Source: Bacteriovoracaceae bacterium (GTDB lineage: Bacteria; Bdellovibrionota; Bacteriovoracia; Bacteriovoracales; Bacteriovoracaceae). From it: DNA of 64,000 bases. Shown piece after piece: positions 1 through 64,000 of the stretch. The notes beneath the pieces were generated by a model that was not told the DNA's origin, did no database searches, and worked only from the letters and a program-made list of their open reading frames with translations. A program made the position numbers and the translations under genes. Location of the stretch: NCBI GenBank assembly GCA_020630335.1, contig JAHDBN010000007.1, positions 1 through 64,000 on the forward strand. Direction: 5' to 3'. The stretch's first letter is position 1. Each line of letters starts with the position of its first letter.

Positions 1-3000
1 ATGTTCCAGCAGATAGTGCTGATTTAAAAGTTGTAAAAACAGTTAATGATGACACTCCAGTCGAGGGGCAAGATATAATTTTTGAAATTAAAGTAACAAA
101 TATCGGTCCAGCTCAGGCTACAGGTGTCTCTGTAGATGATACTTGTCCAGCAGGAACAACATTTGTATCGGCAAGTAGTAGTATTGGAAGTTATACAGCT
201 CCAACATGGACCATCGGAAATCTTAATTACACTCAAAGTGCTTTGATGCAATTAACTTGTAAGGTCGATGTAGGTCAGGGTGGAAGTGTTATTACAAATT
301 TAATTTCAACAAGTGATGTATCACTTAATGAGACGGATTCAAATCCAGCAAATAACTCTTCATCTTCAACTGTTGAAGTTCATGATGAGGCAGATCTTTC
401 AGTAGAAAAGATAGTAAATGATGCTACCCCTGATGTTGGAGATACAATTACGTATACAATTAGTGTGACTAATCACGGAGCAGCAAGAGCAACTGGGGTA
501 AGAATAAATGATTCATGTCCAACAGGAACAAGCTTTGTATCAGCAATAGTTACAGGTGGAATGAGTTATGTGGATCCAGTGTGGTCAGTGAATACTTTAA
601 ACTCAGGTGCTACGGCGATGCTTAACTTAGAATGTAAGGTAGATCAGGTTGGTGTTATTCAAAACACAATTTCTACAAGTGATATTACCTTAGATCAAAC
701 AGATCCAAACCCAAGTAATGATAACGCTGGAGCAGTGGTTAACGCACCGGCAACAGATATTGATTTAGCAGTTAGAAAGACAGTTGATAATATAGATCCA
801 ACTGAGGGTGAAGATGTAACTTTTAGTATTGAAGTGATGAACTTTGGCCCAGCTGATGCAAGCAATGTAAGCTTTTCAGATCTTTGTCCAGCGGGAACAA
901 CTTTTGTTTCTTCTCCTGTTGGAGTTTTTTCTTATTCAGCTCCTAACTTTTTTGCAGATAGAATCACTGCAGGAGGTAGTGTTACTGCTATTTTGACTTG
1001 TAAGATAGATGTAGGACAAGCCGGAAACACTTTAACGAATATAACTTCAAATTTAAGTGCTGATCAAAATGATTCAAATCCATCAAATGATCAAGACTCA
1101 GTAAGTGTGATTGTTGAAAACTATGCTGATTTAGCAGTTGAGAAAATAGTTGATAACCCAGCAGCTACTCCGGGTAGTAATGTAACGTTTAGCATAAGCG
1201 TGACGAATCAAGGAGCAGCGAGAGCGACAAACGTATCTTTAAGAGATAGCTGTCCACTTGGTTCTACTTATCAATCACACTCTACAGCTGATGGGGCGTA
1301 TTCAGCTCCAACTTGGAGTGTAGGGACTTTAAATAATGCTCAAACAGCAACTCTTGATTTGGTTTGTAGAATAGATAATTCAAGTCCAGTTATTAATACC
1401 ATAACAAGTAGTGATGTAAGTCTTGATCAAGTTGATAATGATCCAACAAATGATAGTGCTGGAGCGGTGGTGAATCCACCAAGTACAGATGTTGATCTAG
1501 GGGTAAGAAAAACAGTAAACAATGTTGATCCAGAAGAGGGAGATGACATTGTCTTTAATATCGAAGTAAGAAACTTTGGTCCAGCTAATGCTACAGGTGT
1601 GAGTATTGATGATGTTTGTCCAGTGGGTACAAGCTTTGTAAGTGCTACGGGAACTTATTCTTCTCCAACGTTTAGCATCGGAAACATTACAGCAGGTACG
1701 AGTGTAAGTGTGAGCTTAACTTGTAGAGTAGATGTTGGAAGTGGAGGGATGAGTATTTTAAATGCTACTTCAAATTTAAAAGCAAATGAGAATGATTCTA
1801 ATGCATCTAATAATCAAGACTCAGCAAGTGTTGAGGTTGAAAACTTTGCTGATCTTTCAGTGGAGAAGACGATTAGAGCTGGGGGAGCACTCTCGATAGG
1901 AGATGATGCTGTCTTTACAATAACAGTGACGAATCAGGGAGCAGCACAGGCAAGCAATGTGAGTCTTAATGACTCTTGTCCGGCAGGAACAGTTTTTGAT
2001 GCAGCCACTCCAAGTACAGGAACAAGTTATTCAGCTCCAATCTGGACTATAGGAACAATAAATAGTGGAGCAAGTGCGACTCTAAATCTTGGATGTAGAG
2101 TAGTAAGCGTTGATAATATGATTGTTAATACAATCTCAAGAACAGATATAAGCTTAGATCAAATAGATAATGATCCATCAAATGATGATGCGGTAGCGGT
2201 TACAAATGTAGAAAGTAGTGATGCTGACTTAGCGATGAAAAAGAGCGTTGATAATGTTGATCCGGTTGAGGGTGAGAAGATAACTTTTACAATGGAAGTA
2301 ACTAACTACGGACCAGCAGATGCTACGGGTGTAGCTTTTGATGACGTTTGTCCAGCAGGGACAACATTTGTGAGTGCAACGGGAAGTTATTCAAATCCAA
2401 CATTTACTATTGGAAACATTACAGCAGGTACTAATGCAAGTGTAGATCTTACTTGTTCTGTGAACGCAGGAACAAGTGGAGATGTAATTACAAATGTAAC
2501 TACTAAGCTTAGTGGAAAAGAAAATGATCCAAACCCAGCAAATAATGATGATAATGCATCAGTGACGGTTGAGGATATAGCTGATCTTTCGGTGAATAAG
2601 TTTATAGATAATCAAGCACCAAGTGTTGGATCAATAATTAATTATACTATTCAATTAGTAAATCATGGGCCAGCACAAGCAACCAATGTTTCCCTTACAG
2701 ATTCTTGTCCTCCTGGGACAACGTTTTCTTCTTGGGCAGAAAGTTTTCTTCCTGGATCTACACCATCGGTAACATATTCAGCGCCGACTTTTTCTCTTGG
2801 AGCGCCTCTAAATGCAAACGATGGAGTTGTTATAAACTTGAGCTGTACCGTGAATAGTGGTGCGACACTTTTTATCAATGAAATCGTTCCAGCAGATTTA
2901 AATAGAGATCAAACAGATCCAGATCCAACGAATGAGTCGGTGACTGTGGTTGCTCAGACTTATTATCCTGGAGCTGATCTTGTTACAGTAAAGACAGTTG

Positions 3001-5780
3001 ATAACGCGACAGCAGATGTTGGAGATAAATTAACTTATACGATTACAGTGACAAATAATGGAGGAGATCCAGCAACAGGAGTAAGTCTTGGAGATACTTG
3101 TCCAAGTGGGACAACGTTTTCTAGTGCAACTCCAAGCTCTGGGACAAGTTACTCTGCACCAACATGGACTATCGGAAACTTGTCAGTCAGTGCAAGTGCA
3201 ACTTTAACTCTAGCCTGTGATATAGATGCAGGACAAGAAGGTAATACAATTATTAACACAACGACTCCAGCTAGTGGTAATGAGCAAGATGTTAATACAG
3301 GTGGAGATGATCTAGATGCAGAGACTGAGGTGAGTCAGCCTAATGCTGATTTAGTAACGGTTAAGACAGGGAGTGCTAGCTCAGCAATACCAGGAGATAG
3401 TGTTTACTTTACAATTGAGGTAACAAATAACGGACCAGCAGATGCAACGAATGTATCTTTAACTGATATGTGTCCAGCGAATACGAGCTATGTTTCAGCG
3501 TTTGCTTTTCAAGGAAGTTATGATGATGCAACTGGAGTGTGGACAATAGGAAATGTAGCTAATGCTTGGTCTACACAATTAATTCTTACCTGTGAAATTG
3601 ATACAGCTGCAGCGAATTCTACAGTAACGAATGTTACTACAGCAGCGAGTACACCAGACTTTACAGATCCAAGTACAGCTGGGGATGATTTAAATGAAGA
3701 TGTGTTAGTTGGAGATCCAGCTACGAGTACGGGGTGTAATTGTTCAAAGATAGTGTTTCATCATGTAGAGGATCCATGTAATCCAGCGACTTGTTCACTT
3801 GATTTTGCTAATAGAACTTTTGATATGAGTGATTATGGATTAACGAATTCAGAGAGTTATGCTGATGCGGTAGCTTTAGAAGTAGCGATAGAAACGGCAA
3901 CAGGTTTTGATTGGGGATATGATCCAGTAAGTTGTAAGTTTACAACACTTGATGTGACTGGTGAGGATAATGATATAGCGATGATTCCGCCTCTTTGTAC
4001 GACTTGTAATCTTGATTATCAGTTAAATACAGGTCAATTTAAAGTGAACAGCTTAACAACAACTCCATCGAATGGTGGAAATTACGAAACGAAGATTATA
4101 GATAGCAATGGGAATGTGGTATTTACTTATGCAGATGGATCTTTTTATGATGCCGCCGGTGATTACCAACCAGGACAGTGGGTTCCACTTCTTCCAGGTG
4201 ATTACACATTAGTATCAACAACGGATGATTGTAATTGTGTGAATTATATTACAGTTGAGCCATATGATGCGTGTACTGGTGCAATAACTCAAGATTACAA
4301 TGGACCAACAGTTGGACCAGGTGCTAACCCAACTTATCAACTACCAATTAACTCTGCTATGACGACTTTAGATTTCTTCTATCATTCACTTGATTTAGGA
4401 GATGAATTTATCGTAACTTATAATGGCGTTCAACTCTTTTCTACGTTTGGCCCAGTAGCAACAGGTTCAAATCCAGTAGAAGAACAGCTTCCATTTACTT
4501 ACGTACCAGGAGTGGATTTTGTAGAGGTAACAGTAAACCCAGATACATCGGGGTCAAATACTGTTTGGTCATTTGGATTAGGGTGTTGTCTCGCCAGAAC
4601 TTGTGGTCCAATACCTGAAAGAGATGTTGTAATTTATGAAGTAGCAGAAGCTAATTGTACTGTGAAGTGGGAAGCAGAAGTTCCTTATACTGCATTACGA
4701 ATGGATATAAATAGTGTTGGTGAATTCACACCTACATGGGATAGAAGAGGAGATGTAGGCTGCTTTACTGAATCTTTAGAAGACGAAGGTAACATGGGTT
4801 GTATTTCTAGCCTGGGAAGTTATGTTGAAACGGGCAGTAGTATTGGTTATCCTGTTATGCAATTTCAGAAGGCAGGATGCAGAAGTAGAAATGTTCAAGA
4901 CTGGACAGGTTGTTATGATGTAGGAGATGCAGCAGCAGGAATATCGGCGTATGAAACAAGTCCAGGTTCTAATATTGTTAACTTGGACTTCCCAACGACT
5001 GCATTTTGTAATGCTTTTGAAGCAAATCTAAAGCCATTAATAGATGCTCAACTTGCAGGTGAAGCAATTGAAATTCAGGCTCAAGGAGATTTTGTCACTT
5101 GTGATTCAGATCCTAATCCAGATAATATTTTAAGACCCCGAATTTATAAAGATATGATCTCTTGGGATTGTGCAGCTAATAAAAGAGTAACAATAGATTA
5201 TACAGGTTATGGAGTTCCATCGGGTTGTTGTAGTACTCTGGATGTTCCTTTATTCGTGAGTTACTGGCTGGATTATGATGGACGAAAAGGAATTAAGAGG
5301 CATAGAGTTTTTGCCCGACGCCCAGCTGGAACATCAACATCTATGAGGAGAACGTTAGAAGTTTCTTCTGATTGTGGAAGTTATACAAAAGAATATTTCC
5401 TAGAATGGGATCCAGCAGATCCTACAAATGATTGGACACTTTATTCAGGTATAGATAATACAGGTACGGTACTTCAAAGTTCTTTGACATTTACACCAGT
5501 TGATTTCTCGAATATTAGTGAAGGGCAGTGCCCAATAATAACTATAGAGGATGAGAATGGTTGGAATATAAGTTGTAATGAATTAGATTTTGCAGCAGGG
5601 ATAGATATGGAATCATTTGCTCCAGGATCAGGCGTGCAAGTATTTGCAGATGGAGATGCAATGGCGACTTGGCTAGGGTCTCAAACTGGAACAATTTGGG
5701 AGTGGCATGATCAATCATGTTTCCCTGTTGAAACCCCTGCGGTAAATGATTATTACGATGTTCAGGGAGTTCAACAATAA
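1..5780 (+). CDS. giant exported protein with tandem DUF11 domains, 5' end outside window
   Basis: The reading frame is open from base 3, so this is the C-terminal part (over 1920 residues) of a larger surface protein whose start lies left of the window. The first ATG at 243 lies inside a repeat and is not the true start. Ten DUF11-type domains (about 120 residues each) run from the left edge to about 3720. Each has a CPxGTxF-like motif and a second Cys in an LxCxxD-like strand, suggesting one disulfide per domain, which fits an exocytoplasmic location. The last ~690 residues are Cys-rich, non-repetitive and not recognised. DUF11 domains are typical of bacterial surface and adhesin-like proteins. 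Adhesion or a stalk role is inference. A terminator hairpin follows 33 bases after the stop. Confidence 0.85.
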   Translation, partial: VPADSADLKVVKTVNDDTPVEGQDIIFEIKVTNIGPAQATGVSVDDTCPAGTTFVSASSSIGSYTAPTWTIGNLNYTQSALMQLTCKVDVGQGGSVITNLISTSDVSLNETDSNPANNSSSSTVEVHDEADLSVEKIVNDATPDVGDTITYTISVTNHGAARATGVRINDSCPTGTSFVSAIVTGGMSYVDPVWSVNTLNSGATAMLNLECKVDQVGVIQNTISTSDITLDQTDPNPSNDNAGAVVNAPATDIDLAVRKTVDNIDPTEGEDVTFSIEVMNFGPADASNVSFSDLCPAGTTFVSSPVGVFSYSAPNFFADRITAGGSVTAILTCKIDVGQAGNTLTNITSNLSADQNDSNPSNDQDSVSVIVENYADLAVEKIVDNPAATPGSNVTFSISVTNQGAARATNVSLRDSCPLGSTYQSHSTADGAYSAPTWSVGTLNNAQTATLDLVCRIDNSSPVINTITSSDVSLDQVDNDPTNDSAGAVVNPPSTDVDLGVRKTVNNVDPEEGDDIVFNIEVRNFGPANATGVSIDDVCPVGTSFVSATGTYSSPTFSIGNITAGTSVSVSLTCRVDVGSGGMSILNATSNLKANENDSNASNNQDSASVEVENFADLSVEKTIRAGGALSIGDDAVFTITVTNQGAAQASNVSLNDSCPAGTVFDAATPSTGTSYSAPIWTIGTINSGASATLNLGCRVVSVDNMIVNTISRTDISLDQIDNDPSNDDAVAVTNVESSDADLAMKKSVDNVDPVEGEKITFTMEVTNYGPADATGVAFDDVCPAGTTFVSATGSYSNPTFTIGNITAGTNASVDLTCSVNAGTSGDVITNVTTKLSGKENDPNPANNDDNASVTVEDIADLSVNKFIDNQAPSVGSIINYTIQLVNHGPAQATNVSLTDSCPPGTTFSSWAESFLPGSTPSVTYSAPTFSLGAPLNANDGVVINLSCTVNSGATLFINEIVPADLNRDQTDPDPTNESVTVVAQTYYPGADLVTVKTVDNATADVGDKLTYTITVTNNGGDPATGVSLGDTCPSGTTFSSATPSSGTSYSAPTWTIGNLSVSASATLTLACDIDAGQEGNTIINTTTPASGNEQDVNTGGDDLDAETEVSQPNADLVTVKTGSASSAIPGDSVYFTIEVTNNGPADATNVSLTDMCPANTSYVSAFAFQGSYDDATGVWTIGNVANAWSTQLILTCEIDTAAANSTVTNVTTAASTPDFTDPSTAGDDLNEDVLVGDPATSTGCNCSKIVFHHVEDPCNPATCSLDFANRTFDMSDYGLTNSESYADAVALEVAIETATGFDWGYDPVSCKFTTLDVTGEDNDIAMIPPLCTTCNLDYQLNTGQFKVNSLTTTPSNGGNYETKIIDSNGNVVFTYADGSFYDAAGDYQPGQWVPLLPGDYTLVSTTDDCNCVNYITVEPYDACTGAITQDYNGPTVGPGANPTYQLPINSAMTTLDFFYHSLDLGDEFIVTYNGVQLFSTFGPVATGSNPVEEQLPFTYVPGVDFVEVTVNPDTSGSNTVWSFGLGCCLARTCGPIPERDVVIYEVAEANCTVKWEAEVPYTALRMDINSVGEFTPTWDRRGDVGCFTESLEDEGNMGCISSLGSYVETGSSIGYPVMQFQKAGCRSRNVQDWTGCYDVGDAAAGISAYETSPGSNIVNLDFPTTAFCNAFEANLKPLIDAQLAGEAIEIQAQGDFVTCDSDPNPDNILRPRIYKDMISWDCAANKRVTIDYTGYGVPSGCCSTLDVPLFVSYWLDYDGRKGIKRHRVFARRPAGTSTSMRRTLEVSSDCGSYTKEYFLEWDPADPTNDWTLYSGIDNTGTVLQSSLTFTPVDFSNISEGQCPIITIEDENGWNISCNELDFAAGIDMESFAPGSGVQVFADGDAMATWLGSQTGTIWEWHDQSCFPVETPAVNDYYDVQGVQQ
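390..3720 (+). repeat. DUF11 tandem array with two-domain higher-order period
   Basis: Domain starts (ADL or DxDL strand) fall at 390, 756, 1125, 1488, 1848, 2220, 2580, 2973 and 3345. Domains starting at 390, 1125, 1848 and 2580 share ADLxVxK and NHGxAxA/NQGAAxA. Those at 756, 1488 and 2220 share DLAxxKxVDNxDPxEG and N-F/Y-GPA. The first eight domains therefore alternate as an A-B pair with a period of about 730 bp, and the last two (2973, 3345) form a third class with ADLVTVKT. This indicates expansion by duplication of a two-domain unit. Confidence 0.8.
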
Positions 5781-5798
5781 AAAAGTGCCAGGTACTTT
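5781..5798. repeat. REP-like palindromic motif, copy 1
   Basis: AAAAGTGCCAGGTACTTT is an imperfect palindrome (arms AAAAGTGCC and GGTACTTT, one G-T mismatch). It begins directly after the stop of the DUF11 gene. The same string recurs at 6643-6661, 862 bp away, near a REP-associated transposase gene. A short hairpin repeat next to such a transposase is the usual arrangement for REP elements. That this family is the substrate here is inference. Confidence 0.6.
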
Positions 5799-5813
5799 AG
5801 AAGAAAAATATTT

Positions 5814-5841
5814 AAAAGACCTCGAGAAATCGAGGTCTTTT
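5814..5841 (+). terminator. rho-independent terminator after DUF11 gene
   Basis: A 12-bp perfect inverted repeat (AAAAGACCTCGA and TCGAGGTCTTTT around GAAA) ends in a T run. The stem is A-rich on the left, so it could terminate in both directions. A close copy occurs at 6564-6585 on the far side of the toxin-antitoxin pair. Confidence 0.75.
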
Positions 5842-5868
5842 CTTTGAGATTCATGATAAACTAATAGT

Positions 5869-6264
5869 ATGGAAGAAAAAGAGATTAATTTTAAGGCCTT
5901 AAAAAGTGCTCTTGATACTTTTATTAATGCTATCGAAAAGTCAGATGAATTTACAGATTTAGAAAGAGATGGGCTTATTCAACGCTTTGAATATACTTTT
6001 GAATTATGTTGGAAAGCAATTAGAAAGCTACTCATTCATCAAGGCCGTAAAGAAGTTAGCTCGTCACCTAAGCCCTTATTTAGAGATGCTCTAGAAGAAA
6101 ATCTAATTAAAGAAATTGATATATGGTTTAAATATGTTGATGCTAGAAATAGGACAAGCCATACTTATAATGAAAAAACAGCTTTAAGTGTTTTTAAAGA
6201 TGTTCAAGATTTCTCGAAACATGCTAGTGAGTTATTAAATAAATTAAATGAACGAATTAAATAA
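5869..6264 (+). CDS. hepT: HepT-type toxin, HI0074-like nucleotidyltransferase-partner family
   Basis: This 131-residue helical protein belongs to the HEPN-related family found as partner of minimal nucleotidyltransferases. Residues 93-100 read RNRTSHTY, which is the RX4HXY signature of HepT. The Arg and His form the HEPN RNase site, and the Tyr is the residue AMPylated by the antitoxin in characterised type VII systems. The next gene starts 17 bases before this stop in the canonical hepT-mntA order, so translation is coupled. No Shine-Dalgarno is visible, but TAAACT lies 6 bases before the ATG. It could instead be a non-toxic HI0074-like subunit. Confidence 0.8.
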   Translation: MEEKEINFKALKSALDTFINAIEKSDEFTDLERDGLIQRFEYTFELCWKAIRKLLIHQGRKEVSSSPKPLFRDALEENLIKEIDIWFKYVDARNRTSHTYNEKTALSVFKDVQDFSKHASELLNKLNERIK

Positions 6265-6550
6265 AATACTTAATACTTTTCTTATGCATTACAAAGATAA
6301 AATTTTTATCTTTGGTTCTCGATCAATCGGAGACAATAGGGTTAATTCAGATTTAGATATTTTTATAGATGATAATAGTCTAGCAGTAAAAGGATCTACA
6401 GTTTCTCATCTAGAAGAAGCCCTAGAGAAAAGTAATATTCCTTGCAAAGTTGATGTGGTTTTTCGATCCAGGATCACTGATGATTTTTACAAATCTATTC
6501 AATATGATTTGAAAAAAATTGATGAAAAAATACCAGGTCTTTTAGAATGA
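6248..6550 (+). CDS. mntA: MntA-type minimal nucleotidyltransferase antitoxin
   Basis: This 100-residue protein has the nucleotidyltransferase signature GSX10DXD (G23-S24 and D35, D37). In type VII toxin-antitoxin systems this enzyme AMPylates the HepT tyrosine and silences the RNase. The length and the 17-base overlap with the upstream HepT-like gene fit that family. The third acidic residue probably lies in the CKVDVV strand near residue 75. The pair sits between near-identical hairpin repeats, which suggests it arrived as a unit. Function is inferred from family and context. Confidence 0.78.
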   Translation: MNELNKILNTFLMHYKDKIFIFGSRSIGDNRVNSDLDIFIDDNSLAVKGSTVSHLEEALEKSNIPCKVDVVFRSRITDDFYKSIQYDLKKIDEKIPGLLE

Positions 6551-6563
6551 AAATATTTAGCAG

Positions 6564-6585
6564 ACCTCGAGAAATTGAGGTTTTC
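6564..6585 (+). terminator. hairpin terminator after hepT-mntA, copy of upstream hairpin
   Basis: ACCTCGA-GAAA-TTGAGGT forms a 7-bp stem (one G-T pair) followed by a T-rich stretch. The surrounding ~40 bases (AAATATTTA, CAGACCTCGAGAAAT, GAGGT, TTTTCT) closely match the sequence at 5805-5845, so this is also a diverged direct repeat flanking the toxin-antitoxin pair. Confidence 0.6.
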
Positions 6586-6642
6586 TCTATTTAAGATCTT
6601 CACTTGTGACTTTCACAATAAAATCAATTAGCGATAGACAAT

Positions 6643-6661
6643 AAAAGTGCCAGGTACTTTT
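6643..6661. repeat. REP-like palindromic motif, copy 2
   Basis: AAAAGTGCCAGGTACTTTT matches 5781-5798 exactly over 18 bases. It is again followed, about 35 bases from the start of the motif, by a CCTCGA hairpin. It lies in a 243-bp intergenic region that otherwise holds only the two hairpins and the promoter region of the next gene. Confidence 0.6.
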
Positions 6662-6677
6662 AGAAAATAGTTCTTTT

Positions 6678-6704
6678 AGGCCTCGAATTTTCGAGGCCTT
6701 TTTA
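6678..6704 (+). terminator. hairpin with T run downstream of REP-like copy 2
   Basis: AGGCCTCGA-ATTT-TCGAGGCCT is a perfect 9-bp stem followed by TTTTATTT. Together with the REP-like motif it repeats the motif-plus-hairpin layout seen at 5781-5841. Confidence 0.65.
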
Positions 6705-6793
6705 TTTCTGAAATATTTTAAATATGACATTGAGTTAGGTTACTTAGGCTTTTATGCTCTTTTAGTTTTTATTAATAGAGTTAAGGAGTTGTC

Positions 6794-7249
6794 ATGAAAA
6801 ATATGTTGAATTATGTTAAACTACTAGAGGAGTCAGGAATGAAAAAGAATACCGCTGAGAGCGTTATTCAAGTTCTAGATGAGACTATGGATAACAAGTT
6901 TGCAACAAAGCACGATTTTGAGAAACATCAGTATGCGACTAAAGTTGAGTTCGAAAAAGTAAGATCAGAAATGAAATCAGAGTTTGCTGCCGTGCGAGCT
7001 GAGATGAGTGCAGAATTTGCTGCCGTTCGAGCTGAAATGAGTTCAGAGTTTGCTGCCGTACGAGCTGAGATGAGTGCAGAATTTGCTGCTGTTCGAGCTG
7101 AAATGAAAGCAGGCTTTGATTTAGTAAATGAGCAATTTCAAAGAATTGATCTGAGATTTGAACATCTTGAAAATAGAATAACCTTGAAACTAGGTTCTAT
7201 TATAGTGATAACAGCAAGTGTTTTTACAGCGATAGATAAACTATTATAA
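6794..7249 (+). CDS. coiled-coil protein with C-terminal membrane helix, DUF1640-like
   Basis: This 151-residue protein has an N-terminal helical segment ending near residue 45 with an ATKHDFE stretch. A coiled coil follows with 11-residue repeats (residues 60-103), then a C-terminal hydrophobic helix (about 133-150). The layout resembles the DUF1640 family of small membrane-tethered coiled coils, whose function is not established. The start is supported by AAGGAG five bases upstream. The repeats read MSAEFAAVRAE with small changes. The gene lies between a toxin-antitoxin pair and a transposase gene, and no partner is evident. Confidence 0.6.
   Translation: MKNMLNYVKLLEESGMKKNTAESVIQVLDETMDNKFATKHDFEKHQYATKVEFEKVRSEMKSEFAAVRAEMSAEFAAVRAEMSSEFAAVRAEMSAEFAAVRAEMKAGFDLVNEQFQRIDLRFEHLENRITLKLGSIIVITASVFTAIDKLL
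6971..7102 (+). repeat. four 33-bp repeats, forming two 66-bp units
   Basis: Four copies of a 33-bp unit encode ExMxxEFAAVRA. Units 2 and 4 are nearly identical in DNA (ATGAGTGCAGAATTTGCTG), as are units 1 and 3, so a 66-bp pair was duplicated. Conserved synonymous positions indicate recent expansion. Confidence 0.75.
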
Positions 7250-7318
7250 CTTTGTTTTAAATATGAAAAAGTAAAGCAATAGAGTATGTATTTATCCTTG
7301 TTTTGTTATTGTTTATGA

Positions 7319-7900
7319 ATGCCAAGAAGAAAACTTATTAGAACTAATAAATATCCATATCATGTAGTTAACAGGGCCAATAATAAAGAATGGTTTAAGT
7401 TAGAACTTAAAGATGTTTGGAGAATTGTTGAAATTTGTTTGAAAAAATCATATGAGAAATATCCTTTTAATCTTATAGATTTTGTTTTAATGAATAATCA
7501 TTATCATATGATCATTCAAACACCGAATGAAAATATAGATAAGGTTATGTTTGAATTTAATAGAAACTTTTCACTTCATTTAAGAAATGAAACTCAGCGT
7601 ATTAATAGAATGTTTGGAGGAAGATATAAATGGTCATTGATTAAATCAGAAAAAAGTTTATTAAGAGTAAAAAAATATTTATATCAGAACCCGTTAAAGG
7701 CAAAAATGATAAAAAGAGTAGAGTATTATAATTTTTCTACTCTAAGCTATCGATTTAACAATGATCCTTTTATCATACCTCTTAATGACCAAGGACTTAC
7801 TATTAAGTATAAAGATGATGAATTCTTAGATTGGTTAAATCAACTTGATATTAAAGAACATTCTTTAGTAAAAAAAAACTTAAAAAAAGAATCACTTTAA
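7319..7900 (+). CDS. REP-associated tyrosine transposase (RAYT), Y1/HUH family
   Basis: This 193-residue protein has the Y1 transposase layout: an N-terminal RRKLIRTNKYPYHVVNRAN start, the metal-binding HUH motif as H61-Y-H63, and a downstream YLYQNPLKA element carrying the likely catalytic tyrosine. Proteins of this kind nick single-stranded REP hairpins, and the gene lies about 660 bp from two REP-like motifs. No IS200-type ends or accessory gene are seen, so it looks like a single-copy domesticated transposase. No Shine-Dalgarno is visible. An inverted GTGCCAG core follows at 7930-7937. Confidence 0.8.
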   Translation: MPRRKLIRTNKYPYHVVNRANNKEWFKLELKDVWRIVEICLKKSYEKYPFNLIDFVLMNNHYHMIIQTPNENIDKVMFEFNRNFSLHLRNETQRINRMFGGRYKWSLIKSEKSLLRVKKYLYQNPLKAKMIKRVEYYNFSTLSYRFNNDPFIIPLNDQGLTIKYKDDEFLDWLNQLDIKEHSLVKKNLKKESL

Positions 7901-7929
7901 AGAGCTATAAACAGATTCCTCCTAATAAG

Positions 7930-7937
7930 CTGGCACT
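7930..7937. repeat. inverted REP-like core after RAYT gene
   Basis: CTGGCACT is the reverse complement of the AGTGCCAG core seen at 5781 and 6643, and sits inside a small AAGCT/AGCTT inverted repeat. Only eight bases match, so it may be chance. Confidence 0.3.
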
Positions 7938-7967
7938 ATTTAGCTTTCTAAATTAAAATATAAGGCA

Positions 7968-8915
7968 ATGAATATTTTAATTACAGGATCTTGTGGATAT
8001 TTAGGCCAGAAAACATGTGAAATTTTATGTGCGAGTAAAGAAATTTCTAAGGTTGTTGGAATTGATATTATAAAAGCTCCAAAAAATCTATTAAACTTTT
8101 CAAATTATGTTCATCATAAAAGTGATATTAGAGACAAAAATATTCTTGAGATTTCTAAAAAAGAAAACATAGATGTCATTATTCATCTTGCATCAATTCT
8201 AAACCCACCAGAAGGTATGAGTGAGGAAGAATTAGAGAGTATTGAAATTGATGGAGCTAAAAATTTATTAGATGTTGCTGTTAAAATTAATGCAAAGAAA
8301 TTTATATTTATGAGCTCTGGGGCAGTATATGGATATTTTCCTGAGAATCCTTCCTTAATAAAAGAAGACTATAGAGTTAAAGGTAGTAAAAACTTTCCTT
8401 ATAGTTTACATAAAGCTCATGTAGAAATGATTCTAGATGATTACAAAAATAATTACCCTGAATTATCAATTATGAGTTTACGAGCAGGAACCATACTAGG
8501 ACATAAGAGTAAAGGGCCTATTGCAGATTATTTTAACAAGAAATTTTTGTTTGGAGTTAAAGGGTTCAAATCTCCTTTTTGTTTTATTTATGATGAAGAT
8601 GTTGTTCAGGCAATTTATCAAGGTGTCGTAAATACTAATTTAAAGGGGGCATATAATTTAAGTGGAGATGGAAGTTTATCATTAAAACAAGTTGCTCAAA
8701 AATTAGGAAGTATATATTTTGAGTTGCCAGAGAAATTTATAAAAAAAGCTATTTCGATATTAAAAAAGATGAAATTAACACAGTACAATTCTTACCAGAT
8801 AGATTTTATCTCATATCGACCAGTTTTAGATAATCAAAAGTTGAAAAATGATTTTAAAGGATTACCAACAAAAACCTCTGAAGAGGTTTTTGAAATTTTT
8901 AAATCTTCGAGGTGA
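7968..8915 (+). CDS. NAD-dependent epimerase/dehydratase (extended SDR)
   Basis: This 315-residue protein has the Rossmann glycine motif TGSCGYLG at residues 6-13 and the catalytic YxxxK as YSLHK near residue 144, preceded by an SSGAVYG strand. These define the extended SDR family, which acts on nucleotide sugars or sterol-like and other hydroxy substrates. The substrate cannot be read from sequence. ATAAGG just before the ATG may serve as a weak Shine-Dalgarno. The next gene begins four bases after the stop, so this is the first of three linked genes. Confidence 0.8.
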   Translation: MNILITGSCGYLGQKTCEILCASKEISKVVGIDIIKAPKNLLNFSNYVHHKSDIRDKNILEISKKENIDVIIHLASILNPPEGMSEEELESIEIDGAKNLLDVAVKINAKKFIFMSSGAVYGYFPENPSLIKEDYRVKGSKNFPYSLHKAHVEMILDDYKNNYPELSIMSLRAGTILGHKSKGPIADYFNKKFLFGVKGFKSPFCFIYDEDVVQAIYQGVVNTNLKGAYNLSGDGSLSLKQVAQKLGSIYFELPEKFIKKAISILKKMKLTQYNSYQIDFISYRPVLDNQKLKNDFKGLPTKTSEEVFEIFKSSR

Positions 8916-8919
8916 GTCA

Positions 8920-10203
8920 GTGATAGATAAAAGAAATAGTTATGCAATAATAGGAGCAGGGCCATCAGGTTTAGCAGCGGCTAGAAATCTTCAAAAAGAG
9001 AATATTTCATTTATTGGTTTTGAATCTTATCATTCGGTCGGAGGCTTGTGGGATATTAAAAATCCACACTCAAGTGTTTATAAATCAGCTCATTTAATTT
9101 CTTCAAAAAGAAAAACAGAGTTTAATGAATTTCCTATGAAAGATTCTGTCGCCGATTATCCTTCCCATAAAGATCTTTGCGAATATTTTAATGATTTTGC
9201 AGATCATTTTAAATTAAGAGAACATTTTAAATTTAACTCAAAAGTTGTTTCTACATTTAAAAGAGAAGATGGACTATGGGAATTAAAAACAAGCCAAGAG
9301 CATTACTTGTTTGCAGGAATAATTATTGCAAATGGAAATTTATCAGAGCCTAATATTCCAAAATTCCAAGGAGAATTTAGCGGAGAACTTTTACATTCTA
9401 AAGAGTACAAAGATCCGATTATATTTAAGGATAAAAGAGTTTTAGTTATTGGAGCTGGAAATAGTGGTTGCGATATTATTGTAGATGCTGTTCATTACGC
9501 AAAATCTGTAGATATGAGTGTAAGAAGAGGCTATCATTTTGTTCCAAAGTATATCTTAGGAAGACCTGCAGATACTATTGGCGGAAAGCTAAAATTACCA
9601 TTTAGAATTAAAAGATTTCTTGATAGCAAGTTTTTAGGTTTATTTACTGGTAATCCTGAAAGATTTGGTTTCCCTAAAGCTGATCATAAGCTTTATGAAT
9701 CTCACCCTATTGTTAATTCTTTAATACTACATTATATCGGACATGGTGATATTAACATTCAAAAAGGTATTGAGAAATTTGAAGGGAAGAAAGTATATTT
9801 TAAGGATGGGACATCTAAAGAATATGACTTAGTATTACTTGCAACTGGTTTTAAACTTCACTACCCATTTATTGATAAAAAACACTTAAACCTTAAAGGG
9901 GTAACACCTCAATTGTTTTTAAATATTTTTCCTCCAGGCGAAGATCTCTTTTTTGTTGGTTTATTAGAAGCATTAGGTATAGGTTGGCAAGGAAGATATG
10001 AACAGGCAGCCTTGATAGCAAAAACGATTACTGCTAAAAGAAATAACCCTGGTGTTTATAATAAATTTAGAAAAAAACAAACAGAGAAAATAGATTTAAC
10101 AGGAGGTATAAAATATCTGAAACTAGATAGAATGGCATATTATGTGAATAAAGATGTTTACCTTAATAAAATGACATATTTTAAAAAGTTCTTAAGTAAT
10201 TAA
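8920..10203 (+). CDS. flavin-containing monooxygenase-like NAD(P)/FAD oxidoreductase
   Basis: The protein opens with the FAD-binding IIGAGPSGLAAARNL. It has the FMO fingerprint FSGELLHSKEY near residue 150 and a second dinucleotide-binding motif VLVIGAGNSG near residue 175, the standard FMO order. The frame is open upstream to 8848, but the GTG at 8920 is preferred. GAGGTGAG lies just upstream, and this start places the FAD motif close to the N terminus. It probably oxygenates a soft nucleophile or carbonyl substrate, which is not identified. The gene is coupled to the upstream SDR gene and to the downstream transporter (TAATG overlap). Confidence 0.8.
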   Translation: MIDKRNSYAIIGAGPSGLAAARNLQKENISFIGFESYHSVGGLWDIKNPHSSVYKSAHLISSKRKTEFNEFPMKDSVADYPSHKDLCEYFNDFADHFKLREHFKFNSKVVSTFKREDGLWELKTSQEHYLFAGIIIANGNLSEPNIPKFQGEFSGELLHSKEYKDPIIFKDKRVLVIGAGNSGCDIIVDAVHYAKSVDMSVRRGYHFVPKYILGRPADTIGGKLKLPFRIKRFLDSKFLGLFTGNPERFGFPKADHKLYESHPIVNSLILHYIGHGDINIQKGIEKFEGKKVYFKDGTSKEYDLVLLATGFKLHYPFIDKKHLNLKGVTPQLFLNIFPPGEDLFFVGLLEALGIGWQGRYEQAALIAKTITAKRNNPGVYNKFRKKQTEKIDLTGGIKYLKLDRMAYYVNKDVYLNKMTYFKKFLSN

Positions 10204-11072
10204 TGGGGTCAGAAAATATCTTTCAAATATTAGCTATTAATTTAATGTTAGGATTTTTAGTATTAACAGTTTCATTGAAGATTAGTTTTAACTCACTCAT
10301 AAAAGCATCAAAAGATTTTAAATCAATTGGAATAGGTATATTTTCTCAAATTATTTTATTACCTTTATTAACTTTTATTGTTGCAAATATCTTTAAACTC
10401 CCAGGAGATCTTGCGATTGGTTTTTTTATTATAGGTGCTTGCAGTGGAGGAAGTCTTTCAAATATATTTTCAGATCTAGCGAATGGTGACATCGAATATT
10501 CAATTCTATTAACATCGTTTTCTTCAATAGTGGGACCATTTACTATTCCTTTTAATTTTTTATTATGGAGTTCTTTATATCCGCCATCACAAGAAATTTT
10601 AAAAAGATTGAATTTAAATGTTTTACAGATGTATTTAAATATCTTTCTTATTTTAGGAATACCTTTGTTTTTAGGAGTATACTTAAGAACAAAAAAACCA
10701 GCTATTGCAGACCAGATTTTTTCTTGGGTAAGAAAACTAGCTTTTTTATCATTGGCAATTATCTTAATGGGGATGTTTGTAAAGTACTACAAAGTAGCTT
10801 TGCCTACAGTCAAAACAGTCTTGCCCTTTACATTTACACATAATATTCTAGCAATGCTTTTAGGTTTTTCGATGGGAATGTTCTTAACTAAGAAAAAAAG
10901 AAAAACACTAGCGATAGAGGTAGGAATCCAGAACTCAGGCTTAGGAGCGGCTCTTATTTTTCAATTCTTTCCTAATCTCGAAATGGCTCTAGCCGTTTGC
11001 TTCTGGTGGAGTATTATTCATATGCTTAATGCTGGAATATTTGTTCAAATTACTAGAAAACTTAAACTTTAG
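10203..11072 (+). CDS. BASS-family (bile acid:sodium symporter-like) transporter
   Basis: This 289-residue protein has about nine to ten hydrophobic helices. The two family motifs are recognisable: GACSGGSLSNI near residue 78, and EVGIQNSGLGAAL near residue 238, the discontinuous-helix region that binds sodium and an organic anion. The start overlaps the monooxygenase stop as TAATG. Linkage to an SDR and an FMO suggests import or export of the compound those enzymes modify, which is inference. The 3' end overlaps the convergent gene by four bases. Confidence 0.78.
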   Translation: MGSENIFQILAINLMLGFLVLTVSLKISFNSLIKASKDFKSIGIGIFSQIILLPLLTFIVANIFKLPGDLAIGFFIIGACSGGSLSNIFSDLANGDIEYSILLTSFSSIVGPFTIPFNFLLWSSLYPPSQEILKRLNLNVLQMYLNIFLILGIPLFLGVYLRTKKPAIADQIFSWVRKLAFLSLAIILMGMFVKYYKVALPTVKTVLPFTFTHNILAMLLGFSMGMFLTKKKRKTLAIEVGIQNSGLGAALIFQFFPNLEMALAVCFWWSIIHMLNAGIFVQITRKLKL

Positions 11073-12535
11073 TTTTTTCTTTTCAATAAAATTAAAGGGT
11101 TTTCAGGAGTGAAATTAGCTTCTTTAACCTGCTTAAAGTCTTTATAAACTCTTTCTTTTAAGTCTCTTCTATCTTTTTCAATAAAGTTTTTGGAAAGAAC
11201 AATATATTCAAGATCATCAACATGTATATTTTTCTGACACTTTCCATTAATTCCAAAGTATTCATCTGTGAGAGGATTAGGAAACATATAAACCTTCTTT
11301 TTTAAATTAATAAAATAAGGGAGATTCCAAGAAGGTACGGAAACAATACTGTGTGGAGGGATATAATCAGAAATTTCTTTATAAGCCTTTAAGTGATTAT
11401 TTGAAGGCCATTTAAAGTAATGAGAGTGTGTATAAATCTTTAAATTATGAAGATTAAATGAAAAGTGTAAAATAAGAGCAAAGAAGCATGTAAGAAGTGT
11501 TCTGAAAAGAAGAAATGATTTTTCTCTAAGATTAACAACAAAAATAAAAGCAACTAAAGGAATAACGGAGTGATCATAATGAAAGTTTCCACTGATAAGG
11601 TAATCAGAACCTGTAATAATATTTACAAAAATAGGAGGAATTACTAAAAATAACCACTTGAAAGATATTGGTAATATAAAAAAGAGTGGCCATAGACATA
11701 AACCTAAGTATTTTAAAACTTTCCATTTGAAAAAAACATTAGAGTAGTAACTAAAGCTTGAAAAATTAGTATAAAGACCTTGAAGCCAAGGTAGAGTATG
11801 CTCGTTATTTGTGATGCTTGTTTGAAGAAAATCACATGTTTTTTTAGCATAAATGGGGTGTATAAATTTTAAATTAAAAATAAAGAGGATCAATGAGATT
11901 GCGAGTATTATCAATGCATGACGATTTGAAGTTTTAAAATTAAGTTTAAAAAAATAAGTAAAAAAAGAAAATCCTCCTATGTATATAGCAATATCTTCTT
12001 TACATATTAGGCAAGCGAAAGTGAGCAAGTATAATGATTTTATCCGACCATGATAAAAAGCAATGGCCCACCAAAAAATAAGAGGTGTTACAAATGTTTC
12101 AGGGTGAATAAGGTCATGACTTTGATTAATCAATCCATGATTTAAAAATAACGAGACAGATAGAAATAAAGCACTAAGTCGCTTTGAGCGAGTATAGATA
12201 TAAATAGAGATAGGTAGTAGAAAACTAGCAAGAGAATGAAGAGTAATAATAAGGTAATGGGAATATTTAGAAGCAATAACCCAACTCAAAAAATATTGAA
12301 TATAACTTTGGTCATCAGCCCAAATATAGGTTCCTCGTGAGTATAGAAAAATTTCTAAATTATGATAAATTCGATAAAGAGATTCATACATAATTCCATA
12401 ATCAAAAGCTTGGACTCTTCCTTCTAGGAAAATTCTTAAAGGTCCCCAGAAAAAAAGAGGTGCGAAGAAGAGAGTGACTAACAAAAATTCAAGTCTAATT
12501 CTTTTTAAAGTTACTAGAATGTTTAAGTTTTTCAT
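11069..12535 (-). CDS. DUF2079-like multi-pass membrane protein, possible GT-C glycosyltransferase
   Basis: This 488-residue protein has about ten membrane helices. A periplasmic N-terminal segment FDYGIMYESLY resembles the DUF2079 family, and ~110 C-terminal soluble residues follow. DUF2079 proteins look like GT-C glycosyltransferases, using a polyprenyl-linked sugar outside the inner membrane. No acceptor is known. It starts six bases after the GT2 gene upstream, so it is the last gene of a three-gene minus-strand operon. Confidence 0.6.
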   Translation of the reverse strand: MKNLNILVTLKRIRLEFLLVTLFFAPLFFWGPLRIFLEGRVQAFDYGIMYESLYRIYHNLEIFLYSRGTYIWADDQSYIQYFLSWVIASKYSHYLIITLHSLASFLLPISIYIYTRSKRLSALFLSVSLFLNHGLINQSHDLIHPETFVTPLIFWWAIAFYHGRIKSLYLLTFACLICKEDIAIYIGGFSFFTYFFKLNFKTSNRHALIILAISLILFIFNLKFIHPIYAKKTCDFLQTSITNNEHTLPWLQGLYTNFSSFSYYSNVFFKWKVLKYLGLCLWPLFFILPISFKWLFLVIPPIFVNIITGSDYLISGNFHYDHSVIPLVAFIFVVNLREKSFLLFRTLLTCFFALILHFSFNLHNLKIYTHSHYFKWPSNNHLKAYKEISDYIPPHSIVSVPSWNLPYFINLKKKVYMFPNPLTDEYFGINGKCQKNIHVDDLEYIVLSKNFIEKDRRDLKERVYKDFKQVKEANFTPENPLILLKRKN

Positions 12536-12541
12536 TAATAA

Positions 12542-13450
12542 TTATTTCTTTATAATATAAAGAGGCCGTCCTTTTGCTTCTTTAAATAATTCAGCAATAT
12601 ACTCACCAATGACACCAAGAACAATGAGGTTAATTCCTCCAAAAAATCCAATCATACACACAACAGTTACAAAACCAGGAACATCTGTCCCTATGAAAAG
12701 ATGTTTTAGAATAACATAAGAAATATAAGCAAAAGAGATGAGTGCTATAAGTCCACCTAGTCCAATCCAAATTTTCAGAGGGGTAGTACTAAAAGAAATA
12801 AATCCTTTTCTGGCATAATTTGTAATAGCACTAGCCGAAAAACTAGATGTTCCAGCAGACCTTTTCCCTACTTCAAAGTCTACATATTCAGTTTTATATC
12901 CATGCCATGAAAGAAGCCCTCTGATAAACCTTTCTTTCTCTTTCATAGAGTTAATCGTATCTATAACTTCTCTTCTAATCATGCAGAAATCAGTGGCATT
13001 TGGTGGAAAATTAATACTTGAATACTTTTTCATAGAAGAATGAAATACTTTTCTTAATATTTTCTTCAAAAATGACTGTGAAGTTCCAGATCGAATCCCT
13101 GTTGCTTGGTAAACATTTGGATCTTGTAATTTTTCGTAAAACTCTAGGATTGTTTCAGGAGGATGCTCAAGATCAGCATCAATAATAACAGCGAGATTTC
13201 CTTTACAATGATCTAGCCCCGCAGAAATTGCAGCATCTTTACCAAAGTTTCTAGTGAAATCTAAAAAACGAACATAAGAATTTTTCTTTTCAAGTTCTCT
13301 TAATTTATTTGCTGTTTTGTCATTACTCCCATCATTTATAAAAATAATTTCATAATCTTTTGTTATTTTCTCCATTACAGGTGTAATTGCAGGTAAGAAA
13401 AAATCAATCGATTCTTCCTCATTATGAGCGGGAACAATAACACTAATCAT
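12542..13450 (-). CDS. family 2 glycosyltransferase, GtrB/DPM1-like
   Basis: The N-terminal GT-A domain opens with ISVIVPAHNEEESI, carries FINDGSNDKT, and has DADLEHPP as the metal-binding acidic motif near residue 93. Two C-terminal membrane helices follow (about residues 225-285). This is the layout of polyprenyl-phosphate sugar transferases such as GtrB, ArnC and DPM1. It probably makes an undecaprenyl-phosphate sugar used by the membrane glycosyltransferases on either side. The ATG overlaps the upstream stop by four bases (ATGA). Confidence 0.85.
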   Translation of the reverse strand: MISVIVPAHNEEESIDFFLPAITPVMEKITKDYEIIFINDGSNDKTANKLRELEKKNSYVRFLDFTRNFGKDAAISAGLDHCKGNLAVIIDADLEHPPETILEFYEKLQDPNVYQATGIRSGTSQSFLKKILRKVFHSSMKKYSSINFPPNATDFCMIRREVIDTINSMKEKERFIRGLLSWHGYKTEYVDFEVGKRSAGTSSFSASAITNYARKGFISFSTTPLKIWIGLGGLIALISFAYISYVILKHLFIGTDVPGFVTVVCMIGFFGGINLIVLGVIGEYIAELFKEAKGRPLYIIKK

Positions 13451-15447
13451 GTAAACCTCTTTTTTCTTGCAAAGAAAAGTAATAAGAACAAAGTTAATAA
13501 ACTAATATAGGGAGTAATATTAGAAATAAATGATCCAGAAAATACAATAGTCGTTTGAGTTGATTTAGGGATAATTGCCATGAAATATGGAAAAACTTTT
13601 TCAATTTTTTCTCCACTTAAGGACTTTAAATAAGAGTGATAAGAATATTTTAAAAAGTGCTTTTTCCCTGGGCAATCTGTTATTAATTTTAATCCTGAAA
13701 AGCTCACTTCAACTTTTGGATGACAAGTTTTTACAGGATTATAAGAAATCGACCTGAAATTATTTCTCATAATATCATAAGAATGAGCAAAAGATTTAGG
13801 ATAAGTTAGATCATTATCTTCTATCACTTCAACCATATTTACAGATTTTTTTAACTTATAAATTTGAAAAGGTTTAAATTCTTTTTCTAATTTAAAGTTT
13901 TCATTCTTAGCAATCACTTTTTTTGCTTTTTCTTCAATGAAAACAATAGAATCTCCTCCTAGAAAATCTAATTTTTCATGGAGCTTAGACATATTTAAAT
14001 TATCACATTTATACTTATATCCAAAAGGACAGCTAGCATGATCACTTGCATATGATTGTAAAAGATAAGCAAAGGCGGAAAACTTATGAGCTTCAGCAAA
14101 AAGACTTTCAAACGTAGCCCTTTTGGCAAAAACACCTAAACTTTCGAAAACTCTCGTCGTACCTGTTCCATTTAACTTGGGGTGATGTTCATAAAGAACT
14201 CTTGGTTGACTTAAACTGCCCTTTAGTTCATCAAAAACTTTAGAAACATTAGGATAAAGTGGTTTTTTCTCCCAGCCCGAATAGTTGTAACGAATCCATG
14301 CTTTTGCACTTTTTGTACTTTGATAAGTATAGGTGAAACAGAAAGTTATACAGGCCAATAACAATACTTTTTCAATCCACTGTTCGAAGTTAAAAAGTTG
14401 AGAAAGAGAATAAACTCCAGCGACAATAGCAAAGTATAAGGCTGGTGCTAGAACTCTCATTGGATAAAGTTCAATTGCTGAATATAGATAAGCCAAGCCA
14501 AGCAAAAATATAAAATATAAAGAATAAACAACGGCAATTTTTGATTTCTTATAAAAAGCAACAAAAAAAGTTAATAGAATAGATCCCCAACCAATGATTG
14601 CTGGAACAGATGTTAACTTCTTCATCTCAGATTTGATAAAAAAGAAGAACTTTAAAGAGACTGTATGAGGCCTATTCTCTATCATGGGAAATAACTGCCA
14701 TGCAGTAAGAAGAAGAATCGCTATACCAGAAAAGAAAAGTGTCCAAAAAGTATCTTTATCTCTTTTTACAATTAGTATTGCGAACATCATTGTAGGAATG
14801 GTAATAAAAATATATGCATGAGAAAAAGAAACAAGGGCACTAAAAAAAATTGCTCCTAGTAGTGTTTTATTCTCTTTTTTAATAAAAAAATATTTAATAA
14901 AAAATCCAGAAGCAAGTAACCAAAAATTGATAGCAATAATAAAACAAAATTGTCCTGCTAATGTTGATAAAATATTTCCGCCCAGAATTGAATAACTTTC
15001 ATCAAATAAAATAAAAAGGGAAAGTGCTGAGGCAGCAAGAGCAGCAGTAGATTTCCTATTGGTTAGTTTAAGATGAGCATAGGTAGAAAAAGGAATTGCA
15101 ATTGCTCCAATTGCAGTAATAAAATTAAAAGCCGAACCAATAGGAATAAGATAAGAAAGTAAGGCCATTAAAATATAAGGAAGAGGAAAGTAATGAAGAA
15201 AGACTGGTTCTCCTCCAAGATTTGCAGGATTCCATGCTCTTAACTGAAAAAATCCTTTATCCCATAGTTCTTCTCTTAATAATTTTGCATAAGCAAAATG
15301 AGAGCCGGTATCTCCTCCTGTAGCTGGTGAAGAAGTAAAAATTTCAGAAGGTGAGAAATATTGTAAAAGAAAAATTAAAAAGAAACCAAAGATAGCGAGT
15401 ACTTCTAATCTTTCTGACCAATGAGGAGAATCGAGATTTTTTTTCAT
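13447..15447 (-). CDS. large polytopic membrane protein, PTPS-related/GT-C-like
   Basis: This 666-residue protein has about twelve membrane helices in its first 400 residues. An early periplasmic loop holds GGDTGSHF and WNPANLGG followed by HYFPLPYIL, then comes a ~200-residue soluble part and a C-terminal helix. The DTGSH and WNPxxxGG features match the 6-pyruvoyl-tetrahydropterin-synthase-related membrane family, which is GT-C-like in layout. It is the first gene of the three-gene glycan set. No Shine-Dalgarno is seen, and a TATATT box lies six bases before the ATG, so initiation may be leaderless. Confidence 0.6.
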   Translation of the reverse strand: MKKNLDSPHWSERLEVLAIFGFFLIFLLQYFSPSEIFTSSPATGGDTGSHFAYAKLLREELWDKGFFQLRAWNPANLGGEPVFLHYFPLPYILMALLSYLIPIGSAFNFITAIGAIAIPFSTYAHLKLTNRKSTAALAASALSLFILFDESYSILGGNILSTLAGQFCFIIAINFWLLASGFFIKYFFIKKENKTLLGAIFFSALVSFSHAYIFITIPTMMFAILIVKRDKDTFWTLFFSGIAILLLTAWQLFPMIENRPHTVSLKFFFFIKSEMKKLTSVPAIIGWGSILLTFFVAFYKKSKIAVVYSLYFIFLLGLAYLYSAIELYPMRVLAPALYFAIVAGVYSLSQLFNFEQWIEKVLLLACITFCFTYTYQSTKSAKAWIRYNYSGWEKKPLYPNVSKVFDELKGSLSQPRVLYEHHPKLNGTGTTRVFESLGVFAKRATFESLFAEAHKFSAFAYLLQSYASDHASCPFGYKYKCDNLNMSKLHEKLDFLGGDSIVFIEEKAKKVIAKNENFKLEKEFKPFQIYKLKKSVNMVEVIEDNDLTYPKSFAHSYDIMRNNFRSISYNPVKTCHPKVEVSFSGLKLITDCPGKKHFLKYSYHSYLKSLSGEKIEKVFPYFMAIIPKSTQTTIVFSGSFISNITPYISLLTLFLLLFFARKKRFT

Positions 15448-15495
15448 TAATTAAATATATATTTAATAGGGTAAAAGAAAAACCAAGAAGCGTTT

Positions 15496-15505
15496 GTGTC
15501 AGGTA
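15496..15505. repeat. possible degenerate REP-like motif
   Basis: TGTGTCAGGTAATTAAGAAAA aligns with AGTGCCAGGTACTTTAGAAGA at 5784-5804 with most positions identical. It lies in the 68-bp gap after nusB. No palindrome survives, so the relation to the REP-like motif is tentative. Confidence 0.3.
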
Positions 15506-15515
15506 ATTAAGAAAA

Positions 15516-15950
15516 TTATAATGAAGCTATTTTATCCAGAATACCATTAATGAAAAGATGAGATTTTTCATTCCCAAAAATTTTTGAAATCTCTACGTAT
15601 TCATTAATTGCAACATTTACTGGAGTTGGCGGAGTAATATATTTCATTTCACATACACCCAGTAGAAGAACTGCTTTATCTATCAAAGCAACTCTCTCCC
15701 ATTTCCAATTTTGTAAATGAAAAATAACAAGTTTTTGAATCTCTTCTTTATTTGTATTAACACTTAATAAGACTTTATAAATATATTCTTGATATTTGAT
15801 AGGGTAAGTAATACTTGTTGAAAATTTCTTCAATTGATTTTCTAGATCTTCTTTATTTTTATAACTGGTATTGTTTTCAAAAATTTCATGATAAAAAAAT
15901 TGAAAGACAAACTTTCTAGCTTCACTAATTTTAGTTATATCTGGTTTCAT
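15516..15950 (-). CDS. nusB: transcription antitermination factor NusB
   Basis: This 144-residue all-helical protein shows the NusB pattern. It has an ARKFVFQFFY opening helix, the KxWKWERVALIDKAVLLLGVCE region near residues 86-106, and the ending VAINEYVEISKIFG then FINGILDKI. NusB binds boxA RNA with S10 in rRNA antitermination. The ATG overlaps the nrdR stop by four bases (ATGA). It is the last gene of the minus-strand housekeeping run, in the nrdR-nusB order common in bacteria. Confidence 0.93.
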   Translation of the reverse strand: MKPDITKISEARKFVFQFFYHEIFENNTSYKNKEDLENQLKKFSTSITYPIKYQEYIYKVLLSVNTNKEEIQKLVIFHLQNWKWERVALIDKAVLLLGVCEMKYITPPTPVNVAINEYVEISKIFGNEKSHLFINGILDKIASL

Positions 15951-16423
15951 TGCGTGGGGCCTTCAAAAAATAAATTATCAGTATCTTCTTTTAAGTAATT
16001 AAAAAATTGCTCAATGTCATCATAATTTTTATAAACAGATGCGAAGCGTATATAAGCAACAGGATGTAGATCTCTTAAGTGCTTCATTATATGATTTCCA
16101 ATAATACGAGATCTTATCTCATCTTTGTTTAATTCAATAAGACTTTTCTCAATACGATCAATAATATTTTCAATTTGTTTCGAAGAAACAGGTAGTTTCT
16201 GACAAGCTTTTTCTAAACCACCATAAAGTTTTTCTCTGCTAAAATCCTCTCGTCTACCATCTTTTTTATAAATTTTAGGCATCGTAAGCTCTATTGTTTC
16301 ATAAGTTGTAAATCTTCTTTTACAACTGACACAAGATCTTCTTCTTCTAGTGGAACTTCCATTTTTAATAAGTCTTGAATCTAAAACTTTAGTATCTTTA
16401 GATTTACAGAAAGGACAATTCAT
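15947..16423 (-). CDS. nrdR: transcriptional repressor NrdR
   Basis: A zinc ribbon (CPFCKSKD near residue 3 and CVSCKRRFTTYE near 30) is followed by the ATP-cone domain, giving the standard ~158-residue NrdR. It senses ATP/dATP and represses ribonucleotide reductase genes. An ATG three codons upstream (16432) sits one base after AGGAG. The ATG at 16423 has better spacing, overlaps the preceding stop as TAATG and puts the zinc ribbon at the N terminus as in the family, so it is preferred. Confidence 0.93.
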   Translation of the reverse strand: MNCPFCKSKDTKVLDSRLIKNGSSTRRRRSCVSCKRRFTTYETIELTMPKIYKKDGRREDFSREKLYGGLEKACQKLPVSSKQIENIIDRIEKSLIELNKDEIRSRIIGNHIMKHLRDLHPVAYIRFASVYKNYDDIEQFFNYLKEDTDNLFFEGPTQ

Positions 16424-16641
16424 TAAAGACATTCTCCTGAGATTAGTTCATCTTCTTTTGCACCGGCACAAATTGCGTGGCAAGCATTAGAGTATGTCTT
16501 TTCTTTATAACAAACGGGCTGAAATACTTCTATACAAGCACAATTATTTGGATCTGAGATTTCAAGATTCTTGTTTTTTTTAACTTTTGAAGGCGTAGAA
16601 TTACAAGAAATTAAGAAAAATATAATTAGACTAGTATTCAT
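16423..16641 (-). CDS. small lipoprotein with Kazal-type protease inhibitor domain
   Basis: This 72-residue protein starts with [13 protein letters not shown], a short signal peptide with lipobox LISC (Cys13). It continues as a Kazal domain with six cysteines (34, 36, 44, 54, 58, 71) and the motifs QPVCY and TYSNAC. Kazal domains inhibit serine proteases. A membrane-anchored inhibitor could protect the cell from its own or foreign proteases, which is inference. The frame is open to 16674, but the ATG at 16641 is chosen for the signal peptide and the AAGGAG upstream. It overlaps the glyA stop by 11 bases and nrdR by one. Confidence 0.8.
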
Positions 16642-17869
16642 ATATTGGAAACTCCTTACATAATGAGAGAACATTTTCTTTAACTTCTTTTAAAGCTTTC
16701 TCATTATTGTAATTTTTTAACGTTTTAGATATCAAAGAAGCTAAGATTTTCATTTCATTTTCTTTCATATTTCGGCTAGTAATCGCAGGTGTACCAATCC
16801 TAATACCAGAAGTGATGAATGGACTACGAGTATCACCGGGAACCATATTTTTATTGCAAGTAATACCAACACTCTCTAGGACAGTTGATCCTTCTTTACC
16901 AGTCAACCCAACGGAGTCAGTTTTTATAAGAAGTAAGTGATTATCTGTTCCATTAGAGACGATTTCTATGTTTTCTTTCATTAATTCTTGACTCAAAATT
17001 TGAGCGTTTAAAATAACCTGAGATTGATATGTTTTAAAATTAGGTTGCAAAGCTTCATGAAATGCAACAGCTTTTGCTGCAATAATATGTTCTAAAGGAC
17101 CACCTTGGATACCAGGGAAGATATTAGAATTTATCTTTTTGGCCCATTTTTCATTCATTAAAATTAAACCACCTCTAGGCCCACGCAAGGTTTTATGAGT
17201 TGTCGATGTAATCACATCAGCAAGGCCAACAGGGTTAGGATGAAGGCCTGCAGCTACAAGTCCAGCAATATGTGCCATGTCTACTAAAAGATAAGCTCCA
17301 ACAGAATCTGCGATATCTTTGAATTTTTGAAAGTCTAATTTTCGAGGATAAGCAGAGGCTCCTGCTATGAGAAGTTTAGGTTTATTTTTTTTAGCAACTT
17401 CTTCAACGTGATTATAGTCTATAACTTCAGTTTTTTCATCAACCCCGTAAAAGCAAGGATCAAAAAGTTTCCCTGAAAAATTCACAGGACTTCCATGAGT
17501 TAAGTGACCTCCTTGAGAGAGATCCATCCCCATAATTTTGTCACCATGCTCTAGCATAGCAAAAAAACAAGCCATATTAGCTTGAGAACCAGAATGAGGT
17601 TGAACGTTAGCAAATTCAGCACCAAAAAGTTTTTTTAATCGCTCTATCGCTAAAGTTTCGATTCCATCTACAAACTCACACCCATCATAATATCTTTTTC
17701 CTGGATAACCTTCAGCATACTTATTCGTAAGAACAGAACCTTGAGCTTCCATAACAGCTTTTGAGCAATAGTTTTCCGAAGCGATTAACTCAATTCCTTC
17801 AAATTGCCTTTGCTCTTCCTTTTTTATTAATTCATAGACTGCTGAATCAACACTTTTTATATTCATCAT
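16631..17869 (-). CDS. glyA: serine hydroxymethyltransferase
   Basis: This 412-residue PLP enzyme converts serine and tetrahydrofolate to glycine and methylene-tetrahydrofolate. The PLP lysine is K226 in [14 protein letters not shown]. The family strings GYPGKRYY (near residue 54) and [12 protein letters not shown] (near 115) are intact and the length is typical. Two ATG codons in tandem follow AAGGATAA, and either could start translation. It begins directly after the fabF stop and overlaps the Kazal lipoprotein gene. Confidence 0.96.
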
Positions 17870-19138
17870 TTATCCTTGGTATCTTTTGAAAATTAATGAA
17901 GAGTTTGTTCCTCCAAATCCAAAAGAATTATTAAGCACGTATTCTAGTTTTTTTTCTTCTGATTTGTTGGGAGTATAGTTTAAATCACACTCAGGATCTG
18001 GAGTATGCAAATTAATAGTCGGAGCAATTCTTTGATCAATTAAACTTTTTATACAAAATAAACTCTCTAACGCTGAAGCAGCTCCAAGTAAATGTCCAGT
18101 CATTGATTTAGTAGAGCTTATACTAAGTTTGTAAGCATGATCATTGAATACTTTTTTAATTGAATTTGTTTCAGCAATATCTCCAGCTGGAGTAGAAGTT
18201 CCATGAGCATTAATATAATGAATTTGCTCTGGAGAAATTTGAGCATCATTGAGAGCTGCTTTGATTGCACTAATAGCACCATCGCCCTCTGGGTGAGGAG
18301 CTGTAATATGAAAAGCATCAGCACTTGATCCAGCTCCCACAAGTTCTGCTAAAATGTTAGCACCTCGTTTTTTAGCACTTTCTAAGTTTTCTAGCATAAA
18401 TACAGCTGAACCTTCTCCTATAACAAACCCATCTCTTTTTAAATCAAATGGACAAGATGCTTCACTTGGAGAAACTTCTCTTCTTGATAAGGCCTTCATT
18501 GAATGAAAACCAGCGATAGTAAATTTTGTTAAAACTGCTTCAGAACCTCCAACAAGAACTGCATCCATTATTCCTGCTTGTATTTGGCGCATGCCCATTT
18601 CAATAGCATGTCCGCTAGAAGCACAAGCACTTGAAATACTGAAATTTGTGCCACGTAGATTATATTTAATTCCAATTAAGCCACTTGCCATATTAGGGAT
18701 AATGGAAGGAATAAAAAAAGGATTTGTCCTCGCACGTTTTTGATTAAGAAACTTTCGATAACCACTTTCAGTTGCAGGGAATCCTCCCATGCCAACACCT
18801 AAAATACATCCTATGCGCTCAGGTCGGTAAGCAGTTTGATCATTTAATAACTTAGAATCACTAAGTGCTTGATGAGTTGCATGAAGAGCATAATGAATAA
18901 AAAGATCAAAACGATCTTGTTCTTTTAAACTCAAAATTTCTTCAGAGATTTGAAAATTATCAATATAAGAAGCTATGCTGATTGGATAATCAAAAGGAAC
19001 ATCATCACTAAACCTTTCACTTAAGGTTTTAACACTAGACTTTGCACTAAGAGCATTGTTCCAAATTTCGTTTGGATTTGAACCAAGGCCTGCAATCCCA
19101 CCTAGCCCCGTAATGGCAATGCGAGGTTTATTGGACAT
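17870..19138 (-). CDS. fabF: 3-oxoacyl-ACP synthase II (FabF)
   Basis: This 422-residue thiolase-fold elongating condensing enzyme has the Cys-His-His triad. Cys172 lies in SSACASSGHA, the first His in NAHGTSTPAGD and the second in SMTGHLLGAAS. The GFGGTNSS ending is typical. It extends acyl-ACP with malonyl-ACP. Its start overlaps acpP by 11 bases, and glyA follows with no gap. Confidence 0.95.
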   Translation of the reverse strand: MSNKPRIAITGLGGIAGLGSNPNEIWNNALSAKSSVKTLSERFSDDVPFDYPISIASYIDNFQISEEILSLKEQDRFDLFIHYALHATHQALSDSKLLNDQTAYRPERIGCILGVGMGGFPATESGYRKFLNQKRARTNPFFIPSIIPNMASGLIGIKYNLRGTNFSISSACASSGHAIEMGMRQIQAGIMDAVLVGGSEAVLTKFTIAGFHSMKALSRREVSPSEASCPFDLKRDGFVIGEGSAVFMLENLESAKKRGANILAELVGAGSSADAFHITAPHPEGDGAISAIKAALNDAQISPEQIHYINAHGTSTPAGDIAETNSIKKVFNDHAYKLSISSTKSMTGHLLGAASALESLFCIKSLIDQRIAPTINLHTPDPECDLNYTPNKSEEKKLEYVLNNSFGFGGTNSSLIFKRYQG

Positions 19139-19364
19139 CCTTCGCTTTTAGATAGCTGATAACATCTTCAACTGTTTTTAATTTTTCAGTATCAGTTTCT
19201 GGTATTTCAATTCCAAACTCATCTTCCATTTTCATCATTAATTCAACCATATCTAATGAATCTAGATTTAAATCATCAATAAAGTTTGTTCCTGTTTGGA
19301 TTTTACTAGCATCGATCTTAGTAGCACTGCTAACTAAATCTATGATTTTATTTTGAATTTCCAT
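19128..19364 (-). CDS. acpP: acyl carrier protein
   Basis: This 78-residue acidic helical protein has the phosphopantetheine attachment serine at S36 in NLDSLDMVELMM. AGAGG lies upstream of the ATG. It carries the growing acyl chain between the Fab enzymes encoded on both sides. fabG, which often lies between fabD and acpP, is absent here. Confidence 0.96.
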   Translation of the reverse strand: MEIQNKIIDLVSSATKIDASKIQTGTNFIDDLNLDSLDMVELMMKMEDEFGIEIPETDTEKLKTVEDVISYLKAKDVQ

Positions 19365-19396
19365 AAAAACCTCTATATGTAGTAGTTAAAATTTAA

Positions 19397-20374
19397 TTAA
19401 ATCTCAAGCAATTGAGCAAAACTGTCAAGACTCGTTTTCTCAAGTTCTAATTTATCAAACGATAAGACCTTGAGGCTTCTGTTGATTTTTCTAATCATAG
19501 CTGAAGTTACAAAACCAGGACCCATTTCCAATATCAGAGCATTTTCAGGAATAGACATAATGCTTTGCGTCCAGAGTACTGATCCCGTGATCTGGTCGAT
19601 GAGATTTTTTTTTATAGTTTCCGGGGAGGTTGAAGAGTCATAAGTTTTGGCATCAACATTGGCAATATAAGAAGAGTTTAAAGATGAAAGTGAAATACTT
19701 TCAAGTTTTTTGGAGATACCTTCGCTGGCAGGTTTCATAAGAGGCGAGTGAAAAGGAGCAGATACTTTTAACTCTACAGTTCGGTAAGGATCTTTATACT
19801 CATTCTCTAGATTTTTTAAAAAAAGTTCACAAGCTTCTTTGTGTCCTGAGATAACGATTTGTCCTGGAGTATTAAAATTAGCTGGAACTACTTGATGGAA
19901 TTCATTTGAACTTTGCTTGCAAAGCTTGATGATTATTTTTTCAGGAACTCTTAGGATTGCATGCATTGATCCAATTCCAATTGGAGTTGCTTCCTGCATT
20001 GCTTTTCCTCTTTCTTTAGTTAAAAGAAGTCCATCTTGAAAGCTTATGACTCCTTGAGAATAAAGAGCAGAGTATTCCCCAATAGAATGCCCAAGAGAAA
20101 GTGAAAGATTTAAGTTTAATTGTTTCAGTTTCTTTAAAGTGATGTCTGAACATATACTACTGATTAAAAAAATCATCGGTTGGGTGAATTCAGTTTGTAG
20201 TAATTTATCTTCAGGCCCTTTCAAGCAAAGCTCTAAAGAATCATATCCTAAAATCTCAGAAGCCTTCTCAAATTTCTTTTGAACTTCAGTTTTATATTGT
20301 GAGTCTAAAAGATTTTTTCCCATACCGACGTATTGTGATCCTTGACCAGGGAATGAAAAAATAATTGGTTTCAC
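19397..20374 (-). CDS. fabD: malonyl-CoA:ACP transacylase (FabD)
   Basis: This 325-residue protein has the opening FSFPGQGSQYVGMGK and the nucleophile S97 in LGHSIGEYSAL. The catalytic His lies in APFHSPLM near residue 205. It loads malonate onto ACP. Translation starts at GTG, overlapping the fabH stop by one base (TAGTG), so the two are coupled. Confidence 0.95.
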   Translation of the reverse strand: MKPIIFSFPGQGSQYVGMGKNLLDSQYKTEVQKKFEKASEILGYDSLELCLKGPEDKLLQTEFTQPMIFLISSICSDITLKKLKQLNLNLSLSLGHSIGEYSALYSQGVISFQDGLLLTKERGKAMQEATPIGIGSMHAILRVPEKIIIKLCKQSSNEFHQVVPANFNTPGQIVISGHKEACELFLKNLENEYKDPYRTVELKVSAPFHSPLMKPASEGISKKLESISLSSLNSSYIANVDAKTYDSSTSPETIKKNLIDQITGSVLWTQSIMSIPENALILEMGPGFVTSAMIRKINRSLKVLSFDKLELEKTSLDSFAQLLEI

Positions 20375-21360
20375 TAGTAAGTTAAAAGTAATGTTGCCGA
20401 GGTTAAACCTGAACCAAAAGTTGTAAGAAGAAGCTTATCTGCTCTTTTTAAGCGACCTGCTTCAAGAGCTTCATTGAGGGCTATAGGAATTGTTGCCGAA
20501 GAAGTGTTTGCATATTTTTGAACATTGATCATGACTTTTTCGTTTGGAAATTCAAATCGTCTTGCTACAGCTTCTATAATTCTTAAGTTTGCTTGGTGAG
20601 GGATAAAAAGATCAACTTCTTCTTTAGCTGTATTAGTTTCTTCTAGAATACTTGCACATTGATGAGCCATAGTTTTTACAGCAGCCTTGAAAACTGCTTG
20701 GCCATTCATCTCAACCATCTCTGGGTTTTCTTTATCTACAAAAAATGGTTTACGTGCCATTCCTGTTTTCTTTATGAGGTCATCCTTTTTAGTAGAGTCT
20801 GAAGATAAAATACTCTTATGAATTTTTGAAGTTTCATTATCAGATCTAGATAAAATGACTGCACCTGCACCATCACCGAAAAGAACGCACTTAGATCTAT
20901 CAAGCCAATTATTATAACTACTAGTTGTTTCTGAACCGACAACTAAAATATTTTTATAAGTACCATTCTCTATTAACGAGTTAGCCATAGTCATTGCATA
21001 AATCCAGCCTGTACATGCAGAATTTACATCTAAACATCCACAGTGATTTGTTATCCCGAGTAAGTCTTGGAGCAAAGTTGCGGAGTTAGGAAAGTTATAA
21101 TCAGACATTGTAGAAGAAAAAAGAATGAAGTCTATGTCATTTGCTTCTAAGTTCGCTTTTTTAAGTGCCATCTTTGATGCATGAGCGGCCATAGTAGAAG
21201 GGAACTCATTTTTTTCAGCATCAGAAATCCTTCTTTCTTTGATTCCCGTTCTCTCAACAATCCATTCATCACTTGTATCAAAGAATTGTTTTAAATCATT
21301 ATTTGTATAAATTTTTTCAGGAACGAAATGTCCTGTACCTGTAATTTTGGATGTGTACAT
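20374..21360 (-). CDS. fabH: 3-oxoacyl-ACP synthase III (FabH)
   Basis: This 328-residue initiating condensing enzyme has Cys116 in DVNSACTGWIYA, His in FIPHQANLRI and Asn in YANTSSATIP, the FabH Cys-His-Asn triad. It condenses acetyl-CoA (or a branched primer) with malonyl-ACP. It follows rpmF as in many bacteria, but plsX, usually between them, is missing. AGGA is placed six bases before the ATG. Confidence 0.95.
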   Translation of the reverse strand: MYTSKITGTGHFVPEKIYTNNDLKQFFDTSDEWIVERTGIKERRISDAEKNEFPSTMAAHASKMALKKANLEANDIDFILFSSTMSDYNFPNSATLLQDLLGITNHCGCLDVNSACTGWIYAMTMANSLIENGTYKNILVVGSETTSSYNNWLDRSKCVLFGDGAGAVILSRSDNETSKIHKSILSSDSTKKDDLIKKTGMARKPFFVDKENPEMVEMNGQAVFKAAVKTMAHQCASILEETNTAKEEVDLFIPHQANLRIIEAVARRFEFPNEKVMINVQKYANTSSATIPIALNEALEAGRLKRADKLLLTTFGSGLTSATLLLTY

Positions 21361-21390
21361 ATTTTTCCTGAGATTTAGGAGCTTAAGGAT

Positions 21391-21600
21391 TTACTCAGCA
21401 GTCTCTTCGTCTTCTCTAACTTTTATAGTGAAAACTTCTCTACCTTTATAAGTTCCACAACTTGGACAAGCGTGGTGTGGTAAAGTCATTGCTCCACAAT
21501 TTCCACAACTTGATGTGTGCTTTCTATATAATTTATGATGTTGACCAGCTCTTCTAAGGCCTTTTCTTCTAACACTAGTTTTTTTCTTTGGAACCGCCAT
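21391..21600 (-). CDS. rpmF: ribosomal protein bL32
   Basis: This 69-residue basic protein begins MAVPKKKTSVRRKG and carries two CxxC pairs (CGNCGAM and CPSCGTY), the zinc-binding form of bL32. CAGGAG lies upstream of the ATG. It heads the fab genes and follows yceD, the common yceD-rpmF-fab arrangement. Confidence 0.96.
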   Translation of the reverse strand: MAVPKKKTSVRRKGLRRAGQHHKLYRKHTSSCGNCGAMTLPHHACPSCGTYKGREVFTIKVREDEETAE

Positions 21601-21631
21601 GGTCTCTCCTGAAGTAATTTTAAGTGTTGCT

Positions 21632-21661
21632 ACCTTACTGAATTTTCCCGTTAATTGTCAA
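21632..21661 (-). promoter_or_regulatory. possible promoter for rpmF-fab operon
   Basis: On the minus strand TTGACA (21656-21661) is followed after 18 bases by TAAGGT. The -35 is perfect and the -10 weak. It would give a leader of about 25 bases before rpmF and would let rpmF-fab be transcribed apart from yceD. Confidence 0.4.
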
Positions 21662-21704
21662 TAAGCGTTAGTTAATTAAGTTTTCTACCTTATAATGCGC
21701 ATTG

Positions 21705-22205
21705 TTAGTTTGAATCACTAACTTCTATCTTTGGAAAAAAATCGACGTTTAAATAAATTTGTTCGTGAAAAACTTCCTTTAAATTAAATTTTCTATTTTC
21801 TTCAAAGTAAATTTCATAAATTCCATCTTTTAGATAACTCTCAGTCACATCTTTGTAGGCTTCTTCGTCTTTGACGAACTCTGGCACAAAAGCGGCTTTT
21901 AAAGGAACATCTATTCCTAACTCCATAGGCTCCAGAGATTTAATGCAGCGAGTACAATAAGTTGCTTTTATAGTTCCATTTAAAAGGAGAGTTTCACCTA
22001 GGCTTGAATCATGAAATTTCATTAATTTAAAGTTGAGGTTTAAAAAGCTTAATTTTTTGAGAATTTCATCATCGTAATCAGAGTTTTCGTTTAGCTCTTG
22101 AAGTAATTCATTTACCCATTCAGAATTTTCTTGATCAAGGGCATATTTACCATCTGGATTCAAGAAAATTTCACGTGGAGAAATAATTGCTGGTAGATTT
22201 TTCAT
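21705..22205 (-). CDS. yceD: YceD/DUF177 family protein
   Basis: The protein has ~166 residues and a central pair of cysteines in TYCTRCIKSLE, as in the DUF177 (YceD/YlbN) family always found before rpmF. The family is linked to large-subunit rRNA maturation. The frame is open to a TTG at 22244, but the ATG at 22205 is preferred. The TTG overlaps a good -35 box, and the N-terminal MKNLPAIISP start fits the family. Confidence 0.85.
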   Translation of the reverse strand: MKNLPAIISPREIFLNPDGKYALDQENSEWVNELLQELNENSDYDDEILKKLSFLNLNFKLMKFHDSSLGETLLLNGTIKATYCTRCIKSLEPMELGIDVPLKAAFVPEFVKDEEAYKDVTESYLKDGIYEIYFEENRKFNLKEVFHEQIYLNVDFFPKIEVSDSN

Positions 22206-22215
22206 AGAGAAGCAG

Positions 22216-22244
22216 AGTAAAGAAAAATTGTCACAACTTGTCAA
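22216..22244 (-). promoter_or_regulatory. promoter of yceD operon, near-leaderless
   Basis: On the minus strand TTGACA (22239-22244), a 17-base spacer and TTTACT (22216-22221) precede the yceD ATG at 22205. The predicted transcript would begin only about three or four bases before the ATG. Confidence 0.5.
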
Positions 22245-22302
22245 TGAAATTCATTGGATGCTAGAATTTTAGTGGGCATGATGCCTTGGAAGGGTTGTAA
22301 CA

Positions 22303-23766
22303 ATGAGCACACAAATGAATCAAGATCTAATTGAATTCAAGGAAGCTTCTCTAGGAATTTTTTCAAACTCTCTTGAGTTTGCTCATAAAGTTTCAAGGGA
22401 CTTAAGAAATTTTCAAAAAATTATTCCTACTACTCAAAAGCTAGATCAACTCATTTCTAAAATAAATGATGGAAAGATCGATTTGATCTTTGTTGACCTA
22501 AAAACTTACGCAAAGGTTTTTAGGATTTTAAATGCACATCCTAAAATTCAAAATAAATCAGTACTTATTGTTTTATGTAAAGAGGCTAATGAATCGATTT
22601 TTAGCCATGACTTAGAATTTAAAGATTGTAGTTTAAATATTTATCAAACATTGAATTTAGATGATGATTTTCCTTTTCATGTTCAATCCTTATTAAGCTG
22701 GTTATCTCATCATAAAGTTTCAAAAAATCTAGAAAGATCACGAGTAAGAGAATTGAATATCATTAGGGATAAATACCAGGACGCCTGGGGGAAACTCGAA
22801 GCTTCAGAGAAAAGTTCTGATCAATTTAATTATCTCTATCAAATGATTTTGAATTTAAAATCAAAAGAGATTTTTAGCCTAGAAAATTTCATAGATGAAT
22901 TTTCAGCATTACTTGGTAATTGGAAATCAGTAAAATCATTTTCTTTTTACCATCTTTCTATTTCAAATAGAAGCTTAGTCTCTAGAACAATTAATCACGA
23001 TAAATGTATTGATCTTCCTTCTATTGAATTAGGTGAAAATTCTAACACAGGTATAAAAAAAATATTCCAAGAGCAAGCTTATCAAGTTGTTTTTGAAATG
23101 ATGGGAATTCAAACAATAGCTCTTAGAGTAGAGGGGCTTTTTGATAAACCAGATATGATTTGTTTTATTAATTTAAAACCAAAAGTTTTTGAAGCTCTTA
23201 GTGAAGAAGATTTTAATTGGGATATGGTAGAGAACTCATTAAGTCATATCTACCGAGGAACCCTTATTCAAAAAGATGAAGAAGTAGAGCAAGCTCAGTT
23301 TATGACTATTTGGGATAGCCTTTCAATGATGGATGCTACAGATAGTGAAGAATTTGGATATAAATACTTCAACATAGATTTTTTAAGTTTTAATCGATTT
23401 GTTTCTAAAAATAAGCATGTAAAATTTCTTTGGAGTGAATTTTTCAGAGAATGTTTGTTGGAATTATCTAATACCTTAAGTAATGACTGCAAAATAACAA
23501 CATTTGGTACTACTCATATTCTTTTAATGATTCCTTCAAATTATGTAGATAAAGAGTTTATTCAGTTAAAAAAGTTTGTTGAAGGAATTGAGTTTTGGAA
23601 ATACTTTTCTGATTCTAAATTAGTGATGCCAAGTTATGTTTACCCAAAAGTTTATCTTGTGCCCAAAAGTTCATCTTTTTATATTAGTAAAATCTTATTT
23701 GGAGAGGGATCTAAAGAAGAGGTAGTGAGAATACATGAGAATTCATTCCCAACTAAACGTATTTAA
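22303..23766 (+). CDS. uncharacterised protein with receiver-like N-terminal domain
   Basis: This 487-residue cytoplasmic protein has an N-terminal ~125-residue alpha/beta region with a LIFVDL strand, which looks like a degenerate response-regulator receiver. A short coiled coil follows (about residues 145-170), then an unrecognised ~300-residue region that may be GAF- or cyclase-like but lacks clear catalytic motifs. GGAAGGG lies upstream of the ATG. The 3' end overlaps alr by 32 bases, so the two are probably cotranscribed. Function is unknown. Confidence 0.6.
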   Translation: MSTQMNQDLIEFKEASLGIFSNSLEFAHKVSRDLRNFQKIIPTTQKLDQLISKINDGKIDLIFVDLKTYAKVFRILNAHPKIQNKSVLIVLCKEANESIFSHDLEFKDCSLNIYQTLNLDDDFPFHVQSLLSWLSHHKVSKNLERSRVRELNIIRDKYQDAWGKLEASEKSSDQFNYLYQMILNLKSKEIFSLENFIDEFSALLGNWKSVKSFSFYHLSISNRSLVSRTINHDKCIDLPSIELGENSNTGIKKIFQEQAYQVVFEMMGIQTIALRVEGLFDKPDMICFINLKPKVFEALSEEDFNWDMVENSLSHIYRGTLIQKDEEVEQAQFMTIWDSLSMMDATDSEEFGYKYFNIDFLSFNRFVSKNKHVKFLWSEFFRECLLELSNTLSNDCKITTFGTTHILLMIPSNYVDKEFIQLKKFVEGIEFWKYFSDSKLVMPSYVYPKVYLVPKSSSFYISKILFGEGSKEEVVRIHENSFPTKRI

Positions 23767-24847
23767 AAACAGGATAGAGCATAATCTTCAAGTAATATCC
23801 AAAGGTTCAGATAATAAAAAAATAATACCAATGCTTAAAGCAGAAGCTTATGGGCATGGAATCCTTGGAATGTTGGACTTTTTAAATGATTTTAAAGAGG
23901 AAATTTCTTATATAGGGGTTGCTTCACTTGCAGAGGCACAATTTATAAAATTTTCTTTAACTAAACCAACATTTCCCTTGCTCGTTTTTTCAGAACTTGG
24001 AGATTTAGAGGGAAACAGTGATTTTTATTCAGACTATTCTATTATCCCTGTTATAAGTGATTTGGATTTTTTAAGAAAATTTTTATCAAAAGATGAACTT
24101 AGATCAAAACCCTTATTTCTTAAATTCAATACAGGAATGAATAGATTAGGACTCAATTTTTCAGATCTTGAAGAAGTCATAAATTTGCTTAAAAAATTTG
24201 ATAGAAAAATTGATCATTTAATGAGTCATTACTCTAGCTCTTATTTACAAGATAGTTTTTTTGAAAAGCAAAATTCGAAGTTCTTAGAGATCATAAATGA
24301 ATTTAAAGCATCTTCTATTGAGATTAAAGAAATTTCAATAGACAATAGTGCTTCCTTAGAAAATAAAAAGATATTAGATTTAAGTACACACACGAGACCA
24401 GGCTTAATGCTGTACGGTCCACAATCAACTTTTAAGAAAAACTTAAATCTAAATACTAAAATTATCTCAAATCTTGAAACACAAGTGATAAATGTTAGAG
24501 CAGTAAAAGCTGGTGAGGTATATGGATATGGTAATAGTCTCATAAAAGAAGATGGCCTATTATTGATAATTCCTCTTGGTTATGGAGATGGAATTTCAAC
24601 AAATTACAGTGGATTGAATTTAAGCGTTGAAGATCAAACTGCTCAAGTTTTTGGTAGAGTAAATATGGATCTAATAGCTTTATTTGTGAGCTCTACTAAA
24701 AAAGAAAAATTTAAAAATAAAAAAATAATCATTTGGAATGAAGAACAAAAAAATATAAATAGGATAGCAAAACACCTTAGTACTCATCCTTATGAAGTAT
24801 TTTGTTTGCTTTCTAGTCGTCTTCCAAGGGTTTATCTATTAGAATAA
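23735..24847 (+). CDS. alr: alanine racemase
   Basis: This 370-residue PLP enzyme of fold type III supplies D-alanine for peptidoglycan. The PLP lysine is K35 in MLKAEAYGHG. Further family strings are FNTGMNRLG, THTRPGLMLYG, GEVYGYGN, PLGYGDGI and GRVNMDLI. The second catalytic tyrosine is expected in the GEVYGYG region. The gene starts inside the end of the upstream gene and is followed six bases later by the MCE permease gene. Confidence 0.92.
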   Translation: MRIHSQLNVFKNRIEHNLQVISKGSDNKKIIPMLKAEAYGHGILGMLDFLNDFKEEISYIGVASLAEAQFIKFSLTKPTFPLLVFSELGDLEGNSDFYSDYSIIPVISDLDFLRKFLSKDELRSKPLFLKFNTGMNRLGLNFSDLEEVINLLKKFDRKIDHLMSHYSSSYLQDSFFEKQNSKFLEIINEFKASSIEIKEISIDNSASLENKKILDLSTHTRPGLMLYGPQSTFKKNLNLNTKIISNLETQVINVRAVKAGEVYGYGNSLIKEDGLLLIIPLGYGDGISTNYSGLNLSVEDQTAQVFGRVNMDLIALFVSSTKKEKFKNKKIIIWNEEQKNINRIAKHLSTHPYEVFCLLSSRLPRVYLLE

Positions 24848-24853
24848 ATCATC

Positions 24854-25669
24854 ATGACAATGGTGAAAAATATTTTTATTAGATTTTTTGAATATATCGG
24901 AGCTCAGGTTCTTGAAAAACTTGAAGGCATTGGTAGTTTTACTAAGCACTTTTTAGATATCTCCTATTGGACTTTTAAGCGTCCTTATAGAATCAAACTT
25001 TTTTTAGATCAGTTTTATTTTATTGGAAATAAAAGTCTTTTTATTATTGCATTAACTTCAGTCTTTTCAGGAATGGTAATAACTTATCAAACATATATTG
25101 GTATGAAAGTTATGGGTGCGTATACCTTAGTTGGGCCAATTGTTGTTTTAACAATTGCCAAAGAACTTGCTCCTGTTTTTTCTGCAATTATTGTTACTGG
25201 TAGATGCGGAGCTGCGATGGCAGCAGAAATCGGAACTATGAAAGTTACAGAGCAAATTGATGCTCTCGAAGTTATGGGGATTAGTAGTAGACAATATTTA
25301 GGAGTGCCTAGAGTTTGGGCCACCATGCTTGCCTTACCACTTTTAAATCTAGTTTTTCTTTTTGTGGCCAATATTGGTTCGTGGTTTGTTGGAGTTGAAG
25401 TTTTAGGAATCGAAGAAGCAAAATATTATTCTAAATTGAAAAGTTTTGTGAGTGTTAGCGTTCTTTTTGAAGGATTAATTAAGGCAGCAGTATTTGGTTA
25501 TATTATTGGTCTTATTGGAACTTTTCATGGATTCAAGGTTCAGGGTGGAGCTGAAGGAGTAGGGAAAGGAACTAATGCAGCTGTTGTTTGGGGAATGATT
25601 GTGATTCTTATTTTAGATTATTTTTTAACAAGTATCCTTGTTAAAGTTTTATACGAGTACGGTGTTTAA
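24854..25669 (+). CDS. mlaE: MlaE-type ABC permease of MCE lipid transporter
   Basis: This 271-residue integral membrane protein has five to six helices. The MlaE signature is present as AKELAPVFSAIIVTGRCGAAMAAEIG (about residues 102-127), followed by VTEQIDALEVMGI, the loop contacting the ATPase. It moves phospholipid between the inner membrane and an MCE protein. Two ATG codons (24854 and 24860) are possible starts. The ATPase gene starts on the next base after the stop. Confidence 0.93.
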   Translation: MTMVKNIFIRFFEYIGAQVLEKLEGIGSFTKHFLDISYWTFKRPYRIKLFLDQFYFIGNKSLFIIALTSVFSGMVITYQTYIGMKVMGAYTLVGPIVVLTIAKELAPVFSAIIVTGRCGAAMAAEIGTMKVTEQIDALEVMGISSRQYLGVPRVWATMLALPLLNLVFLFVANIGSWFVGVEVLGIEEAKYYSKLKSFVSVSVLFEGLIKAAVFGYIIGLIGTFHGFKVQGGAEGVGKGTNAAVVWGMIVILILDYFLTSILVKVLYEYGV

Positions 25670-26422
25670 ATGTTAGAAAGTGCTATTAGCTGTAGAAATA
25701 TTACGAAGAAATATGGAGAACACACGATTCTTAAGAATCTCTCAATAGAAATTCCCAAAGGAAAAATTACAACTATTTTAGGTTATTCTGGTGCTGGGAA
25801 ATCTACTTTAATGAAGCATTTTTTAGGACTTGTTAAACCTACAAAAGGTGAATTAACGATTTTAGGAAATGAAGTTCCTAATCTCAATGATGATGAGTTA
25901 AGAAAATTTAGAAAAAGATTTGGAATGCTTTTTCAATATGCAGCTCTTTTTGATTCTCTCACAACTTATGACAACATAGCTTTTCCAATTAAAGAATTTA
26001 CTAAACTAAAGAAAAAAGAAATCTTAAAAAGAGTTCAAGAATTATTAAGAGCTGTTGGGTTAAGTGATGAAAGTTTATATAAATTGCCTTCAGAGTTATC
26101 TGGAGGAATGAGAAAAAGAGTAGGACTCGCAAGAGCACTTGCTTTAAGACCTGAAATTTTATTGTATGATGAACCAACAACAGGGCTTGATCCAATTACT
26201 ACAAAAATGGTCAATGATTTGATTACGACAACGGGGAGAACTGAAAATACAACAGAGCTTACTTCTGTTATTATCTCTCATGATATTCAGGCAACATTGA
26301 AAATTTCAGACTATATTGCTTTTTTAGAGAGAGGAGAAATTATAGAATTTTCTCCTACAAAAGAGTTCAAGAATACAACACATCCAACGATAAGAAAGTT
26401 TCTAGATTTAACCACACACTAA
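25670..26422 (+). CDS. mlaF: MlaF-type ABC ATPase of MCE lipid transporter
   Basis: This 250-residue ATPase has Walker A GYSGAGKST near residue 38, the signature ELSGGMRKR near 142, and Walker B LLYDEPTTGLDP near 164, with the switch His in VIISHD. LSGGMRKR is typical of MlaF/Mkl-type subunits. It powers lipid transport by the permease encoded immediately upstream. Confidence 0.94.
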   Translation: MLESAISCRNITKKYGEHTILKNLSIEIPKGKITTILGYSGAGKSTLMKHFLGLVKPTKGELTILGNEVPNLNDDELRKFRKRFGMLFQYAALFDSLTTYDNIAFPIKEFTKLKKKEILKRVQELLRAVGLSDESLYKLPSELSGGMRKRVGLARALALRPEILLYDEPTTGLDPITTKMVNDLITTTGRTENTTELTSVIISHDIQATLKISDYIAFLERGEIIEFSPTKEFKNTTHPTIRKFLDLTTH

Positions 26423-26470
26423 ATTGTGCTAGACTGAGTTATCAAGGAAGATAAACGTTAGGAGAGTTTT

Positions 26471-27841
26471 TTGAAAGAGATTAAAGTTGGTCTTTTTACC
26501 GTTTTAGCATTAGCTTGTCTTGCTTACATGGCGACGATGGTTTCAGCTGATAATGCAATGTTTGGACGTTTTGTTACTTATAAAGCTTTGGTGAGTGATG
26601 CTGAAGGTTTATTCAAAAAAAGCTTAGTACGAGTTGCTGGTATAGAAGGTGGATTTATTGAAGATATTCAACTTTCCGGTGATCGAGCATTAGTTACTTT
26701 TAAAATTCAAAAACGACTAAAGATTACTAGTGATTCAAAAATTAAAATTAAATCTATAGGTTTTCTCGGAGATAGATACATTGATATTTTTCTTGGAGAT
26801 CCGGCATTAGATAGATTGCCTAAGGATTCTTTAATTAGTGTTGATGAAGGAGGAGGACTAGATAAAGTAACGGAGTCAGCTGGAAATAGTCTAAAGAATT
26901 TAGAAGGCATTATGAATAAAATGAAAGAGGCTATCGAGAATGATGAAACAGATAATGCCTTAAGAGATATTGTAAAAGATATGCGGATGACCATGGGAGC
27001 TCTTGCTAAAATCACAGCAGGTAATCAAATGGCCATTGGAAAAATTGTTAAAAACTTAGAAGTTGCAACATCTGGAATGGGGCAACAATTTGATCCTAGA
27101 AATCCCAACTCGATTATTAGTAAAATGGGAGAACTCACAGAAATTATCGCAAATTTTAAAGATGTTTCTGCTAGTGCAAAAGAAATCATGGCAGCTATTA
27201 ACGCTGGGGAAGGAACTGTTGGTAAATTCTTAAAAGATAAAGATACTGAAGAGCAGATTACTGATACGATTTCTAATGTTAATAAACTTGTTAATAGGAT
27301 TAATTCTATAGAAGCAGATCTTTCGATTTACTCTGGATATAATACTGATAACGGAAGCTATTCAGAGTTTGGAATGGATCTTTATCCAACGCCTGAAAGA
27401 TTTTACAGACTTGGAGTTACTGTTAGTGACTTTGGCCCTCAATCCAAAACTGAAACTCAAACAAAGACTATTTCAGGTGGAGTGACGACTGTTGTTGATA
27501 AAGAAGAAATTGATAAGAACGCCTTAAAAATTAATGCTCAGATTGGAAGAAATTTTCATAACTTCGGAATTAGAGCAGGTTTAATTGAAACTACAGGTGG
27601 AGCTGGAATTGATTATAATATTAAGCCACTTGGTATGAAAGTAAGTGCTGATGTTTTTGATTTCGGTGGAGCAAATGGTGCAAACTTAAGAGTCTCCTCA
27701 GATGTGAGGCTTTGGAATGTTGTTTATGGTAAAGCAAGTCTAGAAGATTCTTTAAATGATTCTAGAAGTTTAACTGTTAGTGGTGGATTAAAATTTTCAG
27801 ATGAAGACTTAGCTTCTTTTATTGGATTGTTTGCAAGGTAA
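26471..27841 (+). CDS. mlaD: MlaD-type MCE protein fused to a C-terminal beta-barrel-like domain
   Basis: An N-terminal membrane helix is followed by one MCE domain (about residues 35-115, with GLFKKSLVRVAGIEGG and IGFLGDRYIDI) and a helical linker (120-285). A ~170-residue C-terminal region of alternating strands follows (SIYSGYN, MDLYPTPERFYRLGV, VSADVFDFGG, LTVSGGLKF). That ending looks like an outer-membrane barrel or barrel-docking domain, as seen in long MlaD-like proteins of related phyla. It would bridge the periplasm. Translation starts at TTG, with TAGGAG upstream. Confidence 0.85.
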   Translation: MKEIKVGLFTVLALACLAYMATMVSADNAMFGRFVTYKALVSDAEGLFKKSLVRVAGIEGGFIEDIQLSGDRALVTFKIQKRLKITSDSKIKIKSIGFLGDRYIDIFLGDPALDRLPKDSLISVDEGGGLDKVTESAGNSLKNLEGIMNKMKEAIENDETDNALRDIVKDMRMTMGALAKITAGNQMAIGKIVKNLEVATSGMGQQFDPRNPNSIISKMGELTEIIANFKDVSASAKEIMAAINAGEGTVGKFLKDKDTEEQITDTISNVNKLVNRINSIEADLSIYSGYNTDNGSYSEFGMDLYPTPERFYRLGVTVSDFGPQSKTETQTKTISGGVTTVVDKEEIDKNALKINAQIGRNFHNFGIRAGLIETTGGAGIDYNIKPLGMKVSADVFDFGGANGANLRVSSDVRLWNVVYGKASLEDSLNDSRSLTVSGGLKFSDEDLASFIGLFAR

Positions 27842-27854
27842 ACTTAAGGTAGAA

Positions 27855-28721
27855 ATGAGCAATGACATCAAATGGATGATAAGAACTAAGCATAATCATT
27901 TGCTCGGGCCTATATCAAAATCAAAACTTTTAGAATTACTTGATAGTAAATCTCTTGATAGCGATGATGAGCTATGTGCTGGCAATGGTTATTGGTTTAA
28001 AGTTAAAGAGTCAGAATATATTGATAGATTTGTAAAGGGAGCTGAGCTTCAAGGATTCAATCCTGTTAGTGAAGCTTTAAGTGAAGAGAGGCAAAGAGAA
28101 GAAGATAGAAGAGGAGCTAATCTCGATAGCCTTATAGAGAAAACTCATGAAGTCGTGAATGAAGATACCAAAGTCATCAAACTTGAAGATTTAAACAATT
28201 CAAAATCAGAAGATCTTCCTAGTGAAAATATCTTTAGCGATGAAAAGAAAGTAATTATTGAAAAATTAAATAAAAAAGTAAAAAAAGAAGAAGTTGTTGA
28301 CTCAAAAGCGGCGACCTTAAAATCAAATGTTGAATATAAAAAATTGCAAAGAGCAAGAATTGAGGAGAGTGAAGTACATTATCCTTTTTGGTCCAGAATA
28401 ATTGTAGTTAGAACATTTTTAATTATTTTTCTTATATTACTTATTTTTCTTCTATATAAAGGCGTTGCTGTTGTCGATATTATCAGCTCTGGTTTTGCCC
28501 AAGATTTTGAGTATAAAAAGTCAGTACTCATGAAAAATATTGAATTACCACATGAAAGTTCTGGAATGATTTTCAAACCACAAGTATCAATGAAAGGTTT
28601 TTTTATAACAAGCTCTTTTGTCGGTGAAAAAGTTGACTGTGATGACTATTTTGCAGTGGAGAGAGAGTACTATAATTATTTTGCTCAAAAAAAAACTCAA
28701 AAAAAGCATGTAATTTTATAA
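27855..28721 (+). CDS. GYF_2-like domain membrane protein, probably the 5' part of a frameshifted gene
   Basis: Residues 1-65 resemble a GYF_2/DUF4339 domain, with IKWMIRTKHNHLLGPISKSKL and a later GYWFKV. An acidic linker follows, then a membrane helix (about 176-198, IIVVRTFLIIFLILLIFLL) and a ~80-residue outer part. The start at 27855 has AAGG upstream, and the frame is open to 27822. The ORF ends just after runs of nine and seven A, inside a 46-base window where the frame of the next ORF is also open. A single extra A would join it to 28760-29611. Confidence 0.6.
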   Translation: MSNDIKWMIRTKHNHLLGPISKSKLLELLDSKSLDSDDELCAGNGYWFKVKESEYIDRFVKGAELQGFNPVSEALSEERQREEDRRGANLDSLIEKTHEVVNEDTKVIKLEDLNNSKSEDLPSENIFSDEKKVIIEKLNKKVKKEEVVDSKAATLKSNVEYKKLQRARIEESEVHYPFWSRIIVVRTFLIIFLILLIFLLYKGVAVVDIISSGFAQDFEYKKSVLMKNIELPHESSGMIFKPQVSMKGFFITSSFVGEKVDCDDYFAVEREYYNYFAQKKTQKKHVIL

Positions 28722-28759
28722 AATATAGAAAAAAAACAGAGAAAAATAAAAATACAAAG

Positions 28760-29611
28760 TTGCTTGAGTTATTCCATAAAAAAAACTTCAGTAAATTATC
28801 TCTCGTTGAGTACCGAGAATTAGTTAATTCCGTTACATTAAAAGACAGAGGGATTTATGAAGATCTATTCATTATCGCTATTCATATAACAAATAGAAGA
28901 ATGGATAATGCTAGAAGATATATTAAAAGCATATTAAAAGAATCTCACTTAATTAAGTCCTTGAATGCTCGGAATAGATCATATGATGGTAAGTTTTATG
29001 ATTTTCTAATTAAAGCAATATCCAAATTAAAAGAGAGAAGTGAGAAAAACTTGTATGCAAGCTTTTTGAAGTATTTAACTTTTTTTAGCTTTGAGAATTC
29101 TAACAAGATAGAAGAATACTTAAGAAAAGAAATTGAAAGTTTTGAGTATGATAAAAAAATATATTCTCATCCAGTTTGGGGATATCCTTTTATTCATTTA
29201 TGGATTGGAGATATTTTTGAAGATGGCGGTGAGAAAAAATATATGGAATATTTTAATCACTATTTTGAGTACTACTTCAAGTATGATGACATTAAGAGCA
29301 TTCTGAACTCAGCAGCAGTGATATTACCTTATAAGTATAAAGCAATTTTTCTTAAGAGTTTATTGCGAAAGAAGGAAGATTGGTTGAAGAAAAAAAACAA
29401 TAGAGATGACCAGATTTCACTGTATTCTCTTTGTGAGTATCAATCACTTGTTGGGATAAGCTTAGAAGGTAAAAAAATCACTGGGAATAATTGCTTAAAT
29501 GAAAAAAGAAAATTCTACAGGAAATTAATGTCAGAGAATAAAAATGTAAAAGAGTACGCTCTTTTTAAGCTCATGCAATTAGGTGATATGAATGAAGATT
29601 ATTTGAAATGA
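28760..29611 (+). CDS. uncharacterised protein, probable 3' part of a frameshifted gene
   Basis: The ORF is lysine-rich, mostly helical and without a recognised domain. Its first possible start is a TTG at 28760 with no Shine-Dalgarno, and the frame is open upstream to 28676 without an ATG. This overlaps the 3' end of the preceding ORF across A9 (28687-28695) and A7 (28699-28705). It is therefore likely the C-terminal half of one ~585-residue protein. Frame loss by mutation, sequencing error or transcriptional slippage cannot be told apart here. It overlaps the next gene by ATGA. Confidence 0.55.
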   Translation: MLELFHKKNFSKLSLVEYRELVNSVTLKDRGIYEDLFIIAIHITNRRMDNARRYIKSILKESHLIKSLNARNRSYDGKFYDFLIKAISKLKERSEKNLYASFLKYLTFFSFENSNKIEEYLRKEIESFEYDKKIYSHPVWGYPFIHLWIGDIFEDGGEKKYMEYFNHYFEYYFKYDDIKSILNSAAVILPYKYKAIFLKSLLRKKEDWLKKKNNRDDQISLYSLCEYQSLVGISLEGKKITGNNCLNEKRKFYRKLMSENKNVKEYALFKLMQLGDMNEDYLK

Positions 29612-30153
29612 TATATAAGCAACCAGACTTTTATCATTTCTCAGAAGCCTCTTTATCTCTTGTTTCGTATGCTTTAGAAAAACTAGGAAGCAATTCTCCT
29701 GCATTTGTCTGTGATCTTTTCTCAGGAAGTGGAGTAATAGGATTAGAATATCTTCAAGCTAAGCCAGAGACAAAAAAAATGTTTTTAGTAGAAAAAGAAT
29801 ATTCTTTTAAAAGAGCATTAGATCTTAATGTACAAAAGATACAATCAGAAAAAGTAGAAGTTTTGCTTGATGATGTTTTTAACGTAAATCTTAGAGATTG
29901 TGAACTTGTTCTATTAAACCCTCCTTTTTATGATCTTAGATCTGGACGACTTCCTTTGGATGAGTTGAAAAAAAGATGTCATTTCATGATTGGATTTGAT
30001 TGGAATGATTTAGAAAAATATTTGGCAAGGAGCTTTAAGAAAAAAACTCTGATTTTTATGTTAAATAAGTCTGGATTGCAATTTAAAAAACTTTTGAAGA
30101 AACAAGAGAAGCTACTTTTTAACGATCAAAGTCTTTATTTCTTAGAAGTTTGA
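29608..30153 (+). CDS. SAM-dependent N6-adenine methyltransferase-like protein
   Basis: This 181-residue Rossmann methyltransferase has motif I CDLFSGSGVIGLEYL (about residues 35-49), the acidic strand MFLVEKE, and NPPF (about residue 110). NPPF is the motif of enzymes that methylate exocyclic amino groups in nucleic acid. It resembles the tRNA TrmN6/YfiC and RsmD-like groups, but the substrate is uncertain. It overlaps the upstream ORF by four bases and the convergent DUF721 gene by 19. Confidence 0.7.
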   Translation: MIYKQPDFYHFSEASLSLVSYALEKLGSNSPAFVCDLFSGSGVIGLEYLQAKPETKKMFLVEKEYSFKRALDLNVQKIQSEKVEVLLDDVFNVNLRDCELVLLNPPFYDLRSGRLPLDELKKRCHFMIGFDWNDLEKYLARSFKKKTLIFMLNKSGLQFKKLLKKQEKLLFNDQSLYFLEV

Positions 30154-30641
30154 GATTGAATATAAAGAGAAATAAAACTTTTTCTACTTTCTTCATCTAG
30201 ATCCTTGAAGAGTTGCTCTGCTTCAAGGATCTTTTGCTGTATAAGAGGGTCATGTTTATTGTAAGTAAATTCTTTATATTCAGAATGATTCTTTTGAATT
30301 TGTAATTTTTCTTGTACCTCTTGAAATGCTTTTTCAGAGAATAAAAATTTTAGTTCTTTTATTTCGCCTTTATAGCTTGGAAAATCAGTTTCTATTTTTG
30401 AGATGAGAGTGCTGGATATAAGCTTTAAGTGTTCTGCGTAAAGCGGATGATTTACCACTATTCGTAAAGTTTGATATTGTAACTTTTGCGGCAAGGTGAC
30501 TTCTGCGAGCTTAGGGCCAACCACTTTATCCCACTGCGTAAGAAGATTGATAAAGCTTAGAGAACTATTACCAGAGCTTTTATAGCTCATTTTAGTGTAT
30601 CGTCGATCTTTGTTGAGAATGTGTCCTAATTTCTTTAACAT
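30135..30641 (-). CDS. dciA: DciA-like DUF721 protein
   Basis: This 168-residue protein has the DUF721 domain in its first half, with LLTQWDKVVGPKLAEVTLPQKL followed by LRIVVNHPLYAEHLKL. DciA proteins help load the replicative helicase DnaB in bacteria lacking DnaC. The first ATG (30641) is kept because the short LKKLGHILN lead-in matches family members. An ATG 17 codons later is possible. The start lies seven bases from the divergent lptE start. Confidence 0.75.
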   Translation of the reverse strand: MLKKLGHILNKDRRYTKMSYKSSGNSSLSFINLLTQWDKVVGPKLAEVTLPQKLQYQTLRIVVNHPLYAEHLKLISSTLISKIETDFPSYKGEIKELKFLFSEKAFQEVQEKLQIQKNHSEYKEFTYNKHDPLIQQKILEAEQLFKDLDEESRKSFISLYIQSQTSKK

Positions 30642-30648
30642 AGCGATA

Positions 30649-31302
30649 ATGAATCATTGTTTTAAAATCGTATTATTACTCTTATTTTCTTGCTCTGGAT
30701 ATAAAATTGTAAAGAATGAAAACAATTTTAAGAAATATGGACTTAAAAGTATTTCTATACCTATGTTTTATAATCAAAGCATTTTGCCTAACGTGACAGG
30801 AAGCTTTACCAATGCTTTTTCTAGAGAATTAAATACAATTAAAAATTTAGAAATTAAGTCTCCTAATAGTACAAATGTAGATGGGTATTTTGTTGGAATC
30901 ATTAGAAGTTCCCAAACTGAAAAAAATGTTATTAAAAGAGGCCTTTCGGCTAGAATTAAAGACATCGCTCCTTTAAATGCCCCTTTGAATGAAAACCTAG
31001 TTCCTTTGAGTAACTCTCTTGTTTTAACATTAGAAATTTATCTAATAAGACGAAACGCTAGTTCTCAATCTCTTATTTCACGAATTCGTGAGAAAAATCA
31101 CCCAGAGTTACTTAATCAGCACCCTTCTATTATCTTAAAACGTTTAATTAAAATTGATACAAATTTTGTAAGAGAGTTTTATGATGGAGCGAATTCAGTA
31201 GTGAACGCAACTCAATATCAAGGAACTTTAGCAAAAGTTGTTGAAAGAGAAGCAAGAAAATCAGCAATAGATTTTAAAGATTCTGTAAGAAATGTATTCT
31301 AA
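30649..31302 (+). CDS. lptE: LptE-like LPS-assembly lipoprotein
   Basis: The ATG at 30649 gives a signal peptide ending in lipobox LFSC (Cys about 14), followed by SGYKI and SISIPMFYNQSILPNV, typical of LptE. The protein would plug the LptD barrel in the outer membrane. The frame extends to 30595, but that start would bury the signal peptide. It overlaps the holA-like gene by 11 bases, the common lptE-holA pairing, which supports the call despite low conservation. Confidence 0.75.
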   Translation: MNHCFKIVLLLLFSCSGYKIVKNENNFKKYGLKSISIPMFYNQSILPNVTGSFTNAFSRELNTIKNLEIKSPNSTNVDGYFVGIIRSSQTEKNVIKRGLSARIKDIAPLNAPLNENLVPLSNSLVLTLEIYLIRRNASSQSLISRIREKNHPELLNQHPSIILKRLIKIDTNFVREFYDGANSVVNATQYQGTLAKVVEREARKSAIDFKDSVRNVF

Positions 31303-32227
31303 ATTAAAACCATTATCGTTAATAAGCGAGAAAGATTTTCCTGATCTGAGTAATAAACTTGTTATTGTCTATTCTAGTATCGACTTATTTACAACTTTAC
31401 TAAAACAGAGACTTCAAAAAAATCATTCGACTCTGAAAACTTTATGGGGAATGAACTTTAATAATAAATCTTTTTTTGAAAAAATTTTCACCTTTGATCT
31501 TTTTTCTCAAGATGAATCATATTTTATATATTCTGCAAATAAGATTACATCTTTTGATTTAGATTTATTTATTGAACAAGCAAAATCAAATAATTCTTAC
31601 GTGTTTTTACATTTCTCTGATAGGAAAACTTTAAAAAACATTAAAAAGAAATCAGAATTAACGATTTTGGATTTACAAGGGTTTGATTTTTGGGAAGATG
31701 TGCCTTTTTTAAGTTTCTTAGAGAACGTTTTAAATGAAAAATTCTCAGAAGATTTGAAAGAATACATTCGTAGTTTTCCAAAAGATCGGCTTGAAAGTAT
31801 TTATGCTTATCTTAAAAGAGCTAAAATATATTTTTCAGATCTAAAAAATGTGAGTAAGGACGATATTGATAATTTTAGCTCTTTAATCGAAGTAAATGTT
31901 TTTGATTTTTTACCAATATTAAAAAACAACAACTTGTCTTTGTTCAAACGAAGAGTTGAAGAGATATATAAAGGTGGTGGAAGTGCAGATCTTTTTGGAT
32001 TAATAAATTATTTAAAAAATGTCCTTTATAAAATTTCAGATCATTCTTCTTTTGAAGGAAACAAGAAATTATCAAAATACGATAAAACATTACAAGCTAT
32101 AAGTGTAGCATTGAGTGCAAATCATCAAATAAATTGGGTTAAGTATCTATCTTGTCTTGAAATTTCTCTTAAAAAAAATAAAAAGAATGAATTTTTAAAT
32201 GAGCTTAGAAGTTCTGTTTTAAACTAA
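31292..32227 (+). CDS. holA: DNA polymerase III delta subunit-like protein
   Basis: This 311-residue protein follows lptE with an 11-base overlap and has the size and order of a delta subunit. Its parts are an AAA+-like region without Walker motifs, a helical middle, and a C-terminal collar-like region starting near residue 200 (VFDFLPILKN, LFGLINYLKNVLYKI). Delta opens the sliding clamp within the clamp loader. Similarity is weak by eye, and context carries much of the call. Confidence 0.65.
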   Translation: MYSKLKPLSLISEKDFPDLSNKLVIVYSSIDLFTTLLKQRLQKNHSTLKTLWGMNFNNKSFFEKIFTFDLFSQDESYFIYSANKITSFDLDLFIEQAKSNNSYVFLHFSDRKTLKNIKKKSELTILDLQGFDFWEDVPFLSFLENVLNEKFSEDLKEYIRSFPKDRLESIYAYLKRAKIYFSDLKNVSKDDIDNFSSLIEVNVFDFLPILKNNNLSLFKRRVEEIYKGGGSADLFGLINYLKNVLYKISDHSSFEGNKKLSKYDKTLQAISVALSANHQINWVKYLSCLEISLKKNKKNEFLNELRSSVLN

Positions 32228-32516
32228 AAGAGTCTACTAACTCACTAGCAGCTTTTACAATTTTTTGAATTTCTTTTGATGTCGTATTGTTAATTTTTTT
32301 ATATCGGCTTTCAATTTCTTTTAAAGTGAGTTCACTCATATATAGATATACATCATTTGATTTTTTAGATTTTAATATATTAATAAGATGATTCACTTCA
32401 AGTGTTAAATCTTGAATACTAAAACTCTCAAGAATCTTTTTATAATTAAGAATCTTATTACTTCTTTTTACTTTACCGTGAGCAAAGTCTAATACATTTT
32501 CAACATCAGCTTTCAT
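32205..32516 (-). CDS. small helical protein of unknown function
   Basis: This 103-residue, charged, helix-rich protein has no signal peptide or recognised motif. Its 3' end overlaps holA by 23 bases in convergent orientation. No clear Shine-Dalgarno lies upstream of the ATG. It could be a lineage-specific protein, and its coding status rests on length and amino-acid composition. Confidence 0.5.
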   Translation of the reverse strand: MKADVENVLDFAHGKVKRSNKILNYKKILESFSIQDLTLEVNHLINILKSKKSNDVYLYMSELTLKEIESRYKKINNTTSKEIQKIVKAASELVDSFSLKQNF

Positions 32517-32579
32517 GAAAAAGAAGGTAGCTAAGATTTCATAAACTGCCTATAGGGAGGTAAAGATTACTGAGGGATC

Positions 32580-32620
32580 GAGTAAAAAATACATTTTTAC
32601 TCATGACTAAATAGGTCATG
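32580..32620. other. two adjacent hairpins upstream of clpP
   Basis: A perfect 9-bp stem (GAGTAAAAA and TTTTTACTC, loop of 5) at 32580-32602 is followed by CATGAC and GTCATG with a 7-base loop at 32602-32620. They lie in the 208-bp region before clpP. The first could terminate transcription from either side or act as an operator. The role is unknown. Confidence 0.5.
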
Positions 32621-32646
32621 AATATTGAATTATAGGTAAGGAAATA

Positions 32647-32682
32647 ATGAAAGGTTTAAAAGAATTAGTAATAATCTGTTAA
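32647..32682 (+). CDS. possible 11-residue leader peptide upstream of clpP
   Basis: ATG at 32647 follows AAGGA with a short spacer and encodes 11 residues (MKGLKELVIIC) ending in TAA. The stop codon lies in the left arm of a GTTAAC/GTTAAC inverted repeat (32678-32699), and clpP starts 42 bases later. It may be a regulatory leader or a chance ORF. Confidence 0.3.
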   Translation: MKGLKELVIIC

Positions 32683-32724
32683 CTTTTTAGAAGGTTAACC
32701 GATAAGTTATTAAAGGTGTAAATT

Positions 32725-33345
32725 ATGAATAGTACTAAAATGTATATCCCTAATCCTGTGGTAATTGAGCAGACAGCAAGAGGTGAGAGGCAGTATGATA
32801 TATACTCAAGACTTTTGCTAGATAGGATCATATTTTTGGGAACAGAGGTAAACGATGCGGTTGCTAATCTTTTAGTTGCTCAAATGCTTTTCTTAGAACA
32901 GACAGATCCAAGTGCTCCTATTCATTTCTATATTAATAGTCCTGGAGGAAGTGTTTATGCTGGCCTTGGAATATATGATGTAATGCAGCATATCTCGTGT
33001 CCTGTACATACTTATTGTGTTGGAATCGCAGCTTCAATGGGATCGCTTTTGTTGTCAGCAGGACATAAAGGACATCGTTCGGCCCTTCCTCATAGTAGAA
33101 TTATGATTCATCAACCTTTGGGAGGAGCGCGTGGACAAGCTTCAGACATTGAAATTCAAGCTAAAGAGATTTTAGATTTAAAACAAAGACTTTATAAGAT
33201 TTATGTTCATCATAATAGTGTCGGGAAAACTTATGAGGACATGGAGAGAGCTTGTGATAGAGATAACTACTTGAGCGCTGAAGATGCTGAAGCCTTGGGT
33301 TTAATAGATAACGTGATTAGACCAAAAGGTAAAAAAGAACTTTAA
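32725..33345 (+). CDS. clpP: ATP-dependent Clp protease proteolytic subunit
   Basis: This 206-residue serine protease has Ser105 in [14 protein letters not shown], His129 in RIMIHQP and Asp in [13 protein letters not shown]. The [10 protein letters not shown] oxyanion strand is intact. It forms a tetradecameric chamber with ClpX or ClpA. AAGGTG precedes the ATG. clpX starts 19 bases after the stop and lon follows, the classic proteolysis cluster, although tig is not directly upstream. Confidence 0.97.
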
Positions 33346-33364
33346 AAGTTATTAGAGGTTATAA

Positions 33365-34663
33365 ATGGTAATGAAGAATAGTAATTTAAAATGTAATTTT
33401 TGTGGCAAGAATCGAAAAGAAGTTAAAAAGCTGATAGCTGGTTCTGGAGTTTATATTTGTGATGAATGTATTGATCTTTGTAATGATATTATTAAAGAAG
33501 ATCAGGTAAAATCAGTTACTAAAGATGTTTTCGATGGTGTTCCAAAACCACATGAAATTAAAGAACATTTAGATGACTATGTTATCGGACAAGATCGTGC
33601 AAAGAAAATTATTTCTGTTGCTGTTCATAATCATTTTAAAAGAATTTCTTATAATAATAATAAATCAAGCCAAGAGCACGTGGAGTTAGCTAAGTCTAAT
33701 ATTTTATTAGCAGGGCCAACGGGAAGTGGAAAAACTCTAATAGCTCAATCTTTAGCAAAATATTTGAATGTTCCTTTTACCATTGCTGATGCGACTTCTT
33801 TAACTGAAGCTGGATATGTAGGTGAAGATGTTGAAAACATCTTGGTAAGTCTTTTACAAAACTGTGATTATGATGTTGAGAGAGCGAGCAGGGGAATTAT
33901 TTATCTTGATGAAATTGATAAAATTGCAAGAAAGTCTGATAACCCATCCATTACTCGAGACGTTTCAGGAGAAGGTGTTCAACAAGCGTTATTAAAATTG
34001 ATTGAAGGTTCAGTGGCATCGGTTCCACCAAAAGGTGGTAGAAAACATCCACAACAAGAATTCATTCAATTAGATACAACTAATATTTTGTTTATTTGCT
34101 CAGGGGCTTTTGTAGGCTTAGCTGATATCATTCAAAAAAGAAAAACCAAAAGGCCTTTAGGACTTAACTCGGTAGAAAAGAAAGCTAGTAAATCAACAAT
34201 AGAGGAATTAGGTGGAATTGAGCCCGAAGATTTATCTAGATTTGGTTTAATACCTGAGTTTATTGGAAGACTTCCAGTAAACGCTATGCTGCAGGAATTA
34301 GATGAGGAAGCTCTTGTCATGATTCTAACAGAACCTAAAAATGCATTGGTAAAGCAATATAAGAAGCTTTTTGAATTCGATAATATAGAACTAGAATTTA
34401 CTCCAGAAGCTCTTAGAGAGGTTGCTAGGACTGCTTTAGAGAAAAAGACAGGTGCTAGAGGGTTAAGATCGATTCTTGAGCAAACAATGCTTGATGTGAT
34501 GTATGAAATTCCTAGCAACTATAAAATCTGTAAATGTATAGTTACAGAAGATGCAATCAAGGGATTAGAGAGACCTCAGCTAGTTGAAGGTGAAAAAAAG
34601 AAAGTAGAAGCAAAAGAGTCAGAATCTAAAGCTTCTAAATCTCACCTTGAATCTGCTTCTTAA
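33365..34663 (+). CDS. clpX: ATP-dependent Clp protease ATP-binding subunit ClpX
   Basis: An N-terminal zinc-binding domain ([10 protein letters not shown] and CDECIDLC) is followed by the AAA+ module. Walker A is [10 protein letters not shown], Walker [11 protein letters not shown], and the GYVGEDVE pore-loop region is present. It unfolds substrates for ClpP. The C-terminal ~30 residues are a Lys/Glu/Ser tail. Two ATGs lie close together, and the first has AGAGG at good spacing. Confidence 0.97.
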
Positions 34664-34771
34664 AAAAATCTAACTTTTTCTTAAATTATACCCTGTGGTA
34701 ATTATGGCCCCAAAAAATTACCTAGCTTGGGAAAATTTCAATTTATCATGAGAAAATAATAATAAGGTTCC

Positions 34772-34795
34772 AGATCATTCACGGATGAATGATTT
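34772..34795. other. hairpin just upstream of lon
   Basis: ATCATTCA-CGGA-TGAATGAT is a perfect 8-bp stem with a tetraloop, extendable by two weak pairs, followed by TTTT. It ends about 20 bases before the lon ATG and just ahead of its AAGGAGGAG site. It could act as a weak terminator/attenuator or an operator, but it does not match CIRCE. Confidence 0.45.
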
Positions 34796-34813
34796 TAGGC
34801 ACAAGGAGGAGCA

Positions 34814-37231
34814 ATGTCTGATACAGATACCAAAAAGAGTTTTCCATTACTACCTTTAAGAGATGTAATTATCTTTCCACATATGGTTGTACCTTTGTTT
34901 GTAGGAAGAGAAAAGTCTATTGCAGCATTAGAGGCAGCATCAAAATCTGGAAATGAATTATTTTTAGTTACTCAAAAAGATGCTTCAGTCTTAAACCCTG
35001 AACGAGATGATGTTTTTACTATCGGAACTGTAGTGAATGTTATTCAGATGTTAAGACTTCCTGATAATACAGTGAAAGTTTTAATTGAAGGTAAGTATAG
35101 AGCTAAGATTCAAGACTTTAAAAATACGGCTCAAGGTTATACGGCTGAAATTTTAAAGTGTGAAGATGAATCAAACAATGAAACAGATCTTCAGGCAACT
35201 ATTAGATCAGTTAAAACTGTCTTTGAAAAATATGTAAAACTCAATAAAAGAATTCCTCCTGAACTTTTAATGAGTATTTCATCAATTGAAGATGGATCAA
35301 GGTTAGCAGATATTATTGTTGCTCACTTAACGATGAAAATTCAAGAGAAGCAAGAAATTTTAGATGCAATAGTTGTAGAGGACAGACTCCAAAAACTTCT
35401 TGGGAAAATGCAGGCAGAGATTGAAATTATTAATGTTGAGAAAAAAATTAGATCTAGAGTTAAGTCTCAGATGGAGAGATCTCAAAAAGAGTATTATCTA
35501 AACGAGCAGATCAATGCAATTCAAAAAGAGCTTGGTAATAAAGATGATGGCAAGAGTGATCTTAATGATATGAAAGCTAAGCTTGAGAATAAGAAAATGC
35601 CTCAAGAAGCTAGAGAGAGAGTGGAGAAAGAATTAAGAAGATTAAAGTCAATGTCTCCAATGTCTGCTGAATCAGCGGTTGTGCGAAACTACATAGATTG
35701 GATGCTTAATATCCCATGGCTTGAGTATACCGAAGAAGATCATGATGTTGTAAGAGCAAGAGAAATTCTTGATGAAGAACATTATGGATTAAAAGATGTA
35801 AAAGAAAGAATTATTGAATATTTATCTGTTAAGAAGTTAGCAGGTAAAGAATCTAAGGGAGTAATTCTTTGTTTGGCAGGTCCTCCAGGTGTAGGGAAAA
35901 CATCTATTGTTAGATCACTTGCAAACTCTATGAATAGAAATTTTGTTAGAATTTCTCTTGGTGGAGTTAGAGATGAAGCTGAAATAAGAGGACATAGAAG
36001 AACTTATGTCGGAGCAATGCCAGGTAAAATTATTCAGGCCCTGAAAAAAGCAAAATCTAGCAATCCTGTAATTTTATTAGATGAAATTGATAAAATGAGT
36101 AGTGATTTTAGGGGTGATCCAAGTTCTGCGATGTTAGAAGTTTTAGATCCTGAACAGAATGTAAACTTTGCGGATCATTATATTGAATTAGAGTACGATC
36201 TTTCCAATGTCATGTTTATTATGACTGCAAATGATGTTTCTAAAATCCCAGGCCCTCTAAGAGATAGAATGGAAATGATTGATATTCCAGGATATACACC
36301 TTTAGAAAAGCAACAAATTGCTAAAAGTTACTTACTAAAAAAGGCTGCAAAGCATAACGGCCTTAAAGATTATACGATTAATATGAGTGATAGTGCTTTT
36401 ATGAAAGTCATCACTGGTTATACAAGAGAAGCAGGAGTTAGAGATCTTGAAAGAAAGATGAATACAATTGCTAGAAAAATTGCAACTGAAGTAGTTGAAA
36501 AAGAAATTAGTTCTGATAAGAAATTTTCAATTAGTGAAAAATCAGTTGAAAAACATTTAGGTCCGGTGAGATTTGACTCTGAAGATCTTGATGTAAATAG
36601 AACAGTTGTGGGATTAGTTAATGGTTTAGCTTGGACTCCAGTTGGAGGATCTGTTTTAAACGTTGAAGTAATTACAGTTCCTGGTAATGGAAAATTACAA
36701 GTCACAGGAAAGCTTGGAGACGTCATGCAAGAATCTGCGAAAGCAGCTCTTAGTTATGTAAGATCAATTAGTTCTCAACTTGGAATTGATCATACTTGGT
36801 ATGAGAAAAATGATATTCATATTCATGTGCCAGAAGGTGCTACACCAAAAGATGGGCCTAGTGCAGGCATAACGATTGCAACGGCTTTAACTTCAGCAAT
36901 AACTGGAATAGGTGTAAAGCAAAGTGTTGCCATGACTGGTGAAATTACATTAAGAGGGAGAGTTCTTCCAATTGGTGGGTTAAAAGAAAAACTCTTAGCA
37001 GCTAAGCAGGCTGGAGTTACTACAATAATGATTCCATTTAAAAATGCTAAAGATTTAGTAAAGATTCCTGATGAGATCAAAAGTGGATTAGAAATTAATC
37101 CAGTAGAGAGCTGTGAGGAAGTATTAAAGGTAGCGTTAGATCTTAATAAACCAGAAGAATTCATGAGAGTTGTAGGGCAATTAAAGGTCATAGATGGACA
37201 ATCAGAAGAATTAAAGCAAGTGGCTAATTAA
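34814..37231 (+). CDS. lon: ATP-dependent protease Lon
   Basis: This 805-residue LonA has an N-terminal substrate domain (PLLPLRDVIIFPHMVVPL), a coiled middle, AAA+ Walker A LAGPPGVGKTS near residue 358 and Walker B PVILLDEIDKM. The Ser-Lys protease domain has its Ser in PKDGPSAGI and its Lys in LKEKLLAAKQAG. It degrades misfolded and regulatory proteins. AAGGAGGAG upstream gives a strong ribosome site. The 150-bp gap from clpX with a hairpin suggests separate control. Confidence 0.97.
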   Translation: MSDTDTKKSFPLLPLRDVIIFPHMVVPLFVGREKSIAALEAASKSGNELFLVTQKDASVLNPERDDVFTIGTVVNVIQMLRLPDNTVKVLIEGKYRAKIQDFKNTAQGYTAEILKCEDESNNETDLQATIRSVKTVFEKYVKLNKRIPPELLMSISSIEDGSRLADIIVAHLTMKIQEKQEILDAIVVEDRLQKLLGKMQAEIEIINVEKKIRSRVKSQMERSQKEYYLNEQINAIQKELGNKDDGKSDLNDMKAKLENKKMPQEARERVEKELRRLKSMSPMSAESAVVRNYIDWMLNIPWLEYTEEDHDVVRAREILDEEHYGLKDVKERIIEYLSVKKLAGKESKGVILCLAGPPGVGKTSIVRSLANSMNRNFVRISLGGVRDEAEIRGHRRTYVGAMPGKIIQALKKAKSSNPVILLDEIDKMSSDFRGDPSSAMLEVLDPEQNVNFADHYIELEYDLSNVMFIMTANDVSKIPGPLRDRMEMIDIPGYTPLEKQQIAKSYLLKKAAKHNGLKDYTINMSDSAFMKVITGYTREAGVRDLERKMNTIARKIATEVVEKEISSDKKFSISEKSVEKHLGPVRFDSEDLDVNRTVVGLVNGLAWTPVGGSVLNVEVITVPGNGKLQVTGKLGDVMQESAKAALSYVRSISSQLGIDHTWYEKNDIHIHVPEGATPKDGPSAGITIATALTSAITGIGVKQSVAMTGEITLRGRVLPIGGLKEKLLAAKQAGVTTIMIPFKNAKDLVKIPDEIKSGLEINPVESCEEVLKVALDLNKPEEFMRVVGQLKVIDGQSEELKQVAN

Positions 37232-37278
37232 GCCTTCCTTGCATCTCTATAGGTATCTAGGTGTTGTTGATTAATCAA

Positions 37279-37307
37279 TTGACAGCACCAGATCAATTTC
37301 ATAAAGT
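37279..37307 (+). promoter_or_regulatory. promoter of tRNA-Val
   Basis: TTGACA (37279-37284), a 17-base spacer and TAAAGT (37302-37307) lie about 48 bases before the tRNA. The -35 is inside an imperfect inverted repeat (37260-37289, GGTG...CACC) that may also help end lon transcription. Confidence 0.55.
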
Positions 37308-37355
37308 ATTTATCAATCAAAAACTCCTGCATCTCAAACAGAGTTACTTATAGAT

Positions 37356-37431
37356 GGGCGTTTAGCTCAGCTGGGAGAGCGCTACCCTTACAAGGTAGAT
37401 GTCGGCGGTTCGATCCCGTCAACGCCCACCA
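37356..37431 (+). tRNA. tRNA-Val (anticodon TAC)
   Basis: A 76-base cloverleaf is present. The acceptor GGGCGTT pairs with AACGCCC, the D arm is GCTCAGCTGGGAGAGC, and the anticodon loop CTTACAA carries TAC. The T arm is GGCGGTTCGATCCCGTC, and the CCA end is encoded. Confidence 0.96.
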
Positions 37432-37471
37432 TCTATTATCTTCGTTTTCACTTTTAGTATAAAATAAATAT

Positions 37472-38413
37472 ATGAAAAGATGTTTGCTTATATTTTTATT
37501 AATTTCTTGTTCTTTATTTGAAAAGGGTACCAGGAGAATTAGTAGCGAAAATTCCTTCCAAGCATTACAGGCTCTTTCTGAACATATAGAAGAATTATCA
37601 ATCGATGAAAAAATCAGTTACTTGCATGAAGTAGAGCAATACACTATTTATTCAAAAGATAGTATTTCAACTCAAAAAAAAGCACGTCCTCTTTTTATAA
37701 AAATTTTTAAGAAATTACGCCAAGAAAGTAATGATTTACTTGTGAGAAAAAATATAATTACAAAAGCAAGGTACGAAGAAAATGAATATGGTCAGCTGAG
37801 AAACCTTGATCTTCCTAATAACATTAAGTATGCAAGTCGGTATAACGGAGACCCTCAAAAAAAAGAAGTGGAAAGTCTCTTAAAGCAAAGTTTTGAGAAA
37901 AATACATTCTTAGATGCTTTTAATTCAGAAAAAGAAAATTGCAAAACCTACAAACATTTATATCTAAATGATGCAATTGAAGTTCTTTTGCTTTCCTCCA
38001 GTTTTTCCTATAATAAATTTTCAGATTTAATTGAAGCTGAACATCTCTCCCCCTCACTGGAAGATAAAAAAAACTTTTTTATTGATGTGCAAAGAGGAGC
38101 ATGGGCATTTAGAAGATTGAGTGCACTATCAAAAGATCAAAAATTAGAAAGTTGTAGGGTTGAAGAGAGAGTGTTACAGAACGAAGCCCAATTAAGGTTT
38201 GATTATCTTTTTAACTACGATTTAGTAAAGAAAAGACCATTGGGGTTTGCAATAGGAATGTGTGGTAGACCCATGAACTCACATTATATTGATCCCTTAA
38301 TCGAGTCGAAAAAAAGAGAGTTCCCGACAGTTTGGGACCAAGATAGACTCCAGTCATTTGAACGATTAAAAGATCAATTAGATTTTCTAATTACTCCCGA
38401 GGTTAATAATTAA
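37472..38413 (+). CDS. uncharacterised lipoprotein
   Basis: This 313-residue protein has a signal peptide ending in lipobox LISC (Cys13), then a helix-rich, charged region without recognised domains. It has no Shine-Dalgarno, and TATAAA lies eight bases before the ATG, so the mRNA may be nearly leaderless. It follows tRNA-Val. Function is unknown. Confidence 0.7.
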   Translation: MKRCLLIFLLISCSLFEKGTRRISSENSFQALQALSEHIEELSIDEKISYLHEVEQYTIYSKDSISTQKKARPLFIKIFKKLRQESNDLLVRKNIITKARYEENEYGQLRNLDLPNNIKYASRYNGDPQKKEVESLLKQSFEKNTFLDAFNSEKENCKTYKHLYLNDAIEVLLLSSSFSYNKFSDLIEAEHLSPSLEDKKNFFIDVQRGAWAFRRLSALSKDQKLESCRVEERVLQNEAQLRFDYLFNYDLVKKRPLGFAIGMCGRPMNSHYIDPLIESKKREFPTVWDQDRLQSFERLKDQLDFLITPEVNN

Positions 38414-38478
38414 ATGAAAACAAACCTAGTAATTTTTAATTGTTGCAATCTTTAATTTCAGTAAAAAAATCATCTAAA

Positions 38479-38506
38479 TGGCCAAGATCATTTCTAAAAG
38501 TATAAT
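38479..38506 (+). promoter_or_regulatory. promoter of K+ channel gene, leaderless type
   Basis: TGGCCA, a 16-base spacer and a perfect TATAAT (38501-38506) are followed by only six bases before the ATG at 38513. Transcription would begin at or next to the start codon. Confidence 0.55.
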
Positions 38507-38512
38507 TTAATA

Positions 38513-39253
38513 ATGAAATTAAAAAGAAAGCTTAATGAAATTATATTTGGAACAGATACTAAAGCAGGGAGAATTTTTGACATTGCTTTAATATGGTTGA
38601 TCATTATTAGCATTGTTTCTGTAATGCTTGAAAGTGTTGAAGAGATTAATAATAAATATTTTTTTATTCTTTCTCCTCTAGAGTGGTTACTAACTATCAT
38701 CTTTAGTTTGGAATACTTCTTACGTATTTTTATTAGCCCTAGGCCTTTAAAGTATATTTTCAGTTTTTTTGGACTAGTAGATCTGTTTTCAGTACTTCCA
38801 AGTTATATTGCTTTATTTTTCCCTGGACTTCAAAGTCTTCTAATAATTAGGGCATTAAGATTGGTAAGAATATTCAGAATTTTGAAATTATCACGTTACA
38901 GTGATGCTGGTAAATTGATACTCTCATCCTTGAGAGCAAGTCATGCAAAAATTACAGTTTTCTTATTAACAATTATTACTATTTCCATTGTTTTTGGAAC
39001 GATAATGTACCTCCTTGAAGGTAAGGAAAGTGGTTTTACGAGTATTCCTAGAGGGTTTTATTGGGCGATTGTGACGATGACTACTGTTGGATTTGGAGAT
39101 ATAGTTCCCAAATCAACATTGGGTCAATTTCTTTCAGCAATACTAATGGTTCTTGGTTATGCCGTTATTGCTGTACCTACTGGGATAGTGACTATTGAAA
39201 TGGCAAATCAGAAGAATTCTAAAGAAGAAAAATGTCCTCATTGTGGGAAATGA
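38513..39253 (+). CDS. voltage-gated-type potassium channel
   Basis: This 246-residue six-helix channel has an S4-like segment RALRLVRIFRILKLSRY near residue 118, with arginines at three-residue spacing. The pore loop holds the selectivity filter TTVGFGDIVP near residue 185, and S6 follows. The filter has Phe in place of the more common Tyr, as in many bacterial channels. The protein ends in CPHCGK, a single CxxC that could bind zinc across subunits. There is no Shine-Dalgarno. It likely sets membrane potential or K+ efflux. Confidence 0.9.
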   Translation: MKLKRKLNEIIFGTDTKAGRIFDIALIWLIIISIVSVMLESVEEINNKYFFILSPLEWLLTIIFSLEYFLRIFISPRPLKYIFSFFGLVDLFSVLPSYIALFFPGLQSLLIIRALRLVRIFRILKLSRYSDAGKLILSSLRASHAKITVFLLTIITISIVFGTIMYLLEGKESGFTSIPRGFYWAIVTMTTVGFGDIVPKSTLGQFLSAILMVLGYAVIAVPTGIVTIEMANQKNSKEEKCPHCGK

Positions 39254-39370
39254 AGAGAATCAAGCTTTCTTTTAGAAAAAAAGACAAAGAGTAATTGTAT
39301 AGAAAATAGTCACTCTATAATAAAGAACACACTTCTACATATAAATCATCTTGTACATTAAGATGATATT

Positions 39371-41305
39371 ATGAAGATAGTATTGCTTTTAATTTCATTA
39401 AACTTATTTTCACAAACAGATCCGCTCGCAGAGAGGAAAAAATTTGATAAAGCTTGGATCTTTAAAGACTTTTCATCAATCTTAGAAAAAGATTTTGATA
39501 TTTCTCCAGAATATTCAAAAAAAAATCTAACAAAATTAAAAGCAATATATTTTAAAAAGCAAAGAAATCTCACAGAAGCTACTTCCAAGAAAGAAAAAAA
39601 ACTTGCAAAGAAGATGCTGCCTTTTGTTGAGAAAGCACTAGAATTTTTAAATGAAGATCATCCTCATTCTTACAAAATGGCCATAAGGATTTTATATTCT
39701 CTAGAATCAGAAGTGAGAGAAGCAGATTATTATGAGGGTTTTTTTGGTAAAATGAAAATGGTTGAAAAGGTGAAGAATGTTAATGCTCACATTGATCTTA
39801 GAGATCTAAAAAAGGGGATTACCTCTAAAGATGAAGCCCTTAATCTTGAAAAAGAAATAACGAGTACGAAGAAATCTATTAAGAAAATAGCCAAACTAGA
39901 CATCTCAGAAAATCATCCTAAATGGTTTCAAGAAAAAAGAAAAAAAGATGGAAAGAAATATTGGGAAAAAATTGAAGGATGGATTAATAAAAAAGTCTCT
40001 GAGAAGTTAGAGGAGGAGTCAGATAAGTCATTTAATTATAAATTACAGAAAAGTTTTAGAACGGTTATTTATGATAAAATGAAAACCAATGATTCTAGTC
40101 CAAAGCTTAAGGTTAAAGATTTATACGGACAAAAATGGAAATTAAAAGTAGGAGATGAGGTCCACACAGAACCAGTTTTAAATAGGCTTTACGTATTATT
40201 AGGTGCTAAGTTTACGGATCTAGTCTACGCAGGAACTATTACAAATAAGAAAACAGTTACTCTAATACTTGGTGGAGAAGATTCAGATTCATTTGATTGT
40301 AAGAAAATATCTACTCTTGTTGAATTAAAAAAATGTTTTATTAAAGGATATTTTAAATTCAAAATGGATGACTATATTTTAAATAAAGGAATTATCACTA
40401 AAGAAAATTATAAAGAAGTTTTTCATTATGAATCTCTTAAAGGGCAAAAAAGAATAAAAAAGAAGTATATTGGAAGAGAGTTTGTAACTTTAAGAGAAGC
40501 ATCAGCTGAGTATAGAGATTATCCATTACATTTTGGTGGAGCGACATCGTTAAGTGATATTGATTCAATGAGCGATAGAGTTAATCGAGCAATGATGATT
40601 TTTAATTCATGGATTTCTAATACAGATTCAAGGGATGCTAATACACGTTCATATATTTTAAAAGATTTTTTGAACAAAGGAAAAGATATATACGTAGAGG
40701 CTGATCATGATCTGGGTGCTTCATTAGGCAATCCTTTGAAGATTGGAGCTTTGAACGCATTTTCAGTTTTGGATGATTTTGTCGGAGGAAAGAAGAATAA
40801 GAAGATAATCTTTAAAGATCATCTTGTTCATAAACCAAGATCATGGTCTAAGACAACAGTTGCTGATGCTATTTGGATGTTATCTAAGATAAGTAAATTG
40901 AAAGATGATAATCTAAAATGGGCCATCTCGCATTCTGGATGGCCTAATTTTATGCAAGAAATTTTATATACTAAATTATTATCAAGATTTAATTCTATGA
41001 TCTCTTATTTTGATTTAGAGCATTTAAAAAAAGAAGTCCATTCTTTAAAGATTTCACTTCCTGTGTCAGAAGCCCAAGCGAAAAAGTTTAATATACCCAA
41101 AGAGGAATTTTATAAATATCTGTCTAGTTCACCTTTTAATACTGGCGAGCTTGATTTGGTTGTTAATAAGACACTTATTCAAAAATGTAATAAATCTTTT
41201 TGGATACATTTTCTTGAAACTTATTCACACCCTTCAGGACTTCAAAGGAGAACAAGGCGTGTCGAAGATGATCAATCTCTTCCTAAATGTAAATTAAAAA
41301 GATAA
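39371..41305 (+). CDS. large exported protein with possible kinase-like fold
   Basis: This 644-residue protein has a signal peptide (MKIVLLLISLNLFSQ). Residues 20-230 are lysine-rich and helical. Later come YAGTI, SNTDSRDANTRSY (about 415-427) and EADHDLGASLGN (about 441-452). An Asn-rich loop followed by D-x-D-L-G resembles the catalytic and metal-binding loops of CotH/HipA-type atypical kinases. This is a motif-level resemblance only. TAAGAT lies six bases before the ATG and no Shine-Dalgarno is present. Function is unknown. Confidence 0.6.
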   Translation: MKIVLLLISLNLFSQTDPLAERKKFDKAWIFKDFSSILEKDFDISPEYSKKNLTKLKAIYFKKQRNLTEATSKKEKKLAKKMLPFVEKALEFLNEDHPHSYKMAIRILYSLESEVREADYYEGFFGKMKMVEKVKNVNAHIDLRDLKKGITSKDEALNLEKEITSTKKSIKKIAKLDISENHPKWFQEKRKKDGKKYWEKIEGWINKKVSEKLEEESDKSFNYKLQKSFRTVIYDKMKTNDSSPKLKVKDLYGQKWKLKVGDEVHTEPVLNRLYVLLGAKFTDLVYAGTITNKKTVTLILGGEDSDSFDCKKISTLVELKKCFIKGYFKFKMDDYILNKGIITKENYKEVFHYESLKGQKRIKKKYIGREFVTLREASAEYRDYPLHFGGATSLSDIDSMSDRVNRAMMIFNSWISNTDSRDANTRSYILKDFLNKGKDIYVEADHDLGASLGNPLKIGALNAFSVLDDFVGGKKNKKIIFKDHLVHKPRSWSKTTVADAIWMLSKISKLKDDNLKWAISHSGWPNFMQEILYTKLLSRFNSMISYFDLEHLKKEVHSLKISLPVSEAQAKKFNIPKEEFYKYLSSSPFNTGELDLVVNKTLIQKCNKSFWIHFLETYSHPSGLQRRTRRVEDDQSLPKCKLKR

Positions 41306-41379
41306 AGTTGCTCTCAATGTATAAATGATGGGTATTTTTACTCTAAAAGCCCTGATTGCCTAGGGATCTACTAATTAGC

Positions 41380-41408
41380 TTGAACATTTTTTTCTAATCG
41401 ATTAGAAG
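41380..41408 (+). promoter_or_regulatory. leaderless-type promoter
   Basis: TTGAAC (41380-41385), a 17-base spacer and TAGAAG (41403-41408) stand five bases before the ATG at 41414. The same -10, spacer and gap occur before the gene at 43402. Confidence 0.55.
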
Positions 41409-41413
41409 TAGAT

Positions 41414-41896
41414 ATGAAAAAAATAATTATCTTTTTGCTCTTTCATTTCATTTCTTATGGACAAGTTATTATGTTTCAAGATCCTTGTTCTGGAAAAACT
41501 CTTATAAAAGAAGAGGTGAAAAAAAAATATGAAAATTATAGTGTTGGTGATTTAACGATTGAAGTTTTAGATGAACATATGATCAAGTATAAAGGATCTG
41601 AAAAATCAATGATTCAAATATTTGGCTCTCCAATAGGGGATAAAGCATTTAAAATAGTAGACGATGAAACACTCCTAGCTTTTGGATGGTGTTATTCGAT
41701 TGATGGAGTTATTCCTGATAAGTATCCTGATGAAGTTTTGGTGAGTAAGAAAATTAAAAAGATTCGGTGGTTTTATGGATCTTCAAAAAACTATAAAAAC
41801 AAATGGGTTGATATGTGTAAATTTGCTTACAATCTTTCTTCTGATCTTAATCCTGCATGTGAAAAACCATTAGACGAATCTTTATCTAAAGATTAA
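41414..41896 (+). CDS. small exported protein of unknown function
   Basis: This 160-residue protein has a signal peptide ending near residue 17 (FISYGQ). The mature part is a mixed alpha/beta region with four cysteines (early DPCSG, central GWCYS, later DMCKF and NPACEK), so disulfides are likely outside the cytoplasm. It lies nine bases before the next small exported protein and may be cotranscribed with it. No family is recognised. Confidence 0.65.
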   Translation: MKKIIIFLLFHFISYGQVIMFQDPCSGKTLIKEEVKKKYENYSVGDLTIEVLDEHMIKYKGSEKSMIQIFGSPIGDKAFKIVDDETLLAFGWCYSIDGVIPDKYPDEVLVSKKIKKIRWFYGSSKNYKNKWVDMCKFAYNLSSDLNPACEKPLDESLSKD

Positions 41897-41905
41897 GATT
41901 TCGTT

Positions 41906-42280
41906 ATGAAAATACTATTATTCTTATTCATTTCTTTATCAAGTTTTTCTAATGTTTTAAATTGGGATGATCTAAAGATTAATGAATCTTATGTTCTTAG
42001 TGAAAAGCTAAAATTTGAAAAAGAAAAGTTTGTATTAGATGAAGAAGAACCAGTCTTTCTTACTAGTATAACGACTTTAGGCATGATTAATGTTACAGTT
42101 TTTAGATTTGAATTAGAAACTTGCTATAAAAAAGATTATGATTCGGAAATCTATATGACTTCACTTTATGAAGATCCTAGAAATATAGAAGAACTAGGTT
42201 ATGCTATTCATGATAGTTGCAACTTAGATCTTATGATTGAAACTGTAGATTTTTATCAAAATAGTATTTTAGAAAAATAA
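41906..42280 (+). CDS. small exported protein of unknown function
   Basis: This 124-residue protein has a signal peptide (MKILLFLFISLSSFS) and a mature acidic part with two cysteines (ETCYKK and DSCNLD). TAAGAT lies six bases before the ATG and no Shine-Dalgarno is seen. The stop lies four bases from the end of the convergent lipoprotein gene. Confidence 0.6.
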   Translation: MKILLFLFISLSSFSNVLNWDDLKINESYVLSEKLKFEKEKFVLDEEEPVFLTSITTLGMINVTVFRFELETCYKKDYDSEIYMTSLYEDPRNIEELGYAIHDSCNLDLMIETVDFYQNSILEK

Positions 42281-42284
42281 AAAA

Positions 42285-42827
42285 TTACTTTTCTTCTAAA
42301 GTCATCCAAAATGAAGCGTTCTTAAGAGCTTTAAGAAATTCACTTGTAGGTATTGTTTCATTATACAAAATAATAGGTTCAATTGCTCTTATATCAAGTG
42401 GATTCATGCCATAAGCTAAGGTTGATTGATAAAAGAATCCTTTGTTTTTCAGATAGTCTCGATCAAAAACCTGGAATAAGAAATTTGTCTTGTTCGATGA
42501 TTTTTTAATTTCAGAAATCATAAACGTGTTTTGAATTTCATCATAAAATTCAGCATAGAGCTTTCCGTTTACTTTGCAAGTAAGAACTTGGTGAGCTTCT
42601 TCTTCTGCTGCAAGTTCAAATAAGCTTATTTTTCCTTTTTCTGTATTAACAATTTTATAGTTCGCGATATCTGGTTCTTCACTTTCGATATCTAATATTC
42701 TTCCTTCGTAAATGCCATCTTCAAGGTTAATATTGATAGCATTTTCAGGGGTACATATTGAAACTGTGTGGACATCTACGCATGAAAAGAGGCAAGATAA
42801 GGCAACTAAAATTGTTAAATTTTTCAT
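42285..42827 (-). CDS. uncharacterised lipoprotein
   Basis: The ATG at 42827 gives signal peptide MKNLTILVALSCLFSC with lipobox LFSC and is preceded by GGAG at five bases. The frame is open to 42902, but that start would bury the signal peptide. The mature ~165 residues are mostly strand-like, with GIYEGRILDIE near the start, and match no family I recognise. Confidence 0.7.
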   Translation of the reverse strand: MKNLTILVALSCLFSCVDVHTVSICTPENAININLEDGIYEGRILDIESEEPDIANYKIVNTEKGKISLFELAAEEEAHQVLTCKVNGKLYAEFYDEIQNTFMISEIKKSSNKTNFLFQVFDRDYLKNKGFFYQSTLAYGMNPLDIRAIEPIILYNETIPTSEFLKALKNASFWMTLEEK

Positions 42828-42902
42828 AATAACTCCAACTTTTGACGCATAGTAGTGTGAATTCAAAAAAATCTCAATCAATTGGGTATTATTTACATGC
42901 AT

Positions 42903-42930
42903 TTGAGCTACTAAATGGTTTTGATAAAAT
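42903..42930 (+). promoter_or_regulatory. possible leaderless-type promoter
   Basis: TTGAGC (42903-42908), a 16-base spacer and TAAAAT (42925-42930) end seven bases before the ATG at 42938. The -10 overlaps an alternative ATG at 42929, which argues against that earlier start. Confidence 0.4.
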
Positions 42931-42937
42931 GATGAAT

Positions 42938-43366
42938 ATGAAGTTTTTAATTCTATTTTTATTTGTCGTTTCTTGTGCTTCTGGCCCTACTAAATCAAGA
43001 GTTATAGCCTCTTTAAAAGAAGGACCGAGTTTTGCTTGTGGGAAGGTTCAATCGATCTCAGAAGGCGAATTTGAGCTTGTTGTCCATGAAAAGCTATTAA
43101 AAGCCAAGAGTGAAACGCTATTAGAAAGATCTATAAGTTCTTTAGATTACAAAGTATTAAAAAAAGAACAAGGAATAGGAAATAATCATTCGCATAGCTG
43201 TTTAGTTCACGGAGATTGTGAAGAATTTTCTGAGCAAGTACATAATGTAAAATATAAGTCAGAAAATGAAGAGAGAAAGGTTCAAGTAGCTTATATCACA
43301 GATACATTTTTATGTGTTCACCCAGCTGATAAATCTTATACGTTTTCTGTTAGAAGAGAACTATAG
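42938..43366 (+). CDS. uncharacterised lipoprotein
   Basis: The start gives MKFLILFLFVVSCASG, a signal peptide with lipobox VVSC. ATGs at 42929 and 42932 are alternatives, and the frame is open to 42842. The mature ~130 residues contain FACGKVQ, HSHSCLVHGDCEEF and FLCVHP, so several cysteines and histidines cluster and could bind metal. TTGAGC and TAAAAT lie just upstream and could drive a leaderless message. Confidence 0.6.
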   Translation: MKFLILFLFVVSCASGPTKSRVIASLKEGPSFACGKVQSISEGEFELVVHEKLLKAKSETLLERSISSLDYKVLKKEQGIGNNHSHSCLVHGDCEEFSEQVHNVKYKSENEERKVQVAYITDTFLCVHPADKSYTFSVRREL

Positions 43367-43367
43367 A

Positions 43368-43396
43368 TTGATAATTATTTAATATTTTAGTAGAAG
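43368..43396 (+). promoter_or_regulatory. leaderless-type promoter
   Basis: TTGATA (43368-43373), a 17-base spacer and TAGAAG (43391-43396) stand five bases before the ATG at 43402. It has the same -10, spacer and gap as the promoter at 41380-41408. Confidence 0.55.
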
Positions 43397-43401
43397 AGAT
43401 T

Positions 43402-44268
43402 ATGAAAATTTTATTCATAATCTTGATAAGTTTATCGGCTTTTTCTGAAAGAAAAATCAATGAAAAATCGATTGATGAATTAATTAAAAAATCTCAGTCA
43501 CTATCTAGAATTCAAAAAATTAAATTATATTCAAAAATTTTCTTAGATCAAACTTATAGAGGAGGAGTCCTAGGAGAAGGCGAGAAAGGACGATTTGATA
43601 AAGATCCGATGTATAGTTTTGAAGCTTTTGATTGTACCACCTATGTGGAAACAGTTTTATCCTTAGTGAATGCAGAAAACTTTTTAGATTTTTTAAAGAT
43701 CATGAAAGAAGTTAGATATAATTCGTATCCTAGTTATGAAAATAGAAATCATTTCATTAGTCTTGATTGGATTAATGATAACTTCTCATTTTTCTCTGAA
43801 TATACAGAAAGGTTACCTGCTCAAGTTTATGAGGCTTTGGCATTTATAAATAAAACAGCGTGGTATCAATCAAAGAGTTCTCTAGAAGGTTTTGGTGAGA
43901 CACTTGATATCGAAGAAGAGAAAAAAAGAATAAAAGAATTTCAAGGTTTAGGAAGATTTCAAAAAAATGAGTATGCAAGTCTTCCTTATATTTCTATTGA
44001 AGATGCAATAAAAAAAGACGTTATAAAGGCAATCCCTAATGGAAGTATTATTAATATTGTAAGACCTAACTGGGATTTGAAAAAATATATTGGTACTCAT
44101 CTTAATATTTCTCATCAAGGTATTATTATAAAAAATAAAAAGGGTATTTTTCTAAGGCATGCTTCTAGTGAAGCTGGAAAAGTAGCAGACATGCCTTTCA
44201 AAGATTATTTATCAAGGTATATAAGTCACAAAGAGATTAAAGGTATTAATGTCTTAGTAATTCATTGA
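43402..44268 (+). CDS. DUF1460 (NlpC/P60-like) exported amidase-like protein
   Basis: This 288-residue protein has a signal peptide. The family catalytic Cys is in FEAFDCTTYVETVL (about residues 73-86), the His in ISHQGIII (about 235), and an RHASS motif near 253. These fit the DUF1460 family of the NlpC/P60 superfamily, thought to cut N-acetylmuramoyl-L-alanine or related peptide bonds. A cell-wall role, for self or prey, is inference. The 3' end overlaps the convergent gene by 15 bases. Confidence 0.75.
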   Translation: MKILFIILISLSAFSERKINEKSIDELIKKSQSLSRIQKIKLYSKIFLDQTYRGGVLGEGEKGRFDKDPMYSFEAFDCTTYVETVLSLVNAENFLDFLKIMKEVRYNSYPSYENRNHFISLDWINDNFSFFSEYTERLPAQVYEALAFINKTAWYQSKSSLEGFGETLDIEEEKKRIKEFQGLGRFQKNEYASLPYISIEDAIKKDVIKAIPNGSIINIVRPNWDLKKYIGTHLNISHQGIIIKNKKGIFLRHASSEAGKVADMPFKDYLSRYISHKEIKGINVLVIH

Positions 44269-44844
44269 TAAACCAAAACTTAAATCATTTGCAGTATTTT
44301 TTAAATTTATATTCCCTTCAATATGTGCCATAATTTTTTCGAAATTCTTAAATGGAAGTTTAGAAGTTACTCCCAATGATAAAGAACTTGCAAGTTGAAC
44401 ATCTTCACTGTCTTCAATAATGACTAATTTAGTAGGAAGAGCTGCATATGGATAAGCATGTATTCCCATAATGCTAAATCCTTTGGATACGATAGGAGCA
44501 AAACCAAAATTGTTGAAATCTACAGAGTTTATGCTTTCTCTTTCATAAAATCCTCTTAAAGAAAATCTTGGTTGATTATTATAATCCTTAAAGAAAACAT
44601 ATGAGCCACCTAGGAACAATCCAAATCTATCATTACTCGATAATCTCATACCACCATCAAACCCAATCCTTTTGGTAGCAGAATGCAAATATTGAACTTG
44701 TACTCCTGGATTCGTCGAATCCTCAAGGGCCATTGTGAATTCTGCGGAAAGAGCATTCTTATATTGGCTTAATGGCATTGAAGACATACCAATATTTGAA
44801 GCAAAGGTTGAGAGTGAGAAAATACAAGCAATTATTAATTTCAT
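44254..44844 (-). CDS. small outer-membrane beta-barrel-like protein
   Basis: This 196-residue protein has a signal peptide (MKLIIACIFSLSTFA). The mature part is a run of amphipathic strands alternating with short turns (VQYLHSATKRIGFDGG, FGLFLGGSYVFF, FSLRGFYERE) and ends in LSFGLSMNY, an aromatic C terminus typical of barrels. AAGGG lies upstream of the ATG. No specific family is recognised. Confidence 0.65.
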   Translation of the reverse strand: MKLIIACIFSLSTFASNIGMSSMPLSQYKNALSAEFTMALEDSTNPGVQVQYLHSATKRIGFDGGMRLSSNDRFGLFLGGSYVFFKDYNNQPRFSLRGFYERESINSVDFNNFGFAPIVSKGFSIMGIHAYPYAALPTKLVIIEDSEDVQLASSLSLGVTSKLPFKNFEKIMAHIEGNINLKNTANDLSFGLSMNY

Positions 44845-44912
44845 AAATATCCCTTTTTAGTGATTTTTTTTATTATAGAGCTAAATATGCAGAGTGTTAA
44901 ATTTAACTTTAA

Positions 44913-44941
44913 TTGACTTATGTCCTCAAGATTATTACCTT
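44913..44941 (+). promoter_or_regulatory. possible promoter of tRNA-His
   Basis: TTGACT (44913-44918), a 17-base spacer and TACCTT precede the tRNA by about 25 bases. The -35 is good and the -10 weak. Confidence 0.4.
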
Positions 44942-44965
44942 TCTATGTATCAAATTTGAATTAAT

Positions 44966-45042
44966 GGTGGGTGTAGTTCAGTTGGTAGAGCAGCGGATTG
45001 TGATTCCGTTTGTCGTGGGTTCGAGCCCCATCATCCACCCCA
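44966..45042 (+). tRNA. tRNA-His (anticodon GTG)
   Basis: A 77-base cloverleaf includes the extra 5' G (G-1) that marks tRNA-His, opposite C73. The acceptor GTGGGTG pairs with CATCCAC. The anticodon loop TTGTGAT carries GTG, the T loop is TTCGAGC, and CCA is encoded. Confidence 0.96.
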
Positions 45043-45060
45043 TTTAATAATCAAAAATCC

Positions 45061-45594
45061 ATGAAAGTAGAAATTCTAAAATACTGTTTATTTTTCAGTT
45101 TTATTGTGATGCCTATTTGTGTTTGGGAACTAAACCAAGACAATATGTATGCATTAGAAGCTATAGAGTATTCGCAAGGCAAAAAGTGTACTGCTATAAA
45201 GTGGAGTTTTATTAAGAAAAAATGCAATGAAAAATTTAAAAAATTAATGATCAAAAAATGTGAGGAAATCACTCATCATAGATTAAAAAATGAGTGTGAT
45301 AAATCAATCAATGAAAAAACAAAAAATTTGAAGGAAGTAGAAAGACAAGATGCATTTTTTAGCTTACTACTTTTTAGCTTTTTTTATTTAATAATTCCTC
45401 TTGCTCTATTTGGGAGTAGGGATAGAATTAAGGGTTTTTTTGATAGATTTTATTCTAAAGATAATATAATGGGCAAGATAGAGAAATCCTTAGATCATTC
45501 TATAGAGTTTATTAACGCTAGGAATATAATTTTTTATTTTATACTGTTGGCTTTGCACTTTTTAATTTTTTCAGCTCTTTTTTTGTTTAAATAG
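45061..45594 (+). CDS. membrane protein of unknown function
   Basis: The ATG at 45061 gives 177 residues. The frame is open to 45010, but that start lies inside tRNA-His and is rejected. There is an N-terminal hydrophobic helix, a Lys-rich extracytoplasmic or cytoplasmic loop with CTAIKWSFIKKKCNEKF and further cysteines, and two more helices (about 103-120 and 155-175). No family is recognised. The 3' end overlaps a truncated receiver ORF on the other strand. Confidence 0.5.
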   Translation: MKVEILKYCLFFSFIVMPICVWELNQDNMYALEAIEYSQGKKCTAIKWSFIKKKCNEKFKKLMIKKCEEITHHRLKNECDKSINEKTKNLKEVERQDAFFSLLLFSFFYLIIPLALFGSRDRIKGFFDRFYSKDNIMGKIEKSLDHSIEFINARNIIFYFILLALHFLIFSALFLFK

Positions 45595-45764
45595 AGCTGA
45601 TTAATTGAATTATTCAAGTTTAACAATTTTAGAGCTACATCTCCATCATTAGCAAAAGTAATGAATAAATTTGAGTGTATCCTTTTTAATAATGCCTCTA
45701 AGAGTTTTTGTGTTCGAGTGCAATCTTCAACTAATAAAACTTTAAAAATAATGTTAGAATTCAT
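45534..45764 (-). pseudogene. truncated response-regulator receiver fragment
   Basis: The first ~50 residues match the start of a receiver domain: VLLVEDCTRTQKLLEALL (acidic pair ED and helix 1) and ITFANDGDVALKLL (strand 2, helix 2). The protein then departs into a basic tail that is antisense to the neighbouring gene. The phosphorylated Asp strand and the rest of the domain are missing, so this is a broken regulator. AGGGGG before the ATG means it could still be translated. Confidence 0.6.
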
Positions 45765-45955
45765 TTTTCCCCCTTGTTTATGAATTTCCTTGTTTGTCTA
45801 TATAGCAAAGAAGATGCCAATACTGAGAAGCGATATAATAAGTGAGTGATCTACTATGATACAAATCAACTGTGCCATAGTGTTTCATTTTGCTACAGTT
45901 TGAGAAAAAAAAATAAGAGGATAGAATTAGAGTAAGATTAAGAGGAGTCTATTAT

Positions 45956-46495
45956 ATGAAGGGAATAGTTTTTACTGAACTTGTAGACATGATGGAAGAT
46001 AAGTTTGGTATAGAAATGGTTAATAAAGTCATATCTCAATCTAATTTAAAATCAGGTGGAGTATATTCAGCAGTTGGAACATATGATTCTGAAGAATTAG
46101 AGAAATTGGTGAAGAGATTATCTGAAGAAACCAAAATACCTGTTCCTGATTTGGTTCATGCATATGGAAAGTACTTTTTTTCTGTTCTTAAAAATAACTA
46201 TAGCAATTTTTTTGATAAGCCTAATTCTTTTGAAGTGTTGAAGAGTATTGATAGTCATATCCATGTGGAGGTAAAAAAACTTTATCCTGACGCAGAACTT
46301 CCAAAGTTTGATCATATAGAAGAAGGTAATGTATTAAAGCTTATTTATCAGTCAGAAAGAGGGTTGTCTCTTTTTGCTTTAGGATTAATAGAAAAGACAA
46401 TAGAACATTTCAAAGAAGATATATCAATAGAACATAATGTTTTATCAGAAAATGGAAACAAGGCTGAGTTTGTTTTAACTAAAAACAATGAATAA
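45956..46495 (+). CDS. H-NOX heme nitric-oxide sensor
   Basis: This 179-residue protein has all H-NOX marks: proximal heme ligand H103 in HIHVEVKKLYP, the conserved Pro in LPKF (116), and the YxSxR heme-propionate motif as YQSER (131-135). Bacterial H-NOX proteins bind NO and control a partner kinase or cyclase. AGAGGAG lies upstream of the ATG. The next gene, a hybrid histidine kinase, starts eight bases before this stop, the standard H-NOX/HnoK pairing. Confidence 0.93.
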   Translation: MKGIVFTELVDMMEDKFGIEMVNKVISQSNLKSGGVYSAVGTYDSEELEKLVKRLSEETKIPVPDLVHAYGKYFFSVLKNNYSNFFDKPNSFEVLKSIDSHIHVEVKKLYPDAELPKFDHIEEGNVLKLIYQSERGLSLFALGLIEKTIEHFKEDISIEHNVLSENGNKAEFVLTKNNE

Positions 46496-47762
46496 TGAAT
46501 ATAAGAAAGCTTATTTAAGAGAAAAACTTGCTCGAAAAGAAGCTGAGAAAATTTTAGAAAAGAAGTCATTGGAACTTTACACTCTCAATCAAGAACTTTT
46601 AGTTGCAAATCAAGGTCTTGAAGAAAAAGTAAAAAAAAGAACTAATGATTTAGAAAAAGCCAAAGATAAAGCAGAAGAGTTAGCTAAAATAAAATCAGAA
46701 TTTCTATCTATGATGAGTCATGAGATGCGAACTCCTTTAAATAGCATTCTTGGTTATACCTACTTATTAGAAGAACAAAATATGAATACTGAATGTGATG
46801 AGTACGTAAGAAAAATTTCATATTCAGGGAAAGTTTTACTTTCAATTATCAATAACGTCCTTGAGCATTCAAGGTTAGAAGGATCAAGGTTTTCATTACA
46901 AGAAGTGACTTTAAATTTGAAAAAAGAATTAGAAGAATTATGTTCAATCTTCAAAGTTGATATTTTAAAGAAAAAATTATCTTACAATGTAATTATAGAT
47001 GAGAACTGTGATGAGATCATTAGAATTGACTTTAAGAAGGTAAAACAAATTTTAATAAATGTTATTGGAAATGCGATTAAGTTTACCAATGCTGGAGAAG
47101 TAAAAGTAAAAGCATCTTATGAAGAAGAGTTTATATCTGTCTCGGTTTGTGATACTGGCAAAGGAATATCTAAAGAGGATTTATCGAAAATTTTTGAACC
47201 TTTTGTTCGATCTTTAAAAGAGGATAACTTCCGATATGAAGGAACAGGTTTAGGACTGTCGATAACTAAAAGGTTAATAGAAGTTCTTGATGGAGAAATA
47301 GAGGTTAAAAGTGAAGAGAATGTTGGAACTTGTTTTTCAATCAGAGTCAGAGCTCCTCTTGCAAGCCATCCTTTAAAGTTAAATGATCCTGAAGGAATAA
47401 TAAAAATAAATAAAAAATTAAATATAATAATAGTTGATGATCACCAAGTAAATGCAATGCTATTATCAAAAATATTATCGAAACAATCTCTTTCTGCCCT
47501 TGTACTAAACCATGGGCTTGATTGCTTAAATGAGTTAAAAGAAAATCCTATGTATGACATAATTTTTATGGACTTGCGAATGCCTGATATTGATGGGATA
47601 GAAACTACTAAAAGAATACGTACAGAAATTCCATCTTTTAAGGGGGAGATAATTTTATTAACTGCAGAAAGTTATGGGCCAGAAGATAATTATCTTAAAT
47701 ATTTTGATGGCCACTTAGGAAAACCTTACTCTATTAAGGATGTTTTAAAATTTTTAAAGTAA
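46488..47762 (+). CDS. H-NOX-associated hybrid histidine kinase
   Basis: This 424-residue protein has an N-terminal coiled coil without a sensor domain (residues 5-70) and HisKA with H78 in MMSHEMRTPLNS. The HATPase_c region has DTGKGIS, FEPF and GTGLGLS, and a C-terminal receiver has its acidic pair in IIVDDHQ and phospho-Asp about 362 in FMDLRMPDIDG. Lack of its own sensor and translational overlap with H-NOX imply that NO-bound H-NOX sets its activity. The output protein is not next door. The 3' end overlaps the convergent kinase gene by nine bases. Confidence 0.92.
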   Translation: MNNEYKKAYLREKLARKEAEKILEKKSLELYTLNQELLVANQGLEEKVKKRTNDLEKAKDKAEELAKIKSEFLSMMSHEMRTPLNSILGYTYLLEEQNMNTECDEYVRKISYSGKVLLSIINNVLEHSRLEGSRFSLQEVTLNLKKELEELCSIFKVDILKKKLSYNVIIDENCDEIIRIDFKKVKQILINVIGNAIKFTNAGEVKVKASYEEEFISVSVCDTGKGISKEDLSKIFEPFVRSLKEDNFRYEGTGLGLSITKRLIEVLDGEIEVKSEENVGTCFSIRVRAPLASHPLKLNDPEGIIKINKKLNIIIVDDHQVNAMLLSKILSKQSLSALVLNHGLDCLNELKENPMYDIIFMDLRMPDIDGIETTKRIRTEIPSFKGEIILLTAESYGPEDNYLKYFDGHLGKPYSIKDVLKFLK

Positions 47763-48809
47763 TGTGAAGGTGAAAGTACTACCTTTGCCAAGTTCTGAGT
47801 CAACTCTGATTTCTCCTCCATGCATTTCTACAATTTTCTTTACAGTGGAAAGACCAATTCCAGAACCCTTTATTAAATTATTTTTTTTCGAAGGAGATCT
47901 TTTGAAAATATTAAAAATAATTTCTCGTTCTTGTGCGGCAATACCAATGCCATTGTCCTGAACAGAAAAATGATATTTCCCCATTCTTTTGACACAATCA
48001 ATTTTAATTTTAGGGATAATATCTTTTTTTGAATATTTCAGTGAATTACTAATCAAGTTTACAAAAATATCAATAAAGTATTCAGGATTTGCATTTATGC
48101 TTTTAGGTATATTTTCTATTGATATTTTTGCCGATTTCATATTTATTTCTTCACTTAGTATATCAAGGGCAATGTTAATACTGTCTTCTGGGTTAACAAC
48201 GGAAAAGTGTAACTCATCTCTTCCTAGTCTAGAGTAAGTTAAAAGATCTTGGACTAAGTTTTTAATGTGCGCACAAGTTTTAATGACTTTATCAATACTT
48301 TCCTCTGCTTCTTTGATTTTTTGATCTTTGACATATTTTTTCGCAAGATCAGAAAAAGTCCAGATATGTCTAATCGGAGACTGTAAGTCGTGAGATGTAA
48401 CATAGGCGAATTGTTCAAGCTCTTTATTTGATCTTAGTAGTTGTAATTGCAATTCTTTTTGTTTGGTAATATCTGTTTGAATTCCTGAGATACGATGTTC
48501 TTCCCTGTGAATTCGACACATAACCCAGAGATATTGATTCTCTTTAAGTAGTATTCGATATTCAATAGTGTGTTTTTCTTTTGAGTTAGATTCGATTGCT
48601 TTTAAAAAAATTGGTTGATCGTCAGGATGAATTTTTTCTAAAAACCAATGTAGCTGATAAGGAACAGTTTGGTTAGCAAGGCCCATCATATCTTTTAAGT
48701 GTGGAGCTAAGAAGAACTCATTTTTATTTTCAGGTTCATATATCCACCAGCCATCAAAGTTAAAATTTTCAAGATTAAAAGTTTTTTTATTATTTTTCAT
48801 AGACATCAT
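47754..48809 (-). CDS. PAS-domain sensor histidine kinase
   Basis: This 351-residue protein has a PAS_3-type domain (about 15-120, with WFLEKIHPDDQPIFLKAI and IQTDITKQKE). HisKA follows with His in YVTSHDLQSPIRHI (about 138), and HATPase_c with VQDNGIGI, NIFKRSP and KGSGIGLSTVKKIV. No membrane helix is seen, so it is cytoplasmic. It overlaps the single receiver gene upstream by up to 20 bases, and starts at 48809, 48806 or 48800 are possible. The pair should form a phosphorelay. Confidence 0.9.
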   Translation of the reverse strand: MMSMKNNKKTFNLENFNFDGWWIYEPENKNEFFLAPHLKDMMGLANQTVPYQLHWFLEKIHPDDQPIFLKAIESNSKEKHTIEYRILLKENQYLWVMCRIHREEHRISGIQTDITKQKELQLQLLRSNKELEQFAYVTSHDLQSPIRHIWTFSDLAKKYVKDQKIKEAEESIDKVIKTCAHIKNLVQDLLTYSRLGRDELHFSVVNPEDSINIALDILSEEINMKSAKISIENIPKSINANPEYFIDIFVNLISNSLKYSKKDIIPKIKIDCVKRMGKYHFSVQDNGIGIAAQEREIIFNIFKRSPSKKNNLIKGSGIGLSTVKKIVEMHGGEIRVDSELGKGSTFTFTLL

Positions 48810-49182
48810 AGATTTTTTTTAAAAGTTTACAGTTATCTAAAAAACTCTCAGGCTTGATTATGTAATCAGAAGCTCCTTCGAGGTAAGCAACTTCTACTTC
48901 TTTTTCATAAAGAGAGCTTGTGAAAAAAACATAAGGAATATTTTTAAACTTGCTTTGTTTGAATTTTTTCATGACATCTATACCATTTGTACCAGGAAGA
49001 TTCATATCAGATAAAATAACATCGAATTGAGCATTAGAATCTTTTAGAAAAGAGTTTATCTGAATTAAAGACGTTATGTAGGTAATATTAATCTCAATAT
49101 TAAAATCATTTATAACCTGATCCAGGGCAAGGTTAAATATCTCAATATCTAGATCATTGTCTTCTATGAGAAGTAGGTTCAT
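48790..49182 (-). CDS. single-domain response regulator (RcpA-type receiver)
   Basis: This 130-residue receiver has the acidic pair in LLIEDNDLD, phospho-Asp in VILSDMNLPGTNG (about 57), Ser/Thr in FFTSS, and Lys in YIIKPES. The DIEIFNLAL helix and lack of an output domain place it with RcpA/CheY-like regulators paired with PAS or phytochrome kinases. The ATG overlaps the GTPase stop by four bases, so GTPase, receiver and kinase form one operon. Confidence 0.9.
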   Translation of the reverse strand: MNLLLIEDNDLDIEIFNLALDQVINDFNIEINITYITSLIQINSFLKDSNAQFDVILSDMNLPGTNGIDVMKKFKQSKFKNIPYVFFTSSLYEKEVEVAYLEGASDYIIKPESFLDNCKLLKKIYDVYEK

Positions 49183-49676
49183 GAAATAAACCTACTTGCC
49201 AGACTTGTAAAAGCAGTAGTAATCCCAATGTCGTTCTTGGCAGATGTTTTGAAAATTAGATCAAAAGATTCCTTGTACCTCTCAAAGGCCTGTTCTTCTT
49301 GCTTCGAAAAGTTTATGAGATCTGTCTTATTTAGTAATAATATTTTCTGAGTAGTAGGGTATTTCTTTTTTACAATATTTTGGTAAAAAGAAATATTTTC
49401 AATACTTTCAGGATTTGAGATATCGCAAACAAAAATAAGTCCATGAGCTGCTCTGTAATATTGTTGAGGAGAAGATATGAGTTCTTTGCCTCCTTGAATA
49501 TCCCAGACAATCATATTTACAGATGTTTCATCAATTTTGAGTTCTCTTTGAAACAATTTCACTCCAATTGTAGCCTTATATGACTCGCTAAATTGATCAT
49601 CCGCAAATCTCATCGAAATGCTAGTCTTGCCGACGCTTTCATCTCCAATTAAGCATATTTTTTTAGATATCTTCAT
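49179..49676 (-). CDS. Ras/Rab-like small GTPase (Rup type)
   Basis: This 165-residue protein has the full Ras-superfamily G motifs: G1 GDESVGKTS (11-19), switch I Thr about 36 in YKATIGVK, G3 WDIQG (58-62), G4 NKTD (116-119) and G5 TSAK (144-147). It has the classic WDxxG, not the altered form of MglA. The residue after WDIQG is Gly63, where Ras/Rab proteins carry the catalytic Gln, so intrinsic hydrolysis should be slow. There is no C-terminal lipidation Cys. Similar bacterial GTPases (Rup families) lie near roadblock-type proteins, as here. Cellular role unknown. Confidence 0.9.
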   Translation of the reverse strand: MKISKKICLIGDESVGKTSISMRFADDQFSESYKATIGVKLFQRELKIDETSVNMIVWDIQGGKELISSPQQYYRAAHGLIFVCDISNPESIENISFYQNIVKKKYPTTQKILLLNKTDLINFSKQEEQAFERYKESFDLIFKTSAKNDIGITTAFTSLASRFIS

Positions 49677-49698
49677 TCGCTAAATGTATACTAAATAG
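49677..49698. promoter_or_regulatory. 22-bp divergent promoter region with overlapping -10 boxes
   Basis: Between the GTPase gene and the divergent gene lies TATAC, readable as TATACT on the plus strand (49687-49692, six bases before GTG 49699). On the minus strand it reads as TACATT or TATACA, six or eight bases before the GTPase ATG. Both genes lack a clear Shine-Dalgarno, so both messages may be leaderless and mutually exclusive. Confidence 0.4.
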
Positions 49699-50154
49699 GT
49701 GAAAATGAAAAAAATTGAACTTTCTAAAGAGTATTTAATACAAAAAATTAATCATAAAAATAAGAATATACTAAGAGCATTGACTGGATTTATTGAGCTA
49801 AACTCTAAATCAGGTAAATTTAAAGATAAAATTCAAGAATGTTTAAATGAACTTAGAAAGGTTAGTTCTTCACTCGATTTCTCTTATTTGGAAAGAAAAT
49901 CATTATCTGAGGAGATTAATAAATTTTGTGAACCCATAAAAAAAGAAAATTATCAAAAACTAGAAAATGAACTGATTTTTAAGAATATAAATACTATGTT
50001 TGATTTAGAATCAACTTTTTTTGAACCATTTATATCTATTTATGAGGACACAGAAGTTTTTTTGTATGAATTATTGATTCTTTTTATTGATGATTATGAT
50101 TTTTTTGCAAAAAAAGAAGGAGATAATTTAAAGGTTCAAATTATTTCAAAGTAA
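49699..50154 (+). CDS. uncharacterised protein with histidine-phosphotransferase-like helices
   Basis: This 151-residue protein has an N-terminal pair of helices (about residues 10-58) holding INHKNKNILRALTGFIEL, which looks like a DHp or Spo0B-like phosphotransfer hairpin with a candidate His at 18. The rest is acidic and lacks ATP-binding motifs. The start is GTG at 49699 or ATG at 49705. It sits inside the minus-strand GTPase cluster in opposite orientation, with its 3' end overlapping the roadblock-like gene by 14 bases. It may connect the kinase to the regulator (inference). Confidence 0.5.
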   Translation: MKMKKIELSKEYLIQKINHKNKNILRALTGFIELNSKSGKFKDKIQECLNELRKVSSSLDFSYLERKSLSEEINKFCEPIKKENYQKLENELIFKNINTMFDLESTFFEPFISIYEDTEVFLYELLILFIDDYDFFAKKEGDNLKVQIISK

Positions 50155-51466
50155 TATATTTTGCAATTTGGTAATGCTTTATTAGTTCTTGAATTTTATC
50201 AATTTCTGATTTTTTAAAATTATAAGTAGATATTTCTATACCTTTAGATGTCACTCTGTAATTTGTTTGCACATTCTTTGAATTTACAAGAAGCAGTATT
50301 GTCTTAACTCTATGCTCAACAGAGTTTATTACAAGTTTCGCTTTTGATGAGGTCATAAATTTAAAATCATCACTCTTAAATTTTGTAGTAAGTAATCTCT
50401 TCGTGATTGCTTGTTGGTTTTTTGTAAAAAATTCTCCTTCAATGTTTACAGCTCCCCAAGGAGATTTAGAAAAACTTAAAGGGTAGCTTTCAGCGAAGTG
50501 TAATTTTTGATAAACATTATTATATTTTTCTTGTACCCAATCCCCCCACACTTTTTTTACAGGGAAAAATAAAAGCAGAAGTAATATTAACCCCATGAAA
50601 GCTTTTTTTGTGAAAGATATTTTTCTGGGAGCTTCCGCGTTTTCTTTTAGCTTTAAAAAAAGCGAAGAGCATTCTTCATGGACATTTGATTGAGGATTAT
50701 CAAACTCAGCTATAAAATTCGGATATTTTGAAAGAATACTTGCTAGGATCTTACGAAACTTTCTCTTGAAGTCTAAACGAATTTTACCACTAGTCACAAT
50801 TGCAAAGTACGAGCTACCACATTGCTCAAGAAGAATTTGAAAGTCTCCATATTCGATTTGATCAATCTTAGTATCTTGGTTATTAATACAGTCTTTAGAA
50901 AAATCTTGTAGGGCTGTAATTAGACCAGCAAACAAATCAGGATTAACTTTTAGCTCATCAGAATCAATTTTTTGATATTTTATTAGTCCTGTTTCTTTTT
51001 CAATGACCATAAAAGCTTTAGGCTTTAAATTTCTAATTTTAGATATGATGAGTTCTTCTTCAGGAACTCTTAGTAGAAAAGATTTGATTTTCAGATTGAT
51101 ACTTTCAATAGGGATTTGATTTTCAATTTTATCATTTATTGAATCCAGGGAATCTGCAAGAGCTTCAGACACATACTTGCTTACTATTGGCCCTAAAATA
51201 GGAAAAAGAGTATCAATAGCTTTCTCTGGATCGTCTTTAACATGTTTCTTTAGTCCGAGTGGTATTAAATTTAAAAGAGCTTTAGTTTCTTCAGATGAAG
51301 GGTTTTCCCTTGCTTCGAGTATGACATTACTAACTGCTTCTTTAATATAAATCTTATCAGAAATATTCTCCTCTATTTTTTCTAAAGAGTTGATTTCTTC
51401 AGATAGAAGATATCCTTTTAGCTCTGAAAGAGCATTAAATGAAGAATGTTCTTCTTGATTCATCAT
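50141..51466 (-). CDS. membrane-anchored roadblock-like protein with FPxxGP domain, GTPase-associated
   Basis: This 441-residue protein has an N-terminal helical part with TLFPILGPIVSKYVSEAL (86-103), known from large GTPase-linked proteins often labelled OmpA family. A roadblock/longin-like alpha/beta region follows (about 148-256, with AFMVIEKETGLI and LFAGLITALQDFSKD), then one membrane helix (288-303) and a ~135-residue outer domain. Roadblock-type domains act as GAPs or scaffolds for small GTPases such as MglA, so it is a candidate partner of the nearby GTPase. It is coupled to the coiled-coil gene by TAATG. Confidence 0.6.
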   Translation of the reverse strand: MMNQEEHSSFNALSELKGYLLSEEINSLEKIEENISDKIYIKEAVSNVILEARENPSSEETKALLNLIPLGLKKHVKDDPEKAIDTLFPILGPIVSKYVSEALADSLDSINDKIENQIPIESINLKIKSFLLRVPEEELIISKIRNLKPKAFMVIEKETGLIKYQKIDSDELKVNPDLFAGLITALQDFSKDCINNQDTKIDQIEYGDFQILLEQCGSSYFAIVTSGKIRLDFKRKFRKILASILSKYPNFIAEFDNPQSNVHEECSSLFLKLKENAEAPRKISFTKKAFMGLILLLLLFFPVKKVWGDWVQEKYNNVYQKLHFAESYPLSFSKSPWGAVNIEGEFFTKNQQAITKRLLTTKFKSDDFKFMTSSKAKLVINSVEHRVKTILLLVNSKNVQTNYRVTSKGIEISTYNFKKSEIDKIQELIKHYQIAKYITLK

Positions 51467-51810
51467 TAGCTCAAAAACTCAGGTTTAGTGTTTTCGTTAC
51501 TTCTTAAAGATTTAGCAATAACTTCAAAGTAATGTGCTAATTCTTCACGATCAGTTTTATTATGATGAAGTTCTGTAAGTGCTATCTTCATCTCTTCTTT
51601 TAAAGATGAGGTGTTTTTTTCTATTAAGTGAGTTAATTCTTTTCTAAGATTTTCTATTTCATCTTGAAGTTCACCTTGGGTTTGCTTCAAGGTTGTTTGG
51701 GATTTATCAAATCTATGATTCACTTCATTGAATGTTTGATCAATTTGATGAAGTTGCTCACCAACGAGCAATTCTCTTATTTTTTCCATTCTTTCGATTT
51801 CGTTCATCAC
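51466..51810 (-). CDS. small coiled-coil protein with LLVGEQ-type N terminus
   Basis: This 114-residue protein starts with ERMEKIRELLVGEQLHQI, followed by a continuous coiled coil to about residue 100. The KIRELLVGEQ lead resembles the N-terminal segment that precedes the FPxxGP domain in single-chain relatives, so here that module seems to be a separate protein. It is translationally coupled to the roadblock-like gene. Binding to it is inference. Confidence 0.55.
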   Translation of the reverse strand: MMNEIERMEKIRELLVGEQLHQIDQTFNEVNHRFDKSQTTLKQTQGELQDEIENLRKELTHLIEKNTSSLKEEMKIALTELHHNKTDREELAHYFEVIAKSLRSNENTKPEFLS

Positions 51811-51830
51811 TATTCCTTTGTGAAAATTAA

Positions 51831-53165
51831 CTACATATGATTTATGTAATTACTTTCGTTTGATTGTATCTTTCTATATATGGTTCTTTTACTAACATCT
51901 AAAGTTTTAGCAGCCTTTACGAGATCACCTTGATGGAAGTTAATTACAAATTTAGTATATTCTTTTTCAATTTCTTTTAGATTAAGATTTGCTTGAAATT
52001 TTGAATGAAAAATATGATTACTTGAGACTTCATTGTTAACAGTAGGTACGATAATTTTGTCATCTATCTTTTCATTCTCACATAAAATTACTGATCTCTC
52101 GATAATATGTTGAAGATCTCTAGTGTTCCCATTGAGCTTTGAATTTAAAAGATTATAAATAGCTGATTCTGTAAAGCCTTTGATATCTTTTTGATATTTT
52201 TTATTGGCAAGGCTTAAAAAGTAATTTGCTTGATCGAGAATATCTTCTTTTCTGTGTCTTAATGGTGGAATGCTAAGAGTGACGATAGATAATTTATAAA
52301 AAAGTTTTTCTAAGAAAAGCCCTTCTCGTACTAAATTACTTATCTCCTTAGAGGAACTTGCAATTAATCTTAGGTTTGGATTTTCACCAAGTTTTTCATA
52401 TTCATTTACAAAGTGATGTTGGATTTCAATTGGTAAATATGAGATTTCGTCAAGATAGATAGTATTCCCTGCATTTCTTGATAAAAGACTTGGGGTAGTC
52501 TGATCTCCAAGAATCTCTTTTTTCATAAGAGAGTGAGGGATTGCTGCACAGTTAATCTGAGTAAAGCTTTGGTTGCTATGATTACTTAGTTTGAAAATAT
52601 ATTTAGCAAGCGAGTCTTTTCCTGAACCCTTTTCGCCAAGAATAAGAGCAGGGACGTTGGTTGATGCAACTTTCTCCGCTGTGTATATGACTTTATTCAT
52701 ATAAGGGTTTTGTGATTTTAAAAAAGTGAAGTCGTTGTTATTGAGTTCTATCTTCTTTTTAAGCTGAGTATTTTCAACTTTTAAGTTTCCATGTTGCATA
52801 GCTTTTTCTATAGAAACTAAGAGTTTGTTTGTATCTGAAAAGTTTTTCTCTATATAATCAAAAGCTCCAAGTCTAATTACTTCAACTGCCTGAGATAAAT
52901 CTGACTCGGAAGTAAAGATTAAGATAGGAGCTTGAGTATACTCCTGAATAGATTTTAAAAGATCGTTACCTTTGATTTCTGGTAGGTTGTAATCAACTAA
53001 GACAATATCAAGAGAATGGAGGCCATTCTTCATATCAGTTAGTAATTTCTTGGGGCACGAATACTTTATTACTTCGAATTGACGAGAACTTAGTACTTCT
53101 GAGTAAAACTCTAAGGCTAATCTTTCATCATCAATAATAAGAGCTTTCTTTGAAATTTGAGTCAT
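51831..53165 (-). CDS. NtrC-like response regulator lacking the GAFTGA loop
   Basis: Domains in order are a receiver (acidic pair IIDDERLA, phospho-Asp in VLVDYNLPEIKG), an AAA+ domain and a Fis-type HTH (AAKTLDVSKRTIYRKI). Walker A is LGEKGSGKDSLAK and Walker B TIYLDEISYLP. Between NCAAIPHSLMKKEILG and Walker B, the ~15 residues that normally hold GAFTGA are shortened to DQTTPSLLSRNAG. The usual Arg in DLYYRL is Lys (LFYKL). It is therefore unlikely to activate sigma54 in the standard way. ATG 53165 is preferred over GTG 53174, which forms part of AGGTG. Confidence 0.85.
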   Translation of the reverse strand: MTQISKKALIIDDERLALEFYSEVLSSRQFEVIKYSCPKKLLTDMKNGLHSLDIVLVDYNLPEIKGNDLLKSIQEYTQAPILIFTSESDLSQAVEVIRLGAFDYIEKNFSDTNKLLVSIEKAMQHGNLKVENTQLKKKIELNNNDFTFLKSQNPYMNKVIYTAEKVASTNVPALILGEKGSGKDSLAKYIFKLSNHSNQSFTQINCAAIPHSLMKKEILGDQTTPSLLSRNAGNTIYLDEISYLPIEIQHHFVNEYEKLGENPNLRLIASSSKEISNLVREGLFLEKLFYKLSIVTLSIPPLRHRKEDILDQANYFLSLANKKYQKDIKGFTESAIYNLLNSKLNGNTRDLQHIIERSVILCENEKIDDKIIVPTVNNEVSSNHIFHSKFQANLNLKEIEKEYTKFVINFHQGDLVKAAKTLDVSKRTIYRKIQSNESNYINHM

Positions 53166-53225
53166 ATGTAACACCTGTTGTTAAAGCTGACTCAATAATG
53201 TCATAAATGACTCTCAAGAGTCAAT

Positions 53226-53250
53226 AAAAAACCCTGCTATTCAGCAGGGT
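53226..53250 (-). terminator. rho-independent terminator of aquaporin gene
   Basis: On the minus strand ACCCTGCT-GAAT-AGCAGGGT forms a perfect 8-bp GC-rich stem followed by TTTTT. It lies about 32 bases after the aquaporin stop. Confidence 0.88.
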
Positions 53251-53281
53251 CTAAAATTTCTCTAAATGCGTTGCGTTGTAA

Positions 53282-54016
53282 TTAGGCAGCAGCTGTTTTG
53301 CTATTACTAGCAAAAGTTCCACTCGCACAAAACCTATAAGCCATGGCTCCTAGAACTGCGCCAAGAATTGGGGCAACCCAGAAAAACCATACTTGGCTCA
53401 TAGCTGCAGATCCACCAAAAAGAGCAACACCTAAACTTCTTGCAGGGTTAACTGAAGTGTTTGTAATAGGAATACTGATTAAGTGAATAAGAGTTAGGCA
53501 AAGTCCAATTGCGATTGGAGCAAAACCAGCAGGAGCATTTTTGCTAGTAGAACCCATAATTACAAATAAGAAGAATGCAGTAAGTACAACTTCAGCAACA
53601 AAACATGCCATCATTGTATAACCTGTTGGAGACATAGATCCAAATCCATTAGTTGCAAATGTTCCTGCAGCGTTAGGATCAATAGAGAATCCTGGAGCAC
53701 CGCTTGCAATTGTCCAAAGACAAAAACCAGCAATACATGCACCCATACATTGAGCAACAATGTATGGAAGTAAATCTTTAGAAGAAAATCTTCCTCCTAC
53801 ACATAAACCAACCGATACAGCTGGATTTAGATGACATCCTGAGATGTGTCCAATTGCATAGGCCATAGTTAAAACCGTTAAACCGAATGCAAAAGATACA
53901 CCTAAGAATCCGATTCCATTTCCACTTGCGTGAGCAGCTGCATAAAGAGCACTCCCACAACCACCAAATACTAGCCAGAATGTTCCAAACATCTCTGCCA
54001 TAAATTTTCTACTCAT
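53282..54016 (-). CDS. aqpZ: aquaporin, AqpZ-like
   Basis: This 244-residue six-helix channel has two NPA boxes, [12 protein letters not shown] (near residue 62) and [15 protein letters not shown] (near 190). The Arg of the selectivity filter follows the second. The ISGCHLNPA context with His matches AqpZ. It conducts water, which suits osmotic shifts. A strong AGGAGG precedes the ATG and a terminator follows, so it is transcribed alone. Confidence 0.95.
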
Positions 54017-54341
54017 AATTCCTCCTGTGAATGAATTGAGTTAAAAGTGTTATTAATAAAATTGAATCAGTTAATTTTTTAAATTTCTAGATTTAAATTA
54101 GACAAAAAATTAAAACGCCAATAGTTCGACACTTTTCTTACATCTCTATGCCATGATATGAGATTAGGTCTATTTTCTTTATTCCCGATAATCGGCAATT
54201 ATTTTTGTCATCTTTAGATTATGAAAAAAATTAGTTTCTTCAATAGGTTAATTTTGCTGCTTTAAAATTAGTGCTAAAGACCTCAGGTAAGATTAAATAG
54301 GGCTTTTTTTAAGCTTAAACAAAACATTTGGAGAAATACTT
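54017..54341. other. 325-bp AT-rich intergenic region
   Basis: This region separates the divergent aquaporin and giant lipoprotein genes and must hold both promoters. No convincing -35/-10 pair stands out. The aquaporin side has AGGAGG and a weak TATTAA. A 14-codon ORF at 54221-54265 (MKKISFFNRLILLL) has no ribosome site and looks like chance. A TTGGAG site at 54328-54333 serves the next gene. Confidence 0.4.
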
Positions 54342-57300
54342 TTGAAGGTACTAATCTTATCACTGTTATTCATTATTAGTTGTGGCCAACGCTCAGAGTT
54401 TCTAGGGCCTTATGATCCAGTTGAATATGATGATTCGTTAATAGAATTATCAGCCTCAACAGTTGTTCCTTTAACAGGTAAATGTGAGCCAGGTGCAAAT
54501 TTAAGTTTTTCTGGCCCTGTTAGTGGTTCTCCTATTAGTGCAGTCTGTGATCAACTTGGAATGTTTTCAACTACAGTTATACTTACAGCTCCTGATGGAT
54601 TGAAATCTATTTTAGTAACACAAAATAATCCTAATGGAGTCGTTTCTACTGATGATTATGATGTTGTTCTTGATACAGGTCCACCAATAGCAGTAAATGA
54701 CTCAACACCAGCAGCTACTTATGGACAATCAGTTGTTCCTTATACTGTTTTATCTAATGATAGTGACCTTGGTTCAGGAATTGATCCTTCAACTTTATCT
54801 ATTATAACTCCTGCACCAAGTGCAGATGGAACGTGTAGTTTAGGTTTTGGTGCTACAACTTTTATTCAATTTGCACCAACTCCTGGTTTTTCTGGGAGTT
54901 CAAGTTGCTCTTATGAAATTTGTGATGCTCTTGCTCAATGTTCAAGCGCAGTAGTTACTTTTAATGTTGCTTCAGGAAGTCCAATCGAAGCGAATGATGA
55001 TGTGATTTTAGGAACACAAAACTTTGATGCTTCCTTAAACGTTCTTCAGAATGATTCTGATCCTGATGGAATTCAGGATATTGATTTATCTTCTTTAAGT
55101 ATTATTACTAATGCAAACCCTTCAACAGAAGGGACATGTGCTATAGGACCTGGGCCAAGTAATATAACATTTAGTCCAAATTTAAACTATTTCGGGACAG
55201 CTATTTGCGTTTATCAGATTTGTGATTTTGAAGGAAACTGTGATTCAGCGAACGCATCCTATATTATCCCAGATATAACTGTTCCCGTACCAACTAAAGA
55301 TACCGCTCTTATTGCTTCAGGAGGGCCAACAGCTACTATAAACGTAGTGAATGATCCAGTAGCAGCAGTAACGCCAGGTTGGTCTAGTGGATTAGATACT
55401 GACCCTGCTGGAAACTTAGATCTTACAAGTGTAACTTCATTAGCTTCAGTAGGAGGAACATGCCAAGTTGTTCCAGTAGGATCTCCTAATATACAATTTG
55501 TACCTAATGTTGGTTTTGTTGGTTTAGGAAGTTGTACTTATCAAATTTGTGATACATCAGGAAATTGTGCTCAAAGTATTTTTGAAATTACAGTTATTGA
55601 TGGACAAGCTCCTCTAGCTGCAGATGATCTTGCAAGTACTGATACAAATGTCGCAACATCACCAGTAAATGTTTCTTTAAATGATATTGATCCAGAAAAT
55701 AGACTGGATACTAGTTCTATAACTTTAACTGCAACTCCAGCTGTAGGAGGAACGTGTGCAATTAGCCCATCAGTTCCTTTTATTGTTTTTACTCCAAGTA
55801 CAAACTTTGTAGGAAATGGAAGTTGTGAATACCAGATTTGTGATTTAGATGCTAACTGCTCAACAGCTTTATTAAAAGTTCAAGTTTTTGATACCATTGC
55901 TCCTGTTGCTTTAGATGATCTTGCATCAACAAATCAAAATACACCTGTGACCCATGATGTCGTTACAAACGGTACGCCAGCAACGAGTGATGATGATGTA
56001 GATAATGAAGGAAACTTAGATCCTACATCTATTAGTTTAACTGGAAACTCATTTGGTGGAACGTGTTCAATACACCCAGCTACAGCAGGAAGTGTTTCCA
56101 CGGCAGCTCCAAGTGAGCTTTTATTTGATCCTGATTTAAACTTTGCAGGTAGTGGTTATTGTGAATACCGAATATGTGATACTTTTTCTAACTGTTCAGT
56201 TGCGACAATGAATGTCACTGTTTCAGATATCACTCCTCCTGAAGTAGTGATTCTAGATCAAATTTCAATAAGTGATAGTAATGACATGACTTCAAATTTA
56301 CCGGCAGTGTTTCAAGTAACTTTTAATGAACCAATTGATCCTGCAACTTTTACAAGTGCAGATATAAAGCTTTTTGATAGCTCTGATCCTGCTCATTCAA
56401 GTGGATTTCCATATGTTAATGGAGGTTTTGTTTCTATTTTAAATGGTGGAGACAATACAAATTTTACAGTTCAAGTAAGTGCAGTAACTTCAGATGGAGT
56501 TATTCAAATAGATGTTCCTCTGGGAGGAGTAAATGATGCGAATGGATTAGCAACAATTGCTGATGGTTCAGTGACTGCTACAACTTTAAATAATGATATT
56601 ATTTATGATGGAACAGCTCCAGCTGCACCAGTATTTGTAGCTCCATTTTTCACTCAAGATTCAACTCCAGATATTGATATTTCATGCGAGCCTGGTTCTT
56701 TAATTCAAATTAGTACCACAGGTATTTCTCCTGATCCATACCCAGCTGTAGGCGTTTTATGTCCTGCTTCAGGAAGTGTTACTTTGCCAGCGGTTCCTTT
56801 GCCTGGTGGTGGATTAGATGGAACGTATCCAATAACTCCTATTGCAAGTGATACAGTAGGAAATCAAACTCCAGGTGCTCAACAAAACTTAGTCGTTGAT
56901 ACAGTTGGACCAAATATTATTCTTGTAGAACAGTTAGCGGGACAGTCTGATCCTAATAACTCTACTAACCAAACTCCTATCTTTTTTAAGATTGAGTTTG
57001 ATGAAAAAATAGATCCTTCATCTTTTGATGGATCAGACATTTTAAATACTGGGCCTGGTGGAGGAATTTGGACAATAGCAAATAGTGGAGATGATAAAAC
57101 ATTTACAGCTTCAGTTGTTGCCTTAACTGCTCAAGGTTGTATAAGACCAGAAGTATTGGCAGCTGGAATTTTAGATCCAGCAGCAAACGCTAACACTGTT
57201 TATACGAATGCAAATACAGGTAGTACGGTAGCTGATTGTCAGGATGCTGATGAGATGTATTATGATGCTATTGCTCCAGGACAACCAGTTATCGCTGGAC

Positions 57301-60300
57301 CTTTATATACTCAAGACCCAACACCAGATATGATTGTGAATTGTGATCCGGGAGCTGATATTCAAGTTTCAATTCCTGCTATGACACCTGATCCTTACCC
57401 AGCGGTAGGAATAGTTTGTCCAGCAAGTGGTGTAGTCACAGTACCTAACGTTCCTCTTCCAGGTGGAGCTGATGGAGTTTATCCAATCACTCCTATAGCA
57501 ACAGATGCAGTTGGAAACCAGAATATAGGGATTGTTTTTAATTTAACTTTAGATAGAGTTGCACCAAGTGTTGCTTCTATTAATCAACTAGGAGCTGATC
57601 CGACAGGTTCACTTCCAATATTTTTTGAAGTTGTTTTCTCTGAACCAATTGATGCGACAACTTTTACTGGTTCAACTATTTCAAATGTTAATGCAACTCC
57701 TGCAGCAGGAGGAGTGTGGACAGTTACCAATAGTGGAGATGATCAAACTTTTACAATTTCAGTAAGTGCACTGACTGGTTCAGGATTTGTTGAACCATCA
57801 ATCCAAGTAGCACCTGCTGTTATTCAAGATAAAGCAGCTAATGATTTAGTAGCAAGTACTCCAACAGGAGACGGGGTTGTTGAATATGATAATATTCCAC
57901 CAGGAATACCTGTTGTAACAGGGCCTGCATTTACAAATGTAGCAAGTACCAATGTATTAGTAGCTTGTGACATAGGTTCAGAAATATCTTTAGCTATCTC
58001 TGGATACCCATCAAGTCCAGTAAGTGCTGGAACTTGTACAGCAAGTCCATTGAGTGTGCCACTTACTTTTCCTGCAGTTGGAGTTTATACAGTAACACCT
58101 ACAGCGAGTGATGCTGTTGGGAATTCAATCTCTGGTGCCGCTTTTGATGTAACTTATGATAATGCAGGTCCTAATATTATTAGTCTTCAGAGATTAACAA
58201 GTCAGCCTTCTAGTACAAATGCATTACCAATCTTTTTTGAAGTAATTTTTGATGAAGCAATTGATCCAACAACTTTTACTCTTGCTAATATAAATGATTC
58301 GGCAAGTACAGCTGGAAGTGGTGTATGGAGTATTGCAAATAGTGGTGATAATACAACTTTTACAATTTCAGTGAATGGTTTATCTGCGGATGGAACTGTT
58401 GAACCGATGATAGCAGGAGCAATTGCTGACCCTGCTGGAAATACACTGGGAACAGTAACTGTTGGACCTAATACAAATGTTGTTAATTATGATGGAACAG
58501 CTCCAGGAACGCCTGTTGTTATTGATCCAGCATATACAAATTCTTTAACTCCTACTCTTACAATTAATTGTGATATTGGATCTATCGTTCAAGCTAAGAT
58601 TGCAGGATATAACGCAGGAGTTGAATTTCCAGCTCTTGGAACTGCACCAACTTGTTCAACAGGCAGTGTGACTATTCCTTTACCTTCAGCATTGCCAACA
58701 CCTGATACAAGTTATTCAGTGACGGCCATAGCAAGTGATAGTTTTGGAAATCAAAGTTTTAGTGCTCCGTTTACAATGGTTCATGATCAAACTCCATTAA
58801 GTATTGCATCTATTACAAATATCTCACCAAGTGCAACGCCTTTTAAAACAAATACTCAGCCTATTATTTTTGAGATTGTTTTTTCAGAGCCAATAAATGC
58901 AACAACTTTTAGTGCTTCAGCTGGAGATATTACTAATAATGAGACAACAAATCCTTTAGGTGGAGGGTCTTGGACAATAGTAGATTCAGGTGATGGACAA
59001 ACTTTTACATTAAGTTTAAATGCGATAACTAGTGATGGGATTATTACTCCATTTTTAGCAGCAGGTGTAGTAGATGACTTAGCGGGAAATACTAATCTTG
59101 TTCAAACTGTTTTTGCATCAGCTGAGTACGATGGAACGCCACCAAGTGTACCGGTTGTGATTAGTCCTGACTTTACCGCTGATACAACACCTGATATTCA
59201 GGTGAATTGTGAAGTAGGAAGTACTGTTCAGGTAAGTATTCCTGGTTATACTCCAGATCCATTCCCAGCAGTAGCTCAAGCTTGTACAAGTTCACCTGTA
59301 ACAATTACTTTAACAACACCTTTGAGTGATGGAACTTATCCAGTAACTCCTATTTCTACAGATGATGTAGGAAATACAACTCTAGGTGCTGCCTATGACA
59401 TGGTTATTGATACAGCAAAACCTACAATTCTTTCTATTAATAAATTGGCAACACAGGCAAGCCCAACAAACTCTGAACCTGTCTTTTTTGAAGTTCAGTT
59501 CAGCGAAGAAATTAATCCTAGTACTTTTGTAGGATCAGATGTTGATGATAATGATAATGATCCTAGTGTAACGACAGGTGTATGGAGTGTAACGAATACT
59601 GGTGATAATATTAACTTCATTATAGCTGCTTCAGCAGTGGCAGGTGATGGTTATATTAGACCAAGGTTATTAGCAGCTGCGGTAGAAGATCCAACTGGAA
59701 ACACAAGTGATCCTTTCCCGGCAACAGCAACTCCTATACCAAATACGGATGCTGTTTACTTTGATAACCTTGCTCCAACTTCTCCTGAAATTTTATCTTG
59801 GACTTGGACTTTAGTTAATCCATTAGATGGATCTATCTCTCAGGTAGGCACTCCACAAATTGATTTAACAGGTGCAGCTGTAGAAGATGGTGGAAGTGTT
59901 CAGATTTATGATGATAATACATGTGTAAGCTCACAAGGTTCACCACAAACGATTGCAAGTGGAGGAGTTTCTGTTACAGATATTAGTTACTTAACTGATG
60001 GTTCAGCTGATGGACAAAAAGTATATTATGTTCGTGTAATGGATGCGATTGGAAATGTAAGTACATGTACTCCAATAGGTTTAGATTATACTTTAGATAC
60101 AATCGCTCCAAGTGTTGCTATCAATCAAGCTTCAACTCAATTAGATCCAGCTAAAGCATTACCTATCGTTTACGATGTTGTGTTCAGTGAGCCTATTGAT
60201 CCCGCAACTTTTACGAATGTTGATATTTTAAATGGAGCAGGAGCAGTAGTAACTTTCTCTACTATAACAATTAATAATAGTGGTGATGATACAAACTTCT

Positions 60301-61877
60301 CTGTTCTTCTTACAGATCCAGATGTTGGCGGGCTAGTCGAATTAGAAATACCAGCAGCAGCTGTTCAAGATTTTGCAGGGAATAATAGTATAGCAAGTAC
60401 GAGTACAGATAATATTGTAGACTTTGCATGTTTACCTCCTGATCAAATTACTGATTTATATACAGGAACACCTTCTCAAACGTCTGTTGATTTATTTTGG
60501 AATCATCCTTACGACAATGGTTGTGTGATCTTAGATTATTTTATGGAGTATAAAAAAATCAGTGATTCTTCATGGACACCGGTTGTAGATGGAACTTCTA
60601 CCGATCCACTTTATCTTGTTACTGGTTTAGATTTTAATGAATCATATGAATTTAGAGTAAGAGCTTACAATGGTTTATATGGGCCTTGGTCTAATATTGA
60701 TACTGCTAATACAAAGCCTAATCTTCCATTCTTTGATGACAATGAATATATTCTTATTAATTTATCTGAAGCAATTGATTCTCAATGTGTTGCCTTAGAA
60801 GATGGAACAGATTTATTTTTACACTCAAGTGTCACTGGACCGGGAACACTTATTGCAAGTTTAAATCAAGGACAAACATTTAGATTTTGTAGTGATTATA
60901 CTCCACCTGTAGCAGCAGGTTGTTTTGATGAGAGAATACTAAAGTCTACGGCACCAGTCTTTTGTGCTGGTAGAATAGGTACAGCAAATAATCATTCTGG
61001 AAACAATGGAAATCCACCATGGGTTTCTCCATTATGGGCAGAAAAAGAATTACTTTATAATAGTGCAAGATCAAATACTAAAAAGATTTTTGTATGGCCA
61101 TTTGAAAGTGGTATAGATGTTTTTGTAAGAGAAGGAGCAACTACTCATGCATCAGCACTAGGAGTAACTGCAAACGTACCATTTGTTTTAACTTTTAGTG
61201 ATCCAAGTGATGGTTCTTATAGAATCGAATCGAACGGATTTGTTGCGGCAACAACTGTAGGACCTGCCAATGGTTCGAATTGTTGTTATGATGATATGCC
61301 AGCACTTCCTAAGAAGAATAGACTATTAGGATATCCATCAAACTCAGGGTATTTAGCTTCGGTTTCTCCAGGAAATACAACTACAATCCATCATTCTAAT
61401 GGAGTTACTCAAACAGCAACAGTAAGCGATAATGCTTATACGGTCGTGACAGCACAAGGTTCACCAACATCTTTATTTAGAAGCGAAGCAGTATATGTTG
61501 AAGGTATTGATGGGCTTACTGGAAACAATACAGCTGATAGTAATGGATTTAACTCAGCACCATTTGCACCAATTTCTTTAATGCAAAGAAGATACGGTAT
61601 AAACGTTTTAGCGGACTATGTTGCATTTGCCAGTACCACTGATGCAAATATCAAAATGATTAGACCAGATGGGACAGTAGCAGTTTTTCAATTAGCAAGA
61701 ACTGGAACAGGGCCATTCTCATTACAAAGCCCTTATAAGTATTACCTTGAAAATGTTCCAGCAGGAACAGTCTTTGAGGGAATAGGAATTACGGATAGAT
61801 TTTCAGTTTGGTATCAACCAGACACTAACACTGCAGCAGGACGCTATGATGAAACAATTATTTATGGATTTAAGTAA
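54342..61877 (+). CDS. giant Ig-repeat lipoprotein, probable surface adhesin
   Basis: This 2511-residue protein starts at TTG (TTGGAG eight bases upstream) with lipobox FIISC (Cys14). Residues ~114-630 hold five cadherin-like/Big_9 units, each with GTC and C-x-Y-x-ICD-xxxx-C. Residues ~630-2027 hold seven SwmB-like Ig units (NSGDxxxFTxS, EPIDPxTFT), alternating with a TPDxxxxCxxGS unit. A fibronectin type III domain follows (about 2030-2125), then a ~385-residue unique C terminus. The layout fits a long surface-anchored adhesin. The next genes are an OmpA barrel (32-base overlap) and a LysM-like protein. Ligand and role are unknown. Confidence 0.85.
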   Translation: MKVLILSLLFIISCGQRSEFLGPYDPVEYDDSLIELSASTVVPLTGKCEPGANLSFSGPVSGSPISAVCDQLGMFSTTVILTAPDGLKSILVTQNNPNGVVSTDDYDVVLDTGPPIAVNDSTPAATYGQSVVPYTVLSNDSDLGSGIDPSTLSIITPAPSADGTCSLGFGATTFIQFAPTPGFSGSSSCSYEICDALAQCSSAVVTFNVASGSPIEANDDVILGTQNFDASLNVLQNDSDPDGIQDIDLSSLSIITNANPSTEGTCAIGPGPSNITFSPNLNYFGTAICVYQICDFEGNCDSANASYIIPDITVPVPTKDTALIASGGPTATINVVNDPVAAVTPGWSSGLDTDPAGNLDLTSVTSLASVGGTCQVVPVGSPNIQFVPNVGFVGLGSCTYQICDTSGNCAQSIFEITVIDGQAPLAADDLASTDTNVATSPVNVSLNDIDPENRLDTSSITLTATPAVGGTCAISPSVPFIVFTPSTNFVGNGSCEYQICDLDANCSTALLKVQVFDTIAPVALDDLASTNQNTPVTHDVVTNGTPATSDDDVDNEGNLDPTSISLTGNSFGGTCSIHPATAGSVSTAAPSELLFDPDLNFAGSGYCEYRICDTFSNCSVATMNVTVSDITPPEVVILDQISISDSNDMTSNLPAVFQVTFNEPIDPATFTSADIKLFDSSDPAHSSGFPYVNGGFVSILNGGDNTNFTVQVSAVTSDGVIQIDVPLGGVNDANGLATIADGSVTATTLNNDIIYDGTAPAAPVFVAPFFTQDSTPDIDISCEPGSLIQISTTGISPDPYPAVGVLCPASGSVTLPAVPLPGGGLDGTYPITPIASDTVGNQTPGAQQNLVVDTVGPNIILVEQLAGQSDPNNSTNQTPIFFKIEFDEKIDPSSFDGSDILNTGPGGGIWTIANSGDDKTFTASVVALTAQGCIRPEVLAAGILDPAANANTVYTNANTGSTVADCQDADEMYYDAIAPGQPVIAGPLYTQDPTPDMIVNCDPGADIQVSIPAMTPDPYPAVGIVCPASGVVTVPNVPLPGGADGVYPITPIATDAVGNQNIGIVFNLTLDRVAPSVASINQLGADPTGSLPIFFEVVFSEPIDATTFTGSTISNVNATPAAGGVWTVTNSGDDQTFTISVSALTGSGFVEPSIQVAPAVIQDKAANDLVASTPTGDGVVEYDNIPPGIPVVTGPAFTNVASTNVLVACDIGSEISLAISGYPSSPVSAGTCTASPLSVPLTFPAVGVYTVTPTASDAVGNSISGAAFDVTYDNAGPNIISLQRLTSQPSSTNALPIFFEVIFDEAIDPTTFTLANINDSASTAGSGVWSIANSGDNTTFTISVNGLSADGTVEPMIAGAIADPAGNTLGTVTVGPNTNVVNYDGTAPGTPVVIDPAYTNSLTPTLTINCDIGSIVQAKIAGYNAGVEFPALGTAPTCSTGSVTIPLPSALPTPDTSYSVTAIASDSFGNQSFSAPFTMVHDQTPLSIASITNISPSATPFKTNTQPIIFEIVFSEPINATTFSASAGDITNNETTNPLGGGSWTIVDSGDGQTFTLSLNAITSDGIITPFLAAGVVDDLAGNTNLVQTVFASAEYDGTPPSVPVVISPDFTADTTPDIQVNCEVGSTVQVSIPGYTPDPFPAVAQACTSSPVTITLTTPLSDGTYPVTPISTDDVGNTTLGAAYDMVIDTAKPTILSINKLATQASPTNSEPVFFEVQFSEEINPSTFVGSDVDDNDNDPSVTTGVWSVTNTGDNINFIIAASAVAGDGYIRPRLLAAAVEDPTGNTSDPFPATATPIPNTDAVYFDNLAPTSPEILSWTWTLVNPLDGSISQVGTPQIDLTGAAVEDGGSVQIYDDNTCVSSQGSPQTIASGGVSVTDISYLTDGSADGQKVYYVRVMDAIGNVSTCTPIGLDYTLDTIAPSVAINQASTQLDPAKALPIVYDVVFSEPIDPATFTNVDILNGAGAVVTFSTITINNSGDDTNFSVLLTDPDVGGLVELEIPAAAVQDFAGNNSIASTSTDNIVDFACLPPDQITDLYTGTPSQTSVDLFWNHPYDNGCVILDYFMEYKKISDSSWTPVVDGTSTDPLYLVTGLDFNESYEFRVRAYNGLYGPWSNIDTANTKPNLPFFDDNEYILINLSEAIDSQCVALEDGTDLFLHSSVTGPGTLIASLNQGQTFRFCSDYTPPVAAGCFDERILKSTAPVFCAGRIGTANNHSGNNGNPPWVSPLWAEKELLYNSARSNTKKIFVWPFESGIDVFVREGATTHASALGVTANVPFVLTFSDPSDGSYRIESNGFVAATTVGPANGSNCCYDDMPALPKKNRLLGYPSNSGYLASVSPGNTTTIHHSNGVTQTATVSDNAYTVVTAQGSPTSLFRSEAVYVEGIDGLTGNNTADSNGFNSAPFAPISLMQRRYGINVLADYVAFASTTDANIKMIRPDGTVAVFQLARTGTGPFSLQSPYKYYLENVPAGTVFEGIGITDRFSVWYQPDTNTAAGRYDETIIYGFK
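54681..60425 (+). repeat. two classes of Ig-like tandem repeats in giant lipoprotein
   Basis: Five units of ~300 bp (starting about 54681, 54980, 55288, 55609, 55900) share four cysteines each. Then seven composite units of about 605-685 bp (starting about 56235, 56900, 57560, 58165, 58793, 59418, 60102) each pair a SwmB-like domain with a short TPDI-type domain. The last unit is incomplete and runs into the fibronectin domain. Confidence 0.7.
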
Positions 61878-63261
61878 AATTGCATTGATTATTTTTCCTT
61901 TGCTGAGTTTTTCTCAGCAAAGTAATTTTAATCGTTCGCAGTTACCACATTCAACAGGCTCACTTACCATTCATGATGGTATTGACTCTTACAAAGGACT
62001 TGGAAGGGATAATAAATTTCATCTAAGTTTAGGTTATGAGTATGTGGAGAGTCCTTATATTCTTATCGATGGTGATAAAGATATTAGACTTACAGAAGTG
62101 ATAAAGGATTTTACGAGATATCAACTAACTACTGGTTATTTTTTTAGTAAGAATTTATACATTGGAGCGAATGTTCCTTTTGATCAAGTTACTTCCAAGC
62201 CTTATATTCCAGGGCAACTCAATAATAATATTTTGAGTGATCCTTTTTCACAAGAATCTAGCTCTCTTGGAGATATTGTTTTAATGGCTAAATATAAGCT
62301 TGGAGACTACGCAGGAGGATGGAACTGGACACTTATTCCTAAACTCAGCTTACCTACAGGAAGTGAAGAAGCTTTTAATACTGATGCTGAAATGAGCTAT
62401 GCTTTATATGCGGCATGGACGAAATATTTTGGAGCTGACCATAAGTGGCGATTTTATGGAAATCTAGGTTTTAAATATGCACCGGATTCAAGACTTAAAA
62501 TTTCTGCTTTGTTTGAAGAGTTTGAAACAAAACAAAGAGCAGAGTTAGGGTTAGGAATAGGTTATGAAGTTTTTAAAAATTTTACAGCATCATTTGAATT
62601 TAAAGGATTCCAGGCATTTCCTTTTAATGACGGACAGAATCCTATTGAAATAACTCTTGGTGGAGCTTATCAAGTTTCAAATACTATCAGAGTTTATGCT
62701 GGACTTGGGCTAGAGGGAACTTTAGGAGAAACTTATAATAATGACACTCGTTACTTTGCAGGGCTTAGCTTTGGTTTAGGAGCAAGAGAGAGTCATGGAT
62801 TAGAAGCCTATCAAGAAAAATCACAAAAAAACTTTATAGCTGTGAACTCTGAACTAGATAGATCAAAAAGTTTTAGGGATATTAGTTCATTACCGTATAG
62901 AGAATTAAAGAAGAAAGAAGTACTTGTGAATTTTGAGACGAAGCATAGTTATTTAAGTTCTCAGTCATCTAGAGAACTCGTAGGTTTTGCTTCGCTTGTA
63001 CTAAAACATTTAAATAAAATTACAGAGATTACCATCGAAGGCCATACTGACTCAAGAGGTGAGTTAAACAGTAATACATTGCTTTCACAAGAAAGAGCTA
63101 GAAGGATTAAAAATTTACTTATACTACACAAAGTACCAGAACGAATTATTCGAGTACGAGCTTATGGGGAACTTGATTTAGATAGTAAAGAGTCAGATGA
63201 GTTTGGGCTTTATAAAAATAGGCGTGCTGAAGTCTATATTTCAGGATTAAAAAGAGAGTAA
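61846..63261 (+). CDS. OmpA-family outer membrane protein
   Basis: This 471-residue protein has a signal peptide ending near FSQQ, a ~290-residue barrel-like region (FHLSLGYEY, FFSKNLYIGANVPF, RVYAGLGLEG), and a C-terminal OmpA peptidoglycan-binding domain. That domain has ITIEGHTDSRGELNSN, LSQERARRIK and NRRAEVYI. The Asp and Arg that bind diaminopimelate are present. It starts 32 bases inside the giant lipoprotein gene, with AGGA upstream. Starts at 61846, 61849 or 61864 are possible. It may anchor or export the giant protein (inference). Confidence 0.88.
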   Translation: MMKQLFMDLSKIALIIFPLLSFSQQSNFNRSQLPHSTGSLTIHDGIDSYKGLGRDNKFHLSLGYEYVESPYILIDGDKDIRLTEVIKDFTRYQLTTGYFFSKNLYIGANVPFDQVTSKPYIPGQLNNNILSDPFSQESSSLGDIVLMAKYKLGDYAGGWNWTLIPKLSLPTGSEEAFNTDAEMSYALYAAWTKYFGADHKWRFYGNLGFKYAPDSRLKISALFEEFETKQRAELGLGIGYEVFKNFTASFEFKGFQAFPFNDGQNPIEITLGGAYQVSNTIRVYAGLGLEGTLGETYNNDTRYFAGLSFGLGARESHGLEAYQEKSQKNFIAVNSELDRSKSFRDISSLPYRELKKKEVLVNFETKHSYLSSQSSRELVGFASLVLKHLNKITEITIEGHTDSRGELNSNTLLSQERARRIKNLLILHKVPERIIRVRAYGELDLDSKESDEFGLYKNRRAEVYISGLKRE

Positions 63262-63262
63262 T

Positions 63263-63586
63263 ATGAAAAAAATATTTTTAATTTTATTATTAACATCATC
63301 TTTTTTTCTAAAATCAGAAGATTTACTAGGTAGGCCTTTTTCTTTTGAAGGACATCTTATAGATGCTTATTTGATAGCGCCCGAAGGTCTAACATTTGAT
63401 GAAATGTGTCTCTCTATCATCGATTGTAAAAATTTTTCTTTAATTAGAGATATTAATGAAAAAGATGAAATCTCACTTGGAGATATTATTTACTTTCCTT
63501 CTTCTTTATTATTATCCCATTTACAGACTTTAGATCTTAAGAAGGAAAGCAGAATAAAGTTCAAATACTTACCAAATTATAAGTAA
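63263..63586 (+). CDS. small exported protein with degenerate LysM-like domain
   Basis: This 107-residue protein has a signal peptide (MKKIFLILLLTSSFFLKS). The mature part has the spacing of a LysM domain, AYLIAPEGLTFDEMC then LIRDINEKDEISLGDIIYFP, though the usual GDTL is replaced. LysM domains bind peptidoglycan. It starts one base after the ompA-like stop, completing a three-gene surface operon. The stop lies inside a terminator stem. Confidence 0.55.
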   Translation: MKKIFLILLLTSSFFLKSEDLLGRPFSFEGHLIDAYLIAPEGLTFDEMCLSIIDCKNFSLIRDINEKDEISLGDIIYFPSSLLLSHLQTLDLKKESRIKFKYLPNYK

Positions 63587-63596
63587 GTATTTGAAC
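63559..63596. terminator. bidirectional terminator overlapping a stop codon
   Basis: A perfect 14-bp inverted repeat (GTTCAAATACTTAC and GTAAGTATTTGAAC, loop of 10) lies between the convergent LysM-like and MscS genes. It is followed by AAAATTTTC on the plus strand and TTTATT on the minus strand. The TAA stop at 63584-63586 is in the right arm. Confidence 0.7.
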
Positions 63597-63608
63597 AAAA
63601 TTTTCAAA

Positions 63609-64000
63609 TTAAGATTTAGCAGAAACTTGATGCATATAAACATCTTGCTGAGGAAATGGAATAGAGATTCCTACTTCATCTAATTTCTTTTTAACTTTTT
63701 CATGAGTTTCAGCATAAACCCCCCAGTAATGTTCTGGCTTAACCCATGGCCTTACTTGAAAATTTACAGAATTATCTGCAAGTTCAGTAACGATTATATC
63801 GGCAGCAGGACTTTTAAGAACTTCTGGAATACTAGCGAGAACATCTTTAAATGCTGATCTTGCCTTATCAATATCATCGCTATAACCAATTCCAAAAGTC
63901 ATATCTACTCTTCTTGTCTCAGCTTCAGTTAAATTTTCCATTGCTCCATTAGCAAGAGGTCCGTTTGGAAGGTAAACAATTCTATTATCAAGTGTTCTTA
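63609..64000 (-). CDS. MscS-family mechanosensitive channel, C-terminal part
   Basis: The frame is open to the right edge, so the N-terminal membrane part is outside the window. The visible 130 residues start in the beta domain with LDNRIVYLPNGPLANGAM, followed by ENLTEAETRRVDMTFGIGYSD, the classic MscS beta-to-alpha/beta stretch, and end in IPFPQQDVYMHQ. The ATG at 63941 is internal. The protein would release solutes on hypo-osmotic shock. Confidence 0.9.
   Translation of the reverse strand, partial: RTLDNRIVYLPNGPLANGAMENLTEAETRRVDMTFGIGYSDDIDKARSAFKDVLASIPEVLKSPAADIIVTELADNSVNFQVRPWVKPEHYWGVYAETHEKVKKKLDEVGISIPFPQQDVYMHQVSAKS

Follow-up and report, generated by a model that had tools for sequence, protein, structure and literature searches.

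The DNA analysed here, a stretch of 64,000 nucleotides referred to as the window, carries at positions 47754-53174 a block of seven genes, six on the minus strand and one on the plus strand, that very probably belongs to the Group 1 Rup systems. These systems were predicted in 2014 by Wuichet and Sogaard-Andersen and consist of a GTPase, a coiled-coil protein, a membrane protein and an output (PMC4316618). The preliminary description of this DNA had set the locus apart from MglA/MglB modules and did not recognise the Rup kind. A reading in which no known kind fits is not supported, since the trio next to a signalling output has the arrangement of Group 1 Rup, and a GTPase and a kinase occur together in conservons as well. 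The locus is of the same kind as the Group 1 Rup systems of that paper and is not categorically new. Two features go beyond the published prediction, i.e. a predicted roadblock/longin fold for the unknown domain of the membrane protein and an output that in this genus looks like a split phosphorelay. The reading that we favour, at a probability of roughly 0.55, combines a GTPase system of Group 1 Rup with a split-phosphorelay output and the full mechanism given below, in which the core trio, motifs, gene order and predicted fold come from the tools, and the direction of signalling and the protein contacts are those that we infer.

Gene layout and the Rab-like GTPase

All genes of the block were intact at the positions previously claimed for them. 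The minus strand encodes an AAA+ response regulator (51831-53174 from a GTG at 53174, or starting with an ATG at 53165; Pfam and alignment, conserved in the related genomes G001-G003), a coiled-coil protein of 114 aa (51466-51810; homologue comparison), a membrane protein of 441 aa (50141-51466; AF2, Foldseek, hydropathy and homologues), a Rab-like small GTPase of the Group 1 Rup type (49179-49676; Pfam, alignment and tree), a single-domain receiver (48790-49182; Pfam and alignment of acceptor residues) and a cytosolic PAS-HisKA-HATPase_c histidine kinase (47754-48809; Pfam and alignment of the boxes). A candidate phosphotransferase, here called the reversed gene, lies on the plus strand (49699 or 49705 to 50154, the ATG at 49705 being the likely start; alignment, profile and model). 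In the sequence, the regulator and coiled-coil genes are separated by 20 bp, while the coiled-coil and membrane-protein genes overlap by 1 bp, the GTPase and receiver genes by 4 bp and the receiver and PAS kinase genes by 20 bp. The reversed gene shares a convergent (tail-to-tail) overlap of 14 bp with the membrane-protein gene, so that transcription continuing out of the membrane-protein unit would yield RNA antisense to it, and a divergent gap of 22-28 bp separates its start from that of the GTPase gene. Each of the three genomes in which this arrangement is visible whole has retained it. The block is two minus-strand units split by the reversed gene, not a single operon, and an intrinsic terminator on the minus strand (53229-53252) forms the boundary to the aquaporin gene. 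What had been described as an operon-like block held as a conserved module, but not as one operon.

The GTPase matched the Pfam Ras family (4e-31) and showed the motifs G1 GDESVGKT, G2 TIG, G3 WDIQGG, G4 NKTD and G5 TSAK, of which G3 is devoid of the catalytic Gln. This residue was absent in 17 of 20 aligned Rup GTPases and kept in three cyanobacterial ones; Group 1 Rup GTPases were described as usually lacking it (PMC4316618). The best solved relatives of the window GTPase were Rab1 proteins. It is the only single-domain Ras-family match of its genome by Pfam, the two other matches being located in LepA-like and IF2-like proteins. In the GTPase tree, it grouped with its own genus and then with G087, far from MglA (100% support), and a canonical MglA is encoded elsewhere in the genome. 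The earlier designation as a Rab-like GTPase different from MglA was supported by the Ras match, the distance in the tree and the separate MglA. Rab1B was placed among the Rup sequences on long branches, and therefore no deeper evolutionary claim is made.

The tree and the separate genomic MglA also led to the rejection of an MglA/MglB module as a candidate. A polarity module of this type, serving motility or predation, could be suggested by the roadblock-like partner, the Bdellovibrionota host and the neighbouring receiver; it is nevertheless highly improbable, as the GTPase is remote from MglA and its partner, a membrane protein, does not match MglB significantly in sequence. The block resembles MglA/MglB/RomR of Myxococcus and Bdellovibrio in having a small GTPase, a partner of predicted roadblock fold and a receiver protein, but the GTPase is of another family, the partner is a TM protein, the genes are clustered with a kinase and the genome's own MglA lies elsewhere. 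Similarly, the actinobacterial conservons (CvnA-D) unite a kinase, a roadblock protein and a small GTPase within one operon, whereas CvnD is of the MglA family and conservons are devoid of the coiled-coil/TM-roadblock protein, the receiver and the AAA+ regulator.

The membrane protein and the coiled-coil protein

No Pfam match was obtained for the 441-aa membrane protein. Its AF2 model (mean pLDDT 68) showed helices up to residue 142, followed by a bb-a-bbb-a domain at about residues 148-247, and hydropathy indicated one TM helix at about 289-307, which is long in the model. The periplasmic part is small and could be divided into two alpha/beta units that are BON-like by predicted topology; a profile search for BON homology was not significant. 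Foldseek analysis against the PDB yielded AP sigma chains, TRAPP subunits, Mon1-Ccz1, Ragulator, a Streptomyces roadblock protein and MglB. The roadblock/longin matches had E values of 1e-4 to 2e-3 and a target-normalised TM score of up to 0.68, and the leading fold matches were nearly all roadblock/longin proteins, many of which, such as TRAPP, Mon1-Ccz1, Ragulator and MglB, are GTPase regulators. At the level of sequence, one homologue matched Robl_LC7 (E 0.0014, below the Pfam curated cut-off); nothing significant for roadblock was obtained in a Pfam scan of 25 members, which gave almost no matches, or in a profile search of the PDB, and no Robl_LC7 match was found in the window genome. Residues 148-247 or so are predicted to adopt a roadblock/longin fold. 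The preliminary description had set beforehand that its reading of the module would be refuted if structure prediction of 50141-51466 gave no such fold; the predicted model showed the fold.

At the time of the 2014 description, no Rup GTPase had been characterised, the regulator was unknown and MglB partners for Rup proteins were not expected; the membrane protein was reported to contain a domain of unknown function, often with a TM helix and often with a C-terminal OmpA domain (PMC4316618). Within a limited set of open-access papers, no subsequent study of Group 1 Rup came up. The fold predicted for this domain is the main new inference of the present analysis, and its presence in the recurring membrane partner of Rup would name a concrete candidate for a GEF or GAP. 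The likeness to TRAPP, Mon1-Ccz1 and Ragulator lies in the predicted fold and in the proposed role as a platform for a Rab/Rag-like GTPase; the window protein differs in being a single-chain bacterial TM protein with no detectable sequence relation to them.

The coiled-coil protein carries the N-terminal motif IRELLVGEQ, common to the Rup coiled-coil proteins of Cyanobacteria, and a similar motif was present in all 24 aligned proteins from Bdellovibrionota and Cyanobacteria. A similar start motif, [IL][RK]xLLxxxE, could also be observed in both the coiled-coil and the membrane proteins, with a clear score in a minority of homologues, which might be a hint of a shared feature.

Conservation of the block and its place among Group 1 Rup loci

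The relatives used for comparison were MAGs of the Bacteriovoracaceae, a predatory family; G001-G003 and the window represent four genomes of one genus, and G087 stands for a different one. The order aquaporin, AAA+ regulator, coiled-coil protein, membrane protein, reversed gene, GTPase, receiver and PAS kinase was conserved in the window, G002 and G003, and G001 contained the complete block spread over two contigs. Protein identity to the window was mostly 50-70% within the genus, with 32-35% for the reversed gene. Substitutions between G002 and G003 were mostly synonymous, pN being far below pS in every compared gene. The sole breaks in the block were the contig split in G001 and an in-frame TAA in the regulator of G003. 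This single stop codon is located between the receiver and the AAA+ part (L013 about 6608), and both halves are conserved. The genes beyond the kinase varied, i.e. an H-NOX gene and a hybrid kinase in the window and a transporter in G002 and G003. In G087 the same kinds of gene are rearranged to the order HK, REC-GTPase, NtrC-type RR, HK core, CC, MEM, with receiver and GTPase still adjacent.

Among the genomes sampled, 10 of 369 from Bdellovibrionota and 12 of 98 from Cyanobacteria encoded the membrane protein. Coiled-coil and membrane protein accompanied the GTPase at every Bdellovibrionota GTPase locus. At the 13 cyanobacterial membrane-protein loci, the coiled-coil gene and the GTPase gene were each adjacent in 11; an HK, REC-HK or GGDEF-EAL lay beside the GTPase in 7 of the 11 loci with an adjacent GTPase gene, and four cyanobacterial GTPase loci showed no adjacent output module. 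A fused REC-HK followed the GTPase in two cyanobacteria, and the kinases of the Rup loci were not all orthologous. Conservation of neighbours, proposed in the preliminary description as a check, proved to be beyond chance, with the block order kept in the genus and the core trio recurring in Bdellovibrionota and Cyanobacteria. Two independent neighbouring systems, a Rup trio and a two-component set without cross-talk, would be consistent with the trios without an adjacent kinase in G260/G261 and some Cyanobacteria. We regard this as quite unlikely, as the interleaved, overlapping order was held across diverged genomes while the genes past the kinase differ, and as kinases also follow Rup GTPases in unrelated genomes. 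Moreover, kinases are scarce in the window genome; 12 HATPase_c matches were found in 2.36 Mb, so that about 3% of random 5.4-kb stretches would be expected to hold one.

Group 1 Rup membership is well supported by several features of the window, i.e. a Ras-superfamily GTPase with eukaryote-like G1-G5 motifs and distinct from MglA, the missing catalytic Gln in G3, a neighbouring cytoplasmic coiled-coil protein, a neighbouring membrane protein in which the conserved domain precedes a TM helix, and an output that comes immediately after the GTPase and comprises the receiver and the PAS kinase. The window differs in that no OmpA domain was matched by Pfam in the membrane protein, this domain being frequent in Rup but not constant; it was detected in the membrane proteins of G241 and Crocosphaera, and weakly in that of G087. 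A further difference is that PAS kinase, free receiver, His-protein and AAA+ regulator replace one kinase or GGDEF-EAL. The output gene of Group 1 Rup was described as a kinase or c-di-GMP enzyme (HK or GGDEF-EAL), and a figure shows a Gln that is invariant in the N-terminal part of these output proteins (PMC4316618); no shared motif among output proteins was found in our comparison.

Two minor observations concern related loci. In G261, a 184-aa protein without a Pfam match (L041 7481-8035), partial in G260, directly follows the Rup GTPase and might be an alternative output. An orphan pair of a coiled-coil protein and a soluble 250-aa version of the membrane protein without TM helix could be observed in G003 (L014 7376-8571) and G002 (L015 7820-8988), with no GTPase nearby; this pair is absent from the window genome.

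Putative phosphorelay components and the proposed signal path

Pfam assigned a receiver, an AAA+ domain of the NtrC type (Sigma54_activat) and a Fis-like HTH (HTH_8) to the regulator. Alignment revealed a deletion of nine residues at the sigma-54 contact loop (GAFTGA) in the window, G001 and G002, the loop being present as GSFTGA in G087; as a result of this loss, sigma-54 activation by the regulator is unlikely. It was rejected as a candidate function, since sigma-54-like sites also occurred at chance level (27 versus 20 expected). The kinase contains PAS_3, HisKA and HATPase_c domains (Pfam) with intact H, N, G1 and G2 boxes, and in the receiver (Response_reg) the acceptor Asp, the Thr/Ser and the Lys are conserved.

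The protein of the reversed gene contains an HKxKN motif with His19, its sole invariant histidine, kept in all four genomes of the genus. It is modelled as a DHp-like helical hairpin with a C-terminal stub without ATP-binding G1/G2 boxes, but the model is poor (pLDDT 46). Weak profile matches to HisKA_2 (E 0.008) and HisKA (E 0.06) aligned His19 with the phospho-His, and nothing significant was obtained in a PDB sequence search or, by profile, against the kinase core of G087. The phosphotransfer-like helices previously noted for this gene agree with this alignment, and the protein is a candidate phosphotransferase by one motif and the weak profile match. An antikinase or a decaying kinase remnant that no longer carries phosphate is a real, if lesser, possibility. 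Its weak homology evidence and its rate of change, the fastest in the block (G002 and G003 share 60% identity here versus 73-88% for the other genes), point in this direction, whereas pN (0.27) well below pS (0.86) in the same comparison, and an HKxKN motif and histidine that do not vary among the four genomes although the remaining sequence has drifted, argue against it.

Taken together, the output in this genus looks like a split phosphorelay comprising PAS kinase, free receiver, HPt-like small protein and AAA+ regulator. A relay at this position is also found in relatives, three Bdellovibrionota carrying Hpt and hybrid HK where the window has the split parts; only the split form is peculiar to the window. 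Like Spo0F-Spo0B-Spo0A, the set comprises a kinase, a free receiver, a putative DHp-type protein without ATP site and a DNA-binding regulator, but the genes are unrelated and clustered, the regulator is of the AAA+ type and phosphotransfer is putative here.

In the favoured mechanism, the membrane protein would sense the envelope via its small periplasmic domain, and its cytoplasmic roadblock/longin domain would form, with the coiled-coil protein, a docking platform and regulator (GEF or GAP) for the GTPase. Because the GTPase has no catalytic Gln of its own, it would stay GTP-bound until this partner acts, and its nucleotide state would tune the kinase and receiver whose genes come immediately after its own. 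Phosphate would leave the PAS kinase and reach the AAA+ regulator by way of the free receiver and then the small histidine protein, in a Spo0F-Spo0B-Spo0A manner, and this regulator, without its sigma-54 loop, would act as a sigma-54-independent DNA-binding regulator. The mutual control of phosphorelay and GTPase state suggested in the preliminary description is likewise hypothetical. The phosphorelay variant would give a measurable output, i.e. transcription.

The reverse direction, with kinase and receiver as input and GTPase as output, appears rather unlikely. The phosphorylated receiver would then activate or recruit the GTPase on the platform and the AAA+ regulator would serve for feedback only. 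The receiver gene directly follows the GTPase gene, usually overlapping or nearly abutting, in all five Bacteriovoracaceae loci, and RomR and MglA (PMC3441718) offer a precedent; most other Rup loci, however, have an enzyme output (kinase or GGDEF-EAL) and no free receiver, and the genus retains a DNA-binding regulator within the block.

For Rup GTPases in general, we tentatively put forward control by a membrane-anchored roadblock/longin regulator, a single-chain bacterial counterpart of the TRAPP, Mon1-Ccz1 and Ragulator platforms. In this genus the switch would gate a Spo0-like four-step phosphorelay and so connect a bacterial Rab-like switch directly to transcription. If this applies, fold-based, membrane-anchored control of Rab-like switches would also be bacterial, with a bearing on the origin of the eukaryotic Rab and Rag systems.

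Some further features were observed in the flanking region. An H-NOX gene (HNOB, 1.9e-41) overlaps a gene for a hybrid histidine kinase (45956-47762, plus strand), convergent with the PAS kinase gene by 9 bp; the two are absent at this position in relatives and may together sense NO/O2, with potential input into the same relay. A short, truncated receiver-like ORF of 76 aa lies at 45534-45819 on the minus strand; the sequence TGGCATcttctTTGCT immediately upstream of it, at 45804-45819, resembles a sigma-54 site with one mismatch. A tRNA gene (Rfam) is located at 44967-45039 on the plus strand, and an ORF listed from 45010 begins within it. On the other side of the block, a probably secreted protein of 2511 aa with many repeated segments is encoded at 54342-61877 on the plus strand, and a similar long gene lies beside the block in G001 (L011 4376-11917).
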